DNA of 64,000 nt from Mycobacteriales bacterium. GTDB lineage: Bacteria; Actinomycetota; Actinomycetes; Mycobacteriales; QHCE01. The DNA is taken from NCBI GenBank assembly GCA_013362805.1, contig JABFVL010000004.1:241791-305790 (forward strand), given 5' to 3'. Position numbers and translations under genes: made by a program. Shown here in pieces: positions 1-64,000 of this stretch (position 1 is the first letter of the stretch; the number at the start of each line of letters is the position of its first letter). A model generated the notes under the pieces. It was not told the DNA's origin and did no database searches. It saw only the letters and a program-made list of their open reading frames with translations.

Positions 1-130
1 CCATCATTTCGATAGCGCAACAGGCCAAACCGAAAGTCGCCGGCCATAGAGAAGACTTACGCGTCCAGTTGACGAGCTTTTCCACAGTGGTCAGCAGCAC
101 ACCATTGGGCAGCTTTTCTTCGAGTCCCAT
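1..130 (-). CDS. nuoB: NADH-quinone oxidoreductase subunit B, N-terminal part
   Basis: The reading frame starts with ATG at 130 and runs off the left edge, so only about 43 residues are visible. They end in [10 protein letters not shown], the signature of NuoB/PSST; its adjacent cysteines belong to the ligand set of iron-sulfur cluster N2, which passes electrons to menaquinone in respiratory complex I. The gene follows nuoA on the same strand with a 15-base gap, the usual order of the nuo operon. The rest of the operon lies outside the window. Confidence 0.95.
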
Positions 131-145
131 CTCACTACACCCCCT

Positions 146-511
146 TTAATGCCAGTCGAGTCCACCGCGTCGCCACACATACGCGTACGCGATAAAGACG
201 GTAAGTACGAATAGGAACATCTCGACAAGACCAAAAACCCCGAGCGCTTTATTGGCGACCGCCCAGGGGTACAAGAAAATAATCTCAATGTCAAAAAGGA
301 TGAATAGCATTCCAGTTAGGTAGTACTTCACTGGAAAACGATTGCCACCAATCGATTGCGGCGTCGGCTCAATGCCACATTCATACGAGTCGAGTTTGGC
401 CCTGTTATATCGACGTGGGCCAATGAAGGGCGCCGCGGCCACGGAGAACACAGCGAAACCCGCGCCGAGAATAAACAACCCGACAATCGGCAGATACTGC
501 GTAAGCGGCAT
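146..511 (-). CDS. nuoA: NADH-quinone oxidoreductase subunit A
   Basis: A 121-residue protein of normal NuoA length with three hydrophobic segments, near residues 8-30, 62-85 and 90-112. The loop after the first helix carries YECGIEP, the conserved NuoA/ND3 loop motif near the quinone site. It is a membrane subunit of proton-pumping complex I. It lies between the geranylgeranyl reductase gene (25-base gap) and nuoB, so the three are probably co-transcribed. Confidence 0.96.
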   Translation of the reverse strand: MPLTQYLPIVGLFILGAGFAVFSVAAAPFIGPRRYNRAKLDSYECGIEPTPQSIGGNRFPVKYYLTGMLFILFDIEIIFLYPWAVANKALGVFGLVEMFLFVLTVFIAYAYVWRRGGLDWH

Positions 512-535
512 CTATTCGCTCCTTTCTCTACTTAC

Positions 536-1822
536 TTAAGCAGCGGGAACCGCGCGATACAGTGCCCGCAAGAATTGGTGTTTGCCACTACCCGTGCCGG
601 GTTCGACGAGATTTGTGGTGACGCGCAAGCCCGATTTCAACATTGACGGGCGAGTGAATACATGTCGCAAAGCGAAGTTGAGCATATCGGGATTTCCGAG
701 GCCTTTGATAAACCAATTGCCGAGTCGGAAGTATCCACCCCATTTTCCGCGCATTATTTGCGGATAGGCTCGCAAAACTTCTTCGGCTTCCGGGCCGGGA
801 GCGCGGCGTTGCAGAGCTAGCGCGCCAAGTTTCGCGGCCACAAAACCAGATTCCATCGCGTAAGAGATACCTTCCGCGGTGAATGGGTTCGCCATGCCGC
901 CAGAGTCACCGACGAGCATGACGCCGCGAGTGTAGTGCGGTCGACGGTTGAAGCCCATCGGAATCCCAGCACCTCGAATGGGTCCATCAGCCGTGTCCGG
1001 ATTGATTTCCCATTCTGGTGGCAGATGCGAAATCCAGTGCTTGAGCATGGCTCGGTAGTCGTGATTGTGCGTGCTGTTTAGCGCCCCGATGCCAATATTG
1101 ACCCGGCCATCACCCATCGGGAAAATCCAGCCATAACCGGGCAACAGTTGCGAACTCAAAACCCCTGGAACGCCGTCATGGGTGATCGCATGCCAAGTTT
1201 CGAGGTATTCATCGTTAGTGCGGGGACTATGGAAGTACTGGCGAACCGCGACGCCGACAAAACGATCGTCGCGCTTAGTCAGGCCGAGGGACAAGGCGAA
1301 ACGCGCACTCACGCCGTCAGCCGCTATCACCAGACGTGACCGATATTCGTCTTCGCCGCACCGCACGCCCACAACTCGACGAGCTCGGTCATAGAGCGGC
1401 TCGGTGACTGACGTTCCCGTCTTCAGTTCGGCTCCCGCGGCAACCGCCGCGTTGATAAGGATCTCGTCGAAGTCGGCTCGAGTTCTGGTCAAACCGAAAT
1501 CGGGAAAGCCCTCGAGCTTGGGCCAGTCGACGTCTATGCGCGAACCCGCACCGATGACTCGTAGGCCCTTGTTCTTGAACCAGCCCGGAGCATCGATGTC
1601 GATGCCCATGTCAATCAGATGTTTGACGGCGCGTGGAGTGAGGCCATCGCCGCACACCTTTTCACGCGGGAAGGTGGTTTTCTCTAGTACCAAGACCCGA
1701 AGGCCAGCGCGGGCGCAGTGATAAGCGGCCGAAGCGCCAGCCGGTCCAGCACCAATAACGATGACATCAGTCTCACCGCGGGTTGCGTTGACCACCACTG
1801 CCTCTCCGTTCTGCGCAATCAT
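536..1822 (-). CDS. Geranylgeranyl reductase family flavoprotein, probable menaquinone reductase
   Basis: A 428-residue FAD-dependent oxidoreductase. The Rossmann motif VIGAGPAGASAAY lies near residues 22-34, followed by EKTTFPREKVCGDGLTPRA, typical of the GGR/MenJ family, and by the FAD-binding GDSGGMANP with downstream EGISYAMESG. Family members saturate isoprenoid chains; in mycobacteria MenJ reduces a unit of the menaquinone tail. Its place directly before nuoA suggests it conditions the quinone used by complex I; that link is inference. No good ribosome binding site precedes the ATG at 1822, so the start is uncertain. Confidence 0.85.
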   Translation of the reverse strand: MIAQNGEAVVVNATRGETDVIVIGAGPAGASAAYHCARAGLRVLVLEKTTFPREKVCGDGLTPRAVKHLIDMGIDIDAPGWFKNKGLRVIGAGSRIDVDWPKLEGFPDFGLTRTRADFDEILINAAVAAGAELKTGTSVTEPLYDRARRVVGVRCGEDEYRSRLVIAADGVSARFALSLGLTKRDDRFVGVAVRQYFHSPRTNDEYLETWHAITHDGVPGVLSSQLLPGYGWIFPMGDGRVNIGIGALNSTHNHDYRAMLKHWISHLPPEWEINPDTADGPIRGAGIPMGFNRRPHYTRGVMLVGDSGGMANPFTAEGISYAMESGFVAAKLGALALQRRAPGPEAEEVLRAYPQIMRGKWGGYFRLGNWFIKGLGNPDMLNFALRHVFTRPSMLKSGLRVTTNLVEPGTGSGKHQFLRALYRAVPAA

Positions 1823-1900
1823 CAGGGACGATGCTTGTGAACTATTTCACGAAGGCTTTGCGTGCGGGAGTCTATGCCTGCCCGGGGCCCCGCTGTCGAG

Positions 1901-1914
1901 TTAGGTGGACCTAA
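1901..1914. promoter_or_regulatory. DtxR/IdeR-type inverted repeat
   Basis: TTAGGTGGACCTAA has TTAGG/CCTAA arms with a 4-base spacer, the geometry of one DtxR dimer footprint in the TTAGGTTAGCCTAACCTAA consensus. It lies in the divergent gap between the geranylgeranyl reductase-nuo genes and the PrsW gene. A related but fuller site occurs at 60882-60900. Which gene it controls cannot be told. Confidence 0.45.
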
Positions 1915-1985
1915 CTAAGCGGGTAACACTCCGAGCGTGTGTGCGGTGCGGGCGGTGGGTCGAACCCGCCTACTAGGCTCGGAGC

Positions 1986-3254
1986 ATGACCTATGGCCCA
2001 CACGGCGGGACGCCCTCACCACAGTTGGACCCACGCCACCATGCCGTGGTCACAGCGATAACGCCCTGGTACAAGCGGTCCATCGTCCGCATTCTGTTGA
2101 TGATCGCGACCTTGGGCGTGATTGGCGTCTGTGCCGGAATCATGCTGATGCTGATCGGCGTTCAGCTCGGGCCCGGCTTGACTTTGGTGGCCGCCGGCTT
2201 CGCGGCCATCCCTGTTCCGCTGCTTTTGATGGCGTTTTTGTGGCTAGACCGTTATGAGCCCGAGCCCTGGCACTACCTCGCCGCAACCTTTTGCTGGGGC
2301 GCGTTCGTGGCCACCCTGGCGGCGCTATTCATCAACACCACCTCCGCCGAGGCCTATCGGCTTGAGGGCGGCACCGAGCCGATGAAAGTCATCGCCGTAT
2401 TCGTCGCGCCCCCGGCGGAAGAAATCTCCAAGGCGATCCCGCTGTTCATTCTGCTCGGCCTCATATTCTTTGGCCGACGCAACATCCACGGAGTCGTCGA
2501 CGGCATTGTCTACGCTGGGTTCGCCGCGGTCGGATTCGCGTTCACCGAAAACGTTCTTTACTTCGGCCGTGCCTACGTTGAGGGATCCGAGCAAGGCAGC
2601 GGCGCGGGCATCGGCGCGTTGATCGCTACCTTCATCATGCGTGCGGTCATGTCGCCGTTCGCACACCCCATGTTCACCGTCATGACCGGCATTGGAGTGG
2701 GCATCGCGGCACGATCCCGCAAATGGAGCACCAGAATCATCGCTCCATTGATCGGGCTTTTGCTCGCTATTTTCCTACACGGGCTATGGAACTTTTTCGC
2801 CAGCCGAGGCGATCTCAAAGTCCTTTTTATCGGCTACATCGCCGTGATGATTCCCATTTTCTTGCTGCTCAGTGGCATTGCGATCTGGGTGCGTCGACGG
2901 GAAAGCAACATTACCAATACCGCCCTTCCCGCTTATGTGGCCGCCGGTTGGCTCACCGCCGAAGAGCTTCATTCCTTGTCCAGCATGCGTGAGCGGCTTA
3001 TCGCGCGGGATTGGGCACGCAGCTACGGGGGCTCGCACGGAGCCAAAGCGATGCAGGCATTTCAGCTCGCCGCCACCCGATTGGCGATCTTGCGTGATGA
3101 CGCGGTGCGCGGAATCCGGCGCAACGACTACGCGAACCAAGAACGGGAACTTCTTAATACTTTGACGTGGCGCCGACGCGAGGTCCTGTCATATGTGTGG
3201 CGGTGGACTCGCCCCAGTTCAGCGACACCGTACTCATTGGTCCCCACCCGATGA
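1986..3254 (+). CDS. PrsW-family intramembrane metalloprotease
   Basis: A 422-residue polytopic membrane protein. RYEPEPW sits near residues 87-93, and PPAEEISKAIPLF contains the EExxK motif expected at the membrane-embedded active site. FTENVLYF and the later HGLWNF are further family landmarks. PrsW proteases cleave anti-sigma factors or process membrane proteins; the substrate here is unknown. The last 110 or so residues are soluble and probably cytoplasmic. The ATG at 1986 follows a GGAG at short spacing. Confidence 0.85.
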   Translation: MTYGPHGGTPSPQLDPRHHAVVTAITPWYKRSIVRILLMIATLGVIGVCAGIMLMLIGVQLGPGLTLVAAGFAAIPVPLLLMAFLWLDRYEPEPWHYLAATFCWGAFVATLAALFINTTSAEAYRLEGGTEPMKVIAVFVAPPAEEISKAIPLFILLGLIFFGRRNIHGVVDGIVYAGFAAVGFAFTENVLYFGRAYVEGSEQGSGAGIGALIATFIMRAVMSPFAHPMFTVMTGIGVGIAARSRKWSTRIIAPLIGLLLAIFLHGLWNFFASRGDLKVLFIGYIAVMIPIFLLLSGIAIWVRRRESNITNTALPAYVAAGWLTAEELHSLSSMRERLIARDWARSYGGSHGAKAMQAFQLAATRLAILRDDAVRGIRRNDYANQERELLNTLTWRRREVLSYVWRWTRPSSATPYSLVPTR

Positions 3255-3356
3255 GCTTTGAGACGTATTTATCTACTTGGATACGCGTTCAGTAGTGAGC
3301 GGTCAGTTCAGCCGCTATGGTCTACCCACAGCGGACACTGGCAGGGGGTCATACGG

Positions 3357-4649
3357 GTGAGCTGGCTTAATCGCCTCAGAGAGCAGGCGGGCGCCGCGTG
3401 GCGCGATCGCACAGCCAGACCTGTGCCGACCGCCACGCGACTAGATATCGATCCCGACGATCGCACGGGCGATCACATTGATGACGATGTCCCTCGCGGC
3501 GTTCGGGTCACCGCGGCCTGGTCTTGGCGCGGCATTGTCATCGCGGGCGCTGCCTACGTGCTGATTTTGCTGGTCGACAAACTTCAGCTAGTGATCATCC
3601 CGGCGGCTATCGCACTGCTTTTGACCGCACTGCTTCAACCAATGGTTGCCTGGTTGCGTCGATTGGGCGTCCCGCCAAGCTTGGCCGCTGGCGCTGTCAT
3701 GGTCGCTGGAATCGCTGCCGTGTTCGGGATTTTGGCCGGTGTCGTGCACAGCTTTATTAACGGGTTGTCAGATCTATCTGACAAAGTTTCTGGCGGTATT
3801 CAAGAGATTCGTGACTGGCTGCGCGACGGGCCGCTGAACCTCACCAATGATCAGATCGACAACGCGCTCGACACTCTTCAAACCACAATTAAAGATCATC
3901 AGGACGACATCACCGCTGGAGCTTTGGACACCGCGACCACGGTGAGCCACATTCTGGCCGGGTTCTTTCTTGTCTTGTTCGCTACTTTCTTTTTCCTCAA
4001 AGATGGCAACCACATTTGGGCGTTCGTGGTGCGCATTTTGCCTCGCGCCGCCCGACCGCCCATGGATCAGGCTGGCTACTACGCCTGGCAAACACTTATC
4101 TCTTACGTGCGGGCCACGGTGCTTGTCGCCGCGGTAGATGCCTTGGGCATTGGTCTGGCTGTATGGCTGCTAGGAGTGCCGCTGGCTATTCCTCTAGCGG
4201 CATTGGTTTTCCTGTCATCGTTCATTCCCATCCTTGGTGCCACGCTTTCCGGTGGTGTGGCCGTGCTCGTCGCGCTTGTCGCCAAGGGCCCCGTTGTCGC
4301 CCTGTTGATTCTGCTCGCGGTGATTGCCGTGCAACAGCTAGAGGGCCATGTCTTGCAGCCTCTGCTGATGGGACGCGCGGTCGCCATCCACCCACTCGCG
4401 GTGCTACTCGCCATCAGCGGCGGTCTCGTGCTGGCGGGCATAACCGGCGCGCTGCTCGCCGTTCCGCTGGTGGCGGCGATAAACACCTCAGTGCGATATC
4501 TGAAGAAACATCATCATGGCGAATCCGTGGGGCCGCACGAACCCAACCCGCCGGGTACAAAAGCCACCGATCCGAAAGAAGCAGAACTTGAGCGGGAGCA
4601 GGAAGCCGCCGATGAAGAACCCGTACCGCCGCCACCGGCTCCCGCCTAA
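3357..4649 (+). CDS. AI-2E family transporter-like permease
   Basis: About 430 residues with six to eight hydrophobic helices between residues 45 and 375, and the family core around RATVLVAAVDALGIG and SFIPILGATLSG. The charged, proline-rich tail (EREQEAADEEPVPPPP) is cytoplasmic. Family members export diverse small molecules or ions; AI-2 transport should not be assumed. The frame is open from 3258, but the GTG at 3357 follows an AGGGGG ribosome binding site at proper spacing and is preferred. Confidence 0.85.
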   Translation: MSWLNRLREQAGAAWRDRTARPVPTATRLDIDPDDRTGDHIDDDVPRGVRVTAAWSWRGIVIAGAAYVLILLVDKLQLVIIPAAIALLLTALLQPMVAWLRRLGVPPSLAAGAVMVAGIAAVFGILAGVVHSFINGLSDLSDKVSGGIQEIRDWLRDGPLNLTNDQIDNALDTLQTTIKDHQDDITAGALDTATTVSHILAGFFLVLFATFFFLKDGNHIWAFVVRILPRAARPPMDQAGYYAWQTLISYVRATVLVAAVDALGIGLAVWLLGVPLAIPLAALVFLSSFIPILGATLSGGVAVLVALVAKGPVVALLILLAVIAVQQLEGHVLQPLLMGRAVAIHPLAVLLAISGGLVLAGITGALLAVPLVAAINTSVRYLKKHHHGESVGPHEPNPPGTKATDPKEAELEREQEAADEEPVPPPPAPA

Positions 4650-4652
4650 GGC

Positions 4653-4910
4653 CTAACGAGTGGCGTTGTCCAGCGCTTCACGACGGCGCTGGACTTCCTG
4701 ACCGGCATCAGAAAGCGCCTGGCTGAGCTGATCCAGCGAAGGAGCGAACTGGTTCCAAGCGTCACGAAAACGATCAGCCGCCGGCCCGGTCCAGGTGGTA
4801 GTTGTCAGCACGTTATTTACCGTGGTGCGGATTGTGGTCGCGGACGTGGCGTTGTCGGCAAAGGTGCGGCTCAGTTGAGCCATCTCTTCGAGCTCTCCAC
4901 CTACGGCCAT
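4653..4910 (-). CDS. WXG100 family (ESAT-6-like) protein
   Basis: An 85-residue helical hairpin protein with the central WTG turn (TTTWTGPAADRFRDAW) that defines the WXG100 family, small proteins usually secreted as dimers by ESX/type VII systems. An in-frame GTG lies at 4919, but AAGGAG is spaced for the ATG at 4910. No EccC ATPase, second WXG100 partner or other ESX component lies nearby. The gene is convergent with the AI-2E transporter, 3 bases from its stop. Confidence 0.9.
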   Translation of the reverse strand: MAVGGELEEMAQLSRTFADNATSATTIRTTVNNVLTTTTWTGPAADRFRDAWNQFAPSLDQLSQALSDAGQEVQRRREALDNATR

Positions 4911-5005
4911 TTTGGACACTCCTTCACTTTCGGGGATGCGCGGTGATCGGCGCCCTTAGAACGCTAACGGAGTCCGCGCTTACCGCCGAGATTTGTCCAC
5001 AGCGC

Positions 5006-6982
5006 CTAACCGTCTAGGCGTGACAACGCGGCGCGAGCGATGTCGCCGTCCGTGGTGTACCAAAACGGCGGCAGCGTGTTGCGAATGAACCCGCCATACC
5101 GAGCGTTGTGCAGCCTGGAATCGAGGATGGCAACTACACCTTTATCGTCGGCCGCCCGCACCAAACGACCCGCGCCCTGCGCGATGCGCACGGCGGCATG
5201 GGGCACGGAAACCGCCATGAATCCCGAACTGCCAGCCTCATCGGCGGCACGGGCACGTGCTGCCATCAGGGGATCGTCGGGGCGCGGGAAGGGCAACCGG
5301 TCGATAACGACGAGTTGACATGAAGGACCAGGAACGTCAACACCCTGCCAGAGGGACATCACCCCCAGCAGGCATGACGCTGGCTCATCTTTGAACTGTC
5401 GCACCAGGTTAGAAAGTGAGTCATCGCCCTGGAGCAGCACTGGCAAATCTGTTGCTTCGCGCAACAACTCCGCGGCCTGCCCGGCGGCTTTCCTGGAGGA
5501 GAACAATCCAAGGGCGCGTCCGCCCGCTGATTCAACGAGCCTCAACAGCTCCTTGCCCGCTTCCTCCGACAGGCCTGACATCCCAGGTTTTGGCAACCGT
5601 GAGGCGACGTAAAGAATGCCTTGTTTTGGATAGTCAAATGGCGAGCCAACATCCAATCCACGCCAGCTTGGGCCTGATTCTTCTTTGGTGAGGCCTACCG
5701 AGCCGGCGACTTGATCGAATTTCCCGCCTAGTGCGAGCGTGGCTGAGGTGAGAACGACTGTGCGAGCGGCATACAGACCGGTTGCGAGCAGCCCGGAGAC
5801 AGACAGCGGCGCGACGAGCACGCTGGATCGGCCGCGTTCATCGGTTTCTGACCAGACGACGTCATGATCGGCGTTGGCGGCGATGCGGGTGGCGGTTTCG
5901 GTAAGGTCTCGCAATGCCTGCTTCGCTTGGTTTTTCTCGACGACATCTGGGTCTTCGGAACTGACCGAGCCGAGCACGTTGCCGGCCCGCCGGGCCGTGC
6001 CCTCTACCAGTGTCACCATTTCTTTGAGGGGCTCGGGCAAAGGTCGCAGCTGCCGAGGCGTGATGGTGTCGAGGACAGCCGCCAGCCCGTCGGCGGTTTC
6101 GGCGAGTTGATCGCGCACGTCCATTCCCGCGATTTTCGCGGTGCGGGCGACCCGGGTTACCGACTCTGGCGACAGGTTGGCTTTCGCCGCGTTGGTGACG
6201 TGTGAGGTGAGTTCGTGGGCTTCATCGATGATGAGCAGGTCGTGTTCGGGCAGAATTTGGCCGTCGCCAGCCAGATCGATCGCCAGCAAGGTGTGGTTTG
6301 TCACGATTATGTCCGCTTCGCGGGCTCGAACCCGAGCAGCCTCAGCGAAACACTCTTCGCCAAAGGGACAACGCGTTGCTCCCACACATTCGCGGGCGGG
6401 CATCGACACATGGCGCCAGATCGCGTCTTCCACGCCAGGATCCAAGTCGTTGCGATCGCCGGTGTCGCTCTCCAATGCCCATTCACGGACATGGCCTATG
6501 GCTTTACCCAGCTTTCCAATTTCCCCCACCCATTGAGGTCCATCATCGAACAGGGAATCGCTCTCGGCCTCAAGCTTGGCCAGGCAGGCGTAGTTATGCC
6601 GACCTTTCAGCAATGCGAATGTCGGCTTGCGGCCCAGCACTGGGGTGACCGATTTCACCAAGCGCGGCAAATCGTGTTCGACCAGCTGGGCTTGCAACGC
6701 CAAAGTAGCTGTGGCGATGACGGTGCGCCTGGCCGCGTGCAGCGCCGGCACCAGGTAACCCAGAGACTTACCGGTCCCCGTGCCGGCTTGTACAAGAAGG
6801 TGTTCATCTTTATCTATTGCCTGGGCCACGGCCCGCACCATGTCGAGCTGCCCGGGTCGCTCCACCCCACCAGGTACCGCTTTCACAGCGGCGGCCAACA
6901 CGTCTTCAACTGTGGGGGCAGGCATGGAAACAAACGTTAGCCGAGCCTCTCGCGGCGCGGCGGACCGCGTCATGGGGTGCAT
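5006..6982 (-). CDS. DinG/XPD-like ATP-dependent DNA helicase
   Basis: A 658-residue superfamily 2 helicase. Walker A is QAGTGTGKSLGYLVPA, the DEAH box is LLIIDEAHELTSHV, and between them lie cysteines (NYACLAK, ECVGATRCPFGEEC) in the arrangement that holds the 4Fe-4S cluster of DinG/XPD helicases. Motif VI is QGAGRLVRAADD. It is expected to unwind DNA or R-loop structures 5'-3' in repair. The frame opens at 6982, but an ATG at 6925 gives an N-terminus closer to homologues; neither has a clear ribosome binding site. Confidence 0.92.
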   Translation of the reverse strand: MHPMTRSAAPREARLTFVSMPAPTVEDVLAAAVKAVPGGVERPGQLDMVRAVAQAIDKDEHLLVQAGTGTGKSLGYLVPALHAARRTVIATATLALQAQLVEHDLPRLVKSVTPVLGRKPTFALLKGRHNYACLAKLEAESDSLFDDGPQWVGEIGKLGKAIGHVREWALESDTGDRNDLDPGVEDAIWRHVSMPARECVGATRCPFGEECFAEAARVRAREADIIVTNHTLLAIDLAGDGQILPEHDLLIIDEAHELTSHVTNAAKANLSPESVTRVARTAKIAGMDVRDQLAETADGLAAVLDTITPRQLRPLPEPLKEMVTLVEGTARRAGNVLGSVSSEDPDVVEKNQAKQALRDLTETATRIAANADHDVVWSETDERGRSSVLVAPLSVSGLLATGLYAARTVVLTSATLALGGKFDQVAGSVGLTKEESGPSWRGLDVGSPFDYPKQGILYVASRLPKPGMSGLSEEAGKELLRLVESAGGRALGLFSSRKAAGQAAELLREATDLPVLLQGDDSLSNLVRQFKDEPASCLLGVMSLWQGVDVPGPSCQLVVIDRLPFPRPDDPLMAARARAADEAGSSGFMAVSVPHAAVRIAQGAGRLVRAADDKGVVAILDSRLHNARYGGFIRNTLPPFWYTTDGDIARAALSRLDG

Positions 6983-7046
6983 TTCACTTTAACTACGGAT
7001 CCATCTCGCCAGCGAAAAAGCCTGAGTTTCCTCTAGCATCAGCGAG

Positions 7047-7673
7047 GTGCGTATTAGCCTTCGTCCCACTGAGGACGCATTTTTCGGGTTTTTCAGTCAA
7101 GCGGCACAAAACCTCGTAGCCGCAGCCGACGTTTTGGCTGAGCTTGGACAGCCGAACGCGAATCATCAATCAATTTCTGAGCGCTTGGTGGATTTGGAAC
7201 ATTCCAGCGACGAAATCACTCACGAGCTAATTCGAAAGCTGAACTCGAGCTTCATCACCCCTTTTGACCGAGAAGACATTTACCGGCTCGGTGGTGGCCT
7301 GGACGATGTAATGGACCACATCGAGGCCGCTGGCACTTTGGTGTATTTGTACGGACTTACCTCTTTGCCCGCCATTCCGCGCGAAGCAAATGAAATGCTG
7401 GAAACAATCCAAGCGTGCGCCCGTTCCACCGCCGAAGCGATGCCGCGATTGAAAGATCGCAAAGGCTTGGAAGAATTTTGGATCGAAGTCAATCGGTTGG
7501 AAAACCAAGGCGACCGCGCATATCGAATGCTTTTGGTGCGCCTATATTCCGGCGAATATGACGCCTTGACGGTTCTCAAACTCAAAGAGGTCGTTGACGA
7601 GTTGGAGCGAGCGATCGACGCCTTTGAAGCGGTCGCCAACACCGTCGAAACTATTGTGGTCAAGGAGTCCTAG
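7047..7673 (+). CDS. DUF47 (PhoU-like) phosphate transport regulator
   Basis: A 208-residue all-helical protein of the DUF47/YkaA family, with the conserved SSDEITHELIRKLNSSFITPFDREDIYRL region written here as SSDEITHEL and SFITPFDREDI. DUF47 proteins resemble PhoU and are commonly paired with PiT phosphate permeases, which they probably gate. The next gene is a PiT permease 30 bases away, as expected. The start is a GTG with a weak ribosome binding site. Confidence 0.9.
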   Translation: MRISLRPTEDAFFGFFSQAAQNLVAAADVLAELGQPNANHQSISERLVDLEHSSDEITHELIRKLNSSFITPFDREDIYRLGGGLDDVMDHIEAAGTLVYLYGLTSLPAIPREANEMLETIQACARSTAEAMPRLKDRKGLEEFWIEVNRLENQGDRAYRMLLVRLYSGEYDALTVLKLKEVVDELERAIDAFEAVANTVETIVVKES

Positions 7674-7703
7674 AGTGAGCCCGAACCCCTACCGGGTGAT
7701 CGC

Positions 7704-8699
7704 ATGGAGCTAACAGCTGTGCTCGCGATTATCATAATCGCGCTGGTCTTCGACTACACCAACGGTTTTCACGACGCCGCGAACGCTATCGCCACCTCGG
7801 TGTCAACCCGAGCACTCACCCCTCGGACCGCGCTCGCCATGGCGGCGCTGATGAACCTACTCGGTGCGCTTATCGGCGAGGGCGTAGCCAAAACGGTGGG
7901 CAGCGGCATCATCGACCCTCCAGAGGATTCAACCGGGTTGTTGGTTGTTGCTTGTGGTCTTGGCGGAGCCATCACTTGGAACATGATCACGTGGTATTTC
8001 GGCCTGCCCTCCTCGTCTTCTCACGCCCTCATTGGTGGGCTGGTTGGTGCGGCAATGGCAGCGGGATCAACTGTCTATTGGAGTGGCATCACCGAGAAGG
8101 TAGTCATTCCGATGATCCTTTCGCCGCTTATTGGTTTCGCGCTGGCATATGTGTTTATGCTGGCGATTCTTTGGATATTTCGTAAAGGTCACCCAGCGAA
8201 ATTGTCGCGCGGTTTCCGCTGGGCACAGACGGGTTCAGCTGGGGCGATGGCCCTGGGGCACGGCCTGCAGGACGGACAAAAGACCGCTGGCGTCATTGTC
8301 CTAGCCCTCACCACGGGTGGCTTTCACAGCTCGGATTCGATCCCGCTTTGGGTCAAGTTGATCGTCGCGACGGCTTTGGCGGCGGGCACATACGCGGGCG
8401 GCTGGCGAATCATGCGTACCCTCGGCCGGAGAATCATTCACCTCGATCCACCACGCGGGTTCGCGGCCGAGGCGGTGGCGTCTGGTGTCCTTTACACGGC
8501 CGCATACGCCTTTCACGCGCCCATCTCCACCACGCATGTAATCACCTCAGCCGTCGCTGGGGTGGGGGCTACCAAGCGATTTTCCGCCGTTCGATGGGGA
8601 GTCGCGGGCGATATCGTCACCGCCTGGATTTCAACCATTCCAGCCGCGGCGGCAATGGCCGCGACCATGTTCCTGTTGCTCCGCCCTTTGATGATTTAG
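7704..8699 (+). CDS. PiT family low-affinity inorganic phosphate transporter
   Basis: A 331-residue membrane protein with about ten helices. The N-terminal repeat carries FDYTNGFHDAANAIATSVSTRAL, seen here as NGFHDAANAIA, and the C-terminal repeat has HAPISTTHVITSA; both are PiT signature segments. SSSHALIGGLVG is another family landmark. It imports phosphate, usually as a metal-phosphate complex with protons. It forms an operon with the DUF47 gene and complements the high-affinity PstSCAB system encoded at 9614-13270. Confidence 0.93.
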   Translation: MELTAVLAIIIIALVFDYTNGFHDAANAIATSVSTRALTPRTALAMAALMNLLGALIGEGVAKTVGSGIIDPPEDSTGLLVVACGLGGAITWNMITWYFGLPSSSSHALIGGLVGAAMAAGSTVYWSGITEKVVIPMILSPLIGFALAYVFMLAILWIFRKGHPAKLSRGFRWAQTGSAGAMALGHGLQDGQKTAGVIVLALTTGGFHSSDSIPLWVKLIVATALAAGTYAGGWRIMRTLGRRIIHLDPPRGFAAEAVASGVLYTAAYAFHAPISTTHVITSAVAGVGATKRFSAVRWGVAGDIVTAWISTIPAAAAMAATMFLLLRPLMI

Positions 8700-8830
8700 T
8701 GCAATTTGTGCGAGTCAACTAAGAGCGCAACCTATTGGGCGGCAAGCCTTGTAAGGTGGGGAAACAAAATCACCCGGTACATCCGGGATCGAGGTTTTCG
8801 TCGACTCTTAGTTCAGCAGAAAGTAGCACT

Positions 8831-9388
8831 ATGCAAACCCCCCGTGATTTAGTGGCTGCGCCGGCCATTGGTGTTGATATCGGTGGCGTCCTCATCGAGC
8901 GCTGGGACGACGAACGCTATCTGGCCAGCCCAGATTGGGAACTTTTTGAGCGGCTGCCCGTCACGGGGGCTTTGACGGCACTCACCCAATTGGTTGATGC
9001 CTTCGCGGGCAAAGTGTATTTGGTGTCGAAATGCGGAGTGCGCGGCGAATACGCCAGCCGGCTGTGGCTTTCCCACCACCGGGTCTTGGAGCAAACAGGG
9101 CTGAATCCACTCAACGTCTGGTTCTGCCGCCAGTGGAGCGACAAGGCCGAGATCGCACGGCAGCTTGGCCTTTCCTCTTTCGTCGATGACCGCATCGAAG
9201 TGCTTGCACAAATGGATTCGGTGCCCTACCGCTATCTGTTCGGTGAACTGGGCGCCAACGCTTTGCCGGGAATGCTTCCAGCGCCCACCTGGCCGCAGCT
9301 CATCACCAGCATCATCGGCGCCGGCCTAGTGGGCACCCCAGCTGTCCCCAGTGAGCCAAAAGCCGCGATGTCGGGACCGGCAAGCTAA
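8831..9388 (+). CDS. HAD-like hydrolase
   Basis: About 185 residues. GVDIGGVLIERWDD resembles HAD motif I, with the nucleophile Asp but Gly where the second Asp usually stands. VYLVSKCG may be motif II and SSFVDDRIEVL motif IV. This suggests a small phosphatase-like fold without a clear substrate. The frame is open from 8735, but ATG 8831 gives a compact N-terminus just before the HAD core. The gene ends 4 bases into the convergent small membrane gene. Confidence 0.6.
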   Translation: MQTPRDLVAAPAIGVDIGGVLIERWDDERYLASPDWELFERLPVTGALTALTQLVDAFAGKVYLVSKCGVRGEYASRLWLSHHRVLEQTGLNPLNVWFCRQWSDKAEIARQLGLSSFVDDRIEVLAQMDSVPYRYLFGELGANALPGMLPAPTWPQLITSIIGAGLVGTPAVPSEPKAAMSGPAS

Positions 9389-9540
9389 CTTTGTGCCATC
9401 AGATAAAGCGCGCCGCCCGCCGCGATGACTCCAACTACCAGCAGCAACGCGCCCATGATGAAGCTTTTTACAACTTTGTACACCAGCCAAGCGCCCACAA
9501 GAGCAGCTAACACAATGAGCAGCGAGACGCCGATCTCCAT
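9385..9540 (-). CDS. Small hypothetical membrane protein
   Basis: A 51-residue protein made of two hydrophobic stretches, roughly residues 5-22 and 27-46, separated by a KVVKSF turn. AAAGGTG lies 8 bases upstream of the ATG at 9540, preferred to the ATG at 9573. I do not recognise a family; it is a predicted two-helix membrane hairpin. It lies downstream of pstB on the same strand, though a link to phosphate uptake is not shown. Confidence 0.65.
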   Translation of the reverse strand: MEIGVSLLIVLAALVGAWLVYKVVKSFIMGALLLVVGVIAAGGALYLMAQS

Positions 9541-9613
9541 AATGTGCACCTTTCTTTCATGCGAATAGCGCACACCTTAACGTCTGCCGCCCACTGCCGT
9601 ACAAGGTCCAGGA

Positions 9614-10486
9614 TTATCCGAAGCGCCCAGCGATGTAGTCAGCGGTGCGACGATCTCCGGGACTGTTGAAGATCGTCGTGGTTTGGTCCATTTCCACGAG
9701 CCGCCCAAAACGCTCGCCGTCATCGTCGAGCTCGGCCGTGAAGAAGGCTGTCCGGTCGCTGATCCGCGCGGCCTGCTGCATGTTGTGGGTGACAATCACG
9801 ATGGTGTACTTCTTCGCCAATTCCAGCAGCAGCTCCTCAATACGCGAGGTCGCAATGGGGTCAAGCGCCGAGCAGGGTTCGTCAGCCAAAATGACTTCCG
9901 GCCCCGCGGCGATGGTGCGAGCAATACACAGACGCTGCTGCTGCCCACCCGAGAGCGACAAGCCGCTGGCTTTGAGCTTGTTCTTCACCTCGTCCCACAA
10001 TGCGGCGCCGGTCAAAGCTTCTTCGACAACGTCATCGAGTTCTGCTTTGGACAACTTGCGCCCGTGAACTCGTGGACCGTAGGCGACGTTGTCATAGATT
10101 GACTTAGGGAAAGGGGTCGGTTTTTGGAACACCATTCCGATATGACGACGCACTTCAATGGGGTCAACCTGTGATGCGTAAATGTCCTGGTCGTGGTAGG
10201 TCACTGACCCGGTCATACTCGCCCCTGGCACCAAATCGTTCATTCGGTTCAGTGCCCTGAGCACCGTAGATTTACCGCAACCCGATGGGCCGATCAACGC
10301 GGTAATTTCCCGCTCGCCGATTCTTAGATCGACATGCCTGACCGCTTTGAACGCGCCATAGCTCACTGACACATCCCGCATTTCCAGCACCGTCTGCGCT
10401 TCCCGATAGTTCGGGACTTTCTCCTGCGGGGTGATTTCAACGCCGCCCCGGCTCGATGGCATCACTGTGACCATGTCATTCACCAT
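9614..10486 (-). CDS. pstB: Phosphate ABC transporter ATP-binding protein
   Basis: A 290-residue ABC ATPase with Walker [10 protein letters not shown], signature [13 protein letters not shown], Walker [14 protein letters not shown] and the switch histidine in [18 protein letters not shown] and LNRMNDL are PstB-specific. It powers high-affinity phosphate import with PstA, PstC and PstS. Its start overlaps the pstA stop by 7 bases; ATGs at 10474 and 10462 are alternatives. This is the last gene of the pst operon. Confidence 0.97.
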
Positions 10487-11373
10487 TTCTTCGCGTAGCG
10501 GTTTCTAATGAAGATCGCGAGCGCATTCATCGCCAACAAGATGGCGAGGAGCAGCACAATTGCCGCCGAAGCCAATTCTTGGAAGCCGTCAAAAGGCGCT
10601 TTGATCAGGTTGAAAATTTGGATCGGCAAGGTGGTGTACACGCTGTCGAAGCCGTCTGGGTTGAACAACACAAGCGTCACCGCGCCCAACATGAGCAGCG
10701 GCGCGGCTTCACCAATGGCTCGCGATACGGCCAAGATGCTGCCGGTAGCGATGCCCGGCACCGCGGCGGGCAGCACCTGGCGCCATACCGTTTGCCATTT
10801 GCTCGCCCCCAACGCCAATGACGCGTGTCGAATGCTTGAGGGCACCGCGCGGATTGCTTCTCGCGAGGCGATGATGACGGTGGGCAAGACCAGCAGCGCC
10901 AATGTGATCGCTGCGGTAATGACCGAGAATCCAAGGCCAAATGCCCGGGCGATAATGCCTAGACCCAAAATACCGAAGACGATGCTCGGCACACCGGCCA
11001 AGTTTTGGATATTCAGTTCAAGAATCCGGTTATACCAACGTCGATTGTCCGCGTATTCCTCGAGATAAATCGCAGCGGAAATGCCCAGAGGCAATGCGAT
11101 CGCAGCTGTCGTCAATACGACCCACAGAGTTCCCAGAATCGCGCTTTGCACACCCGCGGTGTCGATTCGCGATTTGCGGGCGGTGGGCATGCCTTCCCAC
11201 AGTCGTGAATCTAGACGTGACCAGCCCTTATATACAACGAAGGCCAGCAACGCGAGCAAAAATCCGAGCGCGAAAAATACACAGGCACGAATGGCGAAGT
11301 TGAAGGCGAGTTCCGCCAAGCGAGGCCGGCGACGGGTAAGCACCAATGGTGTGTTCAGGCTTTGCGCGCTCAT
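10480..11373 (-). CDS. pstA: Phosphate ABC transporter permease
   Basis: A 297-residue inner-membrane permease with six predicted helices and the EAA-type loop [19 protein letters not shown], here [32 protein letters not shown] and the FAS-type C-terminus match PstA rather than PstC. It forms the translocation channel with PstC. Its start overlaps the pstC stop by 4 bases, indicating translational coupling. Confidence 0.96.
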
Positions 11374-12332
11374 TCGTACACCTCCCGGTATTTCCGAACG
11401 AGGCGGATGCTGTACGCGTTCAGCAGGAACGTCAGTACGAACAACAGCGCGCCCACGGCGAAAATAGTGTTGTAATGCGTCGTGCCCACCGGCACATCTC
11501 CCTGGCCAGCAGCCGCGATATACGCGGTCAATGTTTCAGCGGCTTTCACGGGGTTGAATTCGACTTTGTTAGCCACCAAGCCGGCGGCGATAGTGACGAT
11601 CATGGTTTCGCCAACCGCGCGTGACACCCCGAGCACCACGGCGGCGGTAACGCCAGAAAAGGCAGCGGGGAAAACCACTCTGGTGGAAACCTGCATTTTC
11701 GAGGAGGCCAAGGCGTATGCGCCGTCCCGCAAGCTCGCTGGTACCGCGGAAAAGGCATCTTCGGCCACACTCGCGATGGTAGGAATAATCATTACTCCCA
11801 TGGCTATTCCGGCGACCAGCATGTTTTGGAACTCGGGTTTGTCATCACCTGGCCACAGGTCGCGCAGCAGCGGATTCAGCATTTGCAATGCGATAAAGCC
11901 ATATACCACGCTGGGAATTCCGGCCAAGAGTTCAATAGCGGGCTTTACAATCCCGCGAAAACGTCTCGACGCATATTCGGACAGATAGATGGCGGTGCCT
12001 AGACCAAATGGAACCGCGATGAGCAGCGCAATAAGAGTGACTTCAATTGTGGCTGCGAGCAGTGGAAGAACGCCGTATTCCGGATCACTGAATAGCGGGG
12101 TCCACTTGGTCTCGGTAAAGAAATCCACAATGTTGACATCGCGGAAGAACTTGTAAGCTGGCCCGGCTAGCGCAACGATGATCCCGATCGTTGTCGCGAC
12201 GGAGACTACCGCCGCGACGCGCAAGCCGATTTCGATGGCGTGCTCACCTCGCCGGGCCCGCTTTGGCGTCAACAGCTCATTCCCGCGTGGAGCATCCTCC
12301 GCGCGGAAAATCAGCTTTTTGTCGGCGGTCAC
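11370..12332 (-). CDS. pstC: Phosphate ABC transporter permease
   Basis: A 320-residue permease of normal PstC length. A charged cytoplasmic N-terminus is followed by a first helix near residues 35-60 and by KWTPLFSDPEYGVLPLL, a periplasmic-loop motif of PstC. The coupling loop contains VPASLRDGAYALASSKMQ. It pairs with PstA to form the phosphate channel. Four-base overlaps on both sides tie it to pstS and pstA. Confidence 0.96.
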   Translation of the reverse strand: MTADKKLIFRAEDAPRGNELLTPKRARRGEHAIEIGLRVAAVVSVATTIGIIVALAGPAYKFFRDVNIVDFFTETKWTPLFSDPEYGVLPLLAATIEVTLIALLIAVPFGLGTAIYLSEYASRRFRGIVKPAIELLAGIPSVVYGFIALQMLNPLLRDLWPGDDKPEFQNMLVAGIAMGVMIIPTIASVAEDAFSAVPASLRDGAYALASSKMQVSTRVVFPAAFSGVTAAVVLGVSRAVGETMIVTIAAGLVANKVEFNPVKAAETLTAYIAAAGQGDVPVGTTHYNTIFAVGALLFVLTFLLNAYSIRLVRKYREVYE

Positions 12333-13270
12333 GCTTTTGCCTTTACCGCTTCATACTGCTTACTCAATTCGGTCTTCTGAGCATCGGTAAGCGGAACGTA
12401 TTTGGCCTCGTTGACCACATCGTCAATGTTGTCGATGTAGAACTCAACGAAGTCAATTGTTTCTTCACGTTCGAGCGCTTTGTCGCTCACATAGACGTAG
12501 AGAGGTCGGCTCAGCGGTGCGTATGTTCCATCTTGCGCTGTCTCAACGCTTGGGGCTACACAGCCGTTGCCGCTATCGATCTTGAGTGCCTTCAACTTGT
12601 CGGTGTTTTCCTCGAAATAGGTAAACCCGAAATAACCCAGCGCGCCCTCATCCGCTGACACACCTTGTACCAGCAGATTGTCGTCTTCAGAGGGCGTGTA
12701 GTTCGTTGTGGAACGCTTTTCTTCACCATTGATTTCTTTGGTGAAGTAGTCGAAGGTGCCCGAATCGGTGCCCGGGCCGAAGAGGCTTAGTTTCTTATCG
12801 GGGAAACTTGAATCAACATCATTCCAGTTGTCTACTGGTGAATCTTTATCCCAAATCTTCTTGAGCTGTTCCGTGGTGAGACAGTCCACGAAATCGTTGT
12901 TTTTGTTAACAACTACACTCAGCGCGTCATTCGCTACTTCGAGCTCGGCGTACTTTATGCCTTTGGCATCGCAAGCGGCTTTCTCGGTGTCTTTAATTGG
13001 CCGCGACGCGTCGGCAATATCTATTTCTCCGTTACAAAATTTTTCAAAACCGCCACCGGTTCCGGAAGTTCCAACGGACACTTTTACTTTCGGCTGTTCT
13101 TCGGCATAAAGCTCGGCGGCAACGGAGGTTAGCGGCCCCACGGTCGAAGAGCCGTCGGCCTTCACCGAACCCTCCAGCTGGCCTTTATCATCGGATCCAC
13201 ATGCCGCGAGTGCCATCACTAGCGGCAACGCAATCGCCCCTGCGATTAATAGATGTTTTCTTATCGTCAT
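12329..13270 (-). CDS. pstS: Phosphate-binding lipoprotein of the Pst system
   Basis: A substrate-binding protein of about 313 residues. The N-terminus is a lipoprotein signal with lipobox LAAC, so the mature protein is a lipid-anchored extracytoplasmic receptor. DGSSTVGPLT and SVGTSGTGGGFEKFC are the phosphate-binding loops of PstS, and GPGTDSGTFDYF is a third. The ATG at 13270 is chosen; an in-frame GTG at 13279 is possible. A PHO-box-like direct repeat lies upstream at 13312-13333, so the operon is probably phosphate-regulated. Confidence 0.96.
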   Translation of the reverse strand: MTIRKHLLIAGAIALPLVMALAACGSDDKGQLEGSVKADGSSTVGPLTSVAAELYAEEQPKVKVSVGTSGTGGGFEKFCNGEIDIADASRPIKDTEKAACDAKGIKYAELEVANDALSVVVNKNNDFVDCLTTEQLKKIWDKDSPVDNWNDVDSSFPDKKLSLFGPGTDSGTFDYFTKEINGEEKRSTTNYTPSEDDNLLVQGVSADEGALGYFGFTYFEENTDKLKALKIDSGNGCVAPSVETAQDGTYAPLSRPLYVYVSDKALEREETIDFVEFYIDNIDDVVNEAKYVPLTDAQKTELSKQYEAVKAKA

Positions 13271-13311
13271 GCCGCTCACTGTTCCGAGCGGGGTTGACCC
13301 TCACCTCTCCA

Positions 13312-13333
13312 CAAAGTGAACCCGACTTGAACC
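13312..13333 (-). promoter_or_regulatory. PHO box (PhoP/RegX3-type direct repeat)
   Basis: Read on the minus strand, two adjacent 11-base units are GGTTCAAGTCG and GGTTCACTTTG, sharing GGTTCA in the same phase. This matches the GTTCACC-type direct repeat units bound by PhoP in Streptomyces. It lies about 40 bases upstream of pstS. The SenX3-RegX3 pair encoded at 30025-31874 is a plausible partner. Confidence 0.7.
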
Positions 13334-13390
13334 ATTTGTCAAAATTTGGTCACGCTGACGAACCAAACGAACACAAATTGGCAGTCGACC

Positions 13391-13930
13391 CTAAAAAAGT
13401 CGCAGGTTATCGCTGGTCTGCACGCCCTCAATCTCCAGCAGCCGCAATTTCGTCACCACACCACCAGCCCCAGAAAACCCACCATTTTTGCCATCGGCAG
13501 CCACTACCCGGTGGCACGGAATCACCAACACAAACGGGTTCGCCCCCAGCGCCTGCCCTACCGCCCTAGACAAACCCACCGAGCCAAGCTCTCGCGCGAT
13601 ATCGCCGTACGTCACGGTCGCACCCACTGGAATAGCTCTAGTGCGTTCATACACTCGCCGATGGAACTCTGGAACCGCCCTCGTGTCCAATTCCACGAAC
13701 GAAAGATCAACACGCTCGCCCGACAACAACGCGGTGAGCCCATCAATCACGGGCCGCACAGCCTCCGATGGCGCGGCTTCGCTTGCCTCCGGAAACTGCC
13801 TATGCACCCGGGCCCGGGTCAGACCAGTCGACCGCTCGGGCAGCTGCACCCCGCACACACCGCGCTCACTCCAAATAATCGCGCACGGCCCGATCGGAGT
13901 TTCGAACAACGCGAACCTGGATGCAGCCAT
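13391..13930 (-). CDS. ogt: Methylated-DNA--protein-cysteine methyltransferase
   Basis: A 179-residue suicide methyltransferase that removes O6-alkyl groups from guanine. The active-site motif is VIPCHRVV, with the acceptor cysteine, preceded by GATVTYGDIARELG and SRAVGQALGANP, the DNA-binding helix-turn-helix region. Length and order match Ogt/MGMT. It follows pstS on the same strand but lies beyond the pst promoter, so it is probably independent. Confidence 0.95.
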   Translation of the reverse strand: MAASRFALFETPIGPCAIIWSERGVCGVQLPERSTGLTRARVHRQFPEASEAAPSEAVRPVIDGLTALLSGERVDLSFVELDTRAVPEFHRRVYERTRAIPVGATVTYGDIARELGSVGLSRAVGQALGANPFVLVIPCHRVVAADGKNGGFSGAGGVVTKLRLLEIEGVQTSDNLRLF

Positions 13931-13966
13931 GTCACCAGCCTAGCCACGGGTTTAGCCGCTATATAT

Positions 13967-14806
13967 CTATGCTGTCGTCGAATACTCCGAGTCTGTGGCG
14001 ACCAAAACGAACCCCAGTTTTCGATAGATGTGTACGGCCGCATCGTTATCGGCCTCAACGTACAAAATGACTTCTTTGCGGCCCTGTGCTTGCAGATGGC
14101 GAAGCCCCAGAAGCGCAAGACTCGTTCCCAAGCCCGAGCCATGAGCTGTGGGGTCAATGCCAATCACATAAATTTCGCCGACAACATCACTGTGCGCCTT
14201 CGTCCAGTGGAAACCAACCAGCTCATCATCGCGGGTAAGAAGAAAGAAACCCTTCGGATCAAACCAGGGCTCGGCGATTCGGGCAGCCAGATCGGCGGCG
14301 GTCCACTTTCCTTGTTCCGGGTGATTGGCAAAAGCGGCACTGTTCACCCGCAGCCAGGCACTTTCATCCCGCCCAACCTCAAACGTGCGCACGACAACGC
14401 CATCTGGGAAGCGTGGCTCAGGCAATTCAGCCGTGTTGTCATACGAGAACTTCCACAGCAACCGAGTGCGCTCCAAACCAAGCGCGGCCGCTAGCGGCAC
14501 AGCGGCGGGATGCTCGCCATGGGCCCACACGCGCAGATCTCCGCCGCTAGCCTCGACAAGCTCCCGACCCAGCGAGACGCCAATGCCGCGTTGCCGGAAA
14601 TCGGGGTGGACTACCAGCTCAGCGGAGCCCTCATGCAATTGGGCATATCCCGCCAATACACCATCTTCGGTGCGCAGGAAGTGGCCAGTATCCTCGCGCA
14701 ATCGCAACATCGCGGCCTCATTGATCGGCGCAATGCCATCAACACGCTCGGCCGCCGCCACAAGCGCCGTGACTTGCTCAACCTGGGTGGGGGAAAGCAC
14801 ACTCAT
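13967..14806 (-). CDS. mshD: Mycothiol synthase (mycothiol acetyltransferase)
   Basis: A 279-residue protein with two tandem GNAT domains. The first ends in [18 protein letters not shown] and the second contains [19 protein letters not shown] followed by [19 protein letters not shown], typical of MshD. It acetylates the cysteine of Cys-GlcN-inositol in the last step of mycothiol synthesis. Its ATG overlaps the glnR stop by 4 bases, the same arrangement as M. tuberculosis Rv0818-Rv0819. MshA of the same pathway is encoded at 27911-29176. Confidence 0.95.
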
Positions 14807-15495
14807 GTCCGCACTCTTTCTTGCTCCATCGGTGAACGCGGCGGGGCGAACCGATAACCAACATGGCGCACCGTCCCGATCAACGACTCGTGCTCGCTGC
14901 CCAATTTCGCTCGCAGCCGACGCACGTGCACATCGACGGTGCGGGTGCCGCCGTAGTAGTCATAACCCCACACTTGTTGAAGCAACTGCTCGCGAGTAAA
15001 AACCCTTCCCGGATGCTGAGCCAAAAACCGCAAAAGCTCGAACTCTTTGTACGTGAGGTCAAGCGGTCGCCCTTTCAGCCGAGCCGCGTAACTCGCCAAA
15101 TCGATGACGAGCTCACCGGCTCTCACCAGGTCAGCTGAGGGTTCATCAACCTGCGAGGCCCCCACCGCAAGGCGCAACCGTGCCTCAATCTCAGCGGGCC
15201 CCGCCGTGGCAACAATCACATCATCAACACCCCACTCAGCCGAGATAGCGGCAAGCCCACCCTCGGTCAACACAACGATGAGCGGCACGCGCAAGCCCGT
15301 TGCCCGCAGCATTCGACATGTGCCACGAGCGGACACCAAATCAAAACGAGCGTCAACCAGCACCAACGCTGGATCTTGCCGCAGCAGGAGCGCCGATAGG
15401 TCGCCTCCGCCACGCCGAACGGTGTGGCCCAACAGTTCTAGAGCAGGTAGTGGGTTGTCTTTGGAGTCTCCAGCGGGAATGAGCAGGATCTCCAT
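14803..15495 (-). CDS. glnR: GlnR-like OmpR-family orphan response regulator
   Basis: A 230-residue protein with a receiver-like domain ([22 protein letters not shown]) and a C-terminal winged helix ([40 protein letters not shown]). The receiver lacks the usual acidic cluster, as in GlnR, which controls nitrogen assimilation without a cognate kinase. Coupling to mshD and proximity to pstB match the mycobacterial glnR locus. The frame stays open to 15912, but that extension overlaps a divergent gene; ATG 15495 starts the domain correctly ([10 protein letters not shown]). Confidence 0.88.
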
Positions 15496-15574
15496 GGATC
15501 CCAGAATAGACGCATACCCGGCCCACACGGTGGTACACGCAGCTTCGGCGAGCGGCGCATGGCACGATCGTGGC

Positions 15575-16513
15575 GTGAGCCAGCCGCATGACGACGACGT
15601 GACACGGGAATTTTTCCTGCCCCCCGATAGCGCGCCCACCGAGGAATTCCGACGGGTGGAGGCGCCGCCTTCGTCCACCAGCACCCCTTCCCGGGTCACA
15701 TCCCTGGCGGCCTTGTTCGGGGTATTGGCCATCGCCGTCGCTGCCCTGGCGCTCCCGGATCGGATTGGCCTACTGGTCGCCGTCGTCGCTATCGTGCAGG
15801 CCGGATTGTGTTTGATATGGACATGGGTGACAAAACCGGAAATGCCCGCTGGCTTGTTTATTACCGGGGGCGGCACAGCTATAGCGGCTGATTTGGCCGC
15901 TTTGCTCAACACGGATCAATCATTGAAAGCCCTGGCGTTGGTCGCGGCCGGCGGCTTTGGGCTTGCGATCACAGTGCAACTCGCCAGAGGGCGAGCTCGA
16001 CATCGCGTCACCATGACACTTGGCCAACACGTCACCGTTGTGATGGCGATGGTGGGTTTCGCGAGCCTGCCCATGCTCCTGCGCTTCGACGGCGGCGGCG
16101 TCCTCGCCCAGGTCGCGGTGCTGTGTGTGGGCGTGGCACTGGCCTGCGCCTACCTCCTTGATTTGGCTATACCGCGCCCAGCCGTACACGCCGATGTCGC
16201 GCGCGGCCTCATCGGCGCGGGCGGCGCCATCCTGGCAGGCCTCATCTGCGGCGCCATCCTGTTGCCCATGTTGGCCGATGACGCATTCAACAAAGTTAGC
16301 TTCGGCAATACCGTCGCTGGTGCACTGCTTGGCGCGGTCGTCGCATTCGTCGCGGTGATCGCCGACATCGCCACCGCGTATGACGGTGCGGTGCGCACCT
16401 TCCGCCCCTCGGGGTTCAAACGTGTCGTATCCGTTGGGTTCGGGCCGCTGCTTGGCCTGGCCGTCACCGGTCCCGCCTGCTACTTGGTGGGGCCCGCCCT
16501 GCTCAACTGGTAA
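15575..16513 (+). CDS. Hypothetical polytopic membrane protein
   Basis: A 312-residue protein. The N-terminal 45 residues are acidic, proline-rich and probably cytoplasmic; the rest contains about eight hydrophobic helices. I recognise no family motif. It is divergent from glnR with an 80-base gap. The GTG at 15575 is preferred because the open frame upstream to 15104 lies antisense to glnR. Confidence 0.7.
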
Positions 16514-16594
16514 TCGCTCCTGCGAGCGGTTCGCGCCCGAGTGGTAGCTTTCGCTACTTACCGTTGTTTTCCGTGAGAATGTGAAGGCCCCCCG

Positions 16595-17380
16595 GTGACG
16601 ACTGAACACGGATACCCCGAGCAACCAGCCGCAACGCCGCCACAAAGCGCTTCGCGGCCGCGCCGACGCCGGTGGTGGATCGCATTAGGCGTGGCCGTAG
16701 TCGTGATGTGTGGATGCTGCTCATTCGGGGACCGGCTCGCGGCGAACATCGCCGAGGACCAGCTAGTTCCAGTGGTCGAAGACGCGGCGGCCGAGCATGA
16801 ACTAGAAGCGAGCGAAACCCATGTTGAGCTCAAGGGCTTTCCGTTCCTCACTCAGGTAGCGCAGCGCGAATTCGATGGCGCAGACATCAAAATGAAAAAC
16901 GCGACCCTGCAGCAGGTGCCGCTCGAGAATGTGAACATCACCCTTTCTGGCGTCACCGTGCCGAGCGATCTACTCACGGGCGCCGATCCGCACGATGTCA
17001 CGGTCGAACGTGTCGACGGCGTTGTGCGGATTGACCCGAAAGTTCTCGCGGCGCGTTTGCCTGTGCCCGACCTGGAGCTGCGCACCACCAACGGCAAACT
17101 TTTCGCGCAAGCCCGGCTCGAGATCAGGGGCTTCACGGGCGTGGTCGAAGGCGAAGTGAGTTTGCGGGTGGATAACGAAATGATCGTGCCCAACGTTTCT
17201 CAACTCACCTCGCAAGGCGGCCCGGCCCCTGAGGTGGCCACCGAATACATCAACACCGAGTTGGAACGTGGATACGCGCTGCCGGAGTTGCCCTTCGGGC
17301 TGAGCCTTACCGAGGTCGCCATCCGCGGCGATCTTATTGAGATCCGCGGTGAGGGCGGAGACACCACGTTGGCGAATTAA
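16595..17380 (+). CDS. DUF2993 (LmeA-like) envelope protein
   Basis: A 261-residue protein with one N-terminal membrane helix after an Arg-rich stretch (RPRRRRWW), then an exported domain with the DUF2993 pattern (VELKGFPFLTQV, FDGADIKMKNATL). Mycobacterial LmeA of this family acts in lipomannan maturation; function here is inferred only from the family. The start is a GTG. It ends 4 bases into the convergent DsrE-like gene. Confidence 0.75.
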   Translation: MTTEHGYPEQPAATPPQSASRPRRRRWWIALGVAVVVMCGCCSFGDRLAANIAEDQLVPVVEDAAAEHELEASETHVELKGFPFLTQVAQREFDGADIKMKNATLQQVPLENVNITLSGVTVPSDLLTGADPHDVTVERVDGVVRIDPKVLAARLPVPDLELRTTNGKLFAQARLEIRGFTGVVEGEVSLRVDNEMIVPNVSQLTSQGGPAPEVATEYINTELERGYALPELPFGLSLTEVAIRGDLIEIRGEGGDTTLAN

Positions 17381-17739
17381 TACACCAATGCTTGGGCGTG
17401 TTCGGCGAGGATCTCTTCGGCGAATACGGCTGCTCCGGCGATGCGCACTCCGGGAATCACGTCTTGTTCACCAATGTCGCGACGCTTCGCGCATTGGGTG
17501 CACAGCGTCAGCCGCCCCTCGGTCAGGAGTGCGTCCCGAAGTTCGGCGAGTGGCGCCGAATGGGGCAAAACAAACTCTTCAGCCCGTCCAGGCAGCGCGA
17601 ACCACGACGATTCTCCGGTGAGCCACAGTGAAACCTGGGCGCCTGCCGCGAGCGCGGTCGCGGCGACAGTGAAAGCTTGTGCGCAGCGTTCTGGGGCGTC
17701 TACACCGGCGGTAACTTTGATGATCAATGGGCGAGTCAT
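17377..17739 (-). CDS. DsrE-family protein
   Basis: A 120-residue single-domain protein with the alpha/beta DsrE/F fold pattern: PLIIKVTAGVDAPERCAQAFTVA at the start and LTLCTQCAKRRDI with a CxxC-type cysteine pair in the middle. Relatives act in sulfur relay, although many actinobacterial members are uncharacterised. ATG 17739 is chosen because the upstream open frame lacks protein-like composition and overlaps the divergent transcript. Confidence 0.75.
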   Translation of the reverse strand: MTRPLIIKVTAGVDAPERCAQAFTVAATALAAGAQVSLWLTGESSWFALPGRAEEFVLPHSAPLAELRDALLTEGRLTLCTQCAKRRDIGEQDVIPGVRIAGAAVFAEEILAEHAQALVY

Positions 17740-17807
17740 GCCCGAAACCTTAACTCGGGCACCCCGGCAGACGTGGCTTGCTGGAGTACCTCCCCTACAC
17801 TGGCCGG

Positions 17808-17909
17808 GTGCTGGAGACCATCTTTCTGTGCTTGTTGGTGGCGGCCTTCGCCGCTCTGTCCGGCAGCTTCGGCTATTTGTCAGTGCGACTCTGGAGTGGA
17901 CGATCATGA
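17808..17909 (+). CDS. Putative 33-residue membrane peptide coupled to nitrobindin
   Basis: A short frame from GTG 17808 encodes VLETIFLCLLVAAFAALSGS followed by FGYLSVRLWSGRS, a single hydrophobic helix with a basic C-terminus. Its TGA overlaps the nitrobindin ATG in an ATGA arrangement, suggesting translational coupling. No strong ribosome binding site is seen. The amino-acid pattern is plausible for a membrane peptide, but I know no family. Confidence 0.45.
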   Translation: MLETIFLCLLVAAFAALSGSFGYLSVRLWSGRS

Positions 17910-18490
17910 CTGAACCACTACCGCCCCTCATTGTGCCTGGGTCTTACCCATTTGAGGAGACAACAGATCTACGCCAAGGACCGGATTTGCATCCAGCGTT
18001 GTTGGGGCTTTTGCCGTACATCGGTGTGTGGCGTGGAATAGGCAAGGGTGGCTACCCGAACATTGAGGACTTCGACTACGCGCAAGAAGTGCGCTTCAGT
18101 CACGATGGTCGGCCCTTTTTGCACTATGAGTCACGTAGCTGGCGTATTGACGCCGATGGCAACGCGACGAGCCCCGCGGCCCGAGAGATAGGTTGGTGGC
18201 GACCTAAGGGTCGGGACGATGTGGAAGTCCTGTTGGCACACCCGACTGGCTTTGTTGAGCTTTATGTCGGCTCGATCGAGGGCATGAAGGTGGAACTTTC
18301 CACTGACATGGTGGCGCGCACGGAAACCGCCAAAGAAGTGACCGCGAACCACCGGTTGTATGGGATCGTTGAGGACACATTGTTGTACGCGGTGGATATG
18401 GCCGCCGAGGGCCATCCCCTCACTCCACATTTGTCTGCGCGTTTGGCCCGTATTCGCCACGCCGCCGGTAGCGAGAGCGAGAACTCATGA
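17906..18490 (+). CDS. Nitrobindin / FABP-like heme-binding beta-barrel protein
   Basis: A 194-residue protein with the nitrobindin signature GVWRGIGKGGYP near residues 35-46, of the GxWxGxG type, and a C-terminal histidine region (EGHPLTPHLSARL) where the axial heme histidine is expected. Nitrobindins bind ferric heme and nitric oxide or isomerise peroxynitrite. It overlaps a small membrane ORF upstream and the proline-rich gene downstream by 4 bases each, so these form one operon. Confidence 0.88.
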   Translation: MTEPLPPLIVPGSYPFEETTDLRQGPDLHPALLGLLPYIGVWRGIGKGGYPNIEDFDYAQEVRFSHDGRPFLHYESRSWRIDADGNATSPAAREIGWWRPKGRDDVEVLLAHPTGFVELYVGSIEGMKVELSTDMVARTETAKEVTANHRLYGIVEDTLLYAVDMAAEGHPLTPHLSARLARIRHAAGSESENS

Positions 18491-19374
18491 CCCAGCCTTC
18501 CGAGAAGCCCGTCCACGATTCGACACAGTCATTACCTGTTATTGGCGGGGACGAGCCCAAGGCGGCGTTTAGCCTGCCCTCATCGGAGGTTTCCGAACCA
18601 CTTTCCGGCGGACGACCTGCCGCCCCGGCCCCGCGAGAGGACGCGGTGCCGATCGTAGGACAGTCATACACTGTGGATTCGGCGCCGCCGAGTCCGGTGA
18701 GTATGCCCATTTCGGGCCCACCTGTGTCGGCGTTTCCCGTATCGGGTCCCGGGAACGCGTTTCCCACGTCCGGCCCGGCTATGCATGGGCCGCAGATGGG
18801 AACGCCGCCACAATCGGCGCCGCCACACGGGTTCGGCGGCGGAATGCCCCCGCAGCCACCCACGCATGGCTACCAGCAGCAATATTTCACCCCACCGCCA
18901 AAGAGCGGTAACGGCAAAGTTATCGCGCTTGTCGCCATCGCGGCCGTGGTGGTTTTGGGTGGTGGCCTTGGATTGATGGCCGCCATTGGGGGCGATGACG
19001 ACGGCGATTCGGGTAATTCTGGTTCGGACACTGGGCTTTCCAGCGACCCCAGCAGCGTGGTTGAGCCGTTGGTAACAGCAATGGAAGAGGGCGACGCTGA
19101 CGCCTATGAGAGCTTGTTGTGCTCGGAGAAGAAGGAAGATCTCTCAGGCGAGCTCTCGCAATTGTCCGCTGGTAACCAATTCAGTCTGAAAATTGACGTC
19201 GGTGAGCCAGAAACAGAAAAAATTAATGACGAAGAATACACCGTCACCGTTGATGCGGCCGTTGAAATTGAATACGCCGGAGACACCATTAATGACGATT
19301 ACATAGTCACATTGGATGTCATCGCAGAAGACGACGAATGGAAAATCTGCGGTATAGATCAAGAGATTAAATAG
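18487..19374 (+). CDS. Proline-rich single-pass membrane protein with NTF2-like outer domain
   Basis: A 295-residue protein. Residues 1-140 are rich in Pro, Gly and Ser (PISGPPVSAFPVSGPG); a membrane helix follows at about 144-164 (VIALVAIAAVVVLGGGLGLM). A short acidic linker leads to an extracellular domain with SSVVEPLVTAMEEGDADAYESLLC, the pattern of DUF4878/NTF2-like lipoproteins. It may sense or scaffold at the envelope; the function is unknown. It is the last gene of the nitrobindin operon. Confidence 0.7.
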   Translation: MTQPSEKPVHDSTQSLPVIGGDEPKAAFSLPSSEVSEPLSGGRPAAPAPREDAVPIVGQSYTVDSAPPSPVSMPISGPPVSAFPVSGPGNAFPTSGPAMHGPQMGTPPQSAPPHGFGGGMPPQPPTHGYQQQYFTPPPKSGNGKVIALVAIAAVVVLGGGLGLMAAIGGDDDGDSGNSGSDTGLSSDPSSVVEPLVTAMEEGDADAYESLLCSEKKEDLSGELSQLSAGNQFSLKIDVGEPETEKINDEEYTVTVDAAVEIEYAGDTINDDYIVTLDVIAEDDEWKICGIDQEIK

Positions 19375-19549
19375 CAGCTCAAGAGGCTAATAAGATATCT
19401 GTTGATAGGCCGGAATGCGCAATTAAATACACTGCCCGTTAACCAATTGTTCATTTACATGGTTTCTTGGCACATTATTGCTCATTAGACAAAGTTCTCC
19501 CGAAGATGAATGCGAAGATAATTCACTTCATTTGTCAAGGAGACGATCA

Positions 19550-20005
19550 ATGTCGCTCATTCAAAAAATGTTAGGCGCCGCAGCGGCGATAGTCGTCGGG
19601 CTCAGCCTCGCCGTAGCCGGTGGAGCCGCCCCCGCCCAGGCCGTCGGCGCCAGCATCTGCGGATCTGGTTTCTACAACATCGATTCAGCCTCAGTGAAAG
19701 GCGACGGATACACCTGGGGCACTGTGTATCTCGCCTACAACAGCTCGAAAAAGCAAAACTGTGTTTACATGAACAAGTCTCGGTACGTGGGTAGCCCCAC
19801 ATGGACCAGCGCTTGGATCACCGTCGAAGGCGGTTACGGCAGCAGAACAGATGAGGGATTCTTCTCCTACTACGCCGCTACCAACCCGATTTACGCACCA
19901 TCCGGCCGTTGCGTCCGATGGGGCGGCACCGGGTCTAATCAAGACGGCGACAACTACAACGCAATTGGCGGAAGCTACGTGAGCCCCTGGGAACACTGCG
20001 GCTAA
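19550..20005 (+). CDS. Secreted spore-associated protein A-like protein
   Basis: A 151-residue secreted protein. A Sec signal peptide (MSLIQKMLGAAAAIVVGLSL) ends at APAQAVGA. The mature part, with CGSGFYNIDS, VYLAYNSS, NCVYMNK, GRCVRWGG and the terminal PWEHCG, matches the pattern of Streptomyces SapA-type proteins: about 120 residues with four cysteines. AAGGA precedes ATG 19550; the frame is open from 19478. A strong hairpin terminator follows. The role in sporulation is inferred from the family. Confidence 0.75.
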   Translation: MSLIQKMLGAAAAIVVGLSLAVAGGAAPAQAVGASICGSGFYNIDSASVKGDGYTWGTVYLAYNSSKKQNCVYMNKSRYVGSPTWTSAWITVEGGYGSRTDEGFFSYYAATNPIYAPSGRCVRWGGTGSNQDGDNYNAIGGSYVSPWEHCG

Positions 20006-20019
20006 ATCCCGCACCATTT

Positions 20020-20060
20020 GCTGCGCCAATTCGTGCCCTCGACGCACGAATTGGCGCAGC
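20020..20060. terminator. Bidirectional hairpin terminator
   Basis: A perfect 17-bp inverted repeat (20020-20036 and 20044-20060) with a 7-base loop lies between the SapA-like gene and the convergent pabC, 3 bases before the pabC stop. There is no long U-tract, as is common in actinobacteria. Confidence 0.85.
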
Positions 20061-20063
20061 GTT

Positions 20064-20918
20064 CTACATAGGAAAGCCAACCAATTCTTGAATAGCCGCG
20101 TTACTAGACCCAATTGGCAGCGGCGACGCGTCGATTTCAACGATGGGAACAATGCCACGCACGCTAGAACACAGCCACGCACCATCGGCCGCGATGAGCT
20201 CGGCTCGGCTAATCAGCTCATATCCAGCGGTCAACCCTATTTCCGCGGCATTAGTAAACAGATATGCGGCGGTCGTGCCCGCGAGAATCCCTGTTTCAGT
20301 CGGCGTCGTAAACAAAGAAGCACCACGCTGCCATACAACAGACGCGGTAGGCGCCTCCAACACATAGTCATCCGCGCTCATCAACAACACATCACCCATT
20401 CCACGGTGAGCCGCTTCCCGCAACGCGGCCATGTTCGCCGCATAAGACAACGATTTCACTCCGCCCAACAGCCATGGCGCCCTTTCGCGGGCCAACACTG
20501 GGAATCCCCAGCTCAAACTCGCCAAGCGCACCCCGTGGCGACGAGTCGCGGTGAATATCTCGGGCACCGGGAAAACCACGGCGTACACGAACGGGCCGAT
20601 TCCGCCGAATTCGGCACCTTTGGTCACGATGATCTTCACACCGGCTTCCGTGTCGCCCCAGCCAGCGATCGCTACTCGCACCAGCTCAGTCAGCGCCGAT
20701 CTTTCGGGCGCCGGAATATGCAGACGTGATAGCGACCGCTCAAGTCTGTCCAAGTGTTCATCGAGCAACCAAGCCGCGTTGTTCCTGACGTGCATTGTTT
20801 CGAACGCGCCTTCACCGCGGGTCAAGCCCATGTCATCCGCACGCAAAAGCGGGGTTTCCACGGGCACGAGCCGGGGGCCCGCGCTCTCCAGCACGGCGAT
20901 AATCGGAGTTGTTCGCAT
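20064..20918 (-). CDS. pabC: Aminodeoxychorismate lyase (class IV aminotransferase)
   Basis: A 284-residue PLP enzyme of fold type IV. RGEGAFETMHV lies near the N-terminus, the PLP lysine is in GGVKSLSYAANMAA, and EAPTASVVW and GILAGTTAAYLF are family motifs. It is assigned as PabC, which releases pyruvate to form 4-aminobenzoate for folate; a branched-chain or D-amino-acid aminotransferase role cannot be excluded. It is divergent from the folate-binding YgfZ gene, a common actinobacterial pairing. Confidence 0.8.
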   Translation of the reverse strand: MRTTPIIAVLESAGPRLVPVETPLLRADDMGLTRGEGAFETMHVRNNAAWLLDEHLDRLERSLSRLHIPAPERSALTELVRVAIAGWGDTEAGVKIIVTKGAEFGGIGPFVYAVVFPVPEIFTATRRHGVRLASLSWGFPVLARERAPWLLGGVKSLSYAANMAALREAAHRGMGDVLLMSADDYVLEAPTASVVWQRGASLFTTPTETGILAGTTAAYLFTNAAEIGLTAGYELISRAELIAADGAWLCSSVRGIVPIVEIDASPLPIGSSNAAIQELVGFPM

Positions 20919-20983
20919 CCGTGCAGTCTAGGTCGGATACGTGCACGTGGCAGTTAGGGGAAATCACGGCATATGCTCATGCC

Positions 20984-22009
20984 ATGGTTTTGAAGCTCCC
21001 CGGCGCAGTGGCAGGCCTTGGCCGAGACGCGGCTGTGGCCGCCCATTATGGCGACCCATTTCGCGAGCAACGAGCTTTGCTTGAGCGTGTGGGTTTCGTG
21101 GATCGATCACATCGCGGGGTTATCTCGGTGAGTGGCGAGGACCGGCTGAGTTGGTTGCACACCCTCACTACACAACACCTGGAGAATCTCGCACCTTTCA
21201 CCTCGACCGAGGCGTTGGTGCTGAGCCCACAGGGCCGCGTCGAGCACCACATGATGATCACTGATGATGGGCAGACAACCTGGCTTGACGTTGAGGCCGA
21301 GGACACCGCCGGGCTGCTGGCATACCTGGAGTCGATGCGGTTCATGTTGCGGGTAGAGCCCACCGATGTGACGGAAAGCTGGGCGAGGATCGATGTCATT
21401 GGGGACGAGCTGCCCTCGGAGCTGCTGGGCGCCCCGGCCCCTACAGAGATGTGGGAAGCCGTGGCTTTGCCGGCTGGCGGTTTCGCCCGGCGAGTGCCAT
21501 GGCCAGGACCGCACAATCTCGAGTTGTTGGCGCCAAAGGCAACACTTGAGGATGTCGCATCTCAATTGGAAGGCTTTACCGCCGCTGGGCTGGACGCGTA
21601 TGAGGCTCTTCGGGTCGCCGCGCAACGGCCTCGTTTGGGCGCCGAGACAGACGCGCACACCATTGTCCAAGAATCCTCGTGGGTGAATACGGCGGTCCAT
21701 CTGAACAAGGGCTGCTATCGAGGTCAGGAAACCGTGGCCAAGGTGCAGAACTTGGGCCAGTCGCCACGAAAGCTGGTGCTGCTGCATTTGGATGGCTCGA
21801 CTGATGAGCTTCCCCCCATGGGTGAGCCGGTGTTCCGCGCCGATAGGCCAGACAAGCAGGTCGGATTCGTCGGCACTTCCGCGCGTCATGCCGACTTGGG
21901 CACGATTGTCCTTGCGGTTATAAAACGTGCGGTACGTCCCGATGTCCCGCTGATGGTCGGCACTTCAGCTGCTCAGGTTGACGCCGAAAACGTTCCCGCA
22001 ACTTTGTAG
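20984..22009 (+). CDS. ygfZ: YgfZ/GcvT-like folate-binding protein
   Basis: A 341-residue protein with the YgfZ signature KGCYRGQETVAKVQNLG (K-G-C-Y-x-G-Q-E) in the C-terminal half and a GcvT-like folate-binding N-terminal domain (VSGEDRLSWLHTLTTQ). YgfZ supports iron-sulfur cluster assembly or repair with tetrahydrofolate. ATG 20984 gives the expected N-terminus; the frame is open from 20909. It is divergent from pabC. Confidence 0.9.
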   Translation: MVLKLPGAVAGLGRDAAVAAHYGDPFREQRALLERVGFVDRSHRGVISVSGEDRLSWLHTLTTQHLENLAPFTSTEALVLSPQGRVEHHMMITDDGQTTWLDVEAEDTAGLLAYLESMRFMLRVEPTDVTESWARIDVIGDELPSELLGAPAPTEMWEAVALPAGGFARRVPWPGPHNLELLAPKATLEDVASQLEGFTAAGLDAYEALRVAAQRPRLGAETDAHTIVQESSWVNTAVHLNKGCYRGQETVAKVQNLGQSPRKLVLLHLDGSTDELPPMGEPVFRADRPDKQVGFVGTSARHADLGTIVLAVIKRAVRPDVPLMVGTSAAQVDAENVPATL

Positions 22010-22175
22010 TCTTAAAGCAGCACATGTCCTAGAACGCGGAAAGCGCCGCAAGATTTTGTGCGCCAAATCACTCATTAGCCAGTGAGTTCCTTCCCTTCCA
22101 TGTCAGGATGAGTTAGATCACGCGTTGATAACAGCAACGCGACGAATCAGCTCTGCCGGCGGGGGAAGGAGCGTT

Positions 22176-22709
22176 ATGACTGATGTCATGCCTGGTGGGC
22201 GCCGCAGACTCGATCGAATACTCGGCGAGGACTATCTCCTATCGCTCGACGAAATCTCATTACCAAAGGTGCGCGCAAAAATTCACTACGTGAATGCTGA
22301 AGAACATGAACTCGCATTTTTACTAGTGCTACTCCGAGACCGAATCGCAAATATCGCTACTGAGCAATGCTTGCGGGGCGGAACGAGTAACGGCCCCTTC
22401 GCTCACCCGGCCGCGGCATTGGAAACACGGTGGGGCGGGCTTGGTAGACAACTTTCCAAACGACACTTGAGACGCCCACTGCTTCCACCGCGCAACCGGC
22501 GCCGGGTGGAGCGCCTTCTACACGATGTGGATTTGACGGACATTCATAATCGCACCGACGACGAACTATCGCGGGTCCTGAAGACCTTCACGAAAGAAGA
22601 ACAGCACGTCCGAGATGTACATGACCGCGTCCGTGCCGTCGCGCACCGATGTATGACCGAGTTGGCATACCGCGTACAGGGGTCAAGCCACCTCCCACGC
22701 ATCAAATAA
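22176..22709 (+). CDS. RsiG-like anti-sigma-type protein with degenerate c-di-GMP motifs
   Basis: A 177-residue helical protein, preceded by GGGGGAAGGA. Streptomyces RsiG, the c-di-GMP-dependent anti-sigma factor of WhiG, carries E(X)3S(X)2R(X)3Q(X)3D in each of two helices. Here the first helix reads EHELAFLLVLLRDRIA (residues 43-58) and the second EQHVRDVHDRVRAVAH (142-157). The spacing and leading Glu are kept, but S, R, Q and D are replaced by A, L, R, A and by R, H, R, H. DLTDIHNRTDDELSR before helix 2 also fits RsiG. Position next to YgfZ is typical. Binding of c-di-GMP is therefore doubtful. Confidence 0.62.
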   Translation: MTDVMPGGRRRLDRILGEDYLLSLDEISLPKVRAKIHYVNAEEHELAFLLVLLRDRIANIATEQCLRGGTSNGPFAHPAAALETRWGGLGRQLSKRHLRRPLLPPRNRRRVERLLHDVDLTDIHNRTDDELSRVLKTFTKEEQHVRDVHDRVRAVAHRCMTELAYRVQGSSHLPRIK

Positions 22710-22776
22710 CGTGCTTTTACTCCTAATTCCGCAGATCCGCTAGAGATGTTCGCTCTCAGCTGGCAAACTGGCCGAC

Positions 22777-23739
22777 GTGACTCAGGCCGCTAACACCGCT
22801 CACCAGACTCATCCCGTCATCGCTACCCTCACCCGCGGTAACTACGTGGAGAGCTGGCACCGTGGCTCGGTATACGTCGCCACGAGCGACCATCATGAAG
22901 TGCTCACCCTGGGCTCAACCCACAGCCGGATGTACCCTCGCTCAGCCAACAAACCACTGCAAGCGGTGGGCATGTTGCGGGCGGGAGCAAAATTAGACAA
23001 CGAGAACCTCGCACTATCGGCAGGTTCACACCGCGGTGAAGCGCAACATATCGACCAAGTCACCGCGCTCTTAGAGTCTGTCGGGCTCTCTCCAAACTCA
23101 TTAGCCTGTCCAGCCGCGCTTCCGGCGAACGAGAACGCACGCGACGCGTGGGTGCGCTCAGGCCGAGGCGCCGAGCCGATCGCCATGGGTTGTTCCGGTA
23201 AGCACGCGGCCATGCTCGCCACGTGCGTGGCCAACGCGTGGCCCACCAGCGGCTACTTGTCACCGGTCCACCCGCTGCAGGTCGCATTGCGTGACACCGT
23301 CGAGCGACTCGCCGGCGAACCAGTGGGTGAACTCACGACCGATGGCTGCGGAGCGCCTATTTTCCCGATCTCCCTGGCTGGTCTGGCACGCGGGTTTAGC
23401 CGCCTCGTCGATGCCGAATTGGGAACCGATGAGCGCGCTGTCGCCGACGCGATGCGCCTCTACCCCGAACTCGTTGAGGGCAGTGATGGCGACGACTCCC
23501 GAATGATGGCAAAGGTCGAGGGCCTGTTGTGCAAATACGGCGCGGATGGCGTCCAGGCCGCCGCGATCGCGGGTGTCGGGGCAGTGGCCTTTAAAGTCGA
23601 CGACGGCGGACTGCGCACCAACGTGCCTGTGCTCGCCGCGGCTCTCGCGCAGCTTGGCGTGAAGGTACCCGCCGAATTCTTTACCGTCGATGTGCTCGGC
23701 GGTGGCGCGCCAGTTGGCAGTATCAGCGCGAGCTTCTGA
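22777..23739 (+). CDS. L-asparaginase II family protein
   Basis: A 320-residue protein of the actinobacterial/rhizobial asparaginase II family (distinct from E. coli AnsB). RGNYVESWHRGSV at the N-terminus, SRMYPRSANKPLQA, LSAGSHRGEAQHID, GCSGKHAAML and TTDGCGAPIF are conserved family segments. It probably hydrolyses L-asparagine to aspartate and ammonia in the cytoplasm; no signal peptide is seen. The start is a GTG. Confidence 0.85.
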   Translation: MTQAANTAHQTHPVIATLTRGNYVESWHRGSVYVATSDHHEVLTLGSTHSRMYPRSANKPLQAVGMLRAGAKLDNENLALSAGSHRGEAQHIDQVTALLESVGLSPNSLACPAALPANENARDAWVRSGRGAEPIAMGCSGKHAAMLATCVANAWPTSGYLSPVHPLQVALRDTVERLAGEPVGELTTDGCGAPIFPISLAGLARGFSRLVDAELGTDERAVADAMRLYPELVEGSDGDDSRMMAKVEGLLCKYGADGVQAAAIAGVGAVAFKVDDGGLRTNVPVLAAALAQLGVKVPAEFFTVDVLGGGAPVGSISASF

Positions 23740-23871
23740 AGCGTCGCAGTTGTTGATGGCCTGCTGAAAGCAAGAGGTCGGGCCACGCGTTAGAAGCCAT
23801 TTTCCGAAGTTGGGACATCCGGGCCCATCCACTGCTTGCAAAAGTTAGCAACGTCGACGTATGGTAGCTAG

Positions 23872-24219
23872 GTGTCAGCACTCGACGAACTGGGCGCCTT
23901 CATCCGCCAACGGCGTCAACAAGCGCAAATATCACTGCGCCAGCTCGCCGACAAAACCGGCGTCAGTAACCCATATCTCAGCCAAATAGAACGCGGCCTC
24001 CGCAAACCCAGCGCCGACGTACTGCGCCAGCTCGCCGAAGCCCTACGGGTAGGCACTCCAGACATGTTTCGTCGGGCCGGGCTGCTGCCGCCGCGCGACG
24101 ACTCTGACGTGCGACAGGCAATCGAAGCCGATACGCACCTCACCGAGCAGCAAAAAAATTTGCTGCTCGGCATATATCAAAAATTTCTGGACAGCACCAA
24201 AACACAGGGGGAATCATGA
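23872..24219 (+). CDS. XRE-family transcriptional regulator
   Basis: A 115-residue protein with an N-terminal helix-turn-helix (ISLRQLADKTGVSNPYLSQIERG) and the conserved LRKPSADVLRQLAEALRV extension. It matches M. tuberculosis Rv0474, which precedes hbhA, and overlaps the HbhA-like gene by 4 bases here. The GTG start lacks a clear ribosome binding site. It probably regulates its own operon. Confidence 0.9.
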   Translation: MSALDELGAFIRQRRQQAQISLRQLADKTGVSNPYLSQIERGLRKPSADVLRQLAEALRVGTPDMFRRAGLLPPRDDSDVRQAIEADTHLTEQQKNLLLGIYQKFLDSTKTQGES

Positions 24220-24833
24220 CCGACCGTAAACTGCCCGACCCATTGCTCGCCGGCGCGGGACTGCTCGAATACGTAGCCGACAAGCTCCAGCAATACGGTC
24301 CGGTGCTCCAACAAAAGGCGGCGGACCTTCCCACCGACGCACAAAAGTTCGCCGGCGAACTCCCCGGAATCGCCGCCGAAGCCAAGCGCCTGGCCCGTCA
24401 GGTTCCCTCAGAACTATCCAAGCTCGCGAGCCAACTCCCTTCAGTGGCCGCCGACCTGCGTGAAAAAGCACGAGCCACCGACACCGACAAAATGCGTACC
24501 TCAGCGCAACAGGCCAGGAACACTGCCACGGAAGGCGCCAAGACGGCATACGTCTCCGCGGTTTCCTTCTACGACCAAATGCGGGCACGCGGTGAACGAC
24601 TGGTCGCCGAGCGCAAAAACGCGGATGCCAAAGTCACCATCGCCGAACCAGCGGCCGCGCCAACCGCCACACCAAAACCAGCACCAACGTCGGCTGCGGA
24701 ACCCAAGCCGGTGGCGAAGAAAGCAACAAAAGCCAGCACCAGCAAAACGGCCGCTAAATCCAAAACTACGAGCAAGCCCAAAGCGACCAAACGTGCGGCA
24801 AACCCCAAATCGACCAAGCCCGCCGCCGAATAG
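24216..24833 (+). CDS. HbhA-like heparin-binding surface protein
   Basis: A 205-residue protein. The N-terminal 140 residues are a long helical, coiled-coil-like domain (LLEYVADKLQQYGPVLQQK). The C-terminal 60 are low-complexity Lys/Ala/Pro/Ser repeats (KKATKAS, AAKSKTTSKPKATKRAA), as in heparin-binding hemagglutinin. No signal peptide is visible, as for HbhA. XRE upstream and DUF2516 downstream reproduce Rv0474-Rv0476. An adhesin role is inference; a histone-like role for the tail is possible. Confidence 0.75.
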   Translation: MTDRKLPDPLLAGAGLLEYVADKLQQYGPVLQQKAADLPTDAQKFAGELPGIAAEAKRLARQVPSELSKLASQLPSVAADLREKARATDTDKMRTSAQQARNTATEGAKTAYVSAVSFYDQMRARGERLVAERKNADAKVTIAEPAAAPTATPKPAPTSAAEPKPVAKKATKASTSKTAAKSKTTSKPKATKRAANPKSTKPAAE

Positions 24834-24843
24834 ACAACTTCGG

Positions 24844-24874
24844 GTGGACGAGGCCACCGCACGGCCTCGTCCAC
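24844..24874 (+). terminator. Hairpin terminator after the HbhA-like gene
   Basis: A perfect 12-bp stem (24844-24855 with 24863-24874) and 7-base loop starts 11 bases after the stop codon. No U-tract follows. Confidence 0.75.
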
Positions 24875-24910
24875 GCCAACCTGCGGGCACACGAACGCTA
24901 AGCTGACAGA

Positions 24911-25225
24911 ATGGGTTTGATGAATTCCTCCGGGCTGTGGGTGGACGGAATCACCGGAACTATCGCTTTGGTGATCTTCCTCGTGTCACTTGTCCTAGAG
25001 GTATGGGCATTTATCCACTGTGCGATTCAACGCTCAGACGCCTTCACCGCATTGGGCACCCTTTCCAAAGGAATTTGGCTACTCCTCATCGGTGGCATGA
25101 TGCTGCTGTCCTATTTTTTCTTCATTCTCAATTCACTATTCGGACTCATCGCCTTGATCGCCGCGCTGGTATATCTGCTTGATTTGCGACCCCGAATTAA
25201 AGATCTACTCAACGGCAACCACTAG
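24911..25225 (+). CDS. DUF2516 family membrane protein
   Basis: A 104-residue protein with three hydrophobic helices and the internal motif FIHCAIQRSDAFTALGTLSK, characteristic of DUF2516 (M. tuberculosis Rv0476). Function unknown. It follows the HbhA-like gene, as in mycobacteria, but a hairpin separates them. An ATG four codons in (MNSSGLW) is an alternative start. Confidence 0.85.
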   Translation: MGLMNSSGLWVDGITGTIALVIFLVSLVLEVWAFIHCAIQRSDAFTALGTLSKGIWLLLIGGMMLLSYFFFILNSLFGLIALIAALVYLLDLRPRIKDLLNGNH

Positions 25226-25262
25226 CCCGCGATAACAACAGAGCGATGCGCGGGTACCGTCA

Positions 25263-26279
25263 GTGAGCGTGAGCACGCAAACCTCTTTGGCGCAATACAC
25301 AACCCTTGGCCTGGGCGGGCCAGCCCGCCGACTCATCGAAGTCCACAACGACGGCGAGCTCATCAGCGCCATCGCGGCCACAGACGCCGCCCACGAACCG
25401 CTACTGGTGCTCGCTGGCGGTAGCAACGTCGTCATCAGCGATCAAGGTTTCCCCGGCACAGTGGTGCTGATCCGCAGTCGCGGAATTCAACGCATGGCGA
25501 GCACATCGCTGCACGTAGCCGCGGGTGAAAACTTTGACGCACTTGTCGCGTACAGCATTGAACACGAGTTGTCCGGTCTGGAATGCCTCTCCGGAATTCC
25601 AGGTTCGGTAGGTGCCACTCCCATTCAGAACGTCGGCGCTTACGGCCAAGAAGTGTCCAACATTATTAGCAGCGTGCGGGTCTACGACCGAGCCGAGAAA
25701 CACATCAGCGAACTCACCCCGCGAGAATGCGAATTTAGCTACCGCAACTCGCTGTTCAAAAACTCGGCACGATATGTCGTACTAAGCGTCCGATACGCGC
25801 TCACATCCAGCTCATATTCGAGCGCACTGCGCTACGGCGAACTCACCAAAATCCTTGGCGCCACCGAAAACGTGCCAACACGCCAGGTGCGAGAGGCAGT
25901 CCTTAAGCTCCGCAAAGGCAAAGGCATGGTGCTAGATCCACACGACGCCGACACCCGAAGCGTCGGCTCGTTCTTCACCAACCCGGTGCTGGACCCCAAA
26001 AAATTCGCCACCCTCAGCGGCGAGATTCCCCATTGGGATCAACCCGACGGCACAGTAAAAGTGCCCGCGGCATGGCTTATCGAGCAATCCGGTTTCACCA
26101 AAGGCTACGGATTCGACGGAGTGGCTATCTCCAGCAAGCACACGCTCGCCCTGACTAATCAGCACCAAGGCTCCACCTCCGCGTTGTTGAAACTCGCTCG
26201 AGAAATCCGAGAAGGGGTTCGAGCGAAATTTGGCGTCACTCTCGTCAACGAACCAGTGCTGGTAGGTGAGCAACTCTAG
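25263..26279 (+). CDS. murB: UDP-N-acetylenolpyruvoylglucosamine reductase
   Basis: A 338-residue flavoenzyme that makes UDP-MurNAc for peptidoglycan. FAD-binding LAGGSNVVISDQGFPG and GLECLSGIPGSVGATPIQNVG are present, with the catalytic serine region RSVGSFFTNP and the terminal glutamate in NEPVLVG. YGQEVS marks a type I enzyme. The GTG at 25263 is chosen. It overlaps the convergent methyltransferase gene by 4 bases. Confidence 0.97.
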   Translation: MSVSTQTSLAQYTTLGLGGPARRLIEVHNDGELISAIAATDAAHEPLLVLAGGSNVVISDQGFPGTVVLIRSRGIQRMASTSLHVAAGENFDALVAYSIEHELSGLECLSGIPGSVGATPIQNVGAYGQEVSNIISSVRVYDRAEKHISELTPRECEFSYRNSLFKNSARYVVLSVRYALTSSSYSSALRYGELTKILGATENVPTRQVREAVLKLRKGKGMVLDPHDADTRSVGSFFTNPVLDPKKFATLSGEIPHWDQPDGTVKVPAAWLIEQSGFTKGYGFDGVAISSKHTLALTNQHQGSTSALLKLAREIREGVRAKFGVTLVNEPVLVGEQL

Positions 26280-27082
26280 GCGGCAACCGCTGCCCAATCC
26301 AGGGTGCATTCGCCAAGCCGCCACCGCCGAGCCGTGTCTTGTACGGGCCATCCGTGCGCCACGAGTTCCCCGACGGCCTGAACCCAACGCTGCCGCGGCC
26401 CATATGGAGCCAGCGGCGCGGCCCGACGCCACGCCGCGTCAAGCTCGGCAAGCAACGTGTGGACACGTCGACCAGGCACATTGTGGTGAATAAGCGCTTT
26501 GGGCAACCGTTCGGCGAAAATAGCCGGGCTCGGCATGCTTAACAGCCGGATCGAGAGCGTCAATGTGATTGGCCCGGCCGCGTCAAGTGTGATCCAGCTT
26601 CCTGTGCGGCCAACCTCGTCGCAGGTGCCCTCAATGATCAGTCCTTGTGGTGCCAGCCCACCCCGCAAGGTCTCCCATGCGCTACCGGCGGATGCTTCGT
26701 CGTATTGTCGGAGCACGTTCGCGGCACGGATGAAATGCGGGCGCAGGCCAGCCAACTCGAAACCACCTCGTTTGAACTCGAGCCCGGGTGGCCGGGCGGC
26801 ACTTTTGGCGGCGGCAACTCGCTCGGGGTCGAGTTCGAGTCCCGTCACTCGAACATTGGGCGCGAGCGTGCGCAGGCGATGGTAGAGCTCCACCGTGGTG
26901 ACCGGCGATGAGCCATAACCCAAGTCAACAACCAGCGGTTCGGCGACAGAAGCTAAAAGATGCTGCCCAATGTGGAGGAGGTATCTATCCATTCGCCTCA
27001 ACCGATTCGGCGCGGTAGTGCCCCGGGTCGGCACACCTAATGCCCGAGCCCGTCCCGCCGCCAACCGCACAGTGCGCGCCAT
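26276..27082 (-). CDS. Class I SAM-dependent methyltransferase-like protein
   Basis: A 268-residue protein. VVDLGYGSSPVTTVEL is a glycine-rich SAM-binding motif I; VTGLELDPERVAAA is motif II with the acidic residue for the ribose. The remainder does not identify a substrate. Its ATG overlaps the stop of the upstream SDR gene (TAATG), so translation is coupled. The murB, methyltransferase, SDR, mshA neighbourhood is conserved in actinobacteria. Confidence 0.75.
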   Translation of the reverse strand: MARTVRLAAGRARALGVPTRGTTAPNRLRRMDRYLLHIGQHLLASVAEPLVVDLGYGSSPVTTVELYHRLRTLAPNVRVTGLELDPERVAAAKSAARPPGLEFKRGGFELAGLRPHFIRAANVLRQYDEASAGSAWETLRGGLAPQGLIIEGTCDEVGRTGSWITLDAAGPITLTLSIRLLSMPSPAIFAERLPKALIHHNVPGRRVHTLLAELDAAWRRAAPLAPYGPRQRWVQAVGELVAHGWPVQDTARRWRLGECTLDWAAVAA

Positions 27083-27831
27083 TATTCGCGGTGAACCTTA
27101 GTGTTGGAAGCCTGAGCCCGGGGCCTGACCACCATCAAATCAACATTGACGTGGGAAGGTCGGCTCACCACCCACGCAATGGCATCGGCGATATCTTCCG
27201 CTACCAATGGGCCGGGCACACCTTCATAAACCGCTGCGGCTTTGTCGCTATCGCCGGCAAAACGATTCAGCGAAAACTCCTCAGTGGCCACCATGCCAGG
27301 CGCCACTTCGGACACTCGGATGGGCCGTCCCACAACTTCCAACCGCAAGGTTTCCCGCAGCGCAACGACCGCGTGCTTAGCCCCGGTGTAGCCCGCGCCG
27401 CCCTCGTACACGCCATGTCCCGCTGTGGAACTCACGACAACCACGTGACCATCGCCTGAAGCTTCCAAAGCGGGCAAAAGTGCCTTGGTTACCCGCAAGA
27501 CGCCAAGCACGTTTACTTCGTACATCCAGCGCCAGTCTTCAACCCGCGCTTGCTCGACGGGCTCCAGCCCACGGGCGCCGCCAGCGTTATTCACCAGCAC
27601 GCGAAGCTCGCCGTCGAGTTCATCAACCGCCCGGGCAAGCTCGGCAACTGATGCGTCGTTCGTCACATCACATTCCAAGGCGGTGCCGCCAATTTCGGCC
27701 ACTAGCTGATCCAGGCGATCCTTGCGGCGCGCAACAGATACCACGTGAAAGCCCTGTTTTGCCAGCGTGCGAGCCGTTGCGGCCCCAATCCCGCTGCTTG
27801 CGCCAGTAACAACCGCCAATGGTGAGCTCAT
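27082..27831 (-). CDS. Short-chain dehydrogenase/reductase
   Basis: A 249-residue classical SDR: cofactor motif TGASSGIGAATA, NNAG segment VLVNNAGGARG, catalytic Ser region VVVSSTAGHG and YTGAK (YxxxK). VARRKDR after the second strand favours NADP. The substrate is unknown. It resembles the SDR next to mshA in mycobacteria (Rv0484c). It is divergent from mshA and coupled to the methyltransferase gene. Confidence 0.9.
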   Translation of the reverse strand: MSSPLAVVTGASSGIGAATARTLAKQGFHVVSVARRKDRLDQLVAEIGGTALECDVTNDASVAELARAVDELDGELRVLVNNAGGARGLEPVEQARVEDWRWMYEVNVLGVLRVTKALLPALEASGDGHVVVVSSTAGHGVYEGGAGYTGAKHAVVALRETLRLEVVGRPIRVSEVAPGMVATEEFSLNRFAGDSDKAAAVYEGVPGPLVAEDIADAIAWVVSRPSHVNVDLMVVRPRAQASNTKVHRE

Positions 27832-27910
27832 GTGACAAATTCTGCCAGGGGGAATAAGTTCACCGGGCGCCAGGTGTTCTCAGTTACGTGTCAAGCGCCA
27901 TGGAGGTTTC

Positions 27911-29176
27911 ATGCCACCCGAGGTGATTCGTCGCGTTGCCACCATTTCGATGCACACATCCCCGCTGGCGCAGCCAGGAACTGGGGACGCCGGGGGCATG
28001 AACGTTTACCTCGCCAACGTGAGCAAAGAACTCGCCAAACGCAACGTCGAAGTCGAGATTTTCACCCGTGCCACCTCGTCCGATGAGCCACCGGTGGCCG
28101 AGTTGGCACCCGGGGTGACCGTGCGACATGTGCCCGCCGGGCCTTTCGAGGGCAACAACAAAGACGAACTACCAGAATTGCTGTGTAGTTTCGTATTTGA
28201 CGTGCTGCGCACCGAAGCTCACCACGAACCCGGACATTACGACGTCGTGCACTCCCATTACTGGCTATCGGGTCAAGTTGGCCGTGCCGCCCGTCGGCGC
28301 TGGGGAGTTCCCCTGGTCCACACCGCGCACACCCTAGCGCGGGTCAAAAACGCCGGGCTGCGCCCCGACGAAGTGCCCGAACCAGACCACCGCATCGAAG
28401 GCGAAGAACTGATCGTCACCGACGCGGACGCGCTCGTCGCCAACACCGATGAAGAAGCATCACAGCTCATCAAGCTGTACGACGCCGATCCGTTGAAAAT
28501 CCACACCGTCACCCCCGGGGTAGACCTGGAAATCTTCCACCCGGGCAGCCGCCCGCTCGCTCGAAAAAAGTTCGGGCTGCCACAGGACGCCTACGTCGTG
28601 TTGTTCGTTGGCCGGCTCCAAGCCCTCAAAGGGCCTGATGTGCTTGTGCGGGCTGCCGCCCAACTCGCGGCGGATCCCAATCTGCGGCCCAAGCTGCGGG
28701 TCGTGGTGTGTGGTGGAACCTCAGGCGACAGCGTGGCCGGGCGAATCCAACTTGAGATCCTGGCCCGCACTCTGGGCGTCGAGGACGTGCTTCAATTCGT
28801 GGAGCCGCTGCCACCTAGCCAACTCGCCGAGCTTTACCGCGCCGCCGATGTCACCGTTGTGCCGAGCCGCTCCGAATCTTTCGGGCTCGTCGCCGTCGAA
28901 TCCGCCGCCTGCGGCACTCCCGTCGTCGCCGCCGAAGTGGGCGGTCTACGCACCGCCGTAGCCGCGGATGTTTCGGGCCTGCTCGTCGACGGGCATGAAC
29001 CTAGCTCGTATGCCAGCGTGCTTCACGAACTCGCCGCCCGACCCGACTATCGAGCCCAACTCTCGGCCGGCGGGTTGGTACACGCCCGTAATTTTCGTTG
29101 GCAGCACACCGCCGATGGGCTGCTCGCGGTGTACAAATCTGTGCGCGCCGAGCCCTTAGCTAGTCTGACGACATGA
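27911..29176 (+). CDS. mshA: D-inositol-3-phosphate glycosyltransferase
   Basis: A 421-residue GT4 enzyme for the first step of mycothiol synthesis, transferring GlcNAc to inositol-3-phosphate. The N-terminus [19 protein letters not shown] is the MshA signature, VHSHYWLSG follows, and the C-terminal lobe has [32 protein letters not shown] lies just before the ATG. Its stop overlaps the gpm start by 4 bases. Confidence 0.97.
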
Positions 29177-29919
29177 CTTCGACGTTGATCCTGCTGCGCC
29201 ACGGCGAGAGCGAATGGAACGCAAAGAACCTATTCACCGGCTGGGTAGATGTAGACCTCACCGCGAAAGGTGAGGCTGAGGGCCGCCGCGCCGGCGAACT
29301 GCTCAGCAACGCTGACCTCCACCCCGATGTGCTGCACACCTCGCTGCAGCGCCGCGCCATCCGCACGGCCGAACTCGCACTGCACGGCTGCGACCGGCAG
29401 TGGATCGATGTGCACCGCTCGTGGCGGCTCAACGAACGCCACTACGGGGCACTGCAGGGCAAAGACAAGAAACAAACGTTGGAAACCTACGGCGAAGAGC
29501 AGTTCATGGCCTGGCGCCGGTCGTTCGACACGCCACCCCCACCGCTTCCCGAAGATGACGAATACTCTCAATTTCACGACGCGCCCTACGCGAGTTTGCC
29601 GCCAGAAATTCGCCCCACCACCGAATGCTTGAAAGACGTGCTGATTCGGGCTTTGCCTTACTGGTACGACGCGATCGTGCCAGACCTGCGCGCCGGTCGA
29701 ACAGTGCTTGTGACCGCACACGGAAACTCGCTGCGAGCTGTGGTGAAGCACCTCGATGGCATCAGCGACGACGAAATCTCCGGGCTCAACATCCCCACCG
29801 GCATTCCGTTGCGCTACGAGCTGGACGAAGACATGCGTCCCACCGTTGCGGGTGGCGAATACTTGGACCCAGAGGCAGCAGCCTCGGCTATCAACGCAGT
29901 GAAAAACCAAGGTCGCTAG
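29173..29919 (+). CDS. gpmA: 2,3-bisphosphoglycerate-dependent phosphoglycerate mutase
   Basis: A 248-residue glycolytic enzyme. [18 protein letters not shown] holds the phosphorylated histidine, [14 protein letters not shown] is the substrate loop and [18 protein letters not shown] holds the second histidine. Length and motifs match GpmA. It is coupled to mshA by a 4-base overlap, as mshA and gpm1 are near neighbours in mycobacteria. Confidence 0.97.
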
Positions 29920-29927
29920 AAGGTGAA

Positions 29928-29948
29928 GCCCAGGCCACCCACCTGGGC
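29928..29948 (+). terminator. Weak hairpin after gpmA
   Basis: GCCCAGG (29928-29934) pairs with CCTGGGC (29942-29948) across a 7-base loop, 9 bases after the gpmA stop. There is no U-tract, so termination is uncertain. Confidence 0.45.
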
Positions 29949-30024
29949 AAACACCCCGTGAACAACAGCTGACGAATAGACCGTCGCGCTCGCATCTTCG
30001 TGAAGTCCTCCTACGATTGACGCT

Positions 30025-31194
30025 GTGGAGTTGTTTCTCGGCTCGCTAATAGCAGCCATCATCGGCGCTCTCGTGGGCGCTGGGCTCATCGGCTGGATCA
30101 TGCGGACGCGCACCACGCACCGCCCCACGGTTCAAGCCCCGGGCCGCAACACCGAACTGGCCGCACGAGCTTTGGAAACGTTGCAGTCCGCCTTCGCCGT
30201 GTTGGACGCCAGTGATCGCGTTGTGCTTGCCAATGGCGCGGCCCGGGTGATGGGTGTGGTGAAGGCCCGACAGGTTGTCCCTGGCCCATTGACCGCTTTG
30301 GCGAGGCAGGCCCGGCAGACTGGAGAATCCAGCACGGCTGATCTCGAATTGGCGCGTGGCGAGTTCGAGCCGTTGGCGGTGAGAGCGTGGGCCACTCCGC
30401 TCGGCGCGGACGGCGATATCGCGCTTCACGTCTCCGATATCAGCGAAGCCCATCGCATAGACGCGGTACGGCGTGATTTTGTAGCGAATGTCAGTCATGA
30501 GCTAAAGACGCCGGTGGGAGCGCTGTCACTGCTCGCCGAGGCAATTGGTGAGGCCAGCGACGACCCAGAGACCGTGAAGCGTTTCGCTGGTCGAATTCAA
30601 TACGAGTCAGAGCGGCTGTCGCGCCTCGTCGTCGAACTTATTGAGCTGTCTCGGCTACAGGGCGCCGATCCGCTGCCCGAGCCGCAAATTGTGCCGGTGG
30701 ATCGGGTGTTGGCGGAGGTTTTGGATCGGACGAGCACAAAAGCTGAAGCCCGCCATATCACTATTAGCTCTGGCGGGGAGTCGGGCTTGGCTGTCGCCGG
30801 TTCCGAGCAGCAGCTTGTCAGCGCGGTACTGAACCTGGTCGAAAACGCGATCACATACAGCCCGCCGCATAGTGAAATCACCATCGCGACCCGCTCGAAT
30901 CAGGGCAAAGTGGAGATGGCTATTACCGATCATGGCATTGGGATTGGCGAGAGAGACATCGGTCGGATCTTCGAACGGTTCTATCGGGCCGATCAGGCTC
31001 GATCCCGGGCAACTGGTGGCACTGGCTTGGGTTTGTCGATCGTTAAGCACATCGCGACCAATCATGGTGGCACCATAGACGTGTGGAGCGTGTTGGGTTC
31101 TGGCTCGGTTTTTACGCTCCGCTTGCCCGCGGTGGCGCCACCTTCCACTAGCTGGGACGTCATGAAATCACGCACGAAGGAGGCCGGGGCATGA
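30025..31194 (+). CDS. senX3: Sensor histidine kinase SenX3
   Basis: A 389-residue kinase. One clear membrane segment lies at residues 5-27, then a PAS-like domain (AFAVLDASDRVVLANGAARV). The H box is DFVANVSHELKTPVGALSLL with the phosphorylated His; the N box is LNLVENAITYSPP, and ITDHGIGI and GTGLGLSIVKH form the ATP site. SenX3 controls phosphate-starvation genes with RegX3. The start is GTG. It overlaps regX3 by 4 bases. Confidence 0.93.
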   Translation: MELFLGSLIAAIIGALVGAGLIGWIMRTRTTHRPTVQAPGRNTELAARALETLQSAFAVLDASDRVVLANGAARVMGVVKARQVVPGPLTALARQARQTGESSTADLELARGEFEPLAVRAWATPLGADGDIALHVSDISEAHRIDAVRRDFVANVSHELKTPVGALSLLAEAIGEASDDPETVKRFAGRIQYESERLSRLVVELIELSRLQGADPLPEPQIVPVDRVLAEVLDRTSTKAEARHITISSGGESGLAVAGSEQQLVSAVLNLVENAITYSPPHSEITIATRSNQGKVEMAITDHGIGIGERDIGRIFERFYRADQARSRATGGTGLGLSIVKHIATNHGGTIDVWSVLGSGSVFTLRLPAVAPPSTSWDVMKSRTKEAGA

Positions 31195-31874
31195 CAAAGA
31201 TCCTCGTCGTGGAAGACGAAGAATCGTTCGCTGATGCCCTGAGCTACATGCTTCGCAAAGAAGGTTTTGACGTCGATGTGGCGATGACTGGCCCCGACGC
31301 GCTTACTCAGTTCGACGCTCAGGGCGCGGATTTGGTACTTCTTGACCAAATGCTGCCCGGCATGTCGGGCAGTGAGGTGTGCCGCGAGCTTCGAAACCGG
31401 TCCGCTGTCGCGATCATCATGGTCACAGCGCGAGATTCCGAAGTAGACAAAGTGGTTGGCCTCGAGTTGGGTGCTGACGACTATGTCACCAAGCCCTACT
31501 CGCCCCGCGAGCTTGTCGCGCGCATCCGCGCGGTTCTGCGCCGTAAAGAGGCAACGCGCGAGGAAAGCTCGGGTGTCGCACTGAGCGCGGGCCCAGTGCG
31601 AATGGATGTAGAACGCCACACGGTGACAGTGAACAACGATGCGGTTCAGCTGCCGCTAAAAGAGTTTGAACTGCTCGAGCTGTTGTTGCGCAACGCCGGG
31701 CGGGTACTGACCCGCGGGCAGCTTATTGACCGGGTGTGGGGTACTGACTATGTCGGTGACACCAAAACACTGGATGTCCATATCAAGCGGCTGCGGTCAA
31801 AACTTGAACCCGAACCGAGCGCCCCGCGATATTTGGTCACGGTGCGTGGTCTGGGCTACAAGTTCCAGCCGTAA
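31191..31874 (+). CDS. regX3: Response regulator RegX3
   Basis: A 227-residue OmpR/PhoB-family regulator. The receiver has VVEDEESF, the phosphoacceptor in LVLLDQMLPGMSG, VTARDSEVDKVVGLE and YVTKPYSPREL. The winged helix has LPLKEFELLELLLRNAGRVLTR, here ELLELLLRNAGRV, and VWGTDYVGDTKTLDVHIKRL. It is the likely activator of the pst operon in this window (PHO box at 13312-13333). Confidence 0.95.
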   Translation: MTKILVVEDEESFADALSYMLRKEGFDVDVAMTGPDALTQFDAQGADLVLLDQMLPGMSGSEVCRELRNRSAVAIIMVTARDSEVDKVVGLELGADDYVTKPYSPRELVARIRAVLRRKEATREESSGVALSAGPVRMDVERHTVTVNNDAVQLPLKEFELLELLLRNAGRVLTRGQLIDRVWGTDYVGDTKTLDVHIKRLRSKLEPEPSAPRYLVTVRGLGYKFQP

Positions 31875-31963
31875 CCTCACCGGCGCGCGATATTCCTGAT
31901 CCAGGCATTCCTTTAGGTTTGAGCACACTGACGATCGCATGATTCACATGGGTTAAAAGCTGT

Positions 31964-31993
31964 GAGGCTCGTCCGTGTGTGCGGACGAGCCTC
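31964..31993. terminator. Convergent hairpin terminator between regX3 and the LCP gene
   Basis: A perfect 12-bp stem (31964-31975 with 31982-31993) with a 6-base loop sits between two convergent genes. On the plus strand it is followed by AAAAATCATTCTTTT, and on the minus strand by ACAGCTTTT, so it may serve both. Confidence 0.8.
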
Positions 31994-32014
31994 AAAAATC
32001 ATTCTTTTCACACC

Positions 32015-33154
32015 TTAAGCGCCATGGGATGGGTCGTTTCGCAGATTCGGATGGGCGTTGAGAAATTCCTCTAGCGTGCCGTCATTGATGGCTTCCCCAT
32101 ATTCGAGCATGAGGTCCTCATCGAGGATCTCCGAAGATTCCCCGTTTATTTTTACGTCGCTCTGAGCTACTGGCACCGTCAGGTAGGTGATGTTGCCCGG
32201 CCGCAGATGCTTGAGCGAGAAGACCAGGTCAGCGATGGGCATGCTCTCGTCAACGGTGAGGTTGCCGGTGATTGTCTTGAGCATTTTGTCGAGCTTCGAG
32301 GTGCTGCTCAGAATTCCTTGATTCTGCATCTTCGCGGAAACCGCGTTGATCACCTGTTGTTGACGCGCTTGCCGGTCGTAGTCACCACGGGGCAGCCCAT
32401 ACCGTTGGCGGGCGTAGTCTTCGGCGTCTTTGCCGGTCAAGTGTTGCGGCCCGGGTTCCCAGGTGCGACCAGTGCGTGGGTCAGTGGTTTCTTCATCGAT
32501 GGTGACATCAACGCCACCAACGGCATCAACGATTTCACGAAGTGCCTTGAACTTCATGATCATCGGGTAGTTGATGGTGATGCCCATCAGTTTGTTCACT
32601 GTGCTGACCGTGAGTGCCGCGCCCCCGTAATTGAACGCGGCATTGATTTTGGCTTTCCCACCCTCATACTTACCGTCGTCGCTTGCGGGAATGGATACGT
32701 AGGAGTCGCGGGGGATGGAGATGACGTAGGCCCGACTTTGGTCCTCTGGAATGTGCAACAAAATTATGGTGTCGGAACGTTCTCCGTTGTTGCTGTGCCA
32801 GGTGCGGGTGCTTTCGTCGTTGGGGTCTTCGTCTTCTTTCGTTCGCTTGTCGGTGCCGAGAATCAAAAAGTTCAGTGCGCCATCAATTTTGGTGGCCGCC
32901 GCATCTCGGTTGGACCCAAGCAGATCTTCACGATGCACGTTCTTCTCATATCGCTCGGTGAGAAAGCGCTGCGCGCCATATGCGCTAGTGCTGAGCAGGA
33001 TCAAAACCACGCCAAAAAACACGCATAGCTTGGTCCATAGCGGGGACCGCAGCTTGCGTTTGCCCTTCTTGGGGGCAGCGTGGCGAAACTCGAACTTCGG
33101 CTTATAGGCCGGCCTGAGCGATGTCTCACCTAACTCGTCGCGATGTCTGGCCAT
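32015..33154 (-). CDS. LytR-CpsA-Psr family cell wall glycopolymer ligase
   Basis: A 379-residue protein. A basic cytoplasmic tail is followed by one membrane helix near residues 44-64 and an extracellular LCP domain: NFLILGTDKR, SDTIILLHIP, YVISIPRDSYVSIP, INAAFNYGG, and the Arg-rich DYARQRYGLPRGDYDRQARQQ, here DYARQRYG. LCP enzymes move glycopolymers from lipid carriers to peptidoglycan. The substrate polymer is unknown. Confidence 0.92.
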   Translation of the reverse strand: MARHRDELGETSLRPAYKPKFEFRHAAPKKGKRKLRSPLWTKLCVFFGVVLILLSTSAYGAQRFLTERYEKNVHREDLLGSNRDAAATKIDGALNFLILGTDKRTKEDEDPNDESTRTWHSNNGERSDTIILLHIPEDQSRAYVISIPRDSYVSIPASDDGKYEGGKAKINAAFNYGGAALTVSTVNKLMGITINYPMIMKFKALREIVDAVGGVDVTIDEETTDPRTGRTWEPGPQHLTGKDAEDYARQRYGLPRGDYDRQARQQQVINAVSAKMQNQGILSSTSKLDKMLKTITGNLTVDESMPIADLVFSLKHLRPGNITYLTVPVAQSDVKINGESSEILDEDLMLEYGEAINDGTLEEFLNAHPNLRNDPSHGA

Positions 33155-33229
33155 CCTTTCACGATAACTGGGCCATGCTTGCGGCTTGGCGGCACCTGCG
33201 GTTTATCCCGATATCTACCCAGAAAACAG

Positions 33230-34027
33230 CTACCCAGCGGGATGTGGCGCTAGCATTCCGCTATCTTTGCGGGCTTTGCACAGCTTCGCCAGCTCCTCAT
33301 ACGCGGCCAAGCCAATCAGCGCTTCCAGTTCTGGCCGGTAGCTCACATACACCGGTTCAATGCCCGTGTGGGCGCTCGGAGAAGAAGTGCACCACCAGTT
33401 CAGATCGTGACCGCCCTCACCCCAGGCGCGTCGATCAAACTCGGTAAGCACAGTGACAAGGATTTGCGTGCCATCTGGGCGCTCTTGCCAGTCCTCTTCT
33501 CGACGGATGGGCAACTGCCAGCACACGTCCGGTTTCAATTCGAGTGGATGTAGCCCCGCGCGGCCCGCCAAGTTGTGCAGGGCGCAGCCTTCACCGCCGG
33601 CGAATCCCGCTCGATTCAGAAAGATGCAGGCACCATCCACCAGGGCAGTACGACGCTGTTCCTCATTTTCGTCATCGACGACATCCCATTCGGTCCAGTT
33701 ATCGAACCCACGGACGTAGTTTTGCCAGGTTTCCCGAGTCAAACTTTTCACGGCGTTTTTTACCCGTGCTTGATCGTCCGCATCGGTGAAGAATGCTCCG
33801 TGACTGCAGCAGCCGTGCTCAGCCTGGCCCGAAATGATGCCTTGACAGCCAGAGCCGTACACGCACTGCCAGTTAGACAGCAAGAAGGTCAGGTCCGCTC
33901 GGATGAGGCGTTCCGCATCTGCCGGGTCAAAGAAATCTACCCATTCTCGGGCAAAATCGAGCGGAGTTTCGTCTGGGTGGTCAGCGGAGCGCAGCTTGGG
34001 CGCCGGAAGGTCAACAATCACACCCAA
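33230..34027 (-). CDS. Conserved Cys-rich hypothetical protein (Rv0495c-like)
   Basis: A 265-residue soluble protein with cysteines clustered as CVYGSGCQG and [10 protein letters not shown], plus [18 protein letters not shown] and [10 protein letters not shown]. The pattern resembles metal-chelating (YkgJ-like) modules and matches the conserved mycobacterial Rv0495c, also found near senX3-regX3. The bound metal or reaction is unknown. Confidence 0.75.
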
Positions 34028-34171
34028 AAGACTAAGGGTATTCGTCCGTTATCGCCCGCCATCAGCACCGGGACTCGCTAGCGTCATAGTTATTCGACTG
34101 TCATGATGGCCAAAGCCACGGCAAAACGGTACAGAAAACCGCGGCGGAAACGACTACTACTCTTGGGCGGT

Positions 34172-34987
34172 GTGAGCATGCACGAGCCCCAGCGGCGAAT
34201 CCCCGTCGCCCTATCCACCGCCTCGGTGTACCCCGAGCGCGCACCAGCGGCATTCGAAATCGCCGCCCTGCTCGGCTATGACGGTATTGAAGTAATGGTG
34301 TGGTCTGACCCCGTCAGCCAAGACGTCGCCGCGCTCGGCAAACTATCCGAAAAATATGGGCTCCCGATCATGGCCGTGCATGCACCATGCCTGATCATCA
34401 CCCAACGAGTGTGGAGCCCGGAGCCAGCGGTCCGGCTCGAACTCGCCCGCGATGCGGCTCTCGCCTTGGGCGCCCCCACAGTTGTTGTGCACCCGCCCTA
34501 CCGCTGGCAGCGGGAATACGCGCGCGGGTTCGCGGCACAACTCGACCGAATGTCGCAGGAAAGCCCCATCACCGTAGCCGTGGAGAACATGTATCCACTC
34601 CGGGCTAGAAAACGCGAGTGGACCCCTTACTACCCAGACTGGGATCCAACCCTCGCTGGCTATGACAACTACACATTGGACATCTCGCACGCGGCGGTAG
34701 CCCGCGCGAACCCGCTAGAACTCGCCGAAAGGATGGGTGAGCGGCTTACTCACCTTCATCTAGGCGATGGCACAGGACTGGGGCGGGATGAACACCTTGT
34801 GCCCGGCCACGGCACGCAACCCTGCGCGGAAGTACTGGAACACCTGGTCAAGACCAACTTCAGCGGCACTGTCGCCGTGGAAGTAAGCACCCGATCGGCC
34901 AAACAATCCAGAGAAAAACGCGAGTCAGACCTGGCGGAAACCCTAGAATTTGCTCGCAAGTATCTGAGCACCCCAGTTCCCGTATAG
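34172..34987 (+). CDS. Sugar phosphate isomerase/epimerase-like TIM-barrel protein
   Basis: About 271 residues with an AP-endonuclease-2-type TIM-barrel pattern: [72 protein letters not shown] and [10 protein letters not shown]. Histidines and glutamates at strand ends would bind a divalent metal. It resembles Rv0498; the substrate is unknown. The frame opens at 34103, but homologues start near the GTG at 34172 or the ATG at 34178. Confidence 0.85.
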
Positions 34988-35055
34988 GCACCAAATCCGC
35001 GACGAGCTGGACACGATTTCCCCGCATCACTTGGCATAGGCTCTAAGCTGGCAAC

Positions 35056-35976
35056 ATGTTGCGTTCGGTGATCTTGGCTGCGTCTCGTAGTAAGCGAGTA
35101 GAAAAACTAGTAGAAAGCGCTCCGATAAGTCGTGACGTAGTGCGACGTTTCGTAGCGGGCCCAGAACTCGTAGACGTAGTTCAAGCGGCCGAACAACTCA
35201 ATAGCACTGGCCTGTTGAGCACCATCGATTTTCTTGGCGAAGACACACTGGACGCCACTCAAGCAAAAAACACCCGCGACGCCTACCTGACATTGCTCGA
35301 CTCACTCGCCGAACATGGGCTCACCCCAGCCGCCGAAGTGAGTGTGAAGCTCACCGCTCTCGGCCAAGCATTCGACACAGGTCTCGCCCGGGCGTCCATC
35401 GAGGACATTTGCGAGGCAGCGCAGCGAGCTGGAACCACCGTCACGCTTGACATGGAAAACCACACAACCACCGACGCCACCTTGGAAGCCTTTACCGAAC
35501 TGCGCAAAGATTTCCCGACCATTGGCACGGTCCTTCAGGCTCACCTGCAACGCACGGAAGGCGACTGCCGCGCGCTGAACAAAGACGGCATGCGGATACG
35601 TCTCTGTAAGGGTGCATATAGTGAACCGGCCGCGGTCGCCTATCACTCGGCGCGCGAAGTGGACCGCAGTTTTGTGCGCTGTCTCAATATCTTGCTTTCG
35701 GGGCAGGGATACCCCATGTTCGCGACTCATGACCCACGGCTCGTGTCTATCGCCGAAGAACGCATCGACCATTACCGGCGCACCAGCGATACTTTCGAGT
35801 TCCAAATGCTCTATGGCGTACGCCCAGCGGAACAACAGCGCCTCGCCGATGTTGGCTATGCGATGCGGGTCTACGTTCCTTACGGCGAACAGTGGTACGG
35901 CTACTTGATGCGGCGGCTCGCTGAACGCCCGGCAAACGTGTCTTTCTTTTTGCGCGCGCTTAGCTCCAAAGGCTAG
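35056..35976 (+). CDS. Proline dehydrogenase
   Basis: A 306-residue monofunctional FAD-dependent enzyme oxidising proline to pyrroline-5-carboxylate. RIRLCKGAYSEP is the flavin/substrate strand, FATHDPRLV and FEFQMLYGVRP follow, and the C-terminal helix has WYGYLMRRLAERPANV, the substrate-binding motif. It lies next to proC, which catalyses the reverse direction of the proline cycle; pyrroline-5-carboxylate dehydrogenase is not in the window. Confidence 0.93.
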   Translation: MLRSVILAASRSKRVEKLVESAPISRDVVRRFVAGPELVDVVQAAEQLNSTGLLSTIDFLGEDTLDATQAKNTRDAYLTLLDSLAEHGLTPAAEVSVKLTALGQAFDTGLARASIEDICEAAQRAGTTVTLDMENHTTTDATLEAFTELRKDFPTIGTVLQAHLQRTEGDCRALNKDGMRIRLCKGAYSEPAAVAYHSAREVDRSFVRCLNILLSGQGYPMFATHDPRLVSIAEERIDHYRRTSDTFEFQMLYGVRPAEQQRLADVGYAMRVYVPYGEQWYGYLMRRLAERPANVSFFLRALSSKG

Positions 35977-36006
35977 TGCCGCTTCACTTGGAGGCTCTTC
36001 ATACTG

Positions 36007-36819
36007 ATGGATAACACCCTGGCCATACTCGGCGTCGGCACATTCGGTGAGGTTCTGCTCGCCGGCATGCTGAGCTCTGGCACCAAACCGGAGCAATTGA
36101 TCGTTACCGGCCGTCGACCCGAACGCATAGCCGAGATCACCGAAAAGTATTCCGTGCGGGCGGGTGATGTGGCCACAGCGGTCAGTGAAGCCCATGCCTT
36201 GTTGCTCGCGGTGAAACCGCAAGATCTCGGTTCTTTGCTTGATGAGATCGCTCCCCACCTGCGACCGAATCAGTTGGTGATTTCAGTGGCGGCGGGTGTT
36301 CCCACCACATTTATTGAACATCGCTTGGGCGCCTCCGTCGCGGTGATTCGAGCCATGCCGAACACGCCGGCGCAGGTGGATGAAGGCATGACTGTCATTT
36401 CCCCGGGTAGCCACGCTGGGGATACACATCTGGCTCAGGCCGAGGCGATATTCGCCTCAGTGGGGCGAGTTTTGCAGCTACCAGAACGTCAGCAAGACGC
36501 GGTTACGGCCCTGTCGGGTTCGGGCCCAGCATATTTCTACTTCCTGGTGGAAGCGATGATTGATGCGGGCATTTTGCTGGGCTTGCCTCGAGCCTTGGCG
36601 GCGGATCTAATTGTGCAAACGGCGTTGGGTTCGGCGCGCATGCTGCGGGACAGCGGGGAGCACCCAGTTCAGCTGCGTGAGGCGGTAACTTCACCGGGTG
36701 GGACAACGATTAATGCCATCCGTGAACTAGAGCGTCATGGGGTGCGATCGGCACTTATTGAGGCAATTGAGGCAGCTCGGGACCGATCAGTGGAACTTGG
36801 AAAGGCATACGGGAACTAG
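36007..36819 (+). CDS. proC: Pyrroline-5-carboxylate reductase
   Basis: A 270-residue NADPH-dependent enzyme for the last step of proline synthesis. The cofactor motif is LGVGTFGEVLLAGML, VKPQDL follows, VIRAMPNTPAQV is the ProC hallmark, and the C-terminus has SGSGPAYFYFLVEAM and TSPGGTTINAIRELE. It lies 30 bases after proline dehydrogenase. Confidence 0.96.
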   Translation: MDNTLAILGVGTFGEVLLAGMLSSGTKPEQLIVTGRRPERIAEITEKYSVRAGDVATAVSEAHALLLAVKPQDLGSLLDEIAPHLRPNQLVISVAAGVPTTFIEHRLGASVAVIRAMPNTPAQVDEGMTVISPGSHAGDTHLAQAEAIFASVGRVLQLPERQQDAVTALSGSGPAYFYFLVEAMIDAGILLGLPRALAADLIVQTALGSARMLRDSGEHPVQLREAVTSPGGTTINAIRELERHGVRSALIEAIEAARDRSVELGKAYGN

Positions 36820-36969
36820 CTCTGACCTGGGAAAACGTCACTTTCGAAAGATGAAATACCTGGACACCCTCGACGTACGCCTATACGCCGTTTAGTGTGG
36901 TTAATGCGCGTGTGAGAGTTTTGGGAACGCCGGAGGGGAAACCGGCGTGTCACGTGTCGGGGGTGCAAA

Positions 36970-37245
36970 ATGACGATTTCTCGCCCGCAGGTAGCCAGTG
37001 AAACGCGGGGAATGACTAGGCCACCAGCGCCAAATGCGGCTGGGGGTAGGTCACAGAACGCGCTCACTAGCGTGCGGTTCTTGACCGTTGCCGAAGTGGC
37101 GCGACTCATGCGCGTATCCAAGATGACGGTATATCGACTTGTGCACGCTGGTGATCTCACCGCCGTACGAGTCGGCCGCTCATTTCGCGTGCCAGAGTCC
37201 GCGGTCCATGCTTACTTGCAGGAAGCGTTCGAAGAGTCACAATAA
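36970..37245 (+). CDS. Excisionase-family helix-turn-helix DNA-binding protein
   Basis: A 91-residue protein whose C-terminal half is a MerR/excisionase-type winged helix: FLTVAEVARLMRVSKMTVYR, then LVHAGDLTAVRVGRSFRVPE. The N-terminal 35 residues look unstructured. This is the conserved actinobacterial protein found after proC (Rv0500A). It is a small DNA-binding regulator of unknown targets, not a sign of a prophage. Confidence 0.9.
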   Translation: MTISRPQVASETRGMTRPPAPNAAGGRSQNALTSVRFLTVAEVARLMRVSKMTVYRLVHAGDLTAVRVGRSFRVPESAVHAYLQEAFEESQ

Positions 37246-37254
37246 GCCAGCGTG

Positions 37255-37298
37255 AGCGGTGGGCGTCCAGCAAGCACGATTGCTGGACGCCCACCGCT
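37255..37298 (+). terminator. Strong hairpin terminator
   Basis: A perfect 19-bp stem (37255-37273 with 37280-37298) with a 6-base loop starts 10 bases after the HTH gene. It lacks a U-tract. Confidence 0.85.
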
Positions 37299-37389
37299 GT
37301 GTGGGGAAGGAAACAACACCCGAAGAAAGCAACAATTTAAGCTCCTGGCCAGCTAGGTTGAGCCCCACAGCCCGGCGAAGGAGCGTTCC

Positions 37390-38373
37390 GTGCCTGTCGA
37401 GATTCAACCCGAAGTCACCACTTTGAGTGTGCTGGGTGGGGCAAACCCCGACGCCTATCTCCCATATTTAGTCGACCAACAAGCATCGATCGCGGCCCAA
37501 AGGTGCGTTGGGAGCAGCATCGTGGTGTGCGATCCAGCGCTGCTTGGGACCATCGAACAACGAATCGCACCCATCTGGGCCGACTCACCAGCGAGTCTAG
37601 ATCTGGTCCCCGCGCGCTTCACCCATGCCGCGGAGGCTCGAAACATCGCAAGGGATCGCGCCCCCACTAATCTCATCGCTCCAGTCGATGTAGATGACCT
37701 GTTTGAACATCCCACTGCGTCACAACCCGGCGGCCTCGATTTGATGTATCTACTACGCATCAAAAAAGGGGTAGACGTTCTCATCGGTAGGCCGCGTGAC
37801 CTCATTGAACTTAACGGCGAAAGCCAGGTTCACGAGCCGGAACATGCCCGATTCGGCAAACACGCGGGCAAGATAATTACGTCTGAGGACGTTTCGAAAA
37901 TGGATGACGACGAGCTCCCGTGGTGGCTCGGCATCGTCCTGGCGCCCAAAACTATGTGGAAGTGGCCCAAGCAGCGAGTTTCCGAGGATCTCGACGCGAT
38001 GCTCGGCGCACTGGTGCAGCATTATGCGACCGCATATATTTCCGGGCCGGAAGACGACCCCCACTACCGCTACCGAGTCACCACCGTAGGTGGGGTCACC
38101 AATACCACCAGTGCGACCGCTCGCGAAGAGGCCCGACGAGCCACGACGCTCAAATGGCGCGCTAAGGCAGAACAGCGCCAAGTGATGCTGCGACACACAG
38201 CACCCGCAACCGCGAATACCCTCGCCTCATCTGCGCTCCCAACTAGTGAAAACCCGCTGCTCTTTCGCAGCGACAAAGGACACCAAAAGTCCGAAGGGCC
38301 TTCAACCGCAACCGCGCCGCCACGCAATCCGATGCCTAAACGCCCACGAGATAACCCCCATCGAAATTGGTAA
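37390..38373 (+). CDS. Possible GT-A (family 2-like) glycosyltransferase
   Basis: A 327-residue protein preceded by AAGGAG. AEARNIARDRAPTNLIAPVDVDDLF resembles the GT2 core: an ARN helix followed by a strand ending in a DxD-type acidic motif (DVDDLF). LMYLLRIKK and DPHYRYRVTT fit later parts of such a fold. No membrane segment is seen, and the last 70 residues are low-complexity and Pro/Arg-rich. It separates the HTH and bS22 genes, which are adjacent in mycobacteria. Confidence 0.5.
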   Translation: MPVEIQPEVTTLSVLGGANPDAYLPYLVDQQASIAAQRCVGSSIVVCDPALLGTIEQRIAPIWADSPASLDLVPARFTHAAEARNIARDRAPTNLIAPVDVDDLFEHPTASQPGGLDLMYLLRIKKGVDVLIGRPRDLIELNGESQVHEPEHARFGKHAGKIITSEDVSKMDDDELPWWLGIVLAPKTMWKWPKQRVSEDLDAMLGALVQHYATAYISGPEDDPHYRYRVTTVGGVTNTTSATAREEARRATTLKWRAKAEQRQVMLRHTAPATANTLASSALPTSENPLLFRSDKGHQKSEGPSTATAPPRNPMPKRPRDNPHRNW

Positions 38374-38463
38374 ACGGCCCACGGGCTACCCTGTAGGCCT
38401 AACTCTCATAGGTAATGGACCTATCTCAATTTGCAGGTCGTCACAGAAGTCAAGGGATTTCAC

Positions 38464-38562
38464 ATGGGCTCGGTCGTCAAGAAGCGTCGTAAGCGGATGG
38501 CAAAGAAGAAGCACCGCAAGCTGTTGAAAAAGACCCGAGTTCAGCGTCGTAACAAGAAGTAG
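38464..38562 (+). CDS. Small basic ribosomal protein bS22 (AURKAIP1/COX24 domain)
   Basis: A 32-residue protein rich in Lys and Arg: [20 protein letters not shown] then [12 protein letters not shown]. It is almost identical in pattern to Rv0500B, an actinobacterial ribosomal protein seen in mycobacterial ribosome structures (bS22). A hairpin terminator follows. A weak GG-rich stretch rather than a clear ribosome binding site precedes the ATG. Confidence 0.92.
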
Positions 38563-38593
38563 TCGACGCACCCCACCACTTATTTCGATGGTC

Positions 38594-38621
38594 ATGCGGT
38601 CACCTTCTAAGGTGACCGCAT
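38594..38621 (+). terminator. Hairpin terminator after bS22
   Basis: ATGCGGTCACCTT (38594-38606) pairs perfectly with 38609-38621, giving a 13-bp arm with a very short loop, 31 bases after the bS22 stop. Confidence 0.75.
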
Positions 38622-38886
38622 CGCTTACTGCTCATTCTTCAGCGCACAAGACTGACCTCGGCATTCGCAACAACAATGCCCAGCTCTGTGGCGTGCATCC
38701 CAAGTGGCCTCATCGTCGCCGCAGATTTCCGGGTTTTCCATTTCGCGGGACATTCAATAGCCAACGGCCAGCCGATAATCGACACGGCGGACGTGGCGTA
38801 CGGTGTTACCTAAGCAGTAATCCTCACATCAGGTCGGCGCTCACTGTCACCCCAAACAGGCGACGGCCCATCTAAGGGGCTAGACA
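38622..38886 (+). other. Intergenic region upstream of the epimerase gene
   Basis: About 265 bases between the bS22 terminator and the epimerase ATG. The open frame crossing it encodes an Arg/Pro/His-rich, non-protein-like sequence. It presumably contains the epimerase promoter; no defined site was recognised. Confidence 0.4.
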
Positions 38887-39903
38887 ATGCCAAAGGTTGT
38901 TTTGGTGACCGGGGTGGGACGACCCATCGGTGCCCGGCTTGTTGCCAAACTAGCCACGGAAAGCGACATCGAACGGATTATCGCCGTCGACATGGCGCCC
39001 GTCGCTGGAGCTCTCCCCGACAAGGCACAGTTCTTTCGCGCGGACATTCGCAGCCCCGCCATAGCCCGACTTTTGAAAACAGAAAAAGTCGATACCGTCG
39101 CACATATCAATGTCACCGGTGTGCCCGACAAGGCTGGTCGTCGAGCTGCGAATAAAGAACTAAATGTCATCGGAACCATGCAGCTTCTAGCTGCTTGCCA
39201 GCGCGCCCCACACGTCAAAAAAATTGTGCTCCGCTCATCGACCGCCATATACGGTTCTTCGCAACGAGACCCCGCGCTGTTCACCGAAGAGACCGAAGCC
39301 GCCAGCGAGATACTCGGCTACGGCAAAGACACCGCGGACGTGGAAAGTTACGTGCGTGGATTCAGCCGCCGGCGACCAGACGCGCAAGTAACCGTGCTCC
39401 GTCTAGCGAATGTGCTGGCACCCGACCTACACACTCCATTTGGCCAATACTTCTGTCTGCCAGCGGTGCCGACGATTCTCGGCTTCGATCCGCGTTTGCA
39501 GTTCTTGCACCTCGATGATGCCCTGGAGGTGTTCCAACGGGCCGTGCGCGAAGACCATCCCGGCATTTTCAACGTCGCCGGATCGGGAGTTGTGTTGTTG
39601 TCCCAAGCGATTCGTCGAGCTGGGCGAGTCCCGTTGCCTAGTCTACGGTTCACCGCCCCGCTGCTGGCACAACTAAGCGGGATCGAGCTTTCCGCGGAAC
39701 AAGTCCAGCTCCTGACCTACGGACGAGTAGTAGATACCACCAAACTGCGCGACACATTCGGCTACACACCTACATTCAGCAGTCGACAAACCTTTGACGA
39801 CTTTGTACGCGGGCGCGACCTGTCTTCCGTGTTGTCCCCAGACAACATCGCCGCGGTCGAACGGGCTCTTCGCTCGCAACTATTGGGGCAAAAGCATGGA
39901 TGA
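38887..39903 (+). CDS. NAD-dependent epimerase/dehydratase family protein
   Basis: A 338-residue extended SDR protein with VLVTGVGRPIGARLVAKL as the dinucleotide motif, LRSSTAIYG and RLANVLAPD. The usual YxxxK is not evident: LGYGKDTADVESY stands in its place, as in the Rv0501/GalE2 subfamily. Catalytic epimerase activity is thus unsure. It overlaps the downstream acyltransferase gene by 8 bases, the order found in mycobacteria. Confidence 0.85.
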   Translation: MPKVVLVTGVGRPIGARLVAKLATESDIERIIAVDMAPVAGALPDKAQFFRADIRSPAIARLLKTEKVDTVAHINVTGVPDKAGRRAANKELNVIGTMQLLAACQRAPHVKKIVLRSSTAIYGSSQRDPALFTEETEAASEILGYGKDTADVESYVRGFSRRRPDAQVTVLRLANVLAPDLHTPFGQYFCLPAVPTILGFDPRLQFLHLDDALEVFQRAVREDHPGIFNVAGSGVVLLSQAIRRAGRVPLPSLRFTAPLLAQLSGIELSAEQVQLLTYGRVVDTTKLRDTFGYTPTFSSRQTFDDFVRGRDLSSVLSPDNIAAVERALRSQLLGQKHG

Positions 39904-40756
39904 ACAGCAGTGGGAGCAGCGGGTAACTGGCGCACTGGCCTTCATGCGGCGACGACTCACCGGTGAATACGACATCGACGAGATTGGTTACGACGAAGAC
40001 CTAACCCGTAACCTTGTCGCCCCTCCACTTCGCCTGCTGTACGAAAAGTGGTTCAACGTTCAGCTGCGCGGATTGGAGCACGTGCCCAGCGACGGCGCCG
40101 CGCTGATCGTCGCAAACCATTCTGGGGTCATTCCCCTGGATGGGGCGATGCTGACGCTAGGACTCATGGACCACCATCCGGCTCGGCGCGCCTTGCGCAT
40201 GCTCGCCGGCGACTTGGTTTTCCAAACCCCCTTCATTGGTGAGCTGGCCCGTAAAGCCGGGTTTACCCTGGCCTGTCCGCCAGATGCGGAGCGTCTACTG
40301 CGTTCTGGTGAACTTGTCGGCGTTTTTCCCGAGGGCTACAAGGGGATCGGTAAAAACCACCACGACCGCTATCGTCTTCAACGCTTTGGACGTGGCGGCT
40401 TCGTAGCTTCAGCACTTCGTACTGGTGCGCCCATAATTCCGTGCTCGATTGTGGGAGCCGAGGAAATCTATCCAATGGTCGCGGATGCTAAACCCATCGC
40501 GAGGCTATTGGGCTTGCCCTATTTCCCCATCACTCCGATGTTCCCGTGGCTCGGCCCACTTGGACTAATCCCGCTGCCTTCTCGCTGGATTATCGAGTTT
40601 GGAGCGCCGATCGAACCTCAGGCACAGGAACATGCTGATCCAGATGATCCGCTAGCGTTGCTCAACATAACTGACCAGGTCCGTGAAACTATTCAAGCCA
40701 CGTTGTATCGACTTCTTACCGAACGTGGGTCAGCGTTTGGCGCACCAAAGGCCTAA
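39896..40756 (+). CDS. Lysophospholipid acyltransferase family protein
   Basis: A 286-residue protein. The acyltransferase HX4D motif reads NHSGVIPLDG, and the second motif is GVFPEGYKGIGK. It matches Rv0502 and the PlsC superfamily that acylates glycerolipid or mannoside acceptors. ATG 39896 is chosen; the upstream frame is antisense-like and overlaps the epimerase gene. Confidence 0.88.
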   Translation: MDEQQWEQRVTGALAFMRRRLTGEYDIDEIGYDEDLTRNLVAPPLRLLYEKWFNVQLRGLEHVPSDGAALIVANHSGVIPLDGAMLTLGLMDHHPARRALRMLAGDLVFQTPFIGELARKAGFTLACPPDAERLLRSGELVGVFPEGYKGIGKNHHDRYRLQRFGRGGFVASALRTGAPIIPCSIVGAEEIYPMVADAKPIARLLGLPYFPITPMFPWLGPLGLIPLPSRWIIEFGAPIEPQAQEHADPDDPLALLNITDQVRETIQATLYRLLTERGSAFGAPKA

Positions 40757-41532
40757 TTATCGGCGTGCTGGCGTTTTTTCTTGAGCGCCCATGCGACAGC
40801 AATACCGCCCGCCGCGGCGCCGACACCGGCCACCGTGGGCAGGCCCACTCGGGCCGCTTTCCGACCGGTACGGAAGTCGAACATTTGCCACTCTCGCAAC
40901 TTGGCGTATCTGCGCAGGTCACGGTCTGGATTTATCGCTACCGGGGTGCCGACCGCTGTCAACATTGGCAGGTCGTTGATGGAGTCGCTGTAGGCGGTGC
41001 TGCCGGCCAGGTCGAGGTTTTCGCTAGCGGCTAGTTCTCGAATCGCGGCAGCCTTTGCGGGACCGTGCAGCAAGTCGCCTCGGAGGCGACCGGTGTAACG
41101 CCCGTCGACAATCTCGCTGCGCGTGCCGAGTGCGCCAGTAAGTCCCAATCGGCGGGCGATGATGGTGGCGAGTTCAACGGGGGTGGCGGTGACGAGCCAT
41201 ACCTGTTCACCATCAGCGAGGTGTTTCTGCGCCAGTGCCCGGGTGCCTTCCCATATGCGGTCGGCCATGAGCTCGTCGTAGATTTGTTCGCCATGTCGCA
41301 CGATTTCGTCAACGGATCGACCGGCCACGAATGCGAGAGCGGCATCTTTTGCCCTGCTCATACCGCGGTGACTTTCTGACCCAAGAATGCGAAAGCGGGC
41401 TTGTTGCATTCCAAATGCGGCAAGGTCCCTGACCGTGAAATATTTGTGCGCGGCCAGCCCTTTTGCGAAGTGGTAAATCGACGCGCCCATGATCATCGTG
41501 TTATCGACGTCAAAGAAAGCTGCGCGTCGCAC
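40753..41532 (-). CDS. HAD-IB phosphatase, SerB1-like
   Basis: A 259-residue protein. HAD motif I is FFDVDNTMI (DxDxT-type with N), motif II VTATP, and motif IV YSDSINDLPML. The C-terminus adds a predicted membrane anchor (VAGVGAAAGGIAVAWALKK). It is like SerB1/Rv0505c; phosphoserine, lysophosphatidate or other substrates are possible. It is convergent with the acyltransferase gene, overlapping by 4 bases. Confidence 0.85.
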   Translation of the reverse strand: MRRAAFFDVDNTMIMGASIYHFAKGLAAHKYFTVRDLAAFGMQQARFRILGSESHRGMSRAKDAALAFVAGRSVDEIVRHGEQIYDELMADRIWEGTRALAQKHLADGEQVWLVTATPVELATIIARRLGLTGALGTRSEIVDGRYTGRLRGDLLHGPAKAAAIRELAASENLDLAGSTAYSDSINDLPMLTAVGTPVAINPDRDLRRYAKLREWQMFDFRTGRKAARVGLPTVAGVGAAAGGIAVAWALKKKRQHADN

Positions 41533-41606
41533 CGGGTTCTCCTCACGGGCAGGGGCCAGCCCCCAGCTTAACCAGCGAACTGGTGTCGTGCAGCTGGGCT
41601 TTTCGG

Positions 41607-42716
41607 CTACTTGCCCAATAACCCGAGCAGCCCACCCAAGACCCCATCAACTGTGCTGGTGAGGCCGCCCAACAGGCCATTAGTGGTTCCTGAGGGCGAA
41701 GGGGTGGGCTTATCGGCGTTTTGTGAAGGCAATAGCGGTGTGGTGCTGGGTGTCGGGGAGCCCGTTGGGCCGTTTGACGCTGAGGCGCTTGGCGTTGGAG
41801 TGCCCGATGAATCAGAATTGTCGGGGTTCTCTTCACTCGATCGCGGTTGCACGCCAGGTACCGGCTGCCCACCAGCTTTGACTGGGGGCAACGCGGTACA
41901 TCTGCTGGGCAGCGGACCAAGCTCGTCGCTGCGTTCGGTGCCCGTGGTGTCTGAGCCGCAGGCAAGCGAGTCGCGCAAGGCGCTTGAGCGTTCACTCACT
42001 TGTTCCAAAAGCGTGAGTGATTCAAGAACCCGATTTTGTTTCTTTGCCGGCAGCGCGCCGAGCAATGTCGACAGGTCACGGCGTTGTTCAGCCGCGAAAT
42101 CGTCGACAAGATCCAGCGGTGCGGTGTCTTGGCGTTGAACCGCTGCGCCGCCGAGTTCACGCATCGCCGACCGGGTGTCGGCGTCCATGTCTTCGAGCGC
42201 GCTGCGGAGATCGGTGTAGTTACGCTGCACCGATTCGGCCTCGGAAAGCCGGGTGCGCGCAAATTCCAAGTAGAGCTGCCCTCGGCTTACTTCGGAACGA
42301 GCGAGCGCGAGTTGTGCCGCTTCGCGGCTTCGTTTGATGCTGTAGAGCGCATCGCCGGGAACAGCGCCATTGCTTGCGACGCCTACTCCGGACAGAGCGA
42401 TAAGTACGGCTAGCGTTCCGGAAAGCAACGCGGCTCGGCGTGGCATGAGCGCGCGTGTGGGAAGCCGTGGTTGACGACGTTCCTCTTCGGCTTCGGATCC
42501 GATTCCTTGTACAGAGGCAACAGCAACGAGGCGCGTGCGAAGACGATCACGCGCACTCGCATCCATCGAGGGCCCAGGGCCCAGTGATTGCACCCGATTG
42601 GCCACGGTGGCCAACGGGGTCATTTCGTCGTGCGCTGGCGGACGGTCAGCTTCGAGGATCTTGTGGAAATTCTCAGCTGCTTGCCGCTCCCAGGGTGTAA
42701 TTATCACGCGAAACAC
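41607..42716 (-). CDS. DUF5667 single-pass membrane protein, likely BldN partner
   Basis: A 369-residue protein. Residues 1-90 are cytoplasmic, with WERQAAENFHKILEADRP at the start; a membrane helix lies near 96-115 (AALLSGTLAVLIALSGVGVA). An extracytoplasmic helical DUF5667 domain follows (VPGDALYSIKRSREAAQLAL, RDLSTLLGALPAKKQNRVLE), then a Ser/Pro/Thr-rich tail. The Streptomyces bldN gene is followed by rsbN, whose membrane-bound product is the BldN anti-sigma factor, so the same role is inferred here. AGGAGG lies just before the GTG. Confidence 0.72.
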   Translation of the reverse strand: MFRVIITPWERQAAENFHKILEADRPPAHDEMTPLATVANRVQSLGPGPSMDASARDRLRTRLVAVASVQGIGSEAEEERRQPRLPTRALMPRRAALLSGTLAVLIALSGVGVASNGAVPGDALYSIKRSREAAQLALARSEVSRGQLYLEFARTRLSEAESVQRNYTDLRSALEDMDADTRSAMRELGGAAVQRQDTAPLDLVDDFAAEQRRDLSTLLGALPAKKQNRVLESLTLLEQVSERSSALRDSLACGSDTTGTERSDELGPLPSRCTALPPVKAGGQPVPGVQPRSSEENPDNSDSSGTPTPSASASNGPTGSPTPSTTPLLPSQNADKPTPSPSGTTNGLLGGLTSTVDGVLGGLLGLLGK

Positions 42717-42847
42717 CCCCCTCCTACCAATTTCTCCCAGTTGTGCCCGGTATGACGTAAAAGCACGTGCCCTTGCTGTGCATATCCCGTCAGCTGAGAC
42801 AACGCTCGAAAACTCTCTTTAGTTACGGGCCGTGAATAACGATTTCG

Positions 42848-42863
42848 AGTGAGGGAGATCACT
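42848..42863. promoter_or_regulatory. AGTGA-N6-TCACT palindrome
   Basis: AGTGAGGGAGATCACT lies between bldN and the DUF5667 gene, about 130 bases upstream of the latter. It matches the early BldD consensus AGTGA-N-TCACC in all but the last base. A CRP-like reading is also possible. Confidence 0.4.
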
Positions 42864-42888
42864 GGCATACGCTTGAGGTGCGGGAATG

Positions 42889-43770
42889 TCATGGGGTAAA
42901 GCCCTCCGGCAACAGCCGACCCAGCGATCGAACCGCCCGATATTGCAGAGCCTTGATAGCGCCATCGTTCTTGCCCATGATCGCCGCGGTCTCACTGACG
43001 GACATGCCCTGCAAGAAACGCAGCACTATGCATTCCTGTTGTTCGGGATTCAACTGGCGCACCGCCATAAGCAAAGTTTCATTGGTGAGCCGATCCAAGA
43101 CCTCACTTTCGGGGCGCGATCCAGCACCGTTATCCTCCTGATCTTGGTCGAGCATGTCGGCCGTCGAGATCTCCAGCCGGTAACGCCCAGACTTAAAGTG
43201 GTCGGCGATGAGGTTGCGGGCAATGGTGACGAGCCAGGCGCCAAGATCACGCCCTTGCCATGTGACCGTCCCTATGCGACGCAAAGCCCTCAGGAAGGTT
43301 TCGCTCGTCAAGTCTTCGGCAAGCTGTCGAGTGGCCACCCGGAAGTAAATGTACCGGTAGACCATATCGACGTAGTGGTCATAAATCTCGCCGAAGGCTT
43401 CGGCGTCACCCTCTTGGGCGCGACGCACAGAGTCCCAAATGGCGCCTCGCTCACCATCTGGCGGTTGGAGCGGCGGGGGGGCGCTCCCTACGCGTTGTCT
43501 AGGGGCTTGCACAGACGCGCGTCCAGTGGCGACGGTGGGGTTTTCACCAGTGGAGTGGGCTCTCGCTGAGAGCCATATTGTGTGACGAAGTGCGGCGAGG
43601 GCAACGCGCACTAGGGGGTTTGGGGGAAGAGCACTGATCTGCGGCTCGGGTGCCGCGTCAACAAGCGCCCCAGGGGGCGCTTGTGTGGCAAGTAAGCCGG
43701 GCGCCCTTCCGCACCAGTGGTGTACGGGCGAGCGGTACGCGAGGTCGAGGCGAATTACCGCCGCGCTCAC
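42889..43770 (-). CDS. bldN: ECF-type sigma factor BldN, probable pro-sigma
   Basis: A 293-residue sigma factor. Region 2 is FGEIYDHYVDMVYRYIYFRV followed by AEDLTSETFLRALRRIGTVT; region 4 has LNPEQQECIVLRFLQGMSV and MGKNDGAIKALQYRAVRSLGR. Both match Streptomyces BldN, which directs aerial development. The first 110 residues lie outside the sigma domains, paralleling the removable N-terminal extension of BldN. Neighbours Rex-HemACD and DUF5667 agree with the Streptomyces locus. The GTG start at 43770 sets the extension length and is not certain. Confidence 0.88.
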   Translation of the reverse strand: MSAAVIRLDLAYRSPVHHWCGRAPGLLATQAPPGALVDAAPEPQISALPPNPLVRVALAALRHTIWLSARAHSTGENPTVATGRASVQAPRQRVGSAPPPLQPPDGERGAIWDSVRRAQEGDAEAFGEIYDHYVDMVYRYIYFRVATRQLAEDLTSETFLRALRRIGTVTWQGRDLGAWLVTIARNLIADHFKSGRYRLEISTADMLDQDQEDNGAGSRPESEVLDRLTNETLLMAVRQLNPEQQECIVLRFLQGMSVSETAAIMGKNDGAIKALQYRAVRSLGRLLPEGFTP

Positions 43771-44221
43771 GTGTTCATCAGGTCGATCACGACCACCACG
43801 CTCCGGGATTACTCGGGTCGGGAATGGTTACACCGGGTGCACCAGAAATAACGGTGAGATCATACGTCTCTTGCGTCACAGAACCACAGGTGCTGGGACA
43901 AAATTTAAAAAATCGCAGTAAATGACGCTTTTCTCTCTTACACGCAAGCCTTTGACCTGCGCATAATGCGCCGTGCATGATCGGCATACTCCGACCCTAG
44001 CATTAAAATGTGACCTAAATCACACTCCTTACGAGGATAACCAAGGGCATGAAACTCCCCGTAATCGCGTAAATACGCACCTTGTCGGTTAAGCGATCTC
44101 GTCTTCATCGTTAGCACCGTATAAGCCCCAAACATCGAACATGAGCAATTTCGCTGAACGCCACAATTCTTGGCCCCCACCCGCCACACGCTCAGCGATA
44201 CTCGCCGTAAACTAACTAGCT
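43771..44221. other. Long divergent promoter region of bldN and the glutaredoxin gene
   Basis: About 450 bases without a convincing gene, and more AT-rich than its flanks. It holds the perfect CRP-type site at 44009-44024, an AT-rich run at 43896-43912 and the start regions of both divergent genes. The open frame on the minus strand near 43938-44189 is not protein-like. Confidence 0.6.
44009..44024. promoter_or_regulatory. CRP/FNR-type operator
   Basis: TGTGACCTAAATCACA is a perfect TGTGA-N6-TCACA palindrome, the consensus for CRP-family regulators, flanked by A/T. It lies about 240 bases upstream of bldN and 198 bases upstream of the glutaredoxin gene. Confidence 0.6.
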
Positions 44222-44473
44222 GTGACCACGCCCCGCCTTACGCTCCTGACCAGAGAAAACTGCCACCTTTGTGATCAGGCGCGCGCAGCACTCCTCCAAG
44301 TGCAGGACGCGACCGGCGAGCCATGGCAAGAATACAATGTGGACAATGATGGCGAACTTGCCTATGAATATGGCGATCGGGTCCCCGTGATTCTTCTAGA
44401 CGGTAGCGAACATGGATATTGGACAGTCGATCAGCAGCGCCTCATCACCGACCTAACAACAGCTCGGAGATGA
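44222..44473 (+). CDS. Glutaredoxin-like protein
   Basis: An 83-residue thioredoxin-fold protein with the redox motif CHLC near residues 14-17 and the cis-proline segment RVPVILLDG. It matches Rv0508 upstream of hemA in mycobacteria. It probably reduces disulfides with mycothiol or another thiol; the partner is unknown. The start is GTG. Its TGA overlaps the next ATG (ATGA). Confidence 0.9.
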   Translation: MTTPRLTLLTRENCHLCDQARAALLQVQDATGEPWQEYNVDNDGELAYEYGDRVPVILLDGSEHGYWTVDQQRLITDLTTARR

Positions 44474-45111
44474 ACATGCGGCACCTCGTTTGGGACTGGA
44501 ACGGCACACTCTTCGATGACGCGAACGCCACCCTCGCCGCTACGAATGACGTTTTCGCGCCGTTCAACATCACACTGACCCATGAGCGCTACCTAGAAAC
44601 GTTTCGACGACCGCTGCAAGACTTCTATACCGATGTGCTGAACAGGCCGGTGAGCAATGAAGAGTTTCTCGAACTAGACGAGGTTTTTCACAGCGCTTAC
44701 CGGCGACACATGCTCGATTGCGCGTTAACCGCTGACGCCACCCACGCGATAAATACCTGGGCACAAACCAAGCAACAACAGTCGTTACTTTCGCTGTGGG
44801 GGCATAACGAGCTCCTGCCGCTCGTTGAACACTTCGGGCTAACCAGTCGCTTCGTTCGCATTGACGGGCGGCGCACCGCGCGAGTGGATAGTAAGGCCGA
44901 TCCCCTGCGGGCCCACCTAAGCGCACTCAACATCACAGCTGACTCTGTAGTGATGATCGGCGACTCGTTGGACGATGCGGCTGCCGCGAAGGCGACAGGC
45001 GCACGATGCGTTCTTTACACTGGTGGCGCGCACTCGCCAGCGACCCTCGCGCAAACGGGATTCCCGGTGGCCACCTCATTGGCAGCGGCCATTGAGCTGG
45101 CCTTGACCTAA
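44470..45111 (+). CDS. HAD superfamily hydrolase (phosphoglycolate phosphatase-like)
   Basis: A 213-residue HAD protein. Motif I is LVWDWNGTLFDD (DxN-type rather than DxD), motif II LLSLWGH, and motif IV MIGDSLDDAAAAKATGA. Asn in place of the general-acid Asp may reduce or change activity. ATG 44470 overlaps the glutaredoxin stop, so the two are coupled. Confidence 0.8.
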   Translation: MNMRHLVWDWNGTLFDDANATLAATNDVFAPFNITLTHERYLETFRRPLQDFYTDVLNRPVSNEEFLELDEVFHSAYRRHMLDCALTADATHAINTWAQTKQQQSLLSLWGHNELLPLVEHFGLTSRFVRIDGRRTARVDSKADPLRAHLSALNITADSVVMIGDSLDDAAAAKATGARCVLYTGGAHSPATLAQTGFPVATSLAAAIELALT

Positions 45112-45181
45112 GGCCGTCATCCCTCTCACAGACAAAATAGGCGACAAGTGGGCAGAACCACGTAATGGCCGTTTGTCAACT

Positions 45182-45199
45182 TTGTGCATCCGTTCACAA
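45182..45199. promoter_or_regulatory. Rex operator (ROP)
   Basis: TTGTGCATCCGTTCACAA fits the Streptomyces Rex operator TTGTGAA-N4-TTCACAA in 13 of 14 defined positions. It lies 65 bases upstream of rex. Rex leaves such sites when NADH/NAD rises, so autoregulation of rex-hemACD is likely. Confidence 0.75.
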
Positions 45200-45263
45200 G
45201 GGGCTACCGTGCAAAGCGCGCCGCTTGCGCAGCACCCACCGACAACACCCAAGGCCCACCTTC

Positions 45264-46031
45264 ATGTCCACGCTAGAGCCGGTCACGAGCATCCCACAGG
45301 CAACGGTTGCTCGGCTTCCTCTCTACCTGCGCGCGCTGCACCAGGTCGCCGAGGCTGGAAATCCCACCGTTTCCTCGGCTGGACTCGCCGCGGCAGCTGG
45401 AGTGAACCCGGCGAAAGTGCGCAAAGACCTCTCTTATCTGGGCTCGTACGGGATGCGCGGCATAGGTTACGACGTGGCCACATTGACGCAACAAATTTCC
45501 GCTTCTTTGGGGCTCGAACGCGGCTGGGGCGTCGCGCTGGTCGGAGTGGGGCGACTCGGTCAAGCCCTCACCAACTACGCGGGATTCGCCAACCGTGGAT
45601 TCGCGATCAAAGCGGTTTTTGATTCCGCCACCGATCAGGTTGGCACCAAGGTAGGTCCGCTTACCGTTCAGCACGTCAACGAACTACCGCAGGTCGTGGC
45701 GGCCCAGAAGATCGCCATCGGGATCATCGCCACCCCCGCCGAAGCGGCCCAAGATGTATGCGACCAGCTCATAGCCGCCGGAGTCACGAGCATTCTGAAC
45801 TTCGCGCCATGCGTTCTTTTCGTTCCCAAAGGTGTTGACCTACGTAAGGTAGATCTGGCAATCGAATTGCAGATTCTCTCCTACCATGAACACCACAAAA
45901 CCCTGCCCGACCGTGGAACACGACTTGCCCCACGACGACGGCGGGGTAGCTCCGTGCCCTCACGTCGCACCCGGGCCATATCTGGTGCACTCCCCACAAG
46001 AACCACCCGCACTAAGGCGGTAGACGAATGA
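45264..46031 (+). CDS. rex: Redox-sensing transcriptional repressor Rex
   Basis: A 255-residue repressor. The N-terminal winged helix has ARLPLYLRALHQV and VNPAKVRKDLSYLGSYGMRG, the Rex DNA-binding signature. The Rossmann domain has VALVGVGRLGQALTNY for NADH. The last 40 residues form a basic extension (LAPRRRRGSSVPSRRTR). ATG 45264 is chosen; the frame is open from 45165 but runs over the operator. It overlaps hemA by 4 bases. Confidence 0.95.
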   Translation: MSTLEPVTSIPQATVARLPLYLRALHQVAEAGNPTVSSAGLAAAAGVNPAKVRKDLSYLGSYGMRGIGYDVATLTQQISASLGLERGWGVALVGVGRLGQALTNYAGFANRGFAIKAVFDSATDQVGTKVGPLTVQHVNELPQVVAAQKIAIGIIATPAEAAQDVCDQLIAAGVTSILNFAPCVLFVPKGVDLRKVDLAIELQILSYHEHHKTLPDRGTRLAPRRRRGSSVPSRRTRAISGALPTRTTRTKAVDE

Positions 46032-47290
46032 ACCTCCTCGTCGTCGGCGCATCACATCAAACGGCGTCCATCGATCTTTTGGAACAGGCGAGTATCAACG
46101 CCCATGACGCGCCGCTGGTGCTGGCAACCCTGCTGGAAAGTGAATTCATCACCGAGGCTGTCGTCGTATCCACGTGCAACAGAGTCGAGGTCTATGCCAG
46201 CGTGACAGCGTTCCACGGCGCACTCGCCGACATCGGCGCCGTATTGGCGCGCCGCGCCGGAACCACACTCGACGAGCTCGCGACTGGCTGCTACGCGCAC
46301 TATGGTGAGGACGCTATTCGGCATATCTTCCGTGTTGCCGCTGGACTTGACTCCATGGTGGTTGGTGAACCACAGATCCTTGGCCAGCTCCGTGCTGCCT
46401 ACGCACTCGCGCGCGAACACCATGCCGTGGACAGTTTGCTACATGGAGTCATGCAGCAAGCACTGAGGGTAGGAAAGCGCGTGCACGCAGAAACCGAGAT
46501 TGACCATGCCGGTCGCTCCGTTGTGCACGCCGCGCTTCAAGCCGCCCGAACCACTCTTAACCACCTGGCCGGACGCAACGCTGTCGTCGTGGGAGCCGGC
46601 AGCATGGCCGCCCTCGCCGCCGCCGAACTACGCCGCGCCGACATCGGCACCCTCGCCATCTGCAACCGCAGCGCACCACGAGCCGAACGCCTCGCCCACA
46701 GCTTCAGCGGCACCGCACATAGTCTCGACGAGCTACCGGCGTTGCTGCCCGCAGCGGACATCGTCATCTGCGCCACTGGCGCCACTGGCACAATTCTGGA
46801 CACCGAGCTGCTTCAAGGGCGAGAACTCGTCATCGCCGACCTGGCCATCCCGCGAGACGTGGCACCCCAGGCCGCCGAACTGCCCGGCATCACCCTCATC
46901 TCCATCGAAACTCTCACCAAGGACAACACCGGGCGGCCCGATCAGCAGGTTCTCGACGTTGCCAACGCCATCATCGAAGAAGCCCTCATCGCGCACCGCA
47001 GCTGGCTTGGCGAAATCCACATAGCACCCACCGTGGCCGCGCTGCGCGCCCGCGCCGACGCGGTTATCGCCGCCGAACTCGCCAACCTGCAAAACCGCAT
47101 GAGCCCCGCAGAACTCCTCGAAGTAGAACGCACCCTGCGCCGCGTAGTCGGCACTCTCATCCACACACCCACCGTCCGCGTCAAAGAACTCGCCACCGCA
47201 CCCGACGGCGCACGATACGCCGCCATGCTCGCCGAGCTCTTCTCTCTCGAAGTCGCGGCCGCAAGCCCATTCAAAGTGAGCCCCGCATGA
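46028..47290 (+). CDS. hemA: Glutamyl-tRNA reductase
   Basis: A 420-residue enzyme making glutamate-1-semialdehyde, the first committed step of C5 tetrapyrrole synthesis. The catalytic cysteine is in VVVSTCNRVEVYA; HIFRVAAGLDSMVVGEPQILGQ is cited in part as GLDSMVVGEPQILGQ; the NADPH site is VVGAGSMAALAAAEL. The C-terminal dimerisation helix is present. Coupled by 4-base overlaps to rex and hemC. Confidence 0.97.
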   Translation: MNLLVVGASHQTASIDLLEQASINAHDAPLVLATLLESEFITEAVVVSTCNRVEVYASVTAFHGALADIGAVLARRAGTTLDELATGCYAHYGEDAIRHIFRVAAGLDSMVVGEPQILGQLRAAYALAREHHAVDSLLHGVMQQALRVGKRVHAETEIDHAGRSVVHAALQAARTTLNHLAGRNAVVVGAGSMAALAAAELRRADIGTLAICNRSAPRAERLAHSFSGTAHSLDELPALLPAADIVICATGATGTILDTELLQGRELVIADLAIPRDVAPQAAELPGITLISIETLTKDNTGRPDQQVLDVANAIIEEALIAHRSWLGEIHIAPTVAALRARADAVIAAELANLQNRMSPAELLEVERTLRRVVGTLIHTPTVRVKELATAPDGARYAAMLAELFSLEVAAASPFKVSPA

Positions 47291-48249
47291 GCAACCCAGC
47301 ACTGCGCCTCGGCACCCGAGGCAGCAAACTCGCCCTCGCGCAATCCACCCACGTCGCCGACGCACTACGCGACAAAGGGCACACCGTCGAACTCGTCATC
47401 ATCAAAACGCTCGGCGACATCTCATCAGCGCCCATCACCGAACTCGGCGGTGTCGGCGTCTTCACCTCCGCGCTACGTGAAGCACTCATAGCTGGCGATA
47501 TTGACCTCGCCGTGCACTCATACAAAGACCTACCCACCGCCGCGCACCCCAAGCTCGTGCTCGCCGCCACCCCAGAACGCGAAGACCCGCGCGACGCGCT
47601 CGTCGCCCGCGACGGCCACACCCTGGCCTCGCTGCCCGCCGGAGCGCTCGTCGGCACTGGCGCGCCACGGCGTCTCGCCCAAATCGCGGCACGTCGCCCA
47701 GACCTGAAAACTCTGCCGATACGCGGCAATGTCGACTCACGAATTCAACGCGTACTCGACGGCGAACTTGACGCGGTTGTGCTCGCCTACGCCGGACTAC
47801 GACGCCTCGGGCTCGAACAGCACGTCACCGAAATCTTGAACACCGACGTCATGCTGCCCGCTCCCGCCCAAGGGGCGCTGGCCATCGAAACTCGGCCCGA
47901 ACACGCGGAACTAATCGCCGTACTAGATCACGCGCCAACCCGCGCCCAAGTCAATGCCGAACGCGCACTGCTATCCACCCTTGAAGCTGGCTGCTCCGCC
48001 CCAGTCGCCGGCTACGCGGAAATATGCGACGTCTTCGGAGAAGCTCACCTGCATCTATACGCCGGAGTATTTGCAGCTGACGGGCACAACGCAATCCGAC
48101 GCACTTACACCAGCCCGCCCGAGCAAGCCACGGCACTTGGCACCCGCACCGCGACCGCGCTGCTAGCCGCCAACGCCAATGCCCTTATGCGTGCCACACA
48201 CCAAACGATGCCCCCCGCATCAGAGCATCACGAAGGAGAAGACAAATGA
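47287..48249 (+). CDS. hemC: Porphobilinogen deaminase (hydroxymethylbilane synthase)
   Basis: A 320-residue enzyme polymerising four porphobilinogens. LGTRGSKLALAQS starts the protein, GGVGVFTSALREALIAGDID and AVHSYKDLP are active-site segments, and LEAGCSAPVAGYA holds the cysteine that carries the dipyrromethane cofactor. Length is normal. It overlaps hemA and hemD by 4 bases each. Confidence 0.97.
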   Translation: MSNPALRLGTRGSKLALAQSTHVADALRDKGHTVELVIIKTLGDISSAPITELGGVGVFTSALREALIAGDIDLAVHSYKDLPTAAHPKLVLAATPEREDPRDALVARDGHTLASLPAGALVGTGAPRRLAQIAARRPDLKTLPIRGNVDSRIQRVLDGELDAVVLAYAGLRRLGLEQHVTEILNTDVMLPAPAQGALAIETRPEHAELIAVLDHAPTRAQVNAERALLSTLEAGCSAPVAGYAEICDVFGEAHLHLYAGVFAADGHNAIRRTYTSPPEQATALGTRTATALLAANANALMRATHQTMPPASEHHEGEDK

Positions 48250-49826
48250 GCCGCCGTAAGCCCGTGGGCCGAATCAGCTTCGTCGGGGTGGGCCCCGGCG
48301 ACCCTGGCCTACTTACGCGCCGAGCGCTAGCGGCGATCGCCGAAGCCGAACAGCTCTTCTATGACAGCTCGGTTCCCGAGCAATTGCTGACCGCGATCCG
48401 GGAAACCGCACCTGAAGACGCTACCTTCACGGTCGTCGACGCGGACCCCGCCGAAGCGGCGAAGAACGTTCTCGCCGGCGCGCGCGCTGGCACCAACGTC
48501 GCCCGCCTTGTACACGGCGATGTCATGACCAACAGCCACGTGGCCAAAGAGGTGCAAGCGGTCACCAAGACCGTGGTGCCCTTTGAGGTGCTGCCCGGCG
48601 TCAACCACGCCGACGGCGTCGCCACCTACGCCGGCACCCCGTTGGGTGGCTTGCGCACCATTGTCGACGTTCACGACGCGGCCACCGTTGACTTCGCGGC
48701 TCTGCCCGAAATCCCCGGCTCGCTCGTTATCACCGTGGACGCCAACGACCTGACGACTGTCCGAAATGGGCTCATCGAAGCTGGTTTCGATCCAGCGAAC
48801 CAGGTCAGCATCACCGGCGAAGGCACCACCGAAATTCAGTCCACGTCGGTCACCACGTTGGAAAGCGTGGCCGACGCCGCGATCGGACTGTTCGGCCGCC
48901 TGGTGTTGACCTTCGGCGCGGGCGTAGCCCAGCGCGGAAAGTACGCCTGGTGGGAATCACGCGCCCTGTACGGCTGGAAAGTTCTGGTGCCCCGCACCAA
49001 GGAACAAGCTGGCTCAATGAGTGCCCGTCTTCGCGTCTGGGGTGCTATTCCCTGCGAGGTTCCCACTATCGCCGTGGAGCCACCTCGCACCCCAGCCCAA
49101 ATGGAACGCGCCATCAAGGGCCTCGTCGATGGACGCTATGCCTGGGTGGTCTTCACCTCAGCCAACGCGGTTCGCGCCGTGTGGGAGAAGTTCGGCGAGC
49201 ACGGGCTCGACGCCCGTCACTTCGGTGGCGTGCGCATCGCCTGCATCGGCGAAGCTACCGCTGACGCTGTCCGCGCCTTTGGTATCCAGCCCGAGCTGAT
49301 TCCTTCCGGCGAACACTCCAGCGAGGGATTGCTGGAAGATTTCCCGCCATACGACAAAGTCCTCGACCCGATCGACCGCATTTTGCTACCGCGTGCCGAC
49401 ATCGCCACCGAGATTTTGGCCGCCGGTTTGCAAGAGCGCGGTTGGGAAATCGACGACGTCACCGCGTACCGCACCGTCCGGGCGGCCCCGCCACCCGCCG
49501 ACATCCGCGATGCCATCAAGAGCGGTGGCTTTGACATGGTGTTGTTCACCTCGTCATCGACTGTCCGCAACTTGGTGGGTATCGCTGGCAAGCCGCACGC
49601 CCGTACCGTCATCTGCTGCATCGGCCCCAAAACCGCCGAGACAGCGCGCGAGCTTGGTCTGCGAGTAGATGTGCAGCCCGAAGAAGCGAACGTGGAGGCG
49701 CTGATCGAATCTAGCGCCGAGTACGCGTTGGAGCTGCGCGAGAAGATGGCGAACATGACAACTAAGCCTCGTCGTGGCGCCAAGATTCAAGGCCCCACCG
49801 CTGGCCGGTTGGCTAATCGCGGTTAG
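48246..49826 (+). CDS. hemD: Uroporphyrinogen-III synthase fused to a CobA-like methyltransferase domain
   Basis: A 526-residue fusion. Residues 1-240 resemble uroporphyrinogen-III methyltransferase (FVGVGPGDPGLLTRRAL, FEVLPGVNHADG), but the SAM-binding GGDPFVFGRGGEE block is replaced by VHGDVMTNSHVAKEV, so methylation is doubtful. Residues 250-510 are the HemD domain (VLVPRTKEQAGSMSARL, VFTSANAVRAVWEKFGEHG, FTSSSTVRNLVGIAG). The same fusion occurs in Rv0511. A U-tailed terminator follows. Confidence 0.93.
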   Translation: MSRRKPVGRISFVGVGPGDPGLLTRRALAAIAEAEQLFYDSSVPEQLLTAIRETAPEDATFTVVDADPAEAAKNVLAGARAGTNVARLVHGDVMTNSHVAKEVQAVTKTVVPFEVLPGVNHADGVATYAGTPLGGLRTIVDVHDAATVDFAALPEIPGSLVITVDANDLTTVRNGLIEAGFDPANQVSITGEGTTEIQSTSVTTLESVADAAIGLFGRLVLTFGAGVAQRGKYAWWESRALYGWKVLVPRTKEQAGSMSARLRVWGAIPCEVPTIAVEPPRTPAQMERAIKGLVDGRYAWVVFTSANAVRAVWEKFGEHGLDARHFGGVRIACIGEATADAVRAFGIQPELIPSGEHSSEGLLEDFPPYDKVLDPIDRILLPRADIATEILAAGLQERGWEIDDVTAYRTVRAAPPPADIRDAIKSGGFDMVLFTSSSTVRNLVGIAGKPHARTVICCIGPKTAETARELGLRVDVQPEEANVEALIESSAEYALELREKMANMTTKPRRGAKIQGPTAGRLANRG

Positions 49827-49835
49827 TAGCTAGTT

Positions 49836-49880
49836 AAGAGGGGCCCTGGCGAGATAACGCTCGTCAAGGCCCCTCTTTTT
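49836..49880 (+). terminator. Rho-independent terminator of rex-hemACD
   Basis: AAGAGGGGCC (49836-49845) pairs with GGCCCCTCTT (49868-49877), with an extra imperfect inner stem and a run of T to 49880. It is unusual in this window for having a U-tract. Confidence 0.9.
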
Positions 49881-49907
49881 ATGCGCAAAACTTACTGGAA
49901 TCTTCGC

Positions 49908-50204
49908 TTAGCTGCGCACGCGCCGGGCGGGCGGCGCGTACAAGTGTTTCGCACACACGTTGATGGGTTCGTAACCTGGTTCGCCGAGCCGGTAGCGCGC
50001 GGGTTGACACTTCGGCACGCCATAAGCAGTGCACGTGGCGCAAGTGACGCCGAGCAGCCGCCGTATCCAGCTGATGCGTCGCACTGTCCAGCTGCCCAAC
50101 CGGTCTGTGGCGGGCAAAAGATGCCGGGCTGGGTTCGGTAGACGGAACGGGTCATCAACGTGGCGGGGTCTAGATGGATAGGTCGGTGCTGCGCAGGTAG
50201 GCAT
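49908..50204 (-). CDS. Small Cys-containing hypothetical protein
   Basis: A 98-residue protein beginning MPTCAAPTYPSRP. The C-terminal half has VTCATCTAYGVPKC and YEPINVCAKHLY, a CxxC...C...C(x)H arrangement that could bind zinc or a cluster. GGAG sits 5 bases before ATG 50204, although the frame is open further upstream. I recognise no family. It is the leftmost gene of the hemD/hemB island, convergent with hemD. Confidence 0.55.
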   Translation of the reverse strand: MPTCAAPTYPSRPRHVDDPFRLPNPARHLLPATDRLGSWTVRRISWIRRLLGVTCATCTAYGVPKCQPARYRLGEPGYEPINVCAKHLYAPPARRVRS

Positions 50205-50234
50205 GATGACTCCAAAGTGGTGTGGAAGTTTGAG

Positions 50235-50265
50235 GCCTGGCGGCAAGTGGGAGGGGCCGCCAGGC
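50235..50265 (-). repeat. Inverted repeat in the leader of the small Cys protein gene
   Basis: GCCTGGCGGC (50235-50244) and GCCGCCAGGC (50256-50265) pair perfectly with an 11-base loop, 31 bases upstream of ATG 50204 on the minus strand. It could be a 5' leader structure or the end of an upstream transcript. Confidence 0.5.
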
Positions 50266-50509
50266 AGGGCCGCGAGTGAGTTCTCAAGCGGCAGAGGCGC
50301 GCAGACGAGCGTGACCCAAATGGGGGCTAGCCAAATTTCCGGGCCACCACTTACGTGTTTGCGCGCAGGACACATCACATGTCGCGCGTGGCCACACTAC
50401 GAAGCCAGTGGCCATCGCGAAAACATGGGGGCTCGCGGTGACGACAGCACGGAAGAGCTAATTTGGACATACGTCGACTCCTGACTTAGCGGCATGGAAT
50501 TCGATGAAT

Positions 50510-50541
50510 GGCTCTAGTGGAGTTCCCGCTCCGCTAGAGCC
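50510..50541 (+). terminator. Orphan plus-strand terminator
   Basis: GGCTCTAGTGGAG (50510-50522) pairs with CTCCGCTAGAGCC (50529-50541), with one G-U pair and a 6-base loop, followed by GCTTTCCTTTTAC. No confident plus-strand gene lies upstream, hinting at a small RNA or small ORF ending here. Confidence 0.6.
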
Positions 50542-50583
50542 GCTTTCCTTTTACGGACAGCAAATCGAGCTCTTTCGCTCAAA

Positions 50584-50599
50584 CGCATACTAGTATGCG
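50584..50599. promoter_or_regulatory. Perfect 16-bp palindrome, probable GntR operator
   Basis: CGCATACTAGTATGCG is fully self-complementary and lies 124 bases upstream of the GntR-family gene. Palindromes of this size with a TA-rich centre are typical GntR/HutC operators, so autoregulation is inferred. Confidence 0.6.
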
Positions 50600-50722
50600 C
50601 TATTCAAAGTAGATGGATGAGCTTTCTTGTGGGCTACGAAGACACTCACGCCGTAGCATTGAACGCAAGCTAGAACGCGATTAGCCACCACACCTAGCAC
50701 ACGAAGAGGGAGGGAAGAGAGG

Positions 50723-51481
50723 ATGACACCGCAAATTCAGCGAACAGTCCCGCCATTCATGCAGATTGCGGACCACTTCCGGCAAAAGATCACTGACAGG
50801 GCCCTGCCCGAGGGCTCGCAGCTTCCAGCGATCACCTCTATTGCAAGCGAATGGGGCGTGGCGTCAGCTACAGCGGCCAAGGCAATCAAACATCTGCAGG
50901 CCGAAGGATATGTGCGGTCGACGTCGCAAGGCACGTTCGTAGACGTGAGCAAGAAACAGACCACAGGGCCAGATCGACTTCAAATGCTCAGGGTAGGAGG
51001 GACAGGATTCCGTCCAGGCGAACGCGTCGAGATCCTGAGCGCGACTATCGTTCCAGCGTCGACCGAAGTGGCGCAAGCATTTGGAACAGCAGAGGGAAGC
51101 CCTGTCATTCAGCGCCAACGACGCTACTTCGACGAGGATGGAGTCGTTGCTCTGTCCACGTCGTGGCTTCCCGGCGAACTAGCCGAAAGCATCCCCGAGC
51201 TGATCTCGACCGAACCCCTACCGAAAATGACGTTCGGCCTGGTAGAAGAACGCACGGGAAGACGAGTAGTACGGAGGCACGATGTAGTTGCGCTGCGCCC
51301 CGTGCCCGAAGAAACGGCGACGCTACTAGGCGTTGAGGTGGGCGCGCCCGCATTGACGATGACTAACCAATATTGGGACCAGCACGGAGCTACGACGGAG
51401 TACGCAACAGACTTTCTTGGCGAAGATCGCCAACTATCCGCAGAGTATGACCTCGATATGACGCCTTCTCGCAACGGATGA
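50723..51481 (+). CDS. GntR-family transcriptional regulator with UTRA domain
   Basis: A 252-residue HutC-subfamily regulator. The N-terminal winged helix has FMQIADHFRQKITDRALPEG and VASATAAKAIKHLQAEGYVR. The UTRA ligand domain has RQRRYFDEDGVVALSTSWLP and a C-terminal ATTEYATDFLGEDRQ. AGGGAGGGAAGAGAGG precedes the ATG. The ligand is unknown. A 16-bp palindrome lies in its promoter, and a DUF397 gene follows after 34 bases, probably in the same transcript. Confidence 0.92.
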   Translation: MTPQIQRTVPPFMQIADHFRQKITDRALPEGSQLPAITSIASEWGVASATAAKAIKHLQAEGYVRSTSQGTFVDVSKKQTTGPDRLQMLRVGGTGFRPGERVEILSATIVPASTEVAQAFGTAEGSPVIQRQRRYFDEDGVVALSTSWLPGELAESIPELISTEPLPKMTFGLVEERTGRRVVRRHDVVALRPVPEETATLLGVEVGAPALTMTNQYWDQHGATTEYATDFLGEDRQLSAEYDLDMTPSRNG

Positions 51482-51515
51482 AGAAACGCACAACACCGCT
51501 AGAGGAGCATTCGCC

Positions 51516-51842
51516 ATGGCAAACCGCAAACGTATCTACGTCAAAAGCAGTCGCTCTGGAGGCAGTGGGGGCAATTGCGTTGAATGGGCCATCGAACCTA
51601 AAGGCGTCTATGTGCGAGACAGCAAAAACTCGTCCGGGCCCGAGCTGCTACTTACCCACCAAGAGTGGAACGCATTAGTTAGAGCGGCCGGATCAGGCAC
51701 CGACCACCCCTACATAAACCTGCATGCAGCAGGAGCCCGCATACGCAAAGACGGAACAGAACTAGCATTTACCAGCAGAGAATGGGTAGCTTTTACAGCA
51801 GCAGCCATCGCAGGAGAATGTCACAACTTTCTGGCTGTCTGA
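51516..51842 (+). CDS. DUF397 protein with two repeats
   Basis: A 108-residue protein. Residues 7-58 are a full DUF397 domain (VKSSRSGGSGGNCVEWA, GVYVRDSKNSSGPELLL, EWNALVRAA). Residues 67-101 repeat the second half (GARIRKDGTELAFTSREWVAFTAAAIAGE). DUF397 proteins are small partners of XRE regulators, as in the Streptomyces WhiJ-type modules. AGAGGAGC precedes the ATG. Here the only XRE-like protein nearby is the convergent multi-HTH sigma factor, 54 bases away. Confidence 0.88.
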   Translation: MANRKRIYVKSSRSGGSGGNCVEWAIEPKGVYVRDSKNSSGPELLLTHQEWNALVRAAGSGTDHPYINLHAAGARIRKDGTELAFTSREWVAFTAAAIAGECHNFLAV

Positions 51843-51896
51843 GCGTCATGGAAATTTTCGCGTCGGCAAGGTCCTTCATTCGGGCTGATGTCGAGG

Positions 51897-54302
51897 TTAG
51901 GCCTGTGCCCGGAGCCTTGCGAGGGCCCGCTGCTCGATCACGCCGACATGTGGGACAGCTAGGCGAGTGTGTTGGGCAATTTGTTCGTCGTTCAACTCTC
52001 CGGCGAACCGCAATTGGAGTATTTGCGCTTCTCTCGGGGTAGCGAGCGAAAGCAGGGACGTTGCCATTGACCTCGCGTCAACGACCGAAAATCCGTGATC
52101 GAAATCGCCGAAGCGGTCCGCTAACGTCAACGAGTCACCGTCGGGGGAAATGTGGGCATCCAGAGATGTCGGTCTAGAAGCTTGATTGAGGGAAGTCTTG
52201 ACTGAGATGATTGTTGCCTCCTCAATATCAAGTTCAAACGCGACTTCTTCTAGTGTCGCTTTTCGTCCGAGTTGTAAAGCCAGGCGCGATTCTGTTTCCT
52301 GTATGTTTCGGCCAAGGCGGTGCTCTGCCTCAGGAACGCGCACAAATGCGCCTTGGCGCGCCAGGTAGTTTTTGATGTCGCCATGCGCCCGCATGATCGC
52401 GAGCTCCGCGAAATCGCCGCTGCTGTCCCATCTGCGAGCCAGGCGCACAAGCCCCAGTGCGGCAACCTGTCCCAGTTCTTCAGCTTCGTAATGATCGCGG
52501 GTGAATTTCCAGGCTTGCGCACGAACGATTCCAACGTGCGCGTATATGAGCTTTTCGATCTCAGGCAAATCGGTGGAAACCGGCGGAGCTTGTGGATGTC
52601 CGACCGCGCGCGAGATATCGGCGCCTGTCACGTCGCCGCATGGATATTGCGCTGCGAAAACATCGAGATATTCAATGGGAGGTAGAAGTCTGTTGTTTTC
52701 ATAGTCGCTGATCGTCGTTTGAACTCGACCGGTTCGTGATGCCACCTCTTGTTGGGAGACCCCGTGAAGTTTCCGCACTCCGATCAGATATGCGCCTAGG
52801 TCAGGTTGTCGCTTGGGATGTAGAGACTTTGTCGTGGGAAATCCGAGAGGCTCGGCCAGATCGTCATAGAGAATCCCCTCGATTGGCCAATGAATAAGCG
52901 CCTGATGCAGATGACCCGCTTGGACGGTGACGCGTAGATGCTCCAAGTCGAATAGGAGGCTCGGACCGTAGGAAAGAGGCTGAGCGAATTCTTCCCTTGT
53001 GACATCGTGGTATTCGCGAACCGCACGCAATGTCCGAGCTCTATGCCCATCTCGGGCAGCATTAATGATGGCATCGGCGGTGGGCAAGCCATGAAAGCGC
53101 GCAATGGATTCGTAGGTCACACCAGCCGATGTACATGCCGCGAGAACCTCACGTATGAACCTAGCTCTATGGCGATATTTGTTCTTCTCCGCGTTGGCGA
53201 CGGTGCTTTCACTTACTCCTAGCCGTATCGCCAACTCAGGCTGCGATATCCCTTCATATCGCCGAAGGGCCTCGATCTGTTCGCCAAGTGTCTTGTTCCG
53301 AGTAGGTTGGATTGTCGCGCGGAAGGGATAGCGGTAAGCCGCAGCCACTATGTCTTCATCGATGCCGGGCAACGGGTATTGCTCAATAATCGCTTGCCAT
53401 TGAGCATGTGACGGGCGCACAAGATCTCGTTCGTAATTTGAGATTTCAGACTTAGCTTTGTTCAGTGGCGCCCCGAATTTCTCTTGTGTCAACCCGTAAT
53501 AGGCCCGACGAGCTTGCAGATGGCTACCAAGAGATCTGCACAGTTTTGGATGGGCGTACTGGGCAAGTGGAAGGCCAAAGTTTTCCGCGACGGCGTCGTA
53601 ATTAACTACCGGACCGTTCGGATCTTCGAGCACCCTTCGAATAAGCCAGACAGGAATTTGCTCCTTATCAAGATGCTGAAGAAAAGAGCTCCTAGCAAGG
53701 CCATGACGGCGTGCGAATTCAGCATCTGTCTCACCGTAATAGTCGCGGTATGCCTCGATTAGTTCACGAACAGTGCCATGGTTGCGATGGTCTAAGGAAA
53801 GCAGAGTCGGGTAGCCGAAATGTTCCGCGAGATCTTCATGTCCGATCCCTCGCAGCGGATATGTGTTCGCAAGTCGATGAAGGACCCACGCTGGCGCTTG
53901 AAGTTCTTTTTTAACAATCGCCTTGAGCATCCGTCGCCCGATTTTGGTCTCACGGGCTAGCTCCTCGGAACCACGCTTGTAGAAAACACCGACTCCCAGC
54001 ACGTATTGGCCCAAGTCTTCTGCCGGGGTATTCCACGGCACAAGTGCGGCTGGAAACTGCTGGTTAAAATGCTCGTCAAGCCCGCCCGGATCGACACGAT
54101 GTCCGGCCAAGTTCACCCAGACCTGCAGATCCTCGTCCGAGATAGCGATATGCCCGGATTCTCGTCGCCGAGCCGTAGAAACGCTGATATCAAACAAGGC
54201 GGCGACGTCTTGAATCTCCATGCCCTTTGCTATACGCGTCGCGCTCGCGAACTCACCGGCGCGAAAGAACCGATAGGGATGTGCGAGTTGAGTCGTTGGC
54301 AT
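51897..54302 (-). CDS. Seven-module HTH/XRE-sigma-70 fusion protein
   Basis: An 801-residue protein with an architecture I do not know. Residues about 10-579 are seven tandem modules of about 80 residues, each an HTH_XRE-like unit followed by a Y/P-x-x-G-I...DLAE-x-x-G-x-P segment; modules start near 15, 98, 178, 258, 340, 421 and 502. The clearest HTHs are GVSQQEVASRTGRVQTTISD (module 7) and GISQPELAIRLGVSESTVAN (module 5). Residues 580-660 are sigma region 2 (GDIKNYLARQGAFVRVPE), 663-733 region 3 (LGRKATLEEVAFELDIEEAT) and 748-801 region 4 (TPREAQILQLRFAGELNDEQ), closest to SigF/SigB. GGAG 8 bases before ATG 54302 is better placed than the GTG at 54311. Its base composition is less GC-rich than its neighbours. 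Confidence 0.88.
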   Translation of the reverse strand: MPTTQLAHPYRFFRAGEFASATRIAKGMEIQDVAALFDISVSTARRRESGHIAISDEDLQVWVNLAGHRVDPGGLDEHFNQQFPAALVPWNTPAEDLGQYVLGVGVFYKRGSEELARETKIGRRMLKAIVKKELQAPAWVLHRLANTYPLRGIGHEDLAEHFGYPTLLSLDHRNHGTVRELIEAYRDYYGETDAEFARRHGLARSSFLQHLDKEQIPVWLIRRVLEDPNGPVVNYDAVAENFGLPLAQYAHPKLCRSLGSHLQARRAYYGLTQEKFGAPLNKAKSEISNYERDLVRPSHAQWQAIIEQYPLPGIDEDIVAAAYRYPFRATIQPTRNKTLGEQIEALRRYEGISQPELAIRLGVSESTVANAEKNKYRHRARFIREVLAACTSAGVTYESIARFHGLPTADAIINAARDGHRARTLRAVREYHDVTREEFAQPLSYGPSLLFDLEHLRVTVQAGHLHQALIHWPIEGILYDDLAEPLGFPTTKSLHPKRQPDLGAYLIGVRKLHGVSQQEVASRTGRVQTTISDYENNRLLPPIEYLDVFAAQYPCGDVTGADISRAVGHPQAPPVSTDLPEIEKLIYAHVGIVRAQAWKFTRDHYEAEELGQVAALGLVRLARRWDSSGDFAELAIMRAHGDIKNYLARQGAFVRVPEAEHRLGRNIQETESRLALQLGRKATLEEVAFELDIEEATIISVKTSLNQASRPTSLDAHISPDGDSLTLADRFGDFDHGFSVVDARSMATSLLSLATPREAQILQLRFAGELNDEQIAQHTRLAVPHVGVIEQRALARLRAQA

Positions 54303-54538
54303 GAGTTTCACTCCACATTTCTAGGAGAAGGGCGGAACAAAGCCTTTGTTGCCAACCTGAGTTCGATCGCAGTGATAGATCAGAACATCATTCGAGGCTT
54401 GATTTCATGATCTCAATCAATGCCCACTGATGTCCGCCAGTAGTCGTGATCATCGCGACACTCTTGCGAGCTTCCAGTTCAGAGCACCACAACGGATTTG
54501 CTCGCGGGCAAGGTGTCTACAACGTGTAGAACCCCCAA

Positions 54539-55615
54539 GTGGCGGGTGAAAAACCTCGGCGTAGCATCGATGAGGTGACAGGTCTTTCTGATCTTTGCCC
54601 CGCGACCCCGCAAGCGGAAATCCCCAGCCCTCGCCGTGGGACGTTCCCGACCGTCCGACCACGTCGGCTCCGGAACAGCTCCGCCATCCGAAACCTGGTA
54701 GCCGAACACCGGCTGCATGCCTCACAACTCGTGCTGCCCCTGTTTGTGCGAGAGGGCCTGACCGAGCCACGGGCGATATCGAGCCTGCCGGGAGTGGTGC
54801 AACACTCGCCGGAATCCATGCGCAAAGCCGTGCGTGAAGCCGCCCAAGCCGGGCTTGGCGGGGTGATGCTCTTCGGCATTCCAGACCAACGCGACGCCAC
54901 CGGCAGCGCCGGTGTCGACCCGGATGGGGTGTTGCAACGAGCGATCCGGGACACCATCGCCGAGGTTGGGGACGAGACCGTGGTGATGAGTGATCTTTGC
55001 CTCGACGAGTTCACCGACCACGGACACTGCGGGGTACTCGACGCGCGCGGCAACGTCGACAATGACGCCACCCTGCTGCGCTACGCGGAAATGGCGCTTG
55101 CGCAGGCTGACGCTGGCGCCCATGTGCTCGGACTGTCCGGGATGATGGACGGGCAAGTTGCCGCCGTGCGATCAGCGTTGGATGCGGCCGGACACACTGA
55201 CGTCATCTTGCTGGCGTATGCCGCCAAATATGCTTCGGGCTTTTTCGGGCCCTTCCGCGAAGCCGTGGAATCGGCCCTTGAGGGCGACCGCAACACGTAT
55301 CAGCAAGATCCCGCTAACGCCCGTGAAGCGCTGCGCGAGGTTGAGCTTGACATCGCCGAAGGCGCCGACATCGTGATGGTGAAACCGGCGTTGCCGTACC
55401 TCGACATTGTGCACGCGGTGAGCAGCCAGGTCACCGTGCCAGTGGCCGCGTACCACGTGTCGGGCGAGTACGCGATGGTCGAAGCCGCCGCCGAGCGAGG
55501 CTGGATTGATCGCGAGCGGGTGATCTTGGAATCGCTGACCAGCATTCGCCGGGCGGGTGCCTCGATCATTTTGACCTATTGGGCGACCGAAGCCGCTGGG
55601 CTGCTGCGCGGATAG
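54539..55615 (+). CDS. hemB: Delta-aminolevulinic acid dehydratase (porphobilinogen synthase)
   Basis: A 358-residue enzyme. The Schiff-base lysines are in [14 protein letters not shown] and [12 protein letters not shown]. The metal site reads [14 protein letters not shown]: two of the three zinc cysteines remain and one position is Asp, as in mycobacterial Hem[14 protein letters not shown] marks the usual N-terminal region; the first 30 residues from GTG 54539 are extra and the true start may lie downstream. In mycobacteria hemB directly follows hemD; here 4.7 kb intervene. Confidence 0.95.
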
Positions 55616-55640
55616 CGCATCACAGCCCAGCGCTGTTAAA

Positions 55641-58127
55641 TCAGCAAGGCGTTGTCGAGGAGTTGCTGGTTTCGGTCGAGCCGGAGAGAACTTCCACCTT
55701 CGCCGACGGGTCCAGGTTCGTGTTGGGCACTAGCGCGGTGACGGTGATGGTTTCCGTCTCTGACATCGCCCGATATTCACCAGGCGATATGCCATCCCAT
55801 CCCTGGGTGGGAGTGATGTAGCCGGCCGAACCACAGTCATCGCCGCCCAGGTTGCCTTGACTATTGGATGCCTGCACTGACCCGGTCACGATGAATTCGA
55901 CCTGCACACTGCCATCGACCCGAGTGTCAACATCAGTCACCTCACCCGCGGTGAAGTGCACTTCCATGTAAATGCCCTCAGTATTGTTGGCGCTCAACAT
56001 GTCCCGGAAGAACTCGACGGACACATTCGTGTTCGGACCATTGGCGAAAAGCTCGTCGCCTTGCGGTGAGCCGTTGGTGCCTTCCTCCATGTAGCTGGCA
56101 AATTTGCCGGGCAACTCTTCAGGCTCTATAAGCAGCGACGCGGGTTCGCGCTCCTCGGATGGAGGCGCATAGCCCTCGTCGTCGGCATCCACTTCGGGCA
56201 CTTCGCGCTCTGTGTTGGAGTAGAGGAAGCCCGTCATTTTCCAGGGCTCATCTTCGGAATCTCGCTCAAACTCGGCGAGAACTCCGAAATCGTTTGGATC
56301 TTCGTTGGTGTGATTGGGTTCAACCAGGTCCGCGTAGGCGGTGAAGTTCGCCGGGTATTTCGTCTGCCTAGGCACATCCACCTGCAAGATGTCGATGGCC
56401 CATGCTTGTTTGCGGCCCGCGTTCTCCACAGATTCTTTAGCGGCCGAGCGCACCACATTGGGGGTGCTCTTTTCGTCTTCCTTGGCTTTTCGCACCTGAC
56501 CCCAGATATCGGCCACGATGATCCGGGCCTGCTCAGGTGTTACCACCACATCGGCGCGTGCCGTGGAGGGATTGGGTTCAACCACCACGGCCGCCGCCGC
56601 TACCGCGGCTACGGCCGCGACCGCGATTCCGGCTTTGGCAACATTCAAAAGTGTCAGCCCTAGCGGCGCACTCGCGGTGGGCGAAGCGGAAGCAGCGGCC
56701 ATCACCGCGGCTGAGCTAGCGGTTCCTGTGGCCATGCTCAACCCGGCGTTCGTTGCGAGCGCCCCTCGGACTATCCAGTCTGGACCAAAGATTTCGTGGG
56801 CGACCACGTCAAGATCGATCCCGAACTCGGCGGCGTTGGCGTAGCGCTGGGCTGGATCTTTCGCTAGCGCTTTTTCGAGGATGCGGGTTAAAGCGGGCGG
56901 CAAACCGGAGCCGGCGAGGATCGTCTCGGCTGCTAAGGAAAAGTGGTTTTGCGCGGTGACTTGTGGTGTGGGCGCGGCATAGGGATTGGACCCTAGGCAC
57001 AGTTCAGCTAGCACAACGCCACAGCTGTAAACGTCGCTGCGAGCACTGGCTGGCTCGTTGCGAAGTTGCTCTGGGCTCATATATGAGGGGTTAGCGCTCA
57101 CTGGGATGAAGGCCGGAACCGCGGGCCCCGCACCGGCACCTTCGAGAACGCGAGGCGTGCCAGATGCGTCGAACACCACCATGTACGGATTGAGCTCGCG
57201 ATGCACCCAGCCTTTGTTGTGCAATGGCGCCACGGCGGCAAGTAGGCCGCGCTGCACGACCAGCGCTTGCTCGGGCCGCAACAGCCCGTGACGGTCGAGA
57301 TATGTGCGGACATTCACCCAAGCCGCATCATTTTTGCGTTTCCGCTCCCGTTGTGGCAGCAGGGCAATGCCGAGCACCACGGCGCCCACAAGCGGGGGCA
57401 ACGCCCAGCCCCACTTCTCTTCGGGGGCGACGACACCCGTTTCGTAGAGCAAAACCGCATGGCCAACCCCAGCGGCTAGGCCCAAAGCGACGGCGATGCT
57501 GGCGTTGGCGATCCGGTTGTCTTTGCTGCGGCGAGCGAACAAGACGGCGGTGGCCCCAGCGATCAGCGCTGCCAAGGCGCCAATGAGCGCGATGGGGGTG
57601 AAGAGCCCATTGCTGTCGGCCACCAGGTGAATGCTGACGGCGCAGCTCGTTTCGCTGCTATCGATCGTTAACCGAGAGCTGTGTGGGGAGCCAAGGGACC
57701 AAGGGCCAACCACAACTCGCGAGGCTCGCTCTCGGGCGTCCTGCGGAGTTTTGTTAAAGGAATGTGGGCTAGAAAGCCCACCGAAGGCGGTCACCTCGGC
57801 CTTCACCTCACCGGGGGCCTCCACGGAGTCAATGACAAATATCCAACTGGTGTCCGCTGGAATTTCAAGCGCGGACTGGGCGTTCGGGCCGGTGAGGTGA
57901 ATAGCGTTTTGCAGGTTTTCACCCGGTGCGGAATCGTCCAGCTTTTCGGCCGCTTGATCGGCATCGCTGGCGGAGTCAAAGTGATAGGCGGTGATGGTGC
58001 AGTTCGAAGGTTCTTGTGCGCCGACACCTTCGGCGGCGCCCACACTTTCGGCGACTGAAAGCTGAATCACTGCGGCCGCTAAACAAGCCAGCCCAGCAAA
58101 GGCTAGTCGCGTTAAGACAGACATCAT
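55641..58127 (-). CDS. Membrane pseudokinase with extracellular domains
   Basis: An 828-residue protein. A signal sequence is followed by an extracellular region (about 35-175), three membrane helices (about 176-257), a kinase-like C-lobe (265-447), a further helix near 499-516 and a 310-residue extracellular tail. The kinase part lacks an N-lobe and ATP-binding lysine. The catalytic loop is VHRELNP instead of HRDLKPxN, DFG is replaced by EGAG, but SPEQL and [13 protein letters not shown] are kept. It is probably catalytically dead and may scaffold or sense. AAGGAG favours ATG 58127. It is convergent with hemB. Confidence 0.78.
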
Positions 58128-58239
58128 TCCCCGTATCTCCTTGACGATCCCGCATAACCCTGGCACGGATCGTGGGCGCGGGAGGCGAATTTCCACAGGC
58201 CCATATCAATCGGGGAACGGCGAGTGTAAAGATGACGTC

Positions 58240-59526
58240 ATGGTTTCCGTCACCCAGTCGCAACAGTGGTTTGCCCGCGCTAGTGCCGTTACCCCTGGTG
58301 GCGTCAATTCGCCCGTTCGCGCCTTCGGCGCGGTCGGCGGAACTCCCCGGGTGATGGCGCGAGGCAAGGGTCCGTATCTGTATGACGTCGACGGGAACGA
58401 ATATGTCGACCTGGTCTGCTCCTGGGGCCCTTTGCTGTTGGGGCACACGCATCCGGCGGTCATCGAGGCCGTAAACAAGGCGGCGAGCGATGGCACGTCA
58501 TTTGGCGCGGCCAGCCCGCTCGAGACCGAACTGGCCGAAGAAATAGTGGCGCGGGTGGAACCCGTCGACCTCGTGCGCTTGGTGAGCTCGGGCACCGAAG
58601 CGACCATGAGCGCTTTGCGACTAGCGCGAGCGCACACTGAGCGCAGCAAGATCGTCAAGTTCGCAGGCTGCTATCACGGCCATTCCGATGGGCTCTTGGC
58701 CGCCGCTGGCTCTGGAGTAATCACTCTTGGTTTGCCCAGCTCACCAGGGGTTCCAACGGCGACCACAGCCGAAACCGTTGTGCTGCCATATGGGGACATC
58801 TCGGCGGTGCGCGCCGTATGCCAATCGGGCGATATCGCCGCGATCATCGTCGAGCCGGTGCCCGCGAACATGGGAGTAATCAACCCTGGAAACTTCAACC
58901 GCGAGCTGCGTGAGGTGTGTGACGCCCACGGAACATTGCTCATCATGGATGAGGTATTGACCGGTTTCCGGCTTTCAGCGGCTGGCTGGTTCGGCGTTGA
59001 GGGTGTCGCCGGTGATCTTTACACCTTCGGCAAAGTGATGGGTGGTGGACTTCCAGCGGCCGCATTTGGCGGACGCGCTGACATTATGACGAAGCTCGCC
59101 CCGGTGGGACCCGTGTACCAAGCGGGCACCTTGTCGGGCAATCCATTGGCCGCGGCCGCCGGTCTGGCCACCCTGCGTAATGCCACCGCTGAGGTCTATG
59201 AGCGCATTGACGCGATCTCGGCCACCATCGCCAAGCTAGCCGAGACGGCACTGCGAGAAGCCGGTGTTCCACACCAACTGAGCCAAGCGGGGAATCTGTT
59301 CTCAATTTTCTTCGCCGACGGCCCGGTTCGTGACTTCGACGACGCCCAGCGACAAAACACCGCAGCGTACGCGGCATTTTTCCACAGCATGTTGCAACAA
59401 GGTGTCTATTTGCCGCCGAGCGCGTATGAGGCATGGTTTGTTTCATCGGCGCATGACGATCAGGCCATCGACCGGATCGCGACCGCGCTGCCCAAGGCGG
59501 CACAGGCCGCGGCGATGACGCGATAA
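58240..59526 (+). CDS. hemL: Glutamate-1-semialdehyde 2,1-aminomutase
   Basis: A 428-residue PLP enzyme that completes 5-aminolevulinate synthesis after HemA. It opens with [19 protein letters not shown], has [15 protein letters not shown] and CYHGHSDG, and the PLP lysine lies in [20 protein letters not shown] 58240 gives the standard N-terminus; the frame is open from 58141. It is divergent from the pseudokinase gene. Confidence 0.97.
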
Positions 59527-59582
59527 TGGTGACGCACCGCCACTATTTGAGCCAGCCCCGCTAGGCAAGGTAAACAGACACC

Positions 59583-60242
59583 GTGAGTCTTTCTTCAGCT
59601 TCCAGCACCGTGGTCCATGTGATTCGGCACGGTGAAGTCGACAATCCCACCGGCATCATTTACGGGCGCATGTCGGGCTTTCACCTGTCCGAAACTGGGC
59701 AGCAAATGGCTAAGCTCGCAGCCGAGTCGCTCGCCGACCGCGATATTACGCATGTCTTTTCTAGTCCGTTGGAAAGAGCGCTAGAGACCGCTGAGCCGTT
59801 CTCGCAGCAGTTTGGGCTGCCGGTTGAAATCGATGAACGACTCATCGAGCCCGAGAATAATTTTGAGGGCGAACGATTTTCGGTCGGTGATGGGGCGTTG
59901 CGACGTCCGAAGTCTTGGTGGGCTTTGCGAAATCCGGTGACACCTTCTTGGGGTGAGCCATACGCCTTGGTGCGGGCACGCATGTTCGCGTCTTTGTATC
60001 GGGCCCGCGATGAAGCTGTCGGGCACGAGGCCGTGTGCATCAGCCACCAACTGGCGATTGAGGTGCTGCGGCGTGCGGCGACGGGTCGGCGGCTGTGGCA
60101 CAACCCACGCAACCGCATGTGCACGCTGGCAAGCGTGACGTCCTTCGTTTTCTCGGGGGATACAGTCGTTGACGTGCAATACGCCGAGCCCGCGATTGAG
60201 CTAGTGCCACCGCACTTGAGGTCGAAAATGGTCAAACCGTGA
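59583..60242 (+). CDS. Histidine phosphatase family protein
   Basis: A 219-residue protein with the RHG signature HVIRHGEVDNPTGIIYGR, SSPLERALETAEP and the second histidine in AVCISHQLAIEVL. It resembles Rv0525, between hemL and a thioredoxin-like gene in mycobacteria. The substrate is unknown. The start is GTG; it overlaps the next gene by 4 bases. Confidence 0.9.
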   Translation: MSLSSASSTVVHVIRHGEVDNPTGIIYGRMSGFHLSETGQQMAKLAAESLADRDITHVFSSPLERALETAEPFSQQFGLPVEIDERLIEPENNFEGERFSVGDGALRRPKSWWALRNPVTPSWGEPYALVRARMFASLYRARDEAVGHEAVCISHQLAIEVLRRAATGRRLWHNPRNRMCTLASVTSFVFSGDTVVDVQYAEPAIELVPPHLRSKMVKP

Positions 60243-60805
60243 AAAAATTCGCGCTTTCTTTGCTTGCTGTTGTGCTCCTGGCTGGGTGTAGTGCCGGGGC
60301 GGGCGCGGTTGATCAGCAGGCGGGGGGCGATAAACGGTTTGTGTCGGGTGATGGATCGGTTTCGACGTATCCTCGCGGCGAACGCAAGAAAGCCCCAAAC
60401 ATCTCCGGTGAAGTAGTCGGTGAAGGCAGCTTCACATTGGACGAATTCGCCGGAAAGGTCGTTGTTATCAATTTTTGGGGTCAGTGGTGTGCGCCGTGCC
60501 GGGCCGAGGCCGACGACCTGATCGAGGTTTACGAGGCCACAAAAGCGCAGGGTGTCGAGTTTTTGGGCATCAACGTAAGGGACTCTGAAGACCGCGCGGC
60601 GGCGTTTGAAAACACTTTTGACGTCCCATACGAAAGCGTTTTCGATCCATCTGGTCGGGTGGCTCTTGGTTTTCGGGACACTCCACCCAATGCGATTCCA
60701 GCGACCATTGTGTTGGATCGAGAACATCGCGTCGCCACTGTTTTCCGAAAGCCTTTGCTCGCCGAAGACTTGGAACCTGTCGTTGCCGCGCTAGCGGCTG
60801 AGTAG
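60239..60805 (+). CDS. TlpA/ResA-like thioredoxin lipoprotein
   Basis: A 188-residue lipoprotein: signal MKKFALSLLAVVLLAGC with the lipobox cysteine, then a thioredoxin domain with FWGQWCAPCRAEADDL (WCxPC) and IPATIVLD at the cis-proline. It would reduce apocytochrome c or other disulfides outside the membrane. It corresponds to Rv0526, but the ccdA-resB-ccsA cytochrome c genes that normally follow are absent here. Confidence 0.92.
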   Translation: MKKFALSLLAVVLLAGCSAGAGAVDQQAGGDKRFVSGDGSVSTYPRGERKKAPNISGEVVGEGSFTLDEFAGKVVVINFWGQWCAPCRAEADDLIEVYEATKAQGVEFLGINVRDSEDRAAAFENTFDVPYESVFDPSGRVALGFRDTPPNAIPATIVLDREHRVATVFRKPLLAEDLEPVVAALAAE

Positions 60806-60869
60806 TCAACTGCGACGAATACCACAACCACAAAATTCACCCAGAGCGAACTAAACCCGACACTGTCGG

Positions 60870-60907
60870 TTGCGGACATATTTAGGGTTACCTAACCTAA
60901 CGTGGTG
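60870..60907 (+). promoter_or_regulatory. Iron-box promoter for an apparently leaderless mRNA
   Basis: TTGCGG (60870-60875) and TAACCT (60893-60898) are 17 bases apart and could be -35 and -10 elements. The expected start of transcription falls on the GTGGTG at 60902-60907, leaving no leader or ribosome binding site. The DtxR/IdeR box covers the -10. Confidence 0.55.
60882..60900 (+). promoter_or_regulatory. DtxR/IdeR iron box
   Basis: TTAGGGTTACCTAACCTAA agrees with the TTAGGTTAGCCTAACCTAA consensus at 16 of 19 positions, differing only in the first spacer. It ends 1 base before the start codon region of the downstream membrane protein, so iron-dependent repression is likely. Confidence 0.75.
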
Positions 60908-62692
60908 ACTACTGCGACTCCCCGCGCGGAATACAATCGTCCCACCCCCCACCCGGTAGAACCCGAAGCCGAGGAAGCGGAAGGCGGCGCCCGCGCATTC
61001 ATGTTCGGAATGGGCGAAGCGGGTGCAGCGTTATCGGCGCTCATCGCCGACTATCACGAACGACTAGCGGGAAGTCGTGCACAGTCACGAGGCATGGCGC
61101 GAATGGCAACTCTCCTCGCCGCCACCACACACGCGGTGATGAACAATGTTGGCCACGTGCTCGGCGAATATTCGTCCAACGAAGGTGCCGAGCGGAAAAA
61201 AGCCGTCGTGACCTCCGCTAGCGGCCTAGCTGTCGGCAGCGTCCCCGCCTTTTTGACCTACTTGAAAACTGGCGACCCGCACCTCACCGCTATGGCCGGA
61301 GCTGGCACCTCCGCACTCGGTGGGGCGATCGGCTCTGGATTGGAGGCTCGCGAACAAGACACCGAAAAACGCTCCTGGCGAGAGCTGCTAGGGCGCCGAG
61401 AATTCGGGAAGAAGTTGCTTTCCACCGTCGGCATCCAGGTAGGAACCGGCGTGGGCGCGATGGGACTCGCCCAATATGGCGGCGCCACGACCCTGAGCCT
61501 GATGGACGGCCACTCGCTCGCCAGTGCTGCCAGCCATGTCATTGGCATGAAAACGCTGGGGGTGGGCGCGGGCATTATCGCGGCCACCGTGTTGGCACGT
61601 CGCCTACTCGGCAATGACGAAAGACGTGAGCGTTGGACGCGCAAAGAGCGACGCCGCGAATTCAAACTGGGAATGCAAGAAGGCTCTCAGATGGCGGGGG
61701 TCAACGCCGTCTTCGCGCATGGTTTGGGGATCTCACCGAAAATCGCACTGGCGGTGGCTGGTTGGCAAAGCCTCGTCAACGGTGTGATTCACGCGGGTGG
61801 CGCCGGCGCCTCGAACTCGTTCGGAAAGCGTTTCAAAGCCGGAATGACGGCCTTTGCCGCGGTAGCGGCCGGCAGCGTTCTCCCTCTCGCGACGCTGGCC
61901 GCGACAGCTAATCCTTTGTTTAGCAGCGCGGCAGCCCTTGCCTCAGTGGCTGGGTTTGGTGCGCACGACTCCATCTCTGAGCAGCGCAAAGAAGGCACAA
62001 GCTTGAGTTGGAGGTTGGCTCTGGCAGAGGCCGCGACCCAGGCCAAGGCGAGTGGTGCCGGAATTTGGCTTGCCCACGTGGGCGCGGTGGCGATTAAGGG
62101 TGCACTGGCGACAGGTGCCGCTGGGGCGGTTTCCGCCGTTGCGGCATCCCCGGTGGCAATAGCCGGCGCGGCTGGCGGCGGGATATATGCCACAGTCCAC
62201 ATAATTCGTAAGCGCCTGCGCGGACCGGCGCACACGGGTGAGCCCGCGGCGCCGCAACTGGCCTCGCGGGGCAGTCTGGCTTATGCCCGACGTCGCGCAT
62301 TGTCGAACTTCTTTAGCGAGCGGGCGGTGAATGCTGGCCACCGACGCAACGCCACCCTTCGCGAGCTGGGATTGCCCGAAAATGTGGACACTCACCCCCT
62401 CACAGACGAGCGCATTCACCCACGAGAGCGGGCTTCGCTCGATGTTCGTGTCCAGGGTTATGCGCCTTCGGCCTATGCGGGCAGCGCCCGCAGCTATGCC
62501 GCGCTGAGGCGTCGAGAAGCCAGGCTTGGGAGCCGTCAAGCTTGGTATCGGCGAGCGGCTCGCAATCAGGCCCGCCGGGTCGAAGGAACGCCACAAGCGC
62601 AAGCAGACGAGCGACGCAGAGAGCTGTACGAGTCGATTCGACAACGCTCAACCCCACAACCCGCGGTGAGTGGATCCGCGCCGAGGCGATGA
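60902..62692 (+). CDS. Membrane protein with duplicated VIT1/CCC1-like halves and Arg-rich tail
   Basis: A 596-residue protein of no family I can name. Residues 30-200 and 250-400 appear to be two versions of one fold: VGHVLGEYSSN (83-93) then SASGLAVGSVP (105-115), and NGVIHAGGAGASN (293-305) then AFAAVAAGSVLP (317-328). These echo the GEYVSV and A-x-G-x-x-LP features of VIT1/CCC1 iron transporters, but the acidic metal ligands are not clearly kept. Residues 457-570 are an Arg-rich soluble domain shared with the next gene. GTG 60902 or 60905 starts it without a ribosome binding site. An iron box lies immediately upstream. Confidence 0.65.
   Translation: MVTTATPRAEYNRPTPHPVEPEAEEAEGGARAFMFGMGEAGAALSALIADYHERLAGSRAQSRGMARMATLLAATTHAVMNNVGHVLGEYSSNEGAERKKAVVTSASGLAVGSVPAFLTYLKTGDPHLTAMAGAGTSALGGAIGSGLEAREQDTEKRSWRELLGRREFGKKLLSTVGIQVGTGVGAMGLAQYGGATTLSLMDGHSLASAASHVIGMKTLGVGAGIIAATVLARRLLGNDERRERWTRKERRREFKLGMQEGSQMAGVNAVFAHGLGISPKIALAVAGWQSLVNGVIHAGGAGASNSFGKRFKAGMTAFAAVAAGSVLPLATLAATANPLFSSAAALASVAGFGAHDSISEQRKEGTSLSWRLALAEAATQAKASGAGIWLAHVGAVAIKGALATGAAGAVSAVAASPVAIAGAAGGGIYATVHIIRKRLRGPAHTGEPAAPQLASRGSLAYARRRALSNFFSERAVNAGHRRNATLRELGLPENVDTHPLTDERIHPRERASLDVRVQGYAPSAYAGSARSYAALRRREARLGSRQAWYRRAARNQARRVEGTPQAQADERRRELYESIRQRSTPQPAVSGSAPRR
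62270..62611 (+). repeat. Direct repeat copy 1: shared C-terminal domain
   Basis: This stretch of the iron-box gene encodes the domain repeated at 63656-64000. The central 44 or so bases, beginning GGCCACCGACGC, are identical in both copies. Third-position differences outside that core argue for duplication followed by drift or conversion. Confidence 0.9.
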
Positions 62693-62694
62693 GC

Positions 62695-62732
62695 TGCAAT
62701 TATTGCAATTCGTGAATTAGAAAATCATTTTC
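62695..62732. promoter_or_regulatory. Two Fur-family 6-1-6 palindromes, one Zur-like
   Basis: TGCAATTATTGCA (62695-62707) and GAAAATCATTTTC (62720-62732) are perfect 13-bp 6-1-6 palindromes, 25 bases centre to centre. Read on the minus strand, the second lies in TTGAAAATGATTTTCTAA, a close match to actinobacterial Zur boxes (TGAAAATGATTTTCA). A candidate -10, TAAAGT, lies at 62735-62740. Confidence 0.65.
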
Positions 62733-62743
62733 AATAAAGTTAT

Positions 62744-62769
62744 CCTGGGGATGTTCTCGCACCCCCAGG
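62744..62769 (+). promoter_or_regulatory. Hairpin overlapping the ribosome binding site of the His-rich gene
   Basis: CCTGGGG (62744-62750) pairs with CCCCAGG (62763-62769). The right arm includes the first three bases of the AGGAG ribosome binding site at 62767-62771, so folding could limit translation. Confidence 0.4.
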
Positions 62770-62776
62770 AGAAGCC

Positions 62777-64000
62777 GTGCCCACAGCAAACGTTCACCAC
62801 GACCACCACTCGGTTCCGCCAAACCGGACAGACACCCACCGAGCTCCGCACGACAACCGCCCCAAACGCGGCGCGCGATTCCGACACAGAGCCGCGCATC
62901 TGCGGGAAATACACCCACTCAACTGGTTACGAGCAACCGTCGCCGGGGCGGAAGAAGCCCTGGTCAGTGCCGGCATGGCTTTCGCGGGCCTCGCTGGCTT
63001 AGCCGCCGCGAGCGAAGGAGCGCCCAGCGGGGCAGCGGCCGTGGCGGTCTCCCTAGTAGCCGGCGGAGTCGGACACATCGTCAGCGAAACAAACGCACGA
63101 GCCGTCGAACACGAAGCCGAACAAGCCGACGCCAAAAAAACGCTTCACAAACACGAACACCACGACGCGGAGCACACCGACCATCACGGCCAAGAGCACG
63201 ACCACAGTCACAAACACACGGGCCACCACCACGGGCATAGCCACGGCTATGTCAGCAAATCACCCACCATCACCGCACTTTCCTCAGCCAGCTCCTACGC
63301 CCTTGGCACGGCACTGCCCGCCGCCGCATATTGGGCCAGCGACGGTTCAATCACGAGCACAATGGCGGCCACGACGGTAGGACTATTCACTCTCGGTGCG
63401 TTCGTCAGCCGATTCACCGACCGAGGAGCACTACGCACCGGAGCTCGACAAGTCCTGTCGGGTGTTGTCTCGATGGGCGCATTCTTCGCGGCCCCATTCG
63501 CGCTCGAAGCTATCCAAAACCCCACGGCATTGGCCCCAAACGCGTCGACCGTCGCGAGCATCGCCGCACTCACGATCGGACTTGAAGCACTGCGGCGGCA
63601 TCGCAAAACACGCAAGGCGGGCTCAACTGGACCCCGAAACAAAGTGGCGCCTCAAGGCAGCTGGGCTTACGCGAGACGTGAGACATTGTCGAGCTTCTTC
63701 AGCACCCGCGCGGTCAACGCTGGCCACCGACGCAACGCCACCCTTCGCGAGCTGGGATTGCCCGAGCATGTGGACAGTCACCCCCTCACAGAGGAGCGCA
63801 TTCACCCACGAGAACGAGCATCGCTCAATCTGCGCGTCCAAGGTTATGCGCCTTCCGCCTATGAGGGCAGCGCCCGGAGGTTGCGGAAATTACGCCAGCG
63901 GGAAGCCCGACTTGGGAGTCGTCAAGCCTGGTATCGACGAGCGGCTCGCAATCAGGCCCGACGCATGCAAGGGACGCAACTGGCACAGGCAGACGAGCGG
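62777..64000 (+). CDS. His-rich VIT1/CCC1-like membrane protein with Arg-rich tail, partial
   Basis: The frame from GTG 62777 stays open to the right edge (408 codons). After a His/Arg-rich start comes LNWLRATVAGAEEALVSAG (48-66), then VGHIVSE (98-104), a loop at 124-157 with 16 histidines (HDHSHKHTGHHHGHSHG), and SSASSYALGTALPAAAYW (169-186). The order and helices resemble VIT1/CCC1 metal transporters with a His-rich loop between helices, but the canonical ANDG Asp is replaced. Residues 294 onward repeat the Arg-rich domain of the upstream protein. AGGAG lies 5 bases before the GTG. Zinc or iron handling is inferred from the operators and the loop. Confidence 0.72.
   Translation, partial: MPTANVHHDHHSVPPNRTDTHRAPHDNRPKRGARFRHRAAHLREIHPLNWLRATVAGAEEALVSAGMAFAGLAGLAAASEGAPSGAAAVAVSLVAGGVGHIVSETNARAVEHEAEQADAKKTLHKHEHHDAEHTDHHGQEHDHSHKHTGHHHGHSHGYVSKSPTITALSSASSYALGTALPAAAYWASDGSITSTMAATTVGLFTLGAFVSRFTDRGALRTGARQVLSGVVSMGAFFAAPFALEAIQNPTALAPNASTVASIAALTIGLEALRRHRKTRKAGSTGPRNKVAPQGSWAYARRETLSSFFSTRAVNAGHRRNATLRELGLPEHVDSHPLTEERIHPRERASLNLRVQGYAPSAYEGSARRLRKLRQREARLGSRQAWYRRAARNQARRMQGTQLAQADER
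63656..64000 (+). repeat. Direct repeat copy 2: shared C-terminal domain
   Basis: It encodes the same domain as 62270-62611: NAGHRRNATLRELGLPE, then HPLTEERIHPRERASL, then RVQGYAPSAYEGSAR and ARLGSRQAWYRRAARNQARR. It reaches the window edge, so its end is unknown. Confidence 0.9.

What the first reader, a model, noticed from the sequence alone, without database searches (positions are those of the whole stretch)
51897..54302. Sigma factor fused to seven tandem HTH/XRE-like modules
The sequence shows seven modules of 78-82 residues, each with an HTH-like core and a conserved G-I-x-x-(E/D)-D-(L/I)-A...G-x-P segment, followed by sigma regions 2, 3 and 4 of SigF/SigB type. Sigma factors normally carry one or two DNA-binding regions. 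An N-terminal array could bind repeated DNA sites, fold back as a built-in anti-sigma module, or dock DUF397 partners. I know no described family of this kind.
Basis: partly seen in the sequence, partly recalled or inferred. Interest (0 to 1): 0.95.

Follow-up and report, generated by a model that had tools for sequence, protein, structure and literature searches.

The report
Sigma factor with seven-module DNA-binding array
One gene in an actinomycete joins seven repeated modules, predicted to fold as DNA-binding helix-turn-helix domains (the first module only weakly supported), to a sigma factor, and the protein would likely bring RNA polymerase to repeated DNA sites; no other sequence that we searched has this combination.

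Summary
Confirmed: window 54302-51897 (-) encodes one 801-aa protein with seven tandem modules (76-84 residues) followed directly by sigma-70 regions 2, 3 and 4. Modules 2-7 are mutually homologous in a held-out profile test (29-43 bits; best shuffle 8.8); module 1 is in register with HTH hits but fails that test (0.2 bits). A module model (pLDDT 85) has the lambda-repressor/XRE fold. Three protein-database searches and genome searches (397 of the order, 394 of the class, overlapping) gave no second array-sigma fusion. Standalone XRE arrays of 4, 5 and 8 modules exist without sigma. The gene lies in a low-GC islet between hemD and hemB, which are neighbours in 47 of 48 relatives, and is tail-to-tail with a DUF397 gene; the genome's other three DUF397 matches lie beside or near WhiJ/Scr1-type XRE genes. 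The sigma part keeps core-binding region 2.2 but lacks residues that 51 related sigmas conserve in promoter-reading regions 2.3-2.4 and 4.2. Best reading: DNA targeting moved to the array, which docks a sigma-derived polymerase module at tandem sites. Architecture is shown; mechanism is inferred, from one genome without function data.

The parts
51897..54302 (-). array-sigma gene, 801 aa, ATG at 54302 preceded by GGAG 8 nt upstream
54024..54275 (-). module M1 (residues 10-93), weakest module: HTH hits in register, held-out score 0.2 bits
53784..54023 (-). module M2 (94-173)
   Evidence: 33.4 bits held out
53541..53783 (-). module M3 (174-254)
   Evidence: 29.4 bits held out
53298..53540 (-). 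module M4 (255-335)
   Evidence: 35.9 bits held out
53055..53297 (-). module M5 (336-416), the module modelled; best Pfam HTH_31 stretch
   Evidence: (43.3 bits held out)
52812..53054 (-). module M6 (417-497)
   Evidence: 39.6 bits held out
52584..52811 (-). module M7 (498-573)
   Evidence: 36.9 bits held out
51900..52556 (-). sigma-70 regions 2, 3 and 4 (residues 583-801)
51516..51842 (+). DUF397 gene (108 aa, two Pfam DUF397 stretches), tail-to-tail with the array-sigma gene, 54 bp apart; candidate partner
50723..51481 (+). GntR/UTRA regulator of plasmid type upstream of DUF397; part of the same islet
49827..54538 (.). low-GC islet between hemD and hemB that holds the three genes

Best explanation
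The gene encodes a sigma-70-type protein whose promoter targeting has likely been handed over to an N-terminal array of seven predicted XRE helix-turn-helix modules. In this reading (inferred) the array, or the subset of its modules that still binds DNA, would sit on direct repeats upstream of its target promoters, as separate WhiJ molecules do on 10-bp repeats. The C-terminal sigma part would then grip core RNA polymerase through its preserved region 2.2 and open the promoter nearby without the usual -35 contact: activator and sigma factor in one chain, a covalent parallel to sigma appropriation. The tail-to-tail DUF397 protein would modulate the array as BldB-type proteins are thought to modulate WhiJ. 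Shown: tandem modules, fold class of one module by prediction, sigma regions and residue changes, islet and gene neighbours. Inferred: DNA binding, polymerase binding, loss of -35 reading, DUF397 partnership, targets.
Against: The array is not basic: net charge -2, and M1, M3, M6 and M7 are acidic or neutral. M1 is poorly supported. Region 2.1-2.2 taken together also lost more consensus residues than any of the 51 (6 of 14 kept, minimum 9). A primary sigma (P0004) scores as low as this protein against the SigB/F consensus in 2.3-2.4 (0.18 against 0.28) and not very high in 4.2 (0.40 against 0.22), so changed specificity instead of loss is possible. No repeated site was found in the upstream region and no tandem array of sites in the window. 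The full-length model failed. Only one genome has the gene.
Confidence: 0.42

Rival explanations
1. A sigma factor of ordinary mechanism with new promoter specificity: the changed residues in 2.3-2.4 and 4.2 read a different -10/-35, and the array only adds upstream contacts or cooperativity.
For: Primary sigma P0004 departs as far from the SigB/F consensus in 2.3-2.4; regions 3 and 4.1 are within the family range.
Against: The residues at the 4.2 contact positions are mostly apolar or glycine, unlike both the SigB/F and the primary sigma versions (judgement of contact positions recalled).
Confidence: 0.22
2. A repressor or sigma decoy: the array binds DNA or partners, and the sigma remnant occupies core RNA polymerase without opening promoters, or the array covers the sigma part as a built-in anti-sigma module that DUF397 or DNA releases.
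For: Loss of promoter-reading residues with retained region 2.2; acidic sigma part (net -7) and non-basic array; the genome has a separate SigB/F-type sigma, L148, with the usual residues, which a decoy could oppose.
Against: No direct evidence; the full-length model that could show array-sigma packing was unusable.
Confidence: 0.2
3. A decaying or neutral product of a mobile element: a plasmid-derived islet carries a chimeric gene with no settled function.
For: Low-GC islet in a conserved hem junction, GntR 56% identical to one on a 7.7-kb plasmid, no orthologue found, weak M1.
Against: 801 intact codons with a ribosome-binding site and 18-40 stops in the other frames; all six of M2-M7 keep the module pattern despite deep divergence.
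Confidence: 0.13

Closest known systems
SigB/SigF/SigG (group 3) sigma factors
   Same: Regions 2, 3 and 4 in order; best named group in NCBIfam (TIGR02980, 111 bits); 28-35% identity to sigmas of related genomes.
   Different: Below the family cut-off (234 bits); promoter-reading residues changed; about 570 residues of HTH array in front.
WhiJ/Scr1-type XRE regulators paired with DUF397 (BldB-type) proteins
   Same: HTH_31-class modules; DUF397 gene alongside. WhiJ9 binds direct repeats (PMC10294661, passages).
   Different: Seven modules in place of one; no DUF5753 among the Pfam matches; sigma C-terminus; DUF397 gene is convergent.
Standalone tandem XRE arrays (P0006, 8 modules; L061, 5; L060, 4)
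   Same: Tandem HTH_31/HTH_3 modules at similar spacing.
   Different: No sigma regions found in them; modules lack the extra G-x-P segment at the end (profile matches stop near position 60). I found no description of such arrays in the paper searches.
Phage T4 sigma appropriation (AsiA/MotA)
   Same: Another protein takes over the upstream DNA contact from sigma region 4 (PMC6755090, abstract).
   Different: There the parts are separate proteins acting on the host sigma; here they would be one chain. A functional analogy only.
Sigma factors fused to other domains (for example P0003, STAS plus sigma)
   Same: Extra N-terminal domain on a SigB-like sigma.
   Different: STAS is a signalling domain, not a DNA-binding array.

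Membership tests
sigma-70 superfamily | regions 2, 3 and 4 above Pfam cut-offs; TIGR02937 above cut-off | tested here: met
   Sigma70_r2 30.5 (24), r3 28.9 (25.3), r4 53 (24.1; two stretches) bits; TIGR02937 73.4 (42.9)
SigB/SigF/SigG subfamily | TIGR02980 score over curated cut-off | tested here: not met
   111.3 against 234.35 bits
SigB/SigF/SigG subfamily | conserved promoter-reading residues in 2.3-2.4 and 4.2 | tested here: not met
   7 of 19 and 4 of 12 conserved positions kept; each of 51 reference sigmas keeps at least 15 and 9
sigma-70 superfamily | binds core RNA polymerase and starts transcription | not testable with these tools
   needs purified protein; region 2.2 sequence is compatible
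XRE/Cro-CI HTH domains | HTH_31 or HTH_3 over cut-off in the array | tested here: met
   HTH_31 94.8 (27), HTH_3 77.6 (23) bits for the whole protein; 5 of 7 and 4 of 7 modules singly at E<=0.1
XRE/Cro-CI HTH domains | lambda-repressor-like fold | tested here: met
WhiJ/Scr1 regulators | HTH_31 followed by DUF5753 | tested here: not met
   DUF5753 is not among the 25 of 31 Pfam matches shown for this protein (weakest shown E 0.01); it is present in the three DUF397-linked XRE proteins of the genome
WhiJ/Scr1 regulators | DUF397 gene next door | tested here: met
   DUF397 ends 54 bp from the array-sigma stop, convergent
Standalone tandem XRE arrays | four or more XRE modules in one chain | tested here: met
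   six modules by held-out test plus M1 in register

The most novel reading that the evidence does not exclude
A sigma factor that chooses promoters with a covalent seven-module HTH array in place of region 4: each module reads one unit of a tandem-repeat operator, so promoter strength or choice is set by the number and spacing of repeats, with a DUF397 protein as the switch. This would be a new way of specifying promoters in bacteria.
Probability: 0.33. Interest if true: 0.92.

Novelty: new variant of a known kind. Interest (0 to 1): 0.72.

Why it matters
Bacterial initiation is normally split between a sigma factor that reads -10/-35 and separate activators that read upstream sites. A single chain holding a long HTH array plus a sigma with altered promoter-reading residues would show that the two jobs can merge, and would give a ready scaffold for testing whether sigma region 4 can be replaced by programmable DNA-binding modules. 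It also draws attention to tandem XRE arrays (4, 5 and 8 modules found here) as an apparently undescribed protein class in actinomycetes.

Tried and rejected
Other homes for the gene: no array-sigma relative in 5.8 billion proteins by three word-based searches, whole protein, sigma part and M4-M7 (7998, 5794 and 4141 candidates scored, so relatives sharing few exact words can be missed); none by pattern in genome contigs or viral contigs. In plasmids 35 records and in phages 3 matched, no record over 80% of the query, and the listed rows (20 of 35, 3 of 3) cover the sigma part only. In 397 order and 394 class genomes (overlapping sets, three candidates scored per genome) no other gene matched more than part of the array.

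Frame error or gene fusion artefact: the join is in one open frame with no strong internal start at the sigma border (one GTG at 558, one TTG at 579). An assembly error cannot be fully excluded from one genome.

Operator sites: no direct repeats in 54250-54620 and only short two-copy repeats in 49800-51960, likely chance; tandem repeats in the window do not form an array of sites. Promoter-like hits equal the shuffled expectation (2 against 1.9). No Rfam match.

Defence system: PADLOC hits are generic HTH matches plus a weak MzaA match to the sigma part (E 7e-4); not pursued.

Full-length structure: single-sequence model has pLDDT 38 and was not used. An alignment with P0003-P0005 (A2) was made but not folded, because their N-termini aligned to the array without meaning. 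A wider search with the 8-module protein P0006 found arrays in 4 of 367 order genomes and 0 of 346 phylum genomes at E<=1e-15, but it scores three candidates per genome and does not find our own gene, so its misses mean little. DUF397 halves did not align to each other by BLASTP, so its duplication rests on two Pfam stretches.

Full report
What is there. The minus strand of window 54302-51897 is one open frame of 801 codons, with ATG at 54302 and GGAG 8 nt before it; the other five frames carry 18-40 stops. Self-comparison shows repeats at multiples of about 81 residues. Seven modules fill residues 10-573 and the sigma part begins at about 583, with almost no linker. In a held-out test, a profile of six modules finds the seventh at 29.4-43.3 bits for M2-M7; the best shuffles reach 8.8. 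M1 fails (0.2 bits; its best shuffle 5.4), so it is a module by register, length and weak HTH hits only. Pfam calls the array HTH_31 (94.8 bits) and HTH_3 (77.6 bits).

Sigma part. Regions 2, 3 and 4 pass Pfam cut-offs, and TIGR02937 is passed, but SigB/F/G is not. I compared it with 51 sigmas: 11 loci and 40 further places that I picked from its list for spread, one of them from the same genome. At positions conserved in at least 80% of the 51, the window protein keeps 6 of 14 in 2.1-2.2 (minimum among the 51: 9), 7 of 19 in 2.3-2.4 (15), 9 of 13 in region 3 (7), 9 of 14 in 4.1 (9) and 4 of 12 in 4.2 (9). With substitution scores, region 2.2 alone is in the family range (0.75; minimum 0.56), while 2.3-2.4 (0.28; minimum 0.76) and 4.2 (0.22; minimum 0.78) are far out. 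A primary sigma, P0004, scores 0.92, 0.18 and 0.40 on the same scale, so the change may be one of specificity. The recognition-helix segment SQMHVSR reads AVPHVGV, without the polar residues of either group; that these are base-contact positions is recalled from E. coli sigma-70, not tested.

Distribution. Three protein searches found only the protein itself as an array-sigma fusion. The third found P0006, a 587-aa protein with eight HTH_31 stretches (368 bits) and no sigma (its Sigma70_r4 hit lies on the first HTH module). Genome searches found L061 (423 aa, five HTH_3 stretches), three related arrays in the same family of genomes (L189, L190, L192) and L060 (389 aa, four HTH_31 stretches) in the sister genus; none has a sigma match at E<=1e-3. 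So tandem XRE arrays are a recurrent form, and the sigma fusion is so far a single case.

Setting. In the window 4.7 kb lie between them, with GC 0.52-0.60 over most of it against 0.60-0.66 around and third-position GC 0.54 against 0.67-0.76 for hemC, hemD and hemB. The islet's GntR gene is 56% identical to one on a 7.7-kb Nonomuraea plasmid and both GntR and DUF397 match PHROG families over nearly their full length. A plasmid or integrative-element origin is likely. The best named hemD relatives are about 70% identical, of Micromonosporaceae genera (family placement recalled); the host itself is unnamed.

DUF397 link. The genome has four DUF397 matches. One is in the islet, 54 bp from the end of the array-sigma gene. 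Two others directly adjoin HTH_31-DUF5753 genes; the fourth, below the Pfam cut-off (21.5 against 24 bits), lies about 1.1 kb from such a gene with two open frames between. The nearest plasmid relative of the islet DUF397 also sits next to an HTH regulator. XRE-DUF397 pairs are known regulators: Scr1/Scr2 activates antibiotic production and is not a working toxin-antitoxin pair (PMC6262351, passages); WhiJ9 binds three 10-bp direct repeats, BldB does not bind DNA, and 129 BldB-WhiJ fusions were counted (PMC10294661, passages). The array-sigma gene occupies the place of the XRE partner.

Mechanism. The simplest account of an HTH array in front of a sigma with changed promoter-reading residues is that the array does the targeting. 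Against it stand the array's lack of positive charge (-2 overall; M2, M4 and M5 are basic), the absence of visible operator repeats and the single occurrence. I put 0.42 on this account and spread the rest over a re-specified sigma, a decoy or self-inhibited sigma, and a non-functional chimera.

Novelty. Ten paper searches in the held open-access library returned no description of a sigma factor joined to an HTH array, nor of tandem XRE arrays; subscription papers and preprints were not searched. I know of no such family. The parts are known, the combination is not: a new variant of a known kind.

Noticed in passing
P0006: 587-aa protein with eight tandem HTH_31/HTH_3 modules and no sigma, on a 2.88-Mb contig: a standalone XRE array longer than any in our genome searches.
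   Followed up: partly
L061:6030-7298 (same gene as L191), L189, L190, L192: Related tandem XRE-array proteins in four genomes of one family of the order (five HTH stretches counted in L061); apparently a conserved, unnamed protein family.
   Followed up: partly
L059:5091-7288 and L060:5085-6251: The sister-genus genome has two further multi-HTH proteins, one of four HTH_31 stretches and one with weak HTH modules before a long C-terminal part of unknown type.
   Followed up: partly
window 55641-58196 (-): 851-aa protein next to hemB that matches only the later part of the protein-kinase profile (positions 86-253 of 263); possibly a membrane pseudokinase.
   Followed up: no
L092, between hemB and hemD (about 2620-3231): The sister genome also has an extra open frame at the hemD-hemB junction (gap 863 bp), unrelated to the islet; it resembles a Uma2-type protein by eye (recalled, not tested). 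The junction may be an insertion hot spot.
   Followed up: no
window 50509-50542: Strong 15-pair terminator-like hairpin between hemD and the GntR gene, in a stretch of about 800 bp without a clear gene.
   Followed up: no
P0003: 465-aa protein that joins STAS domains to a SigB-like sigma with intact promoter-reading residues.
   Followed up: no
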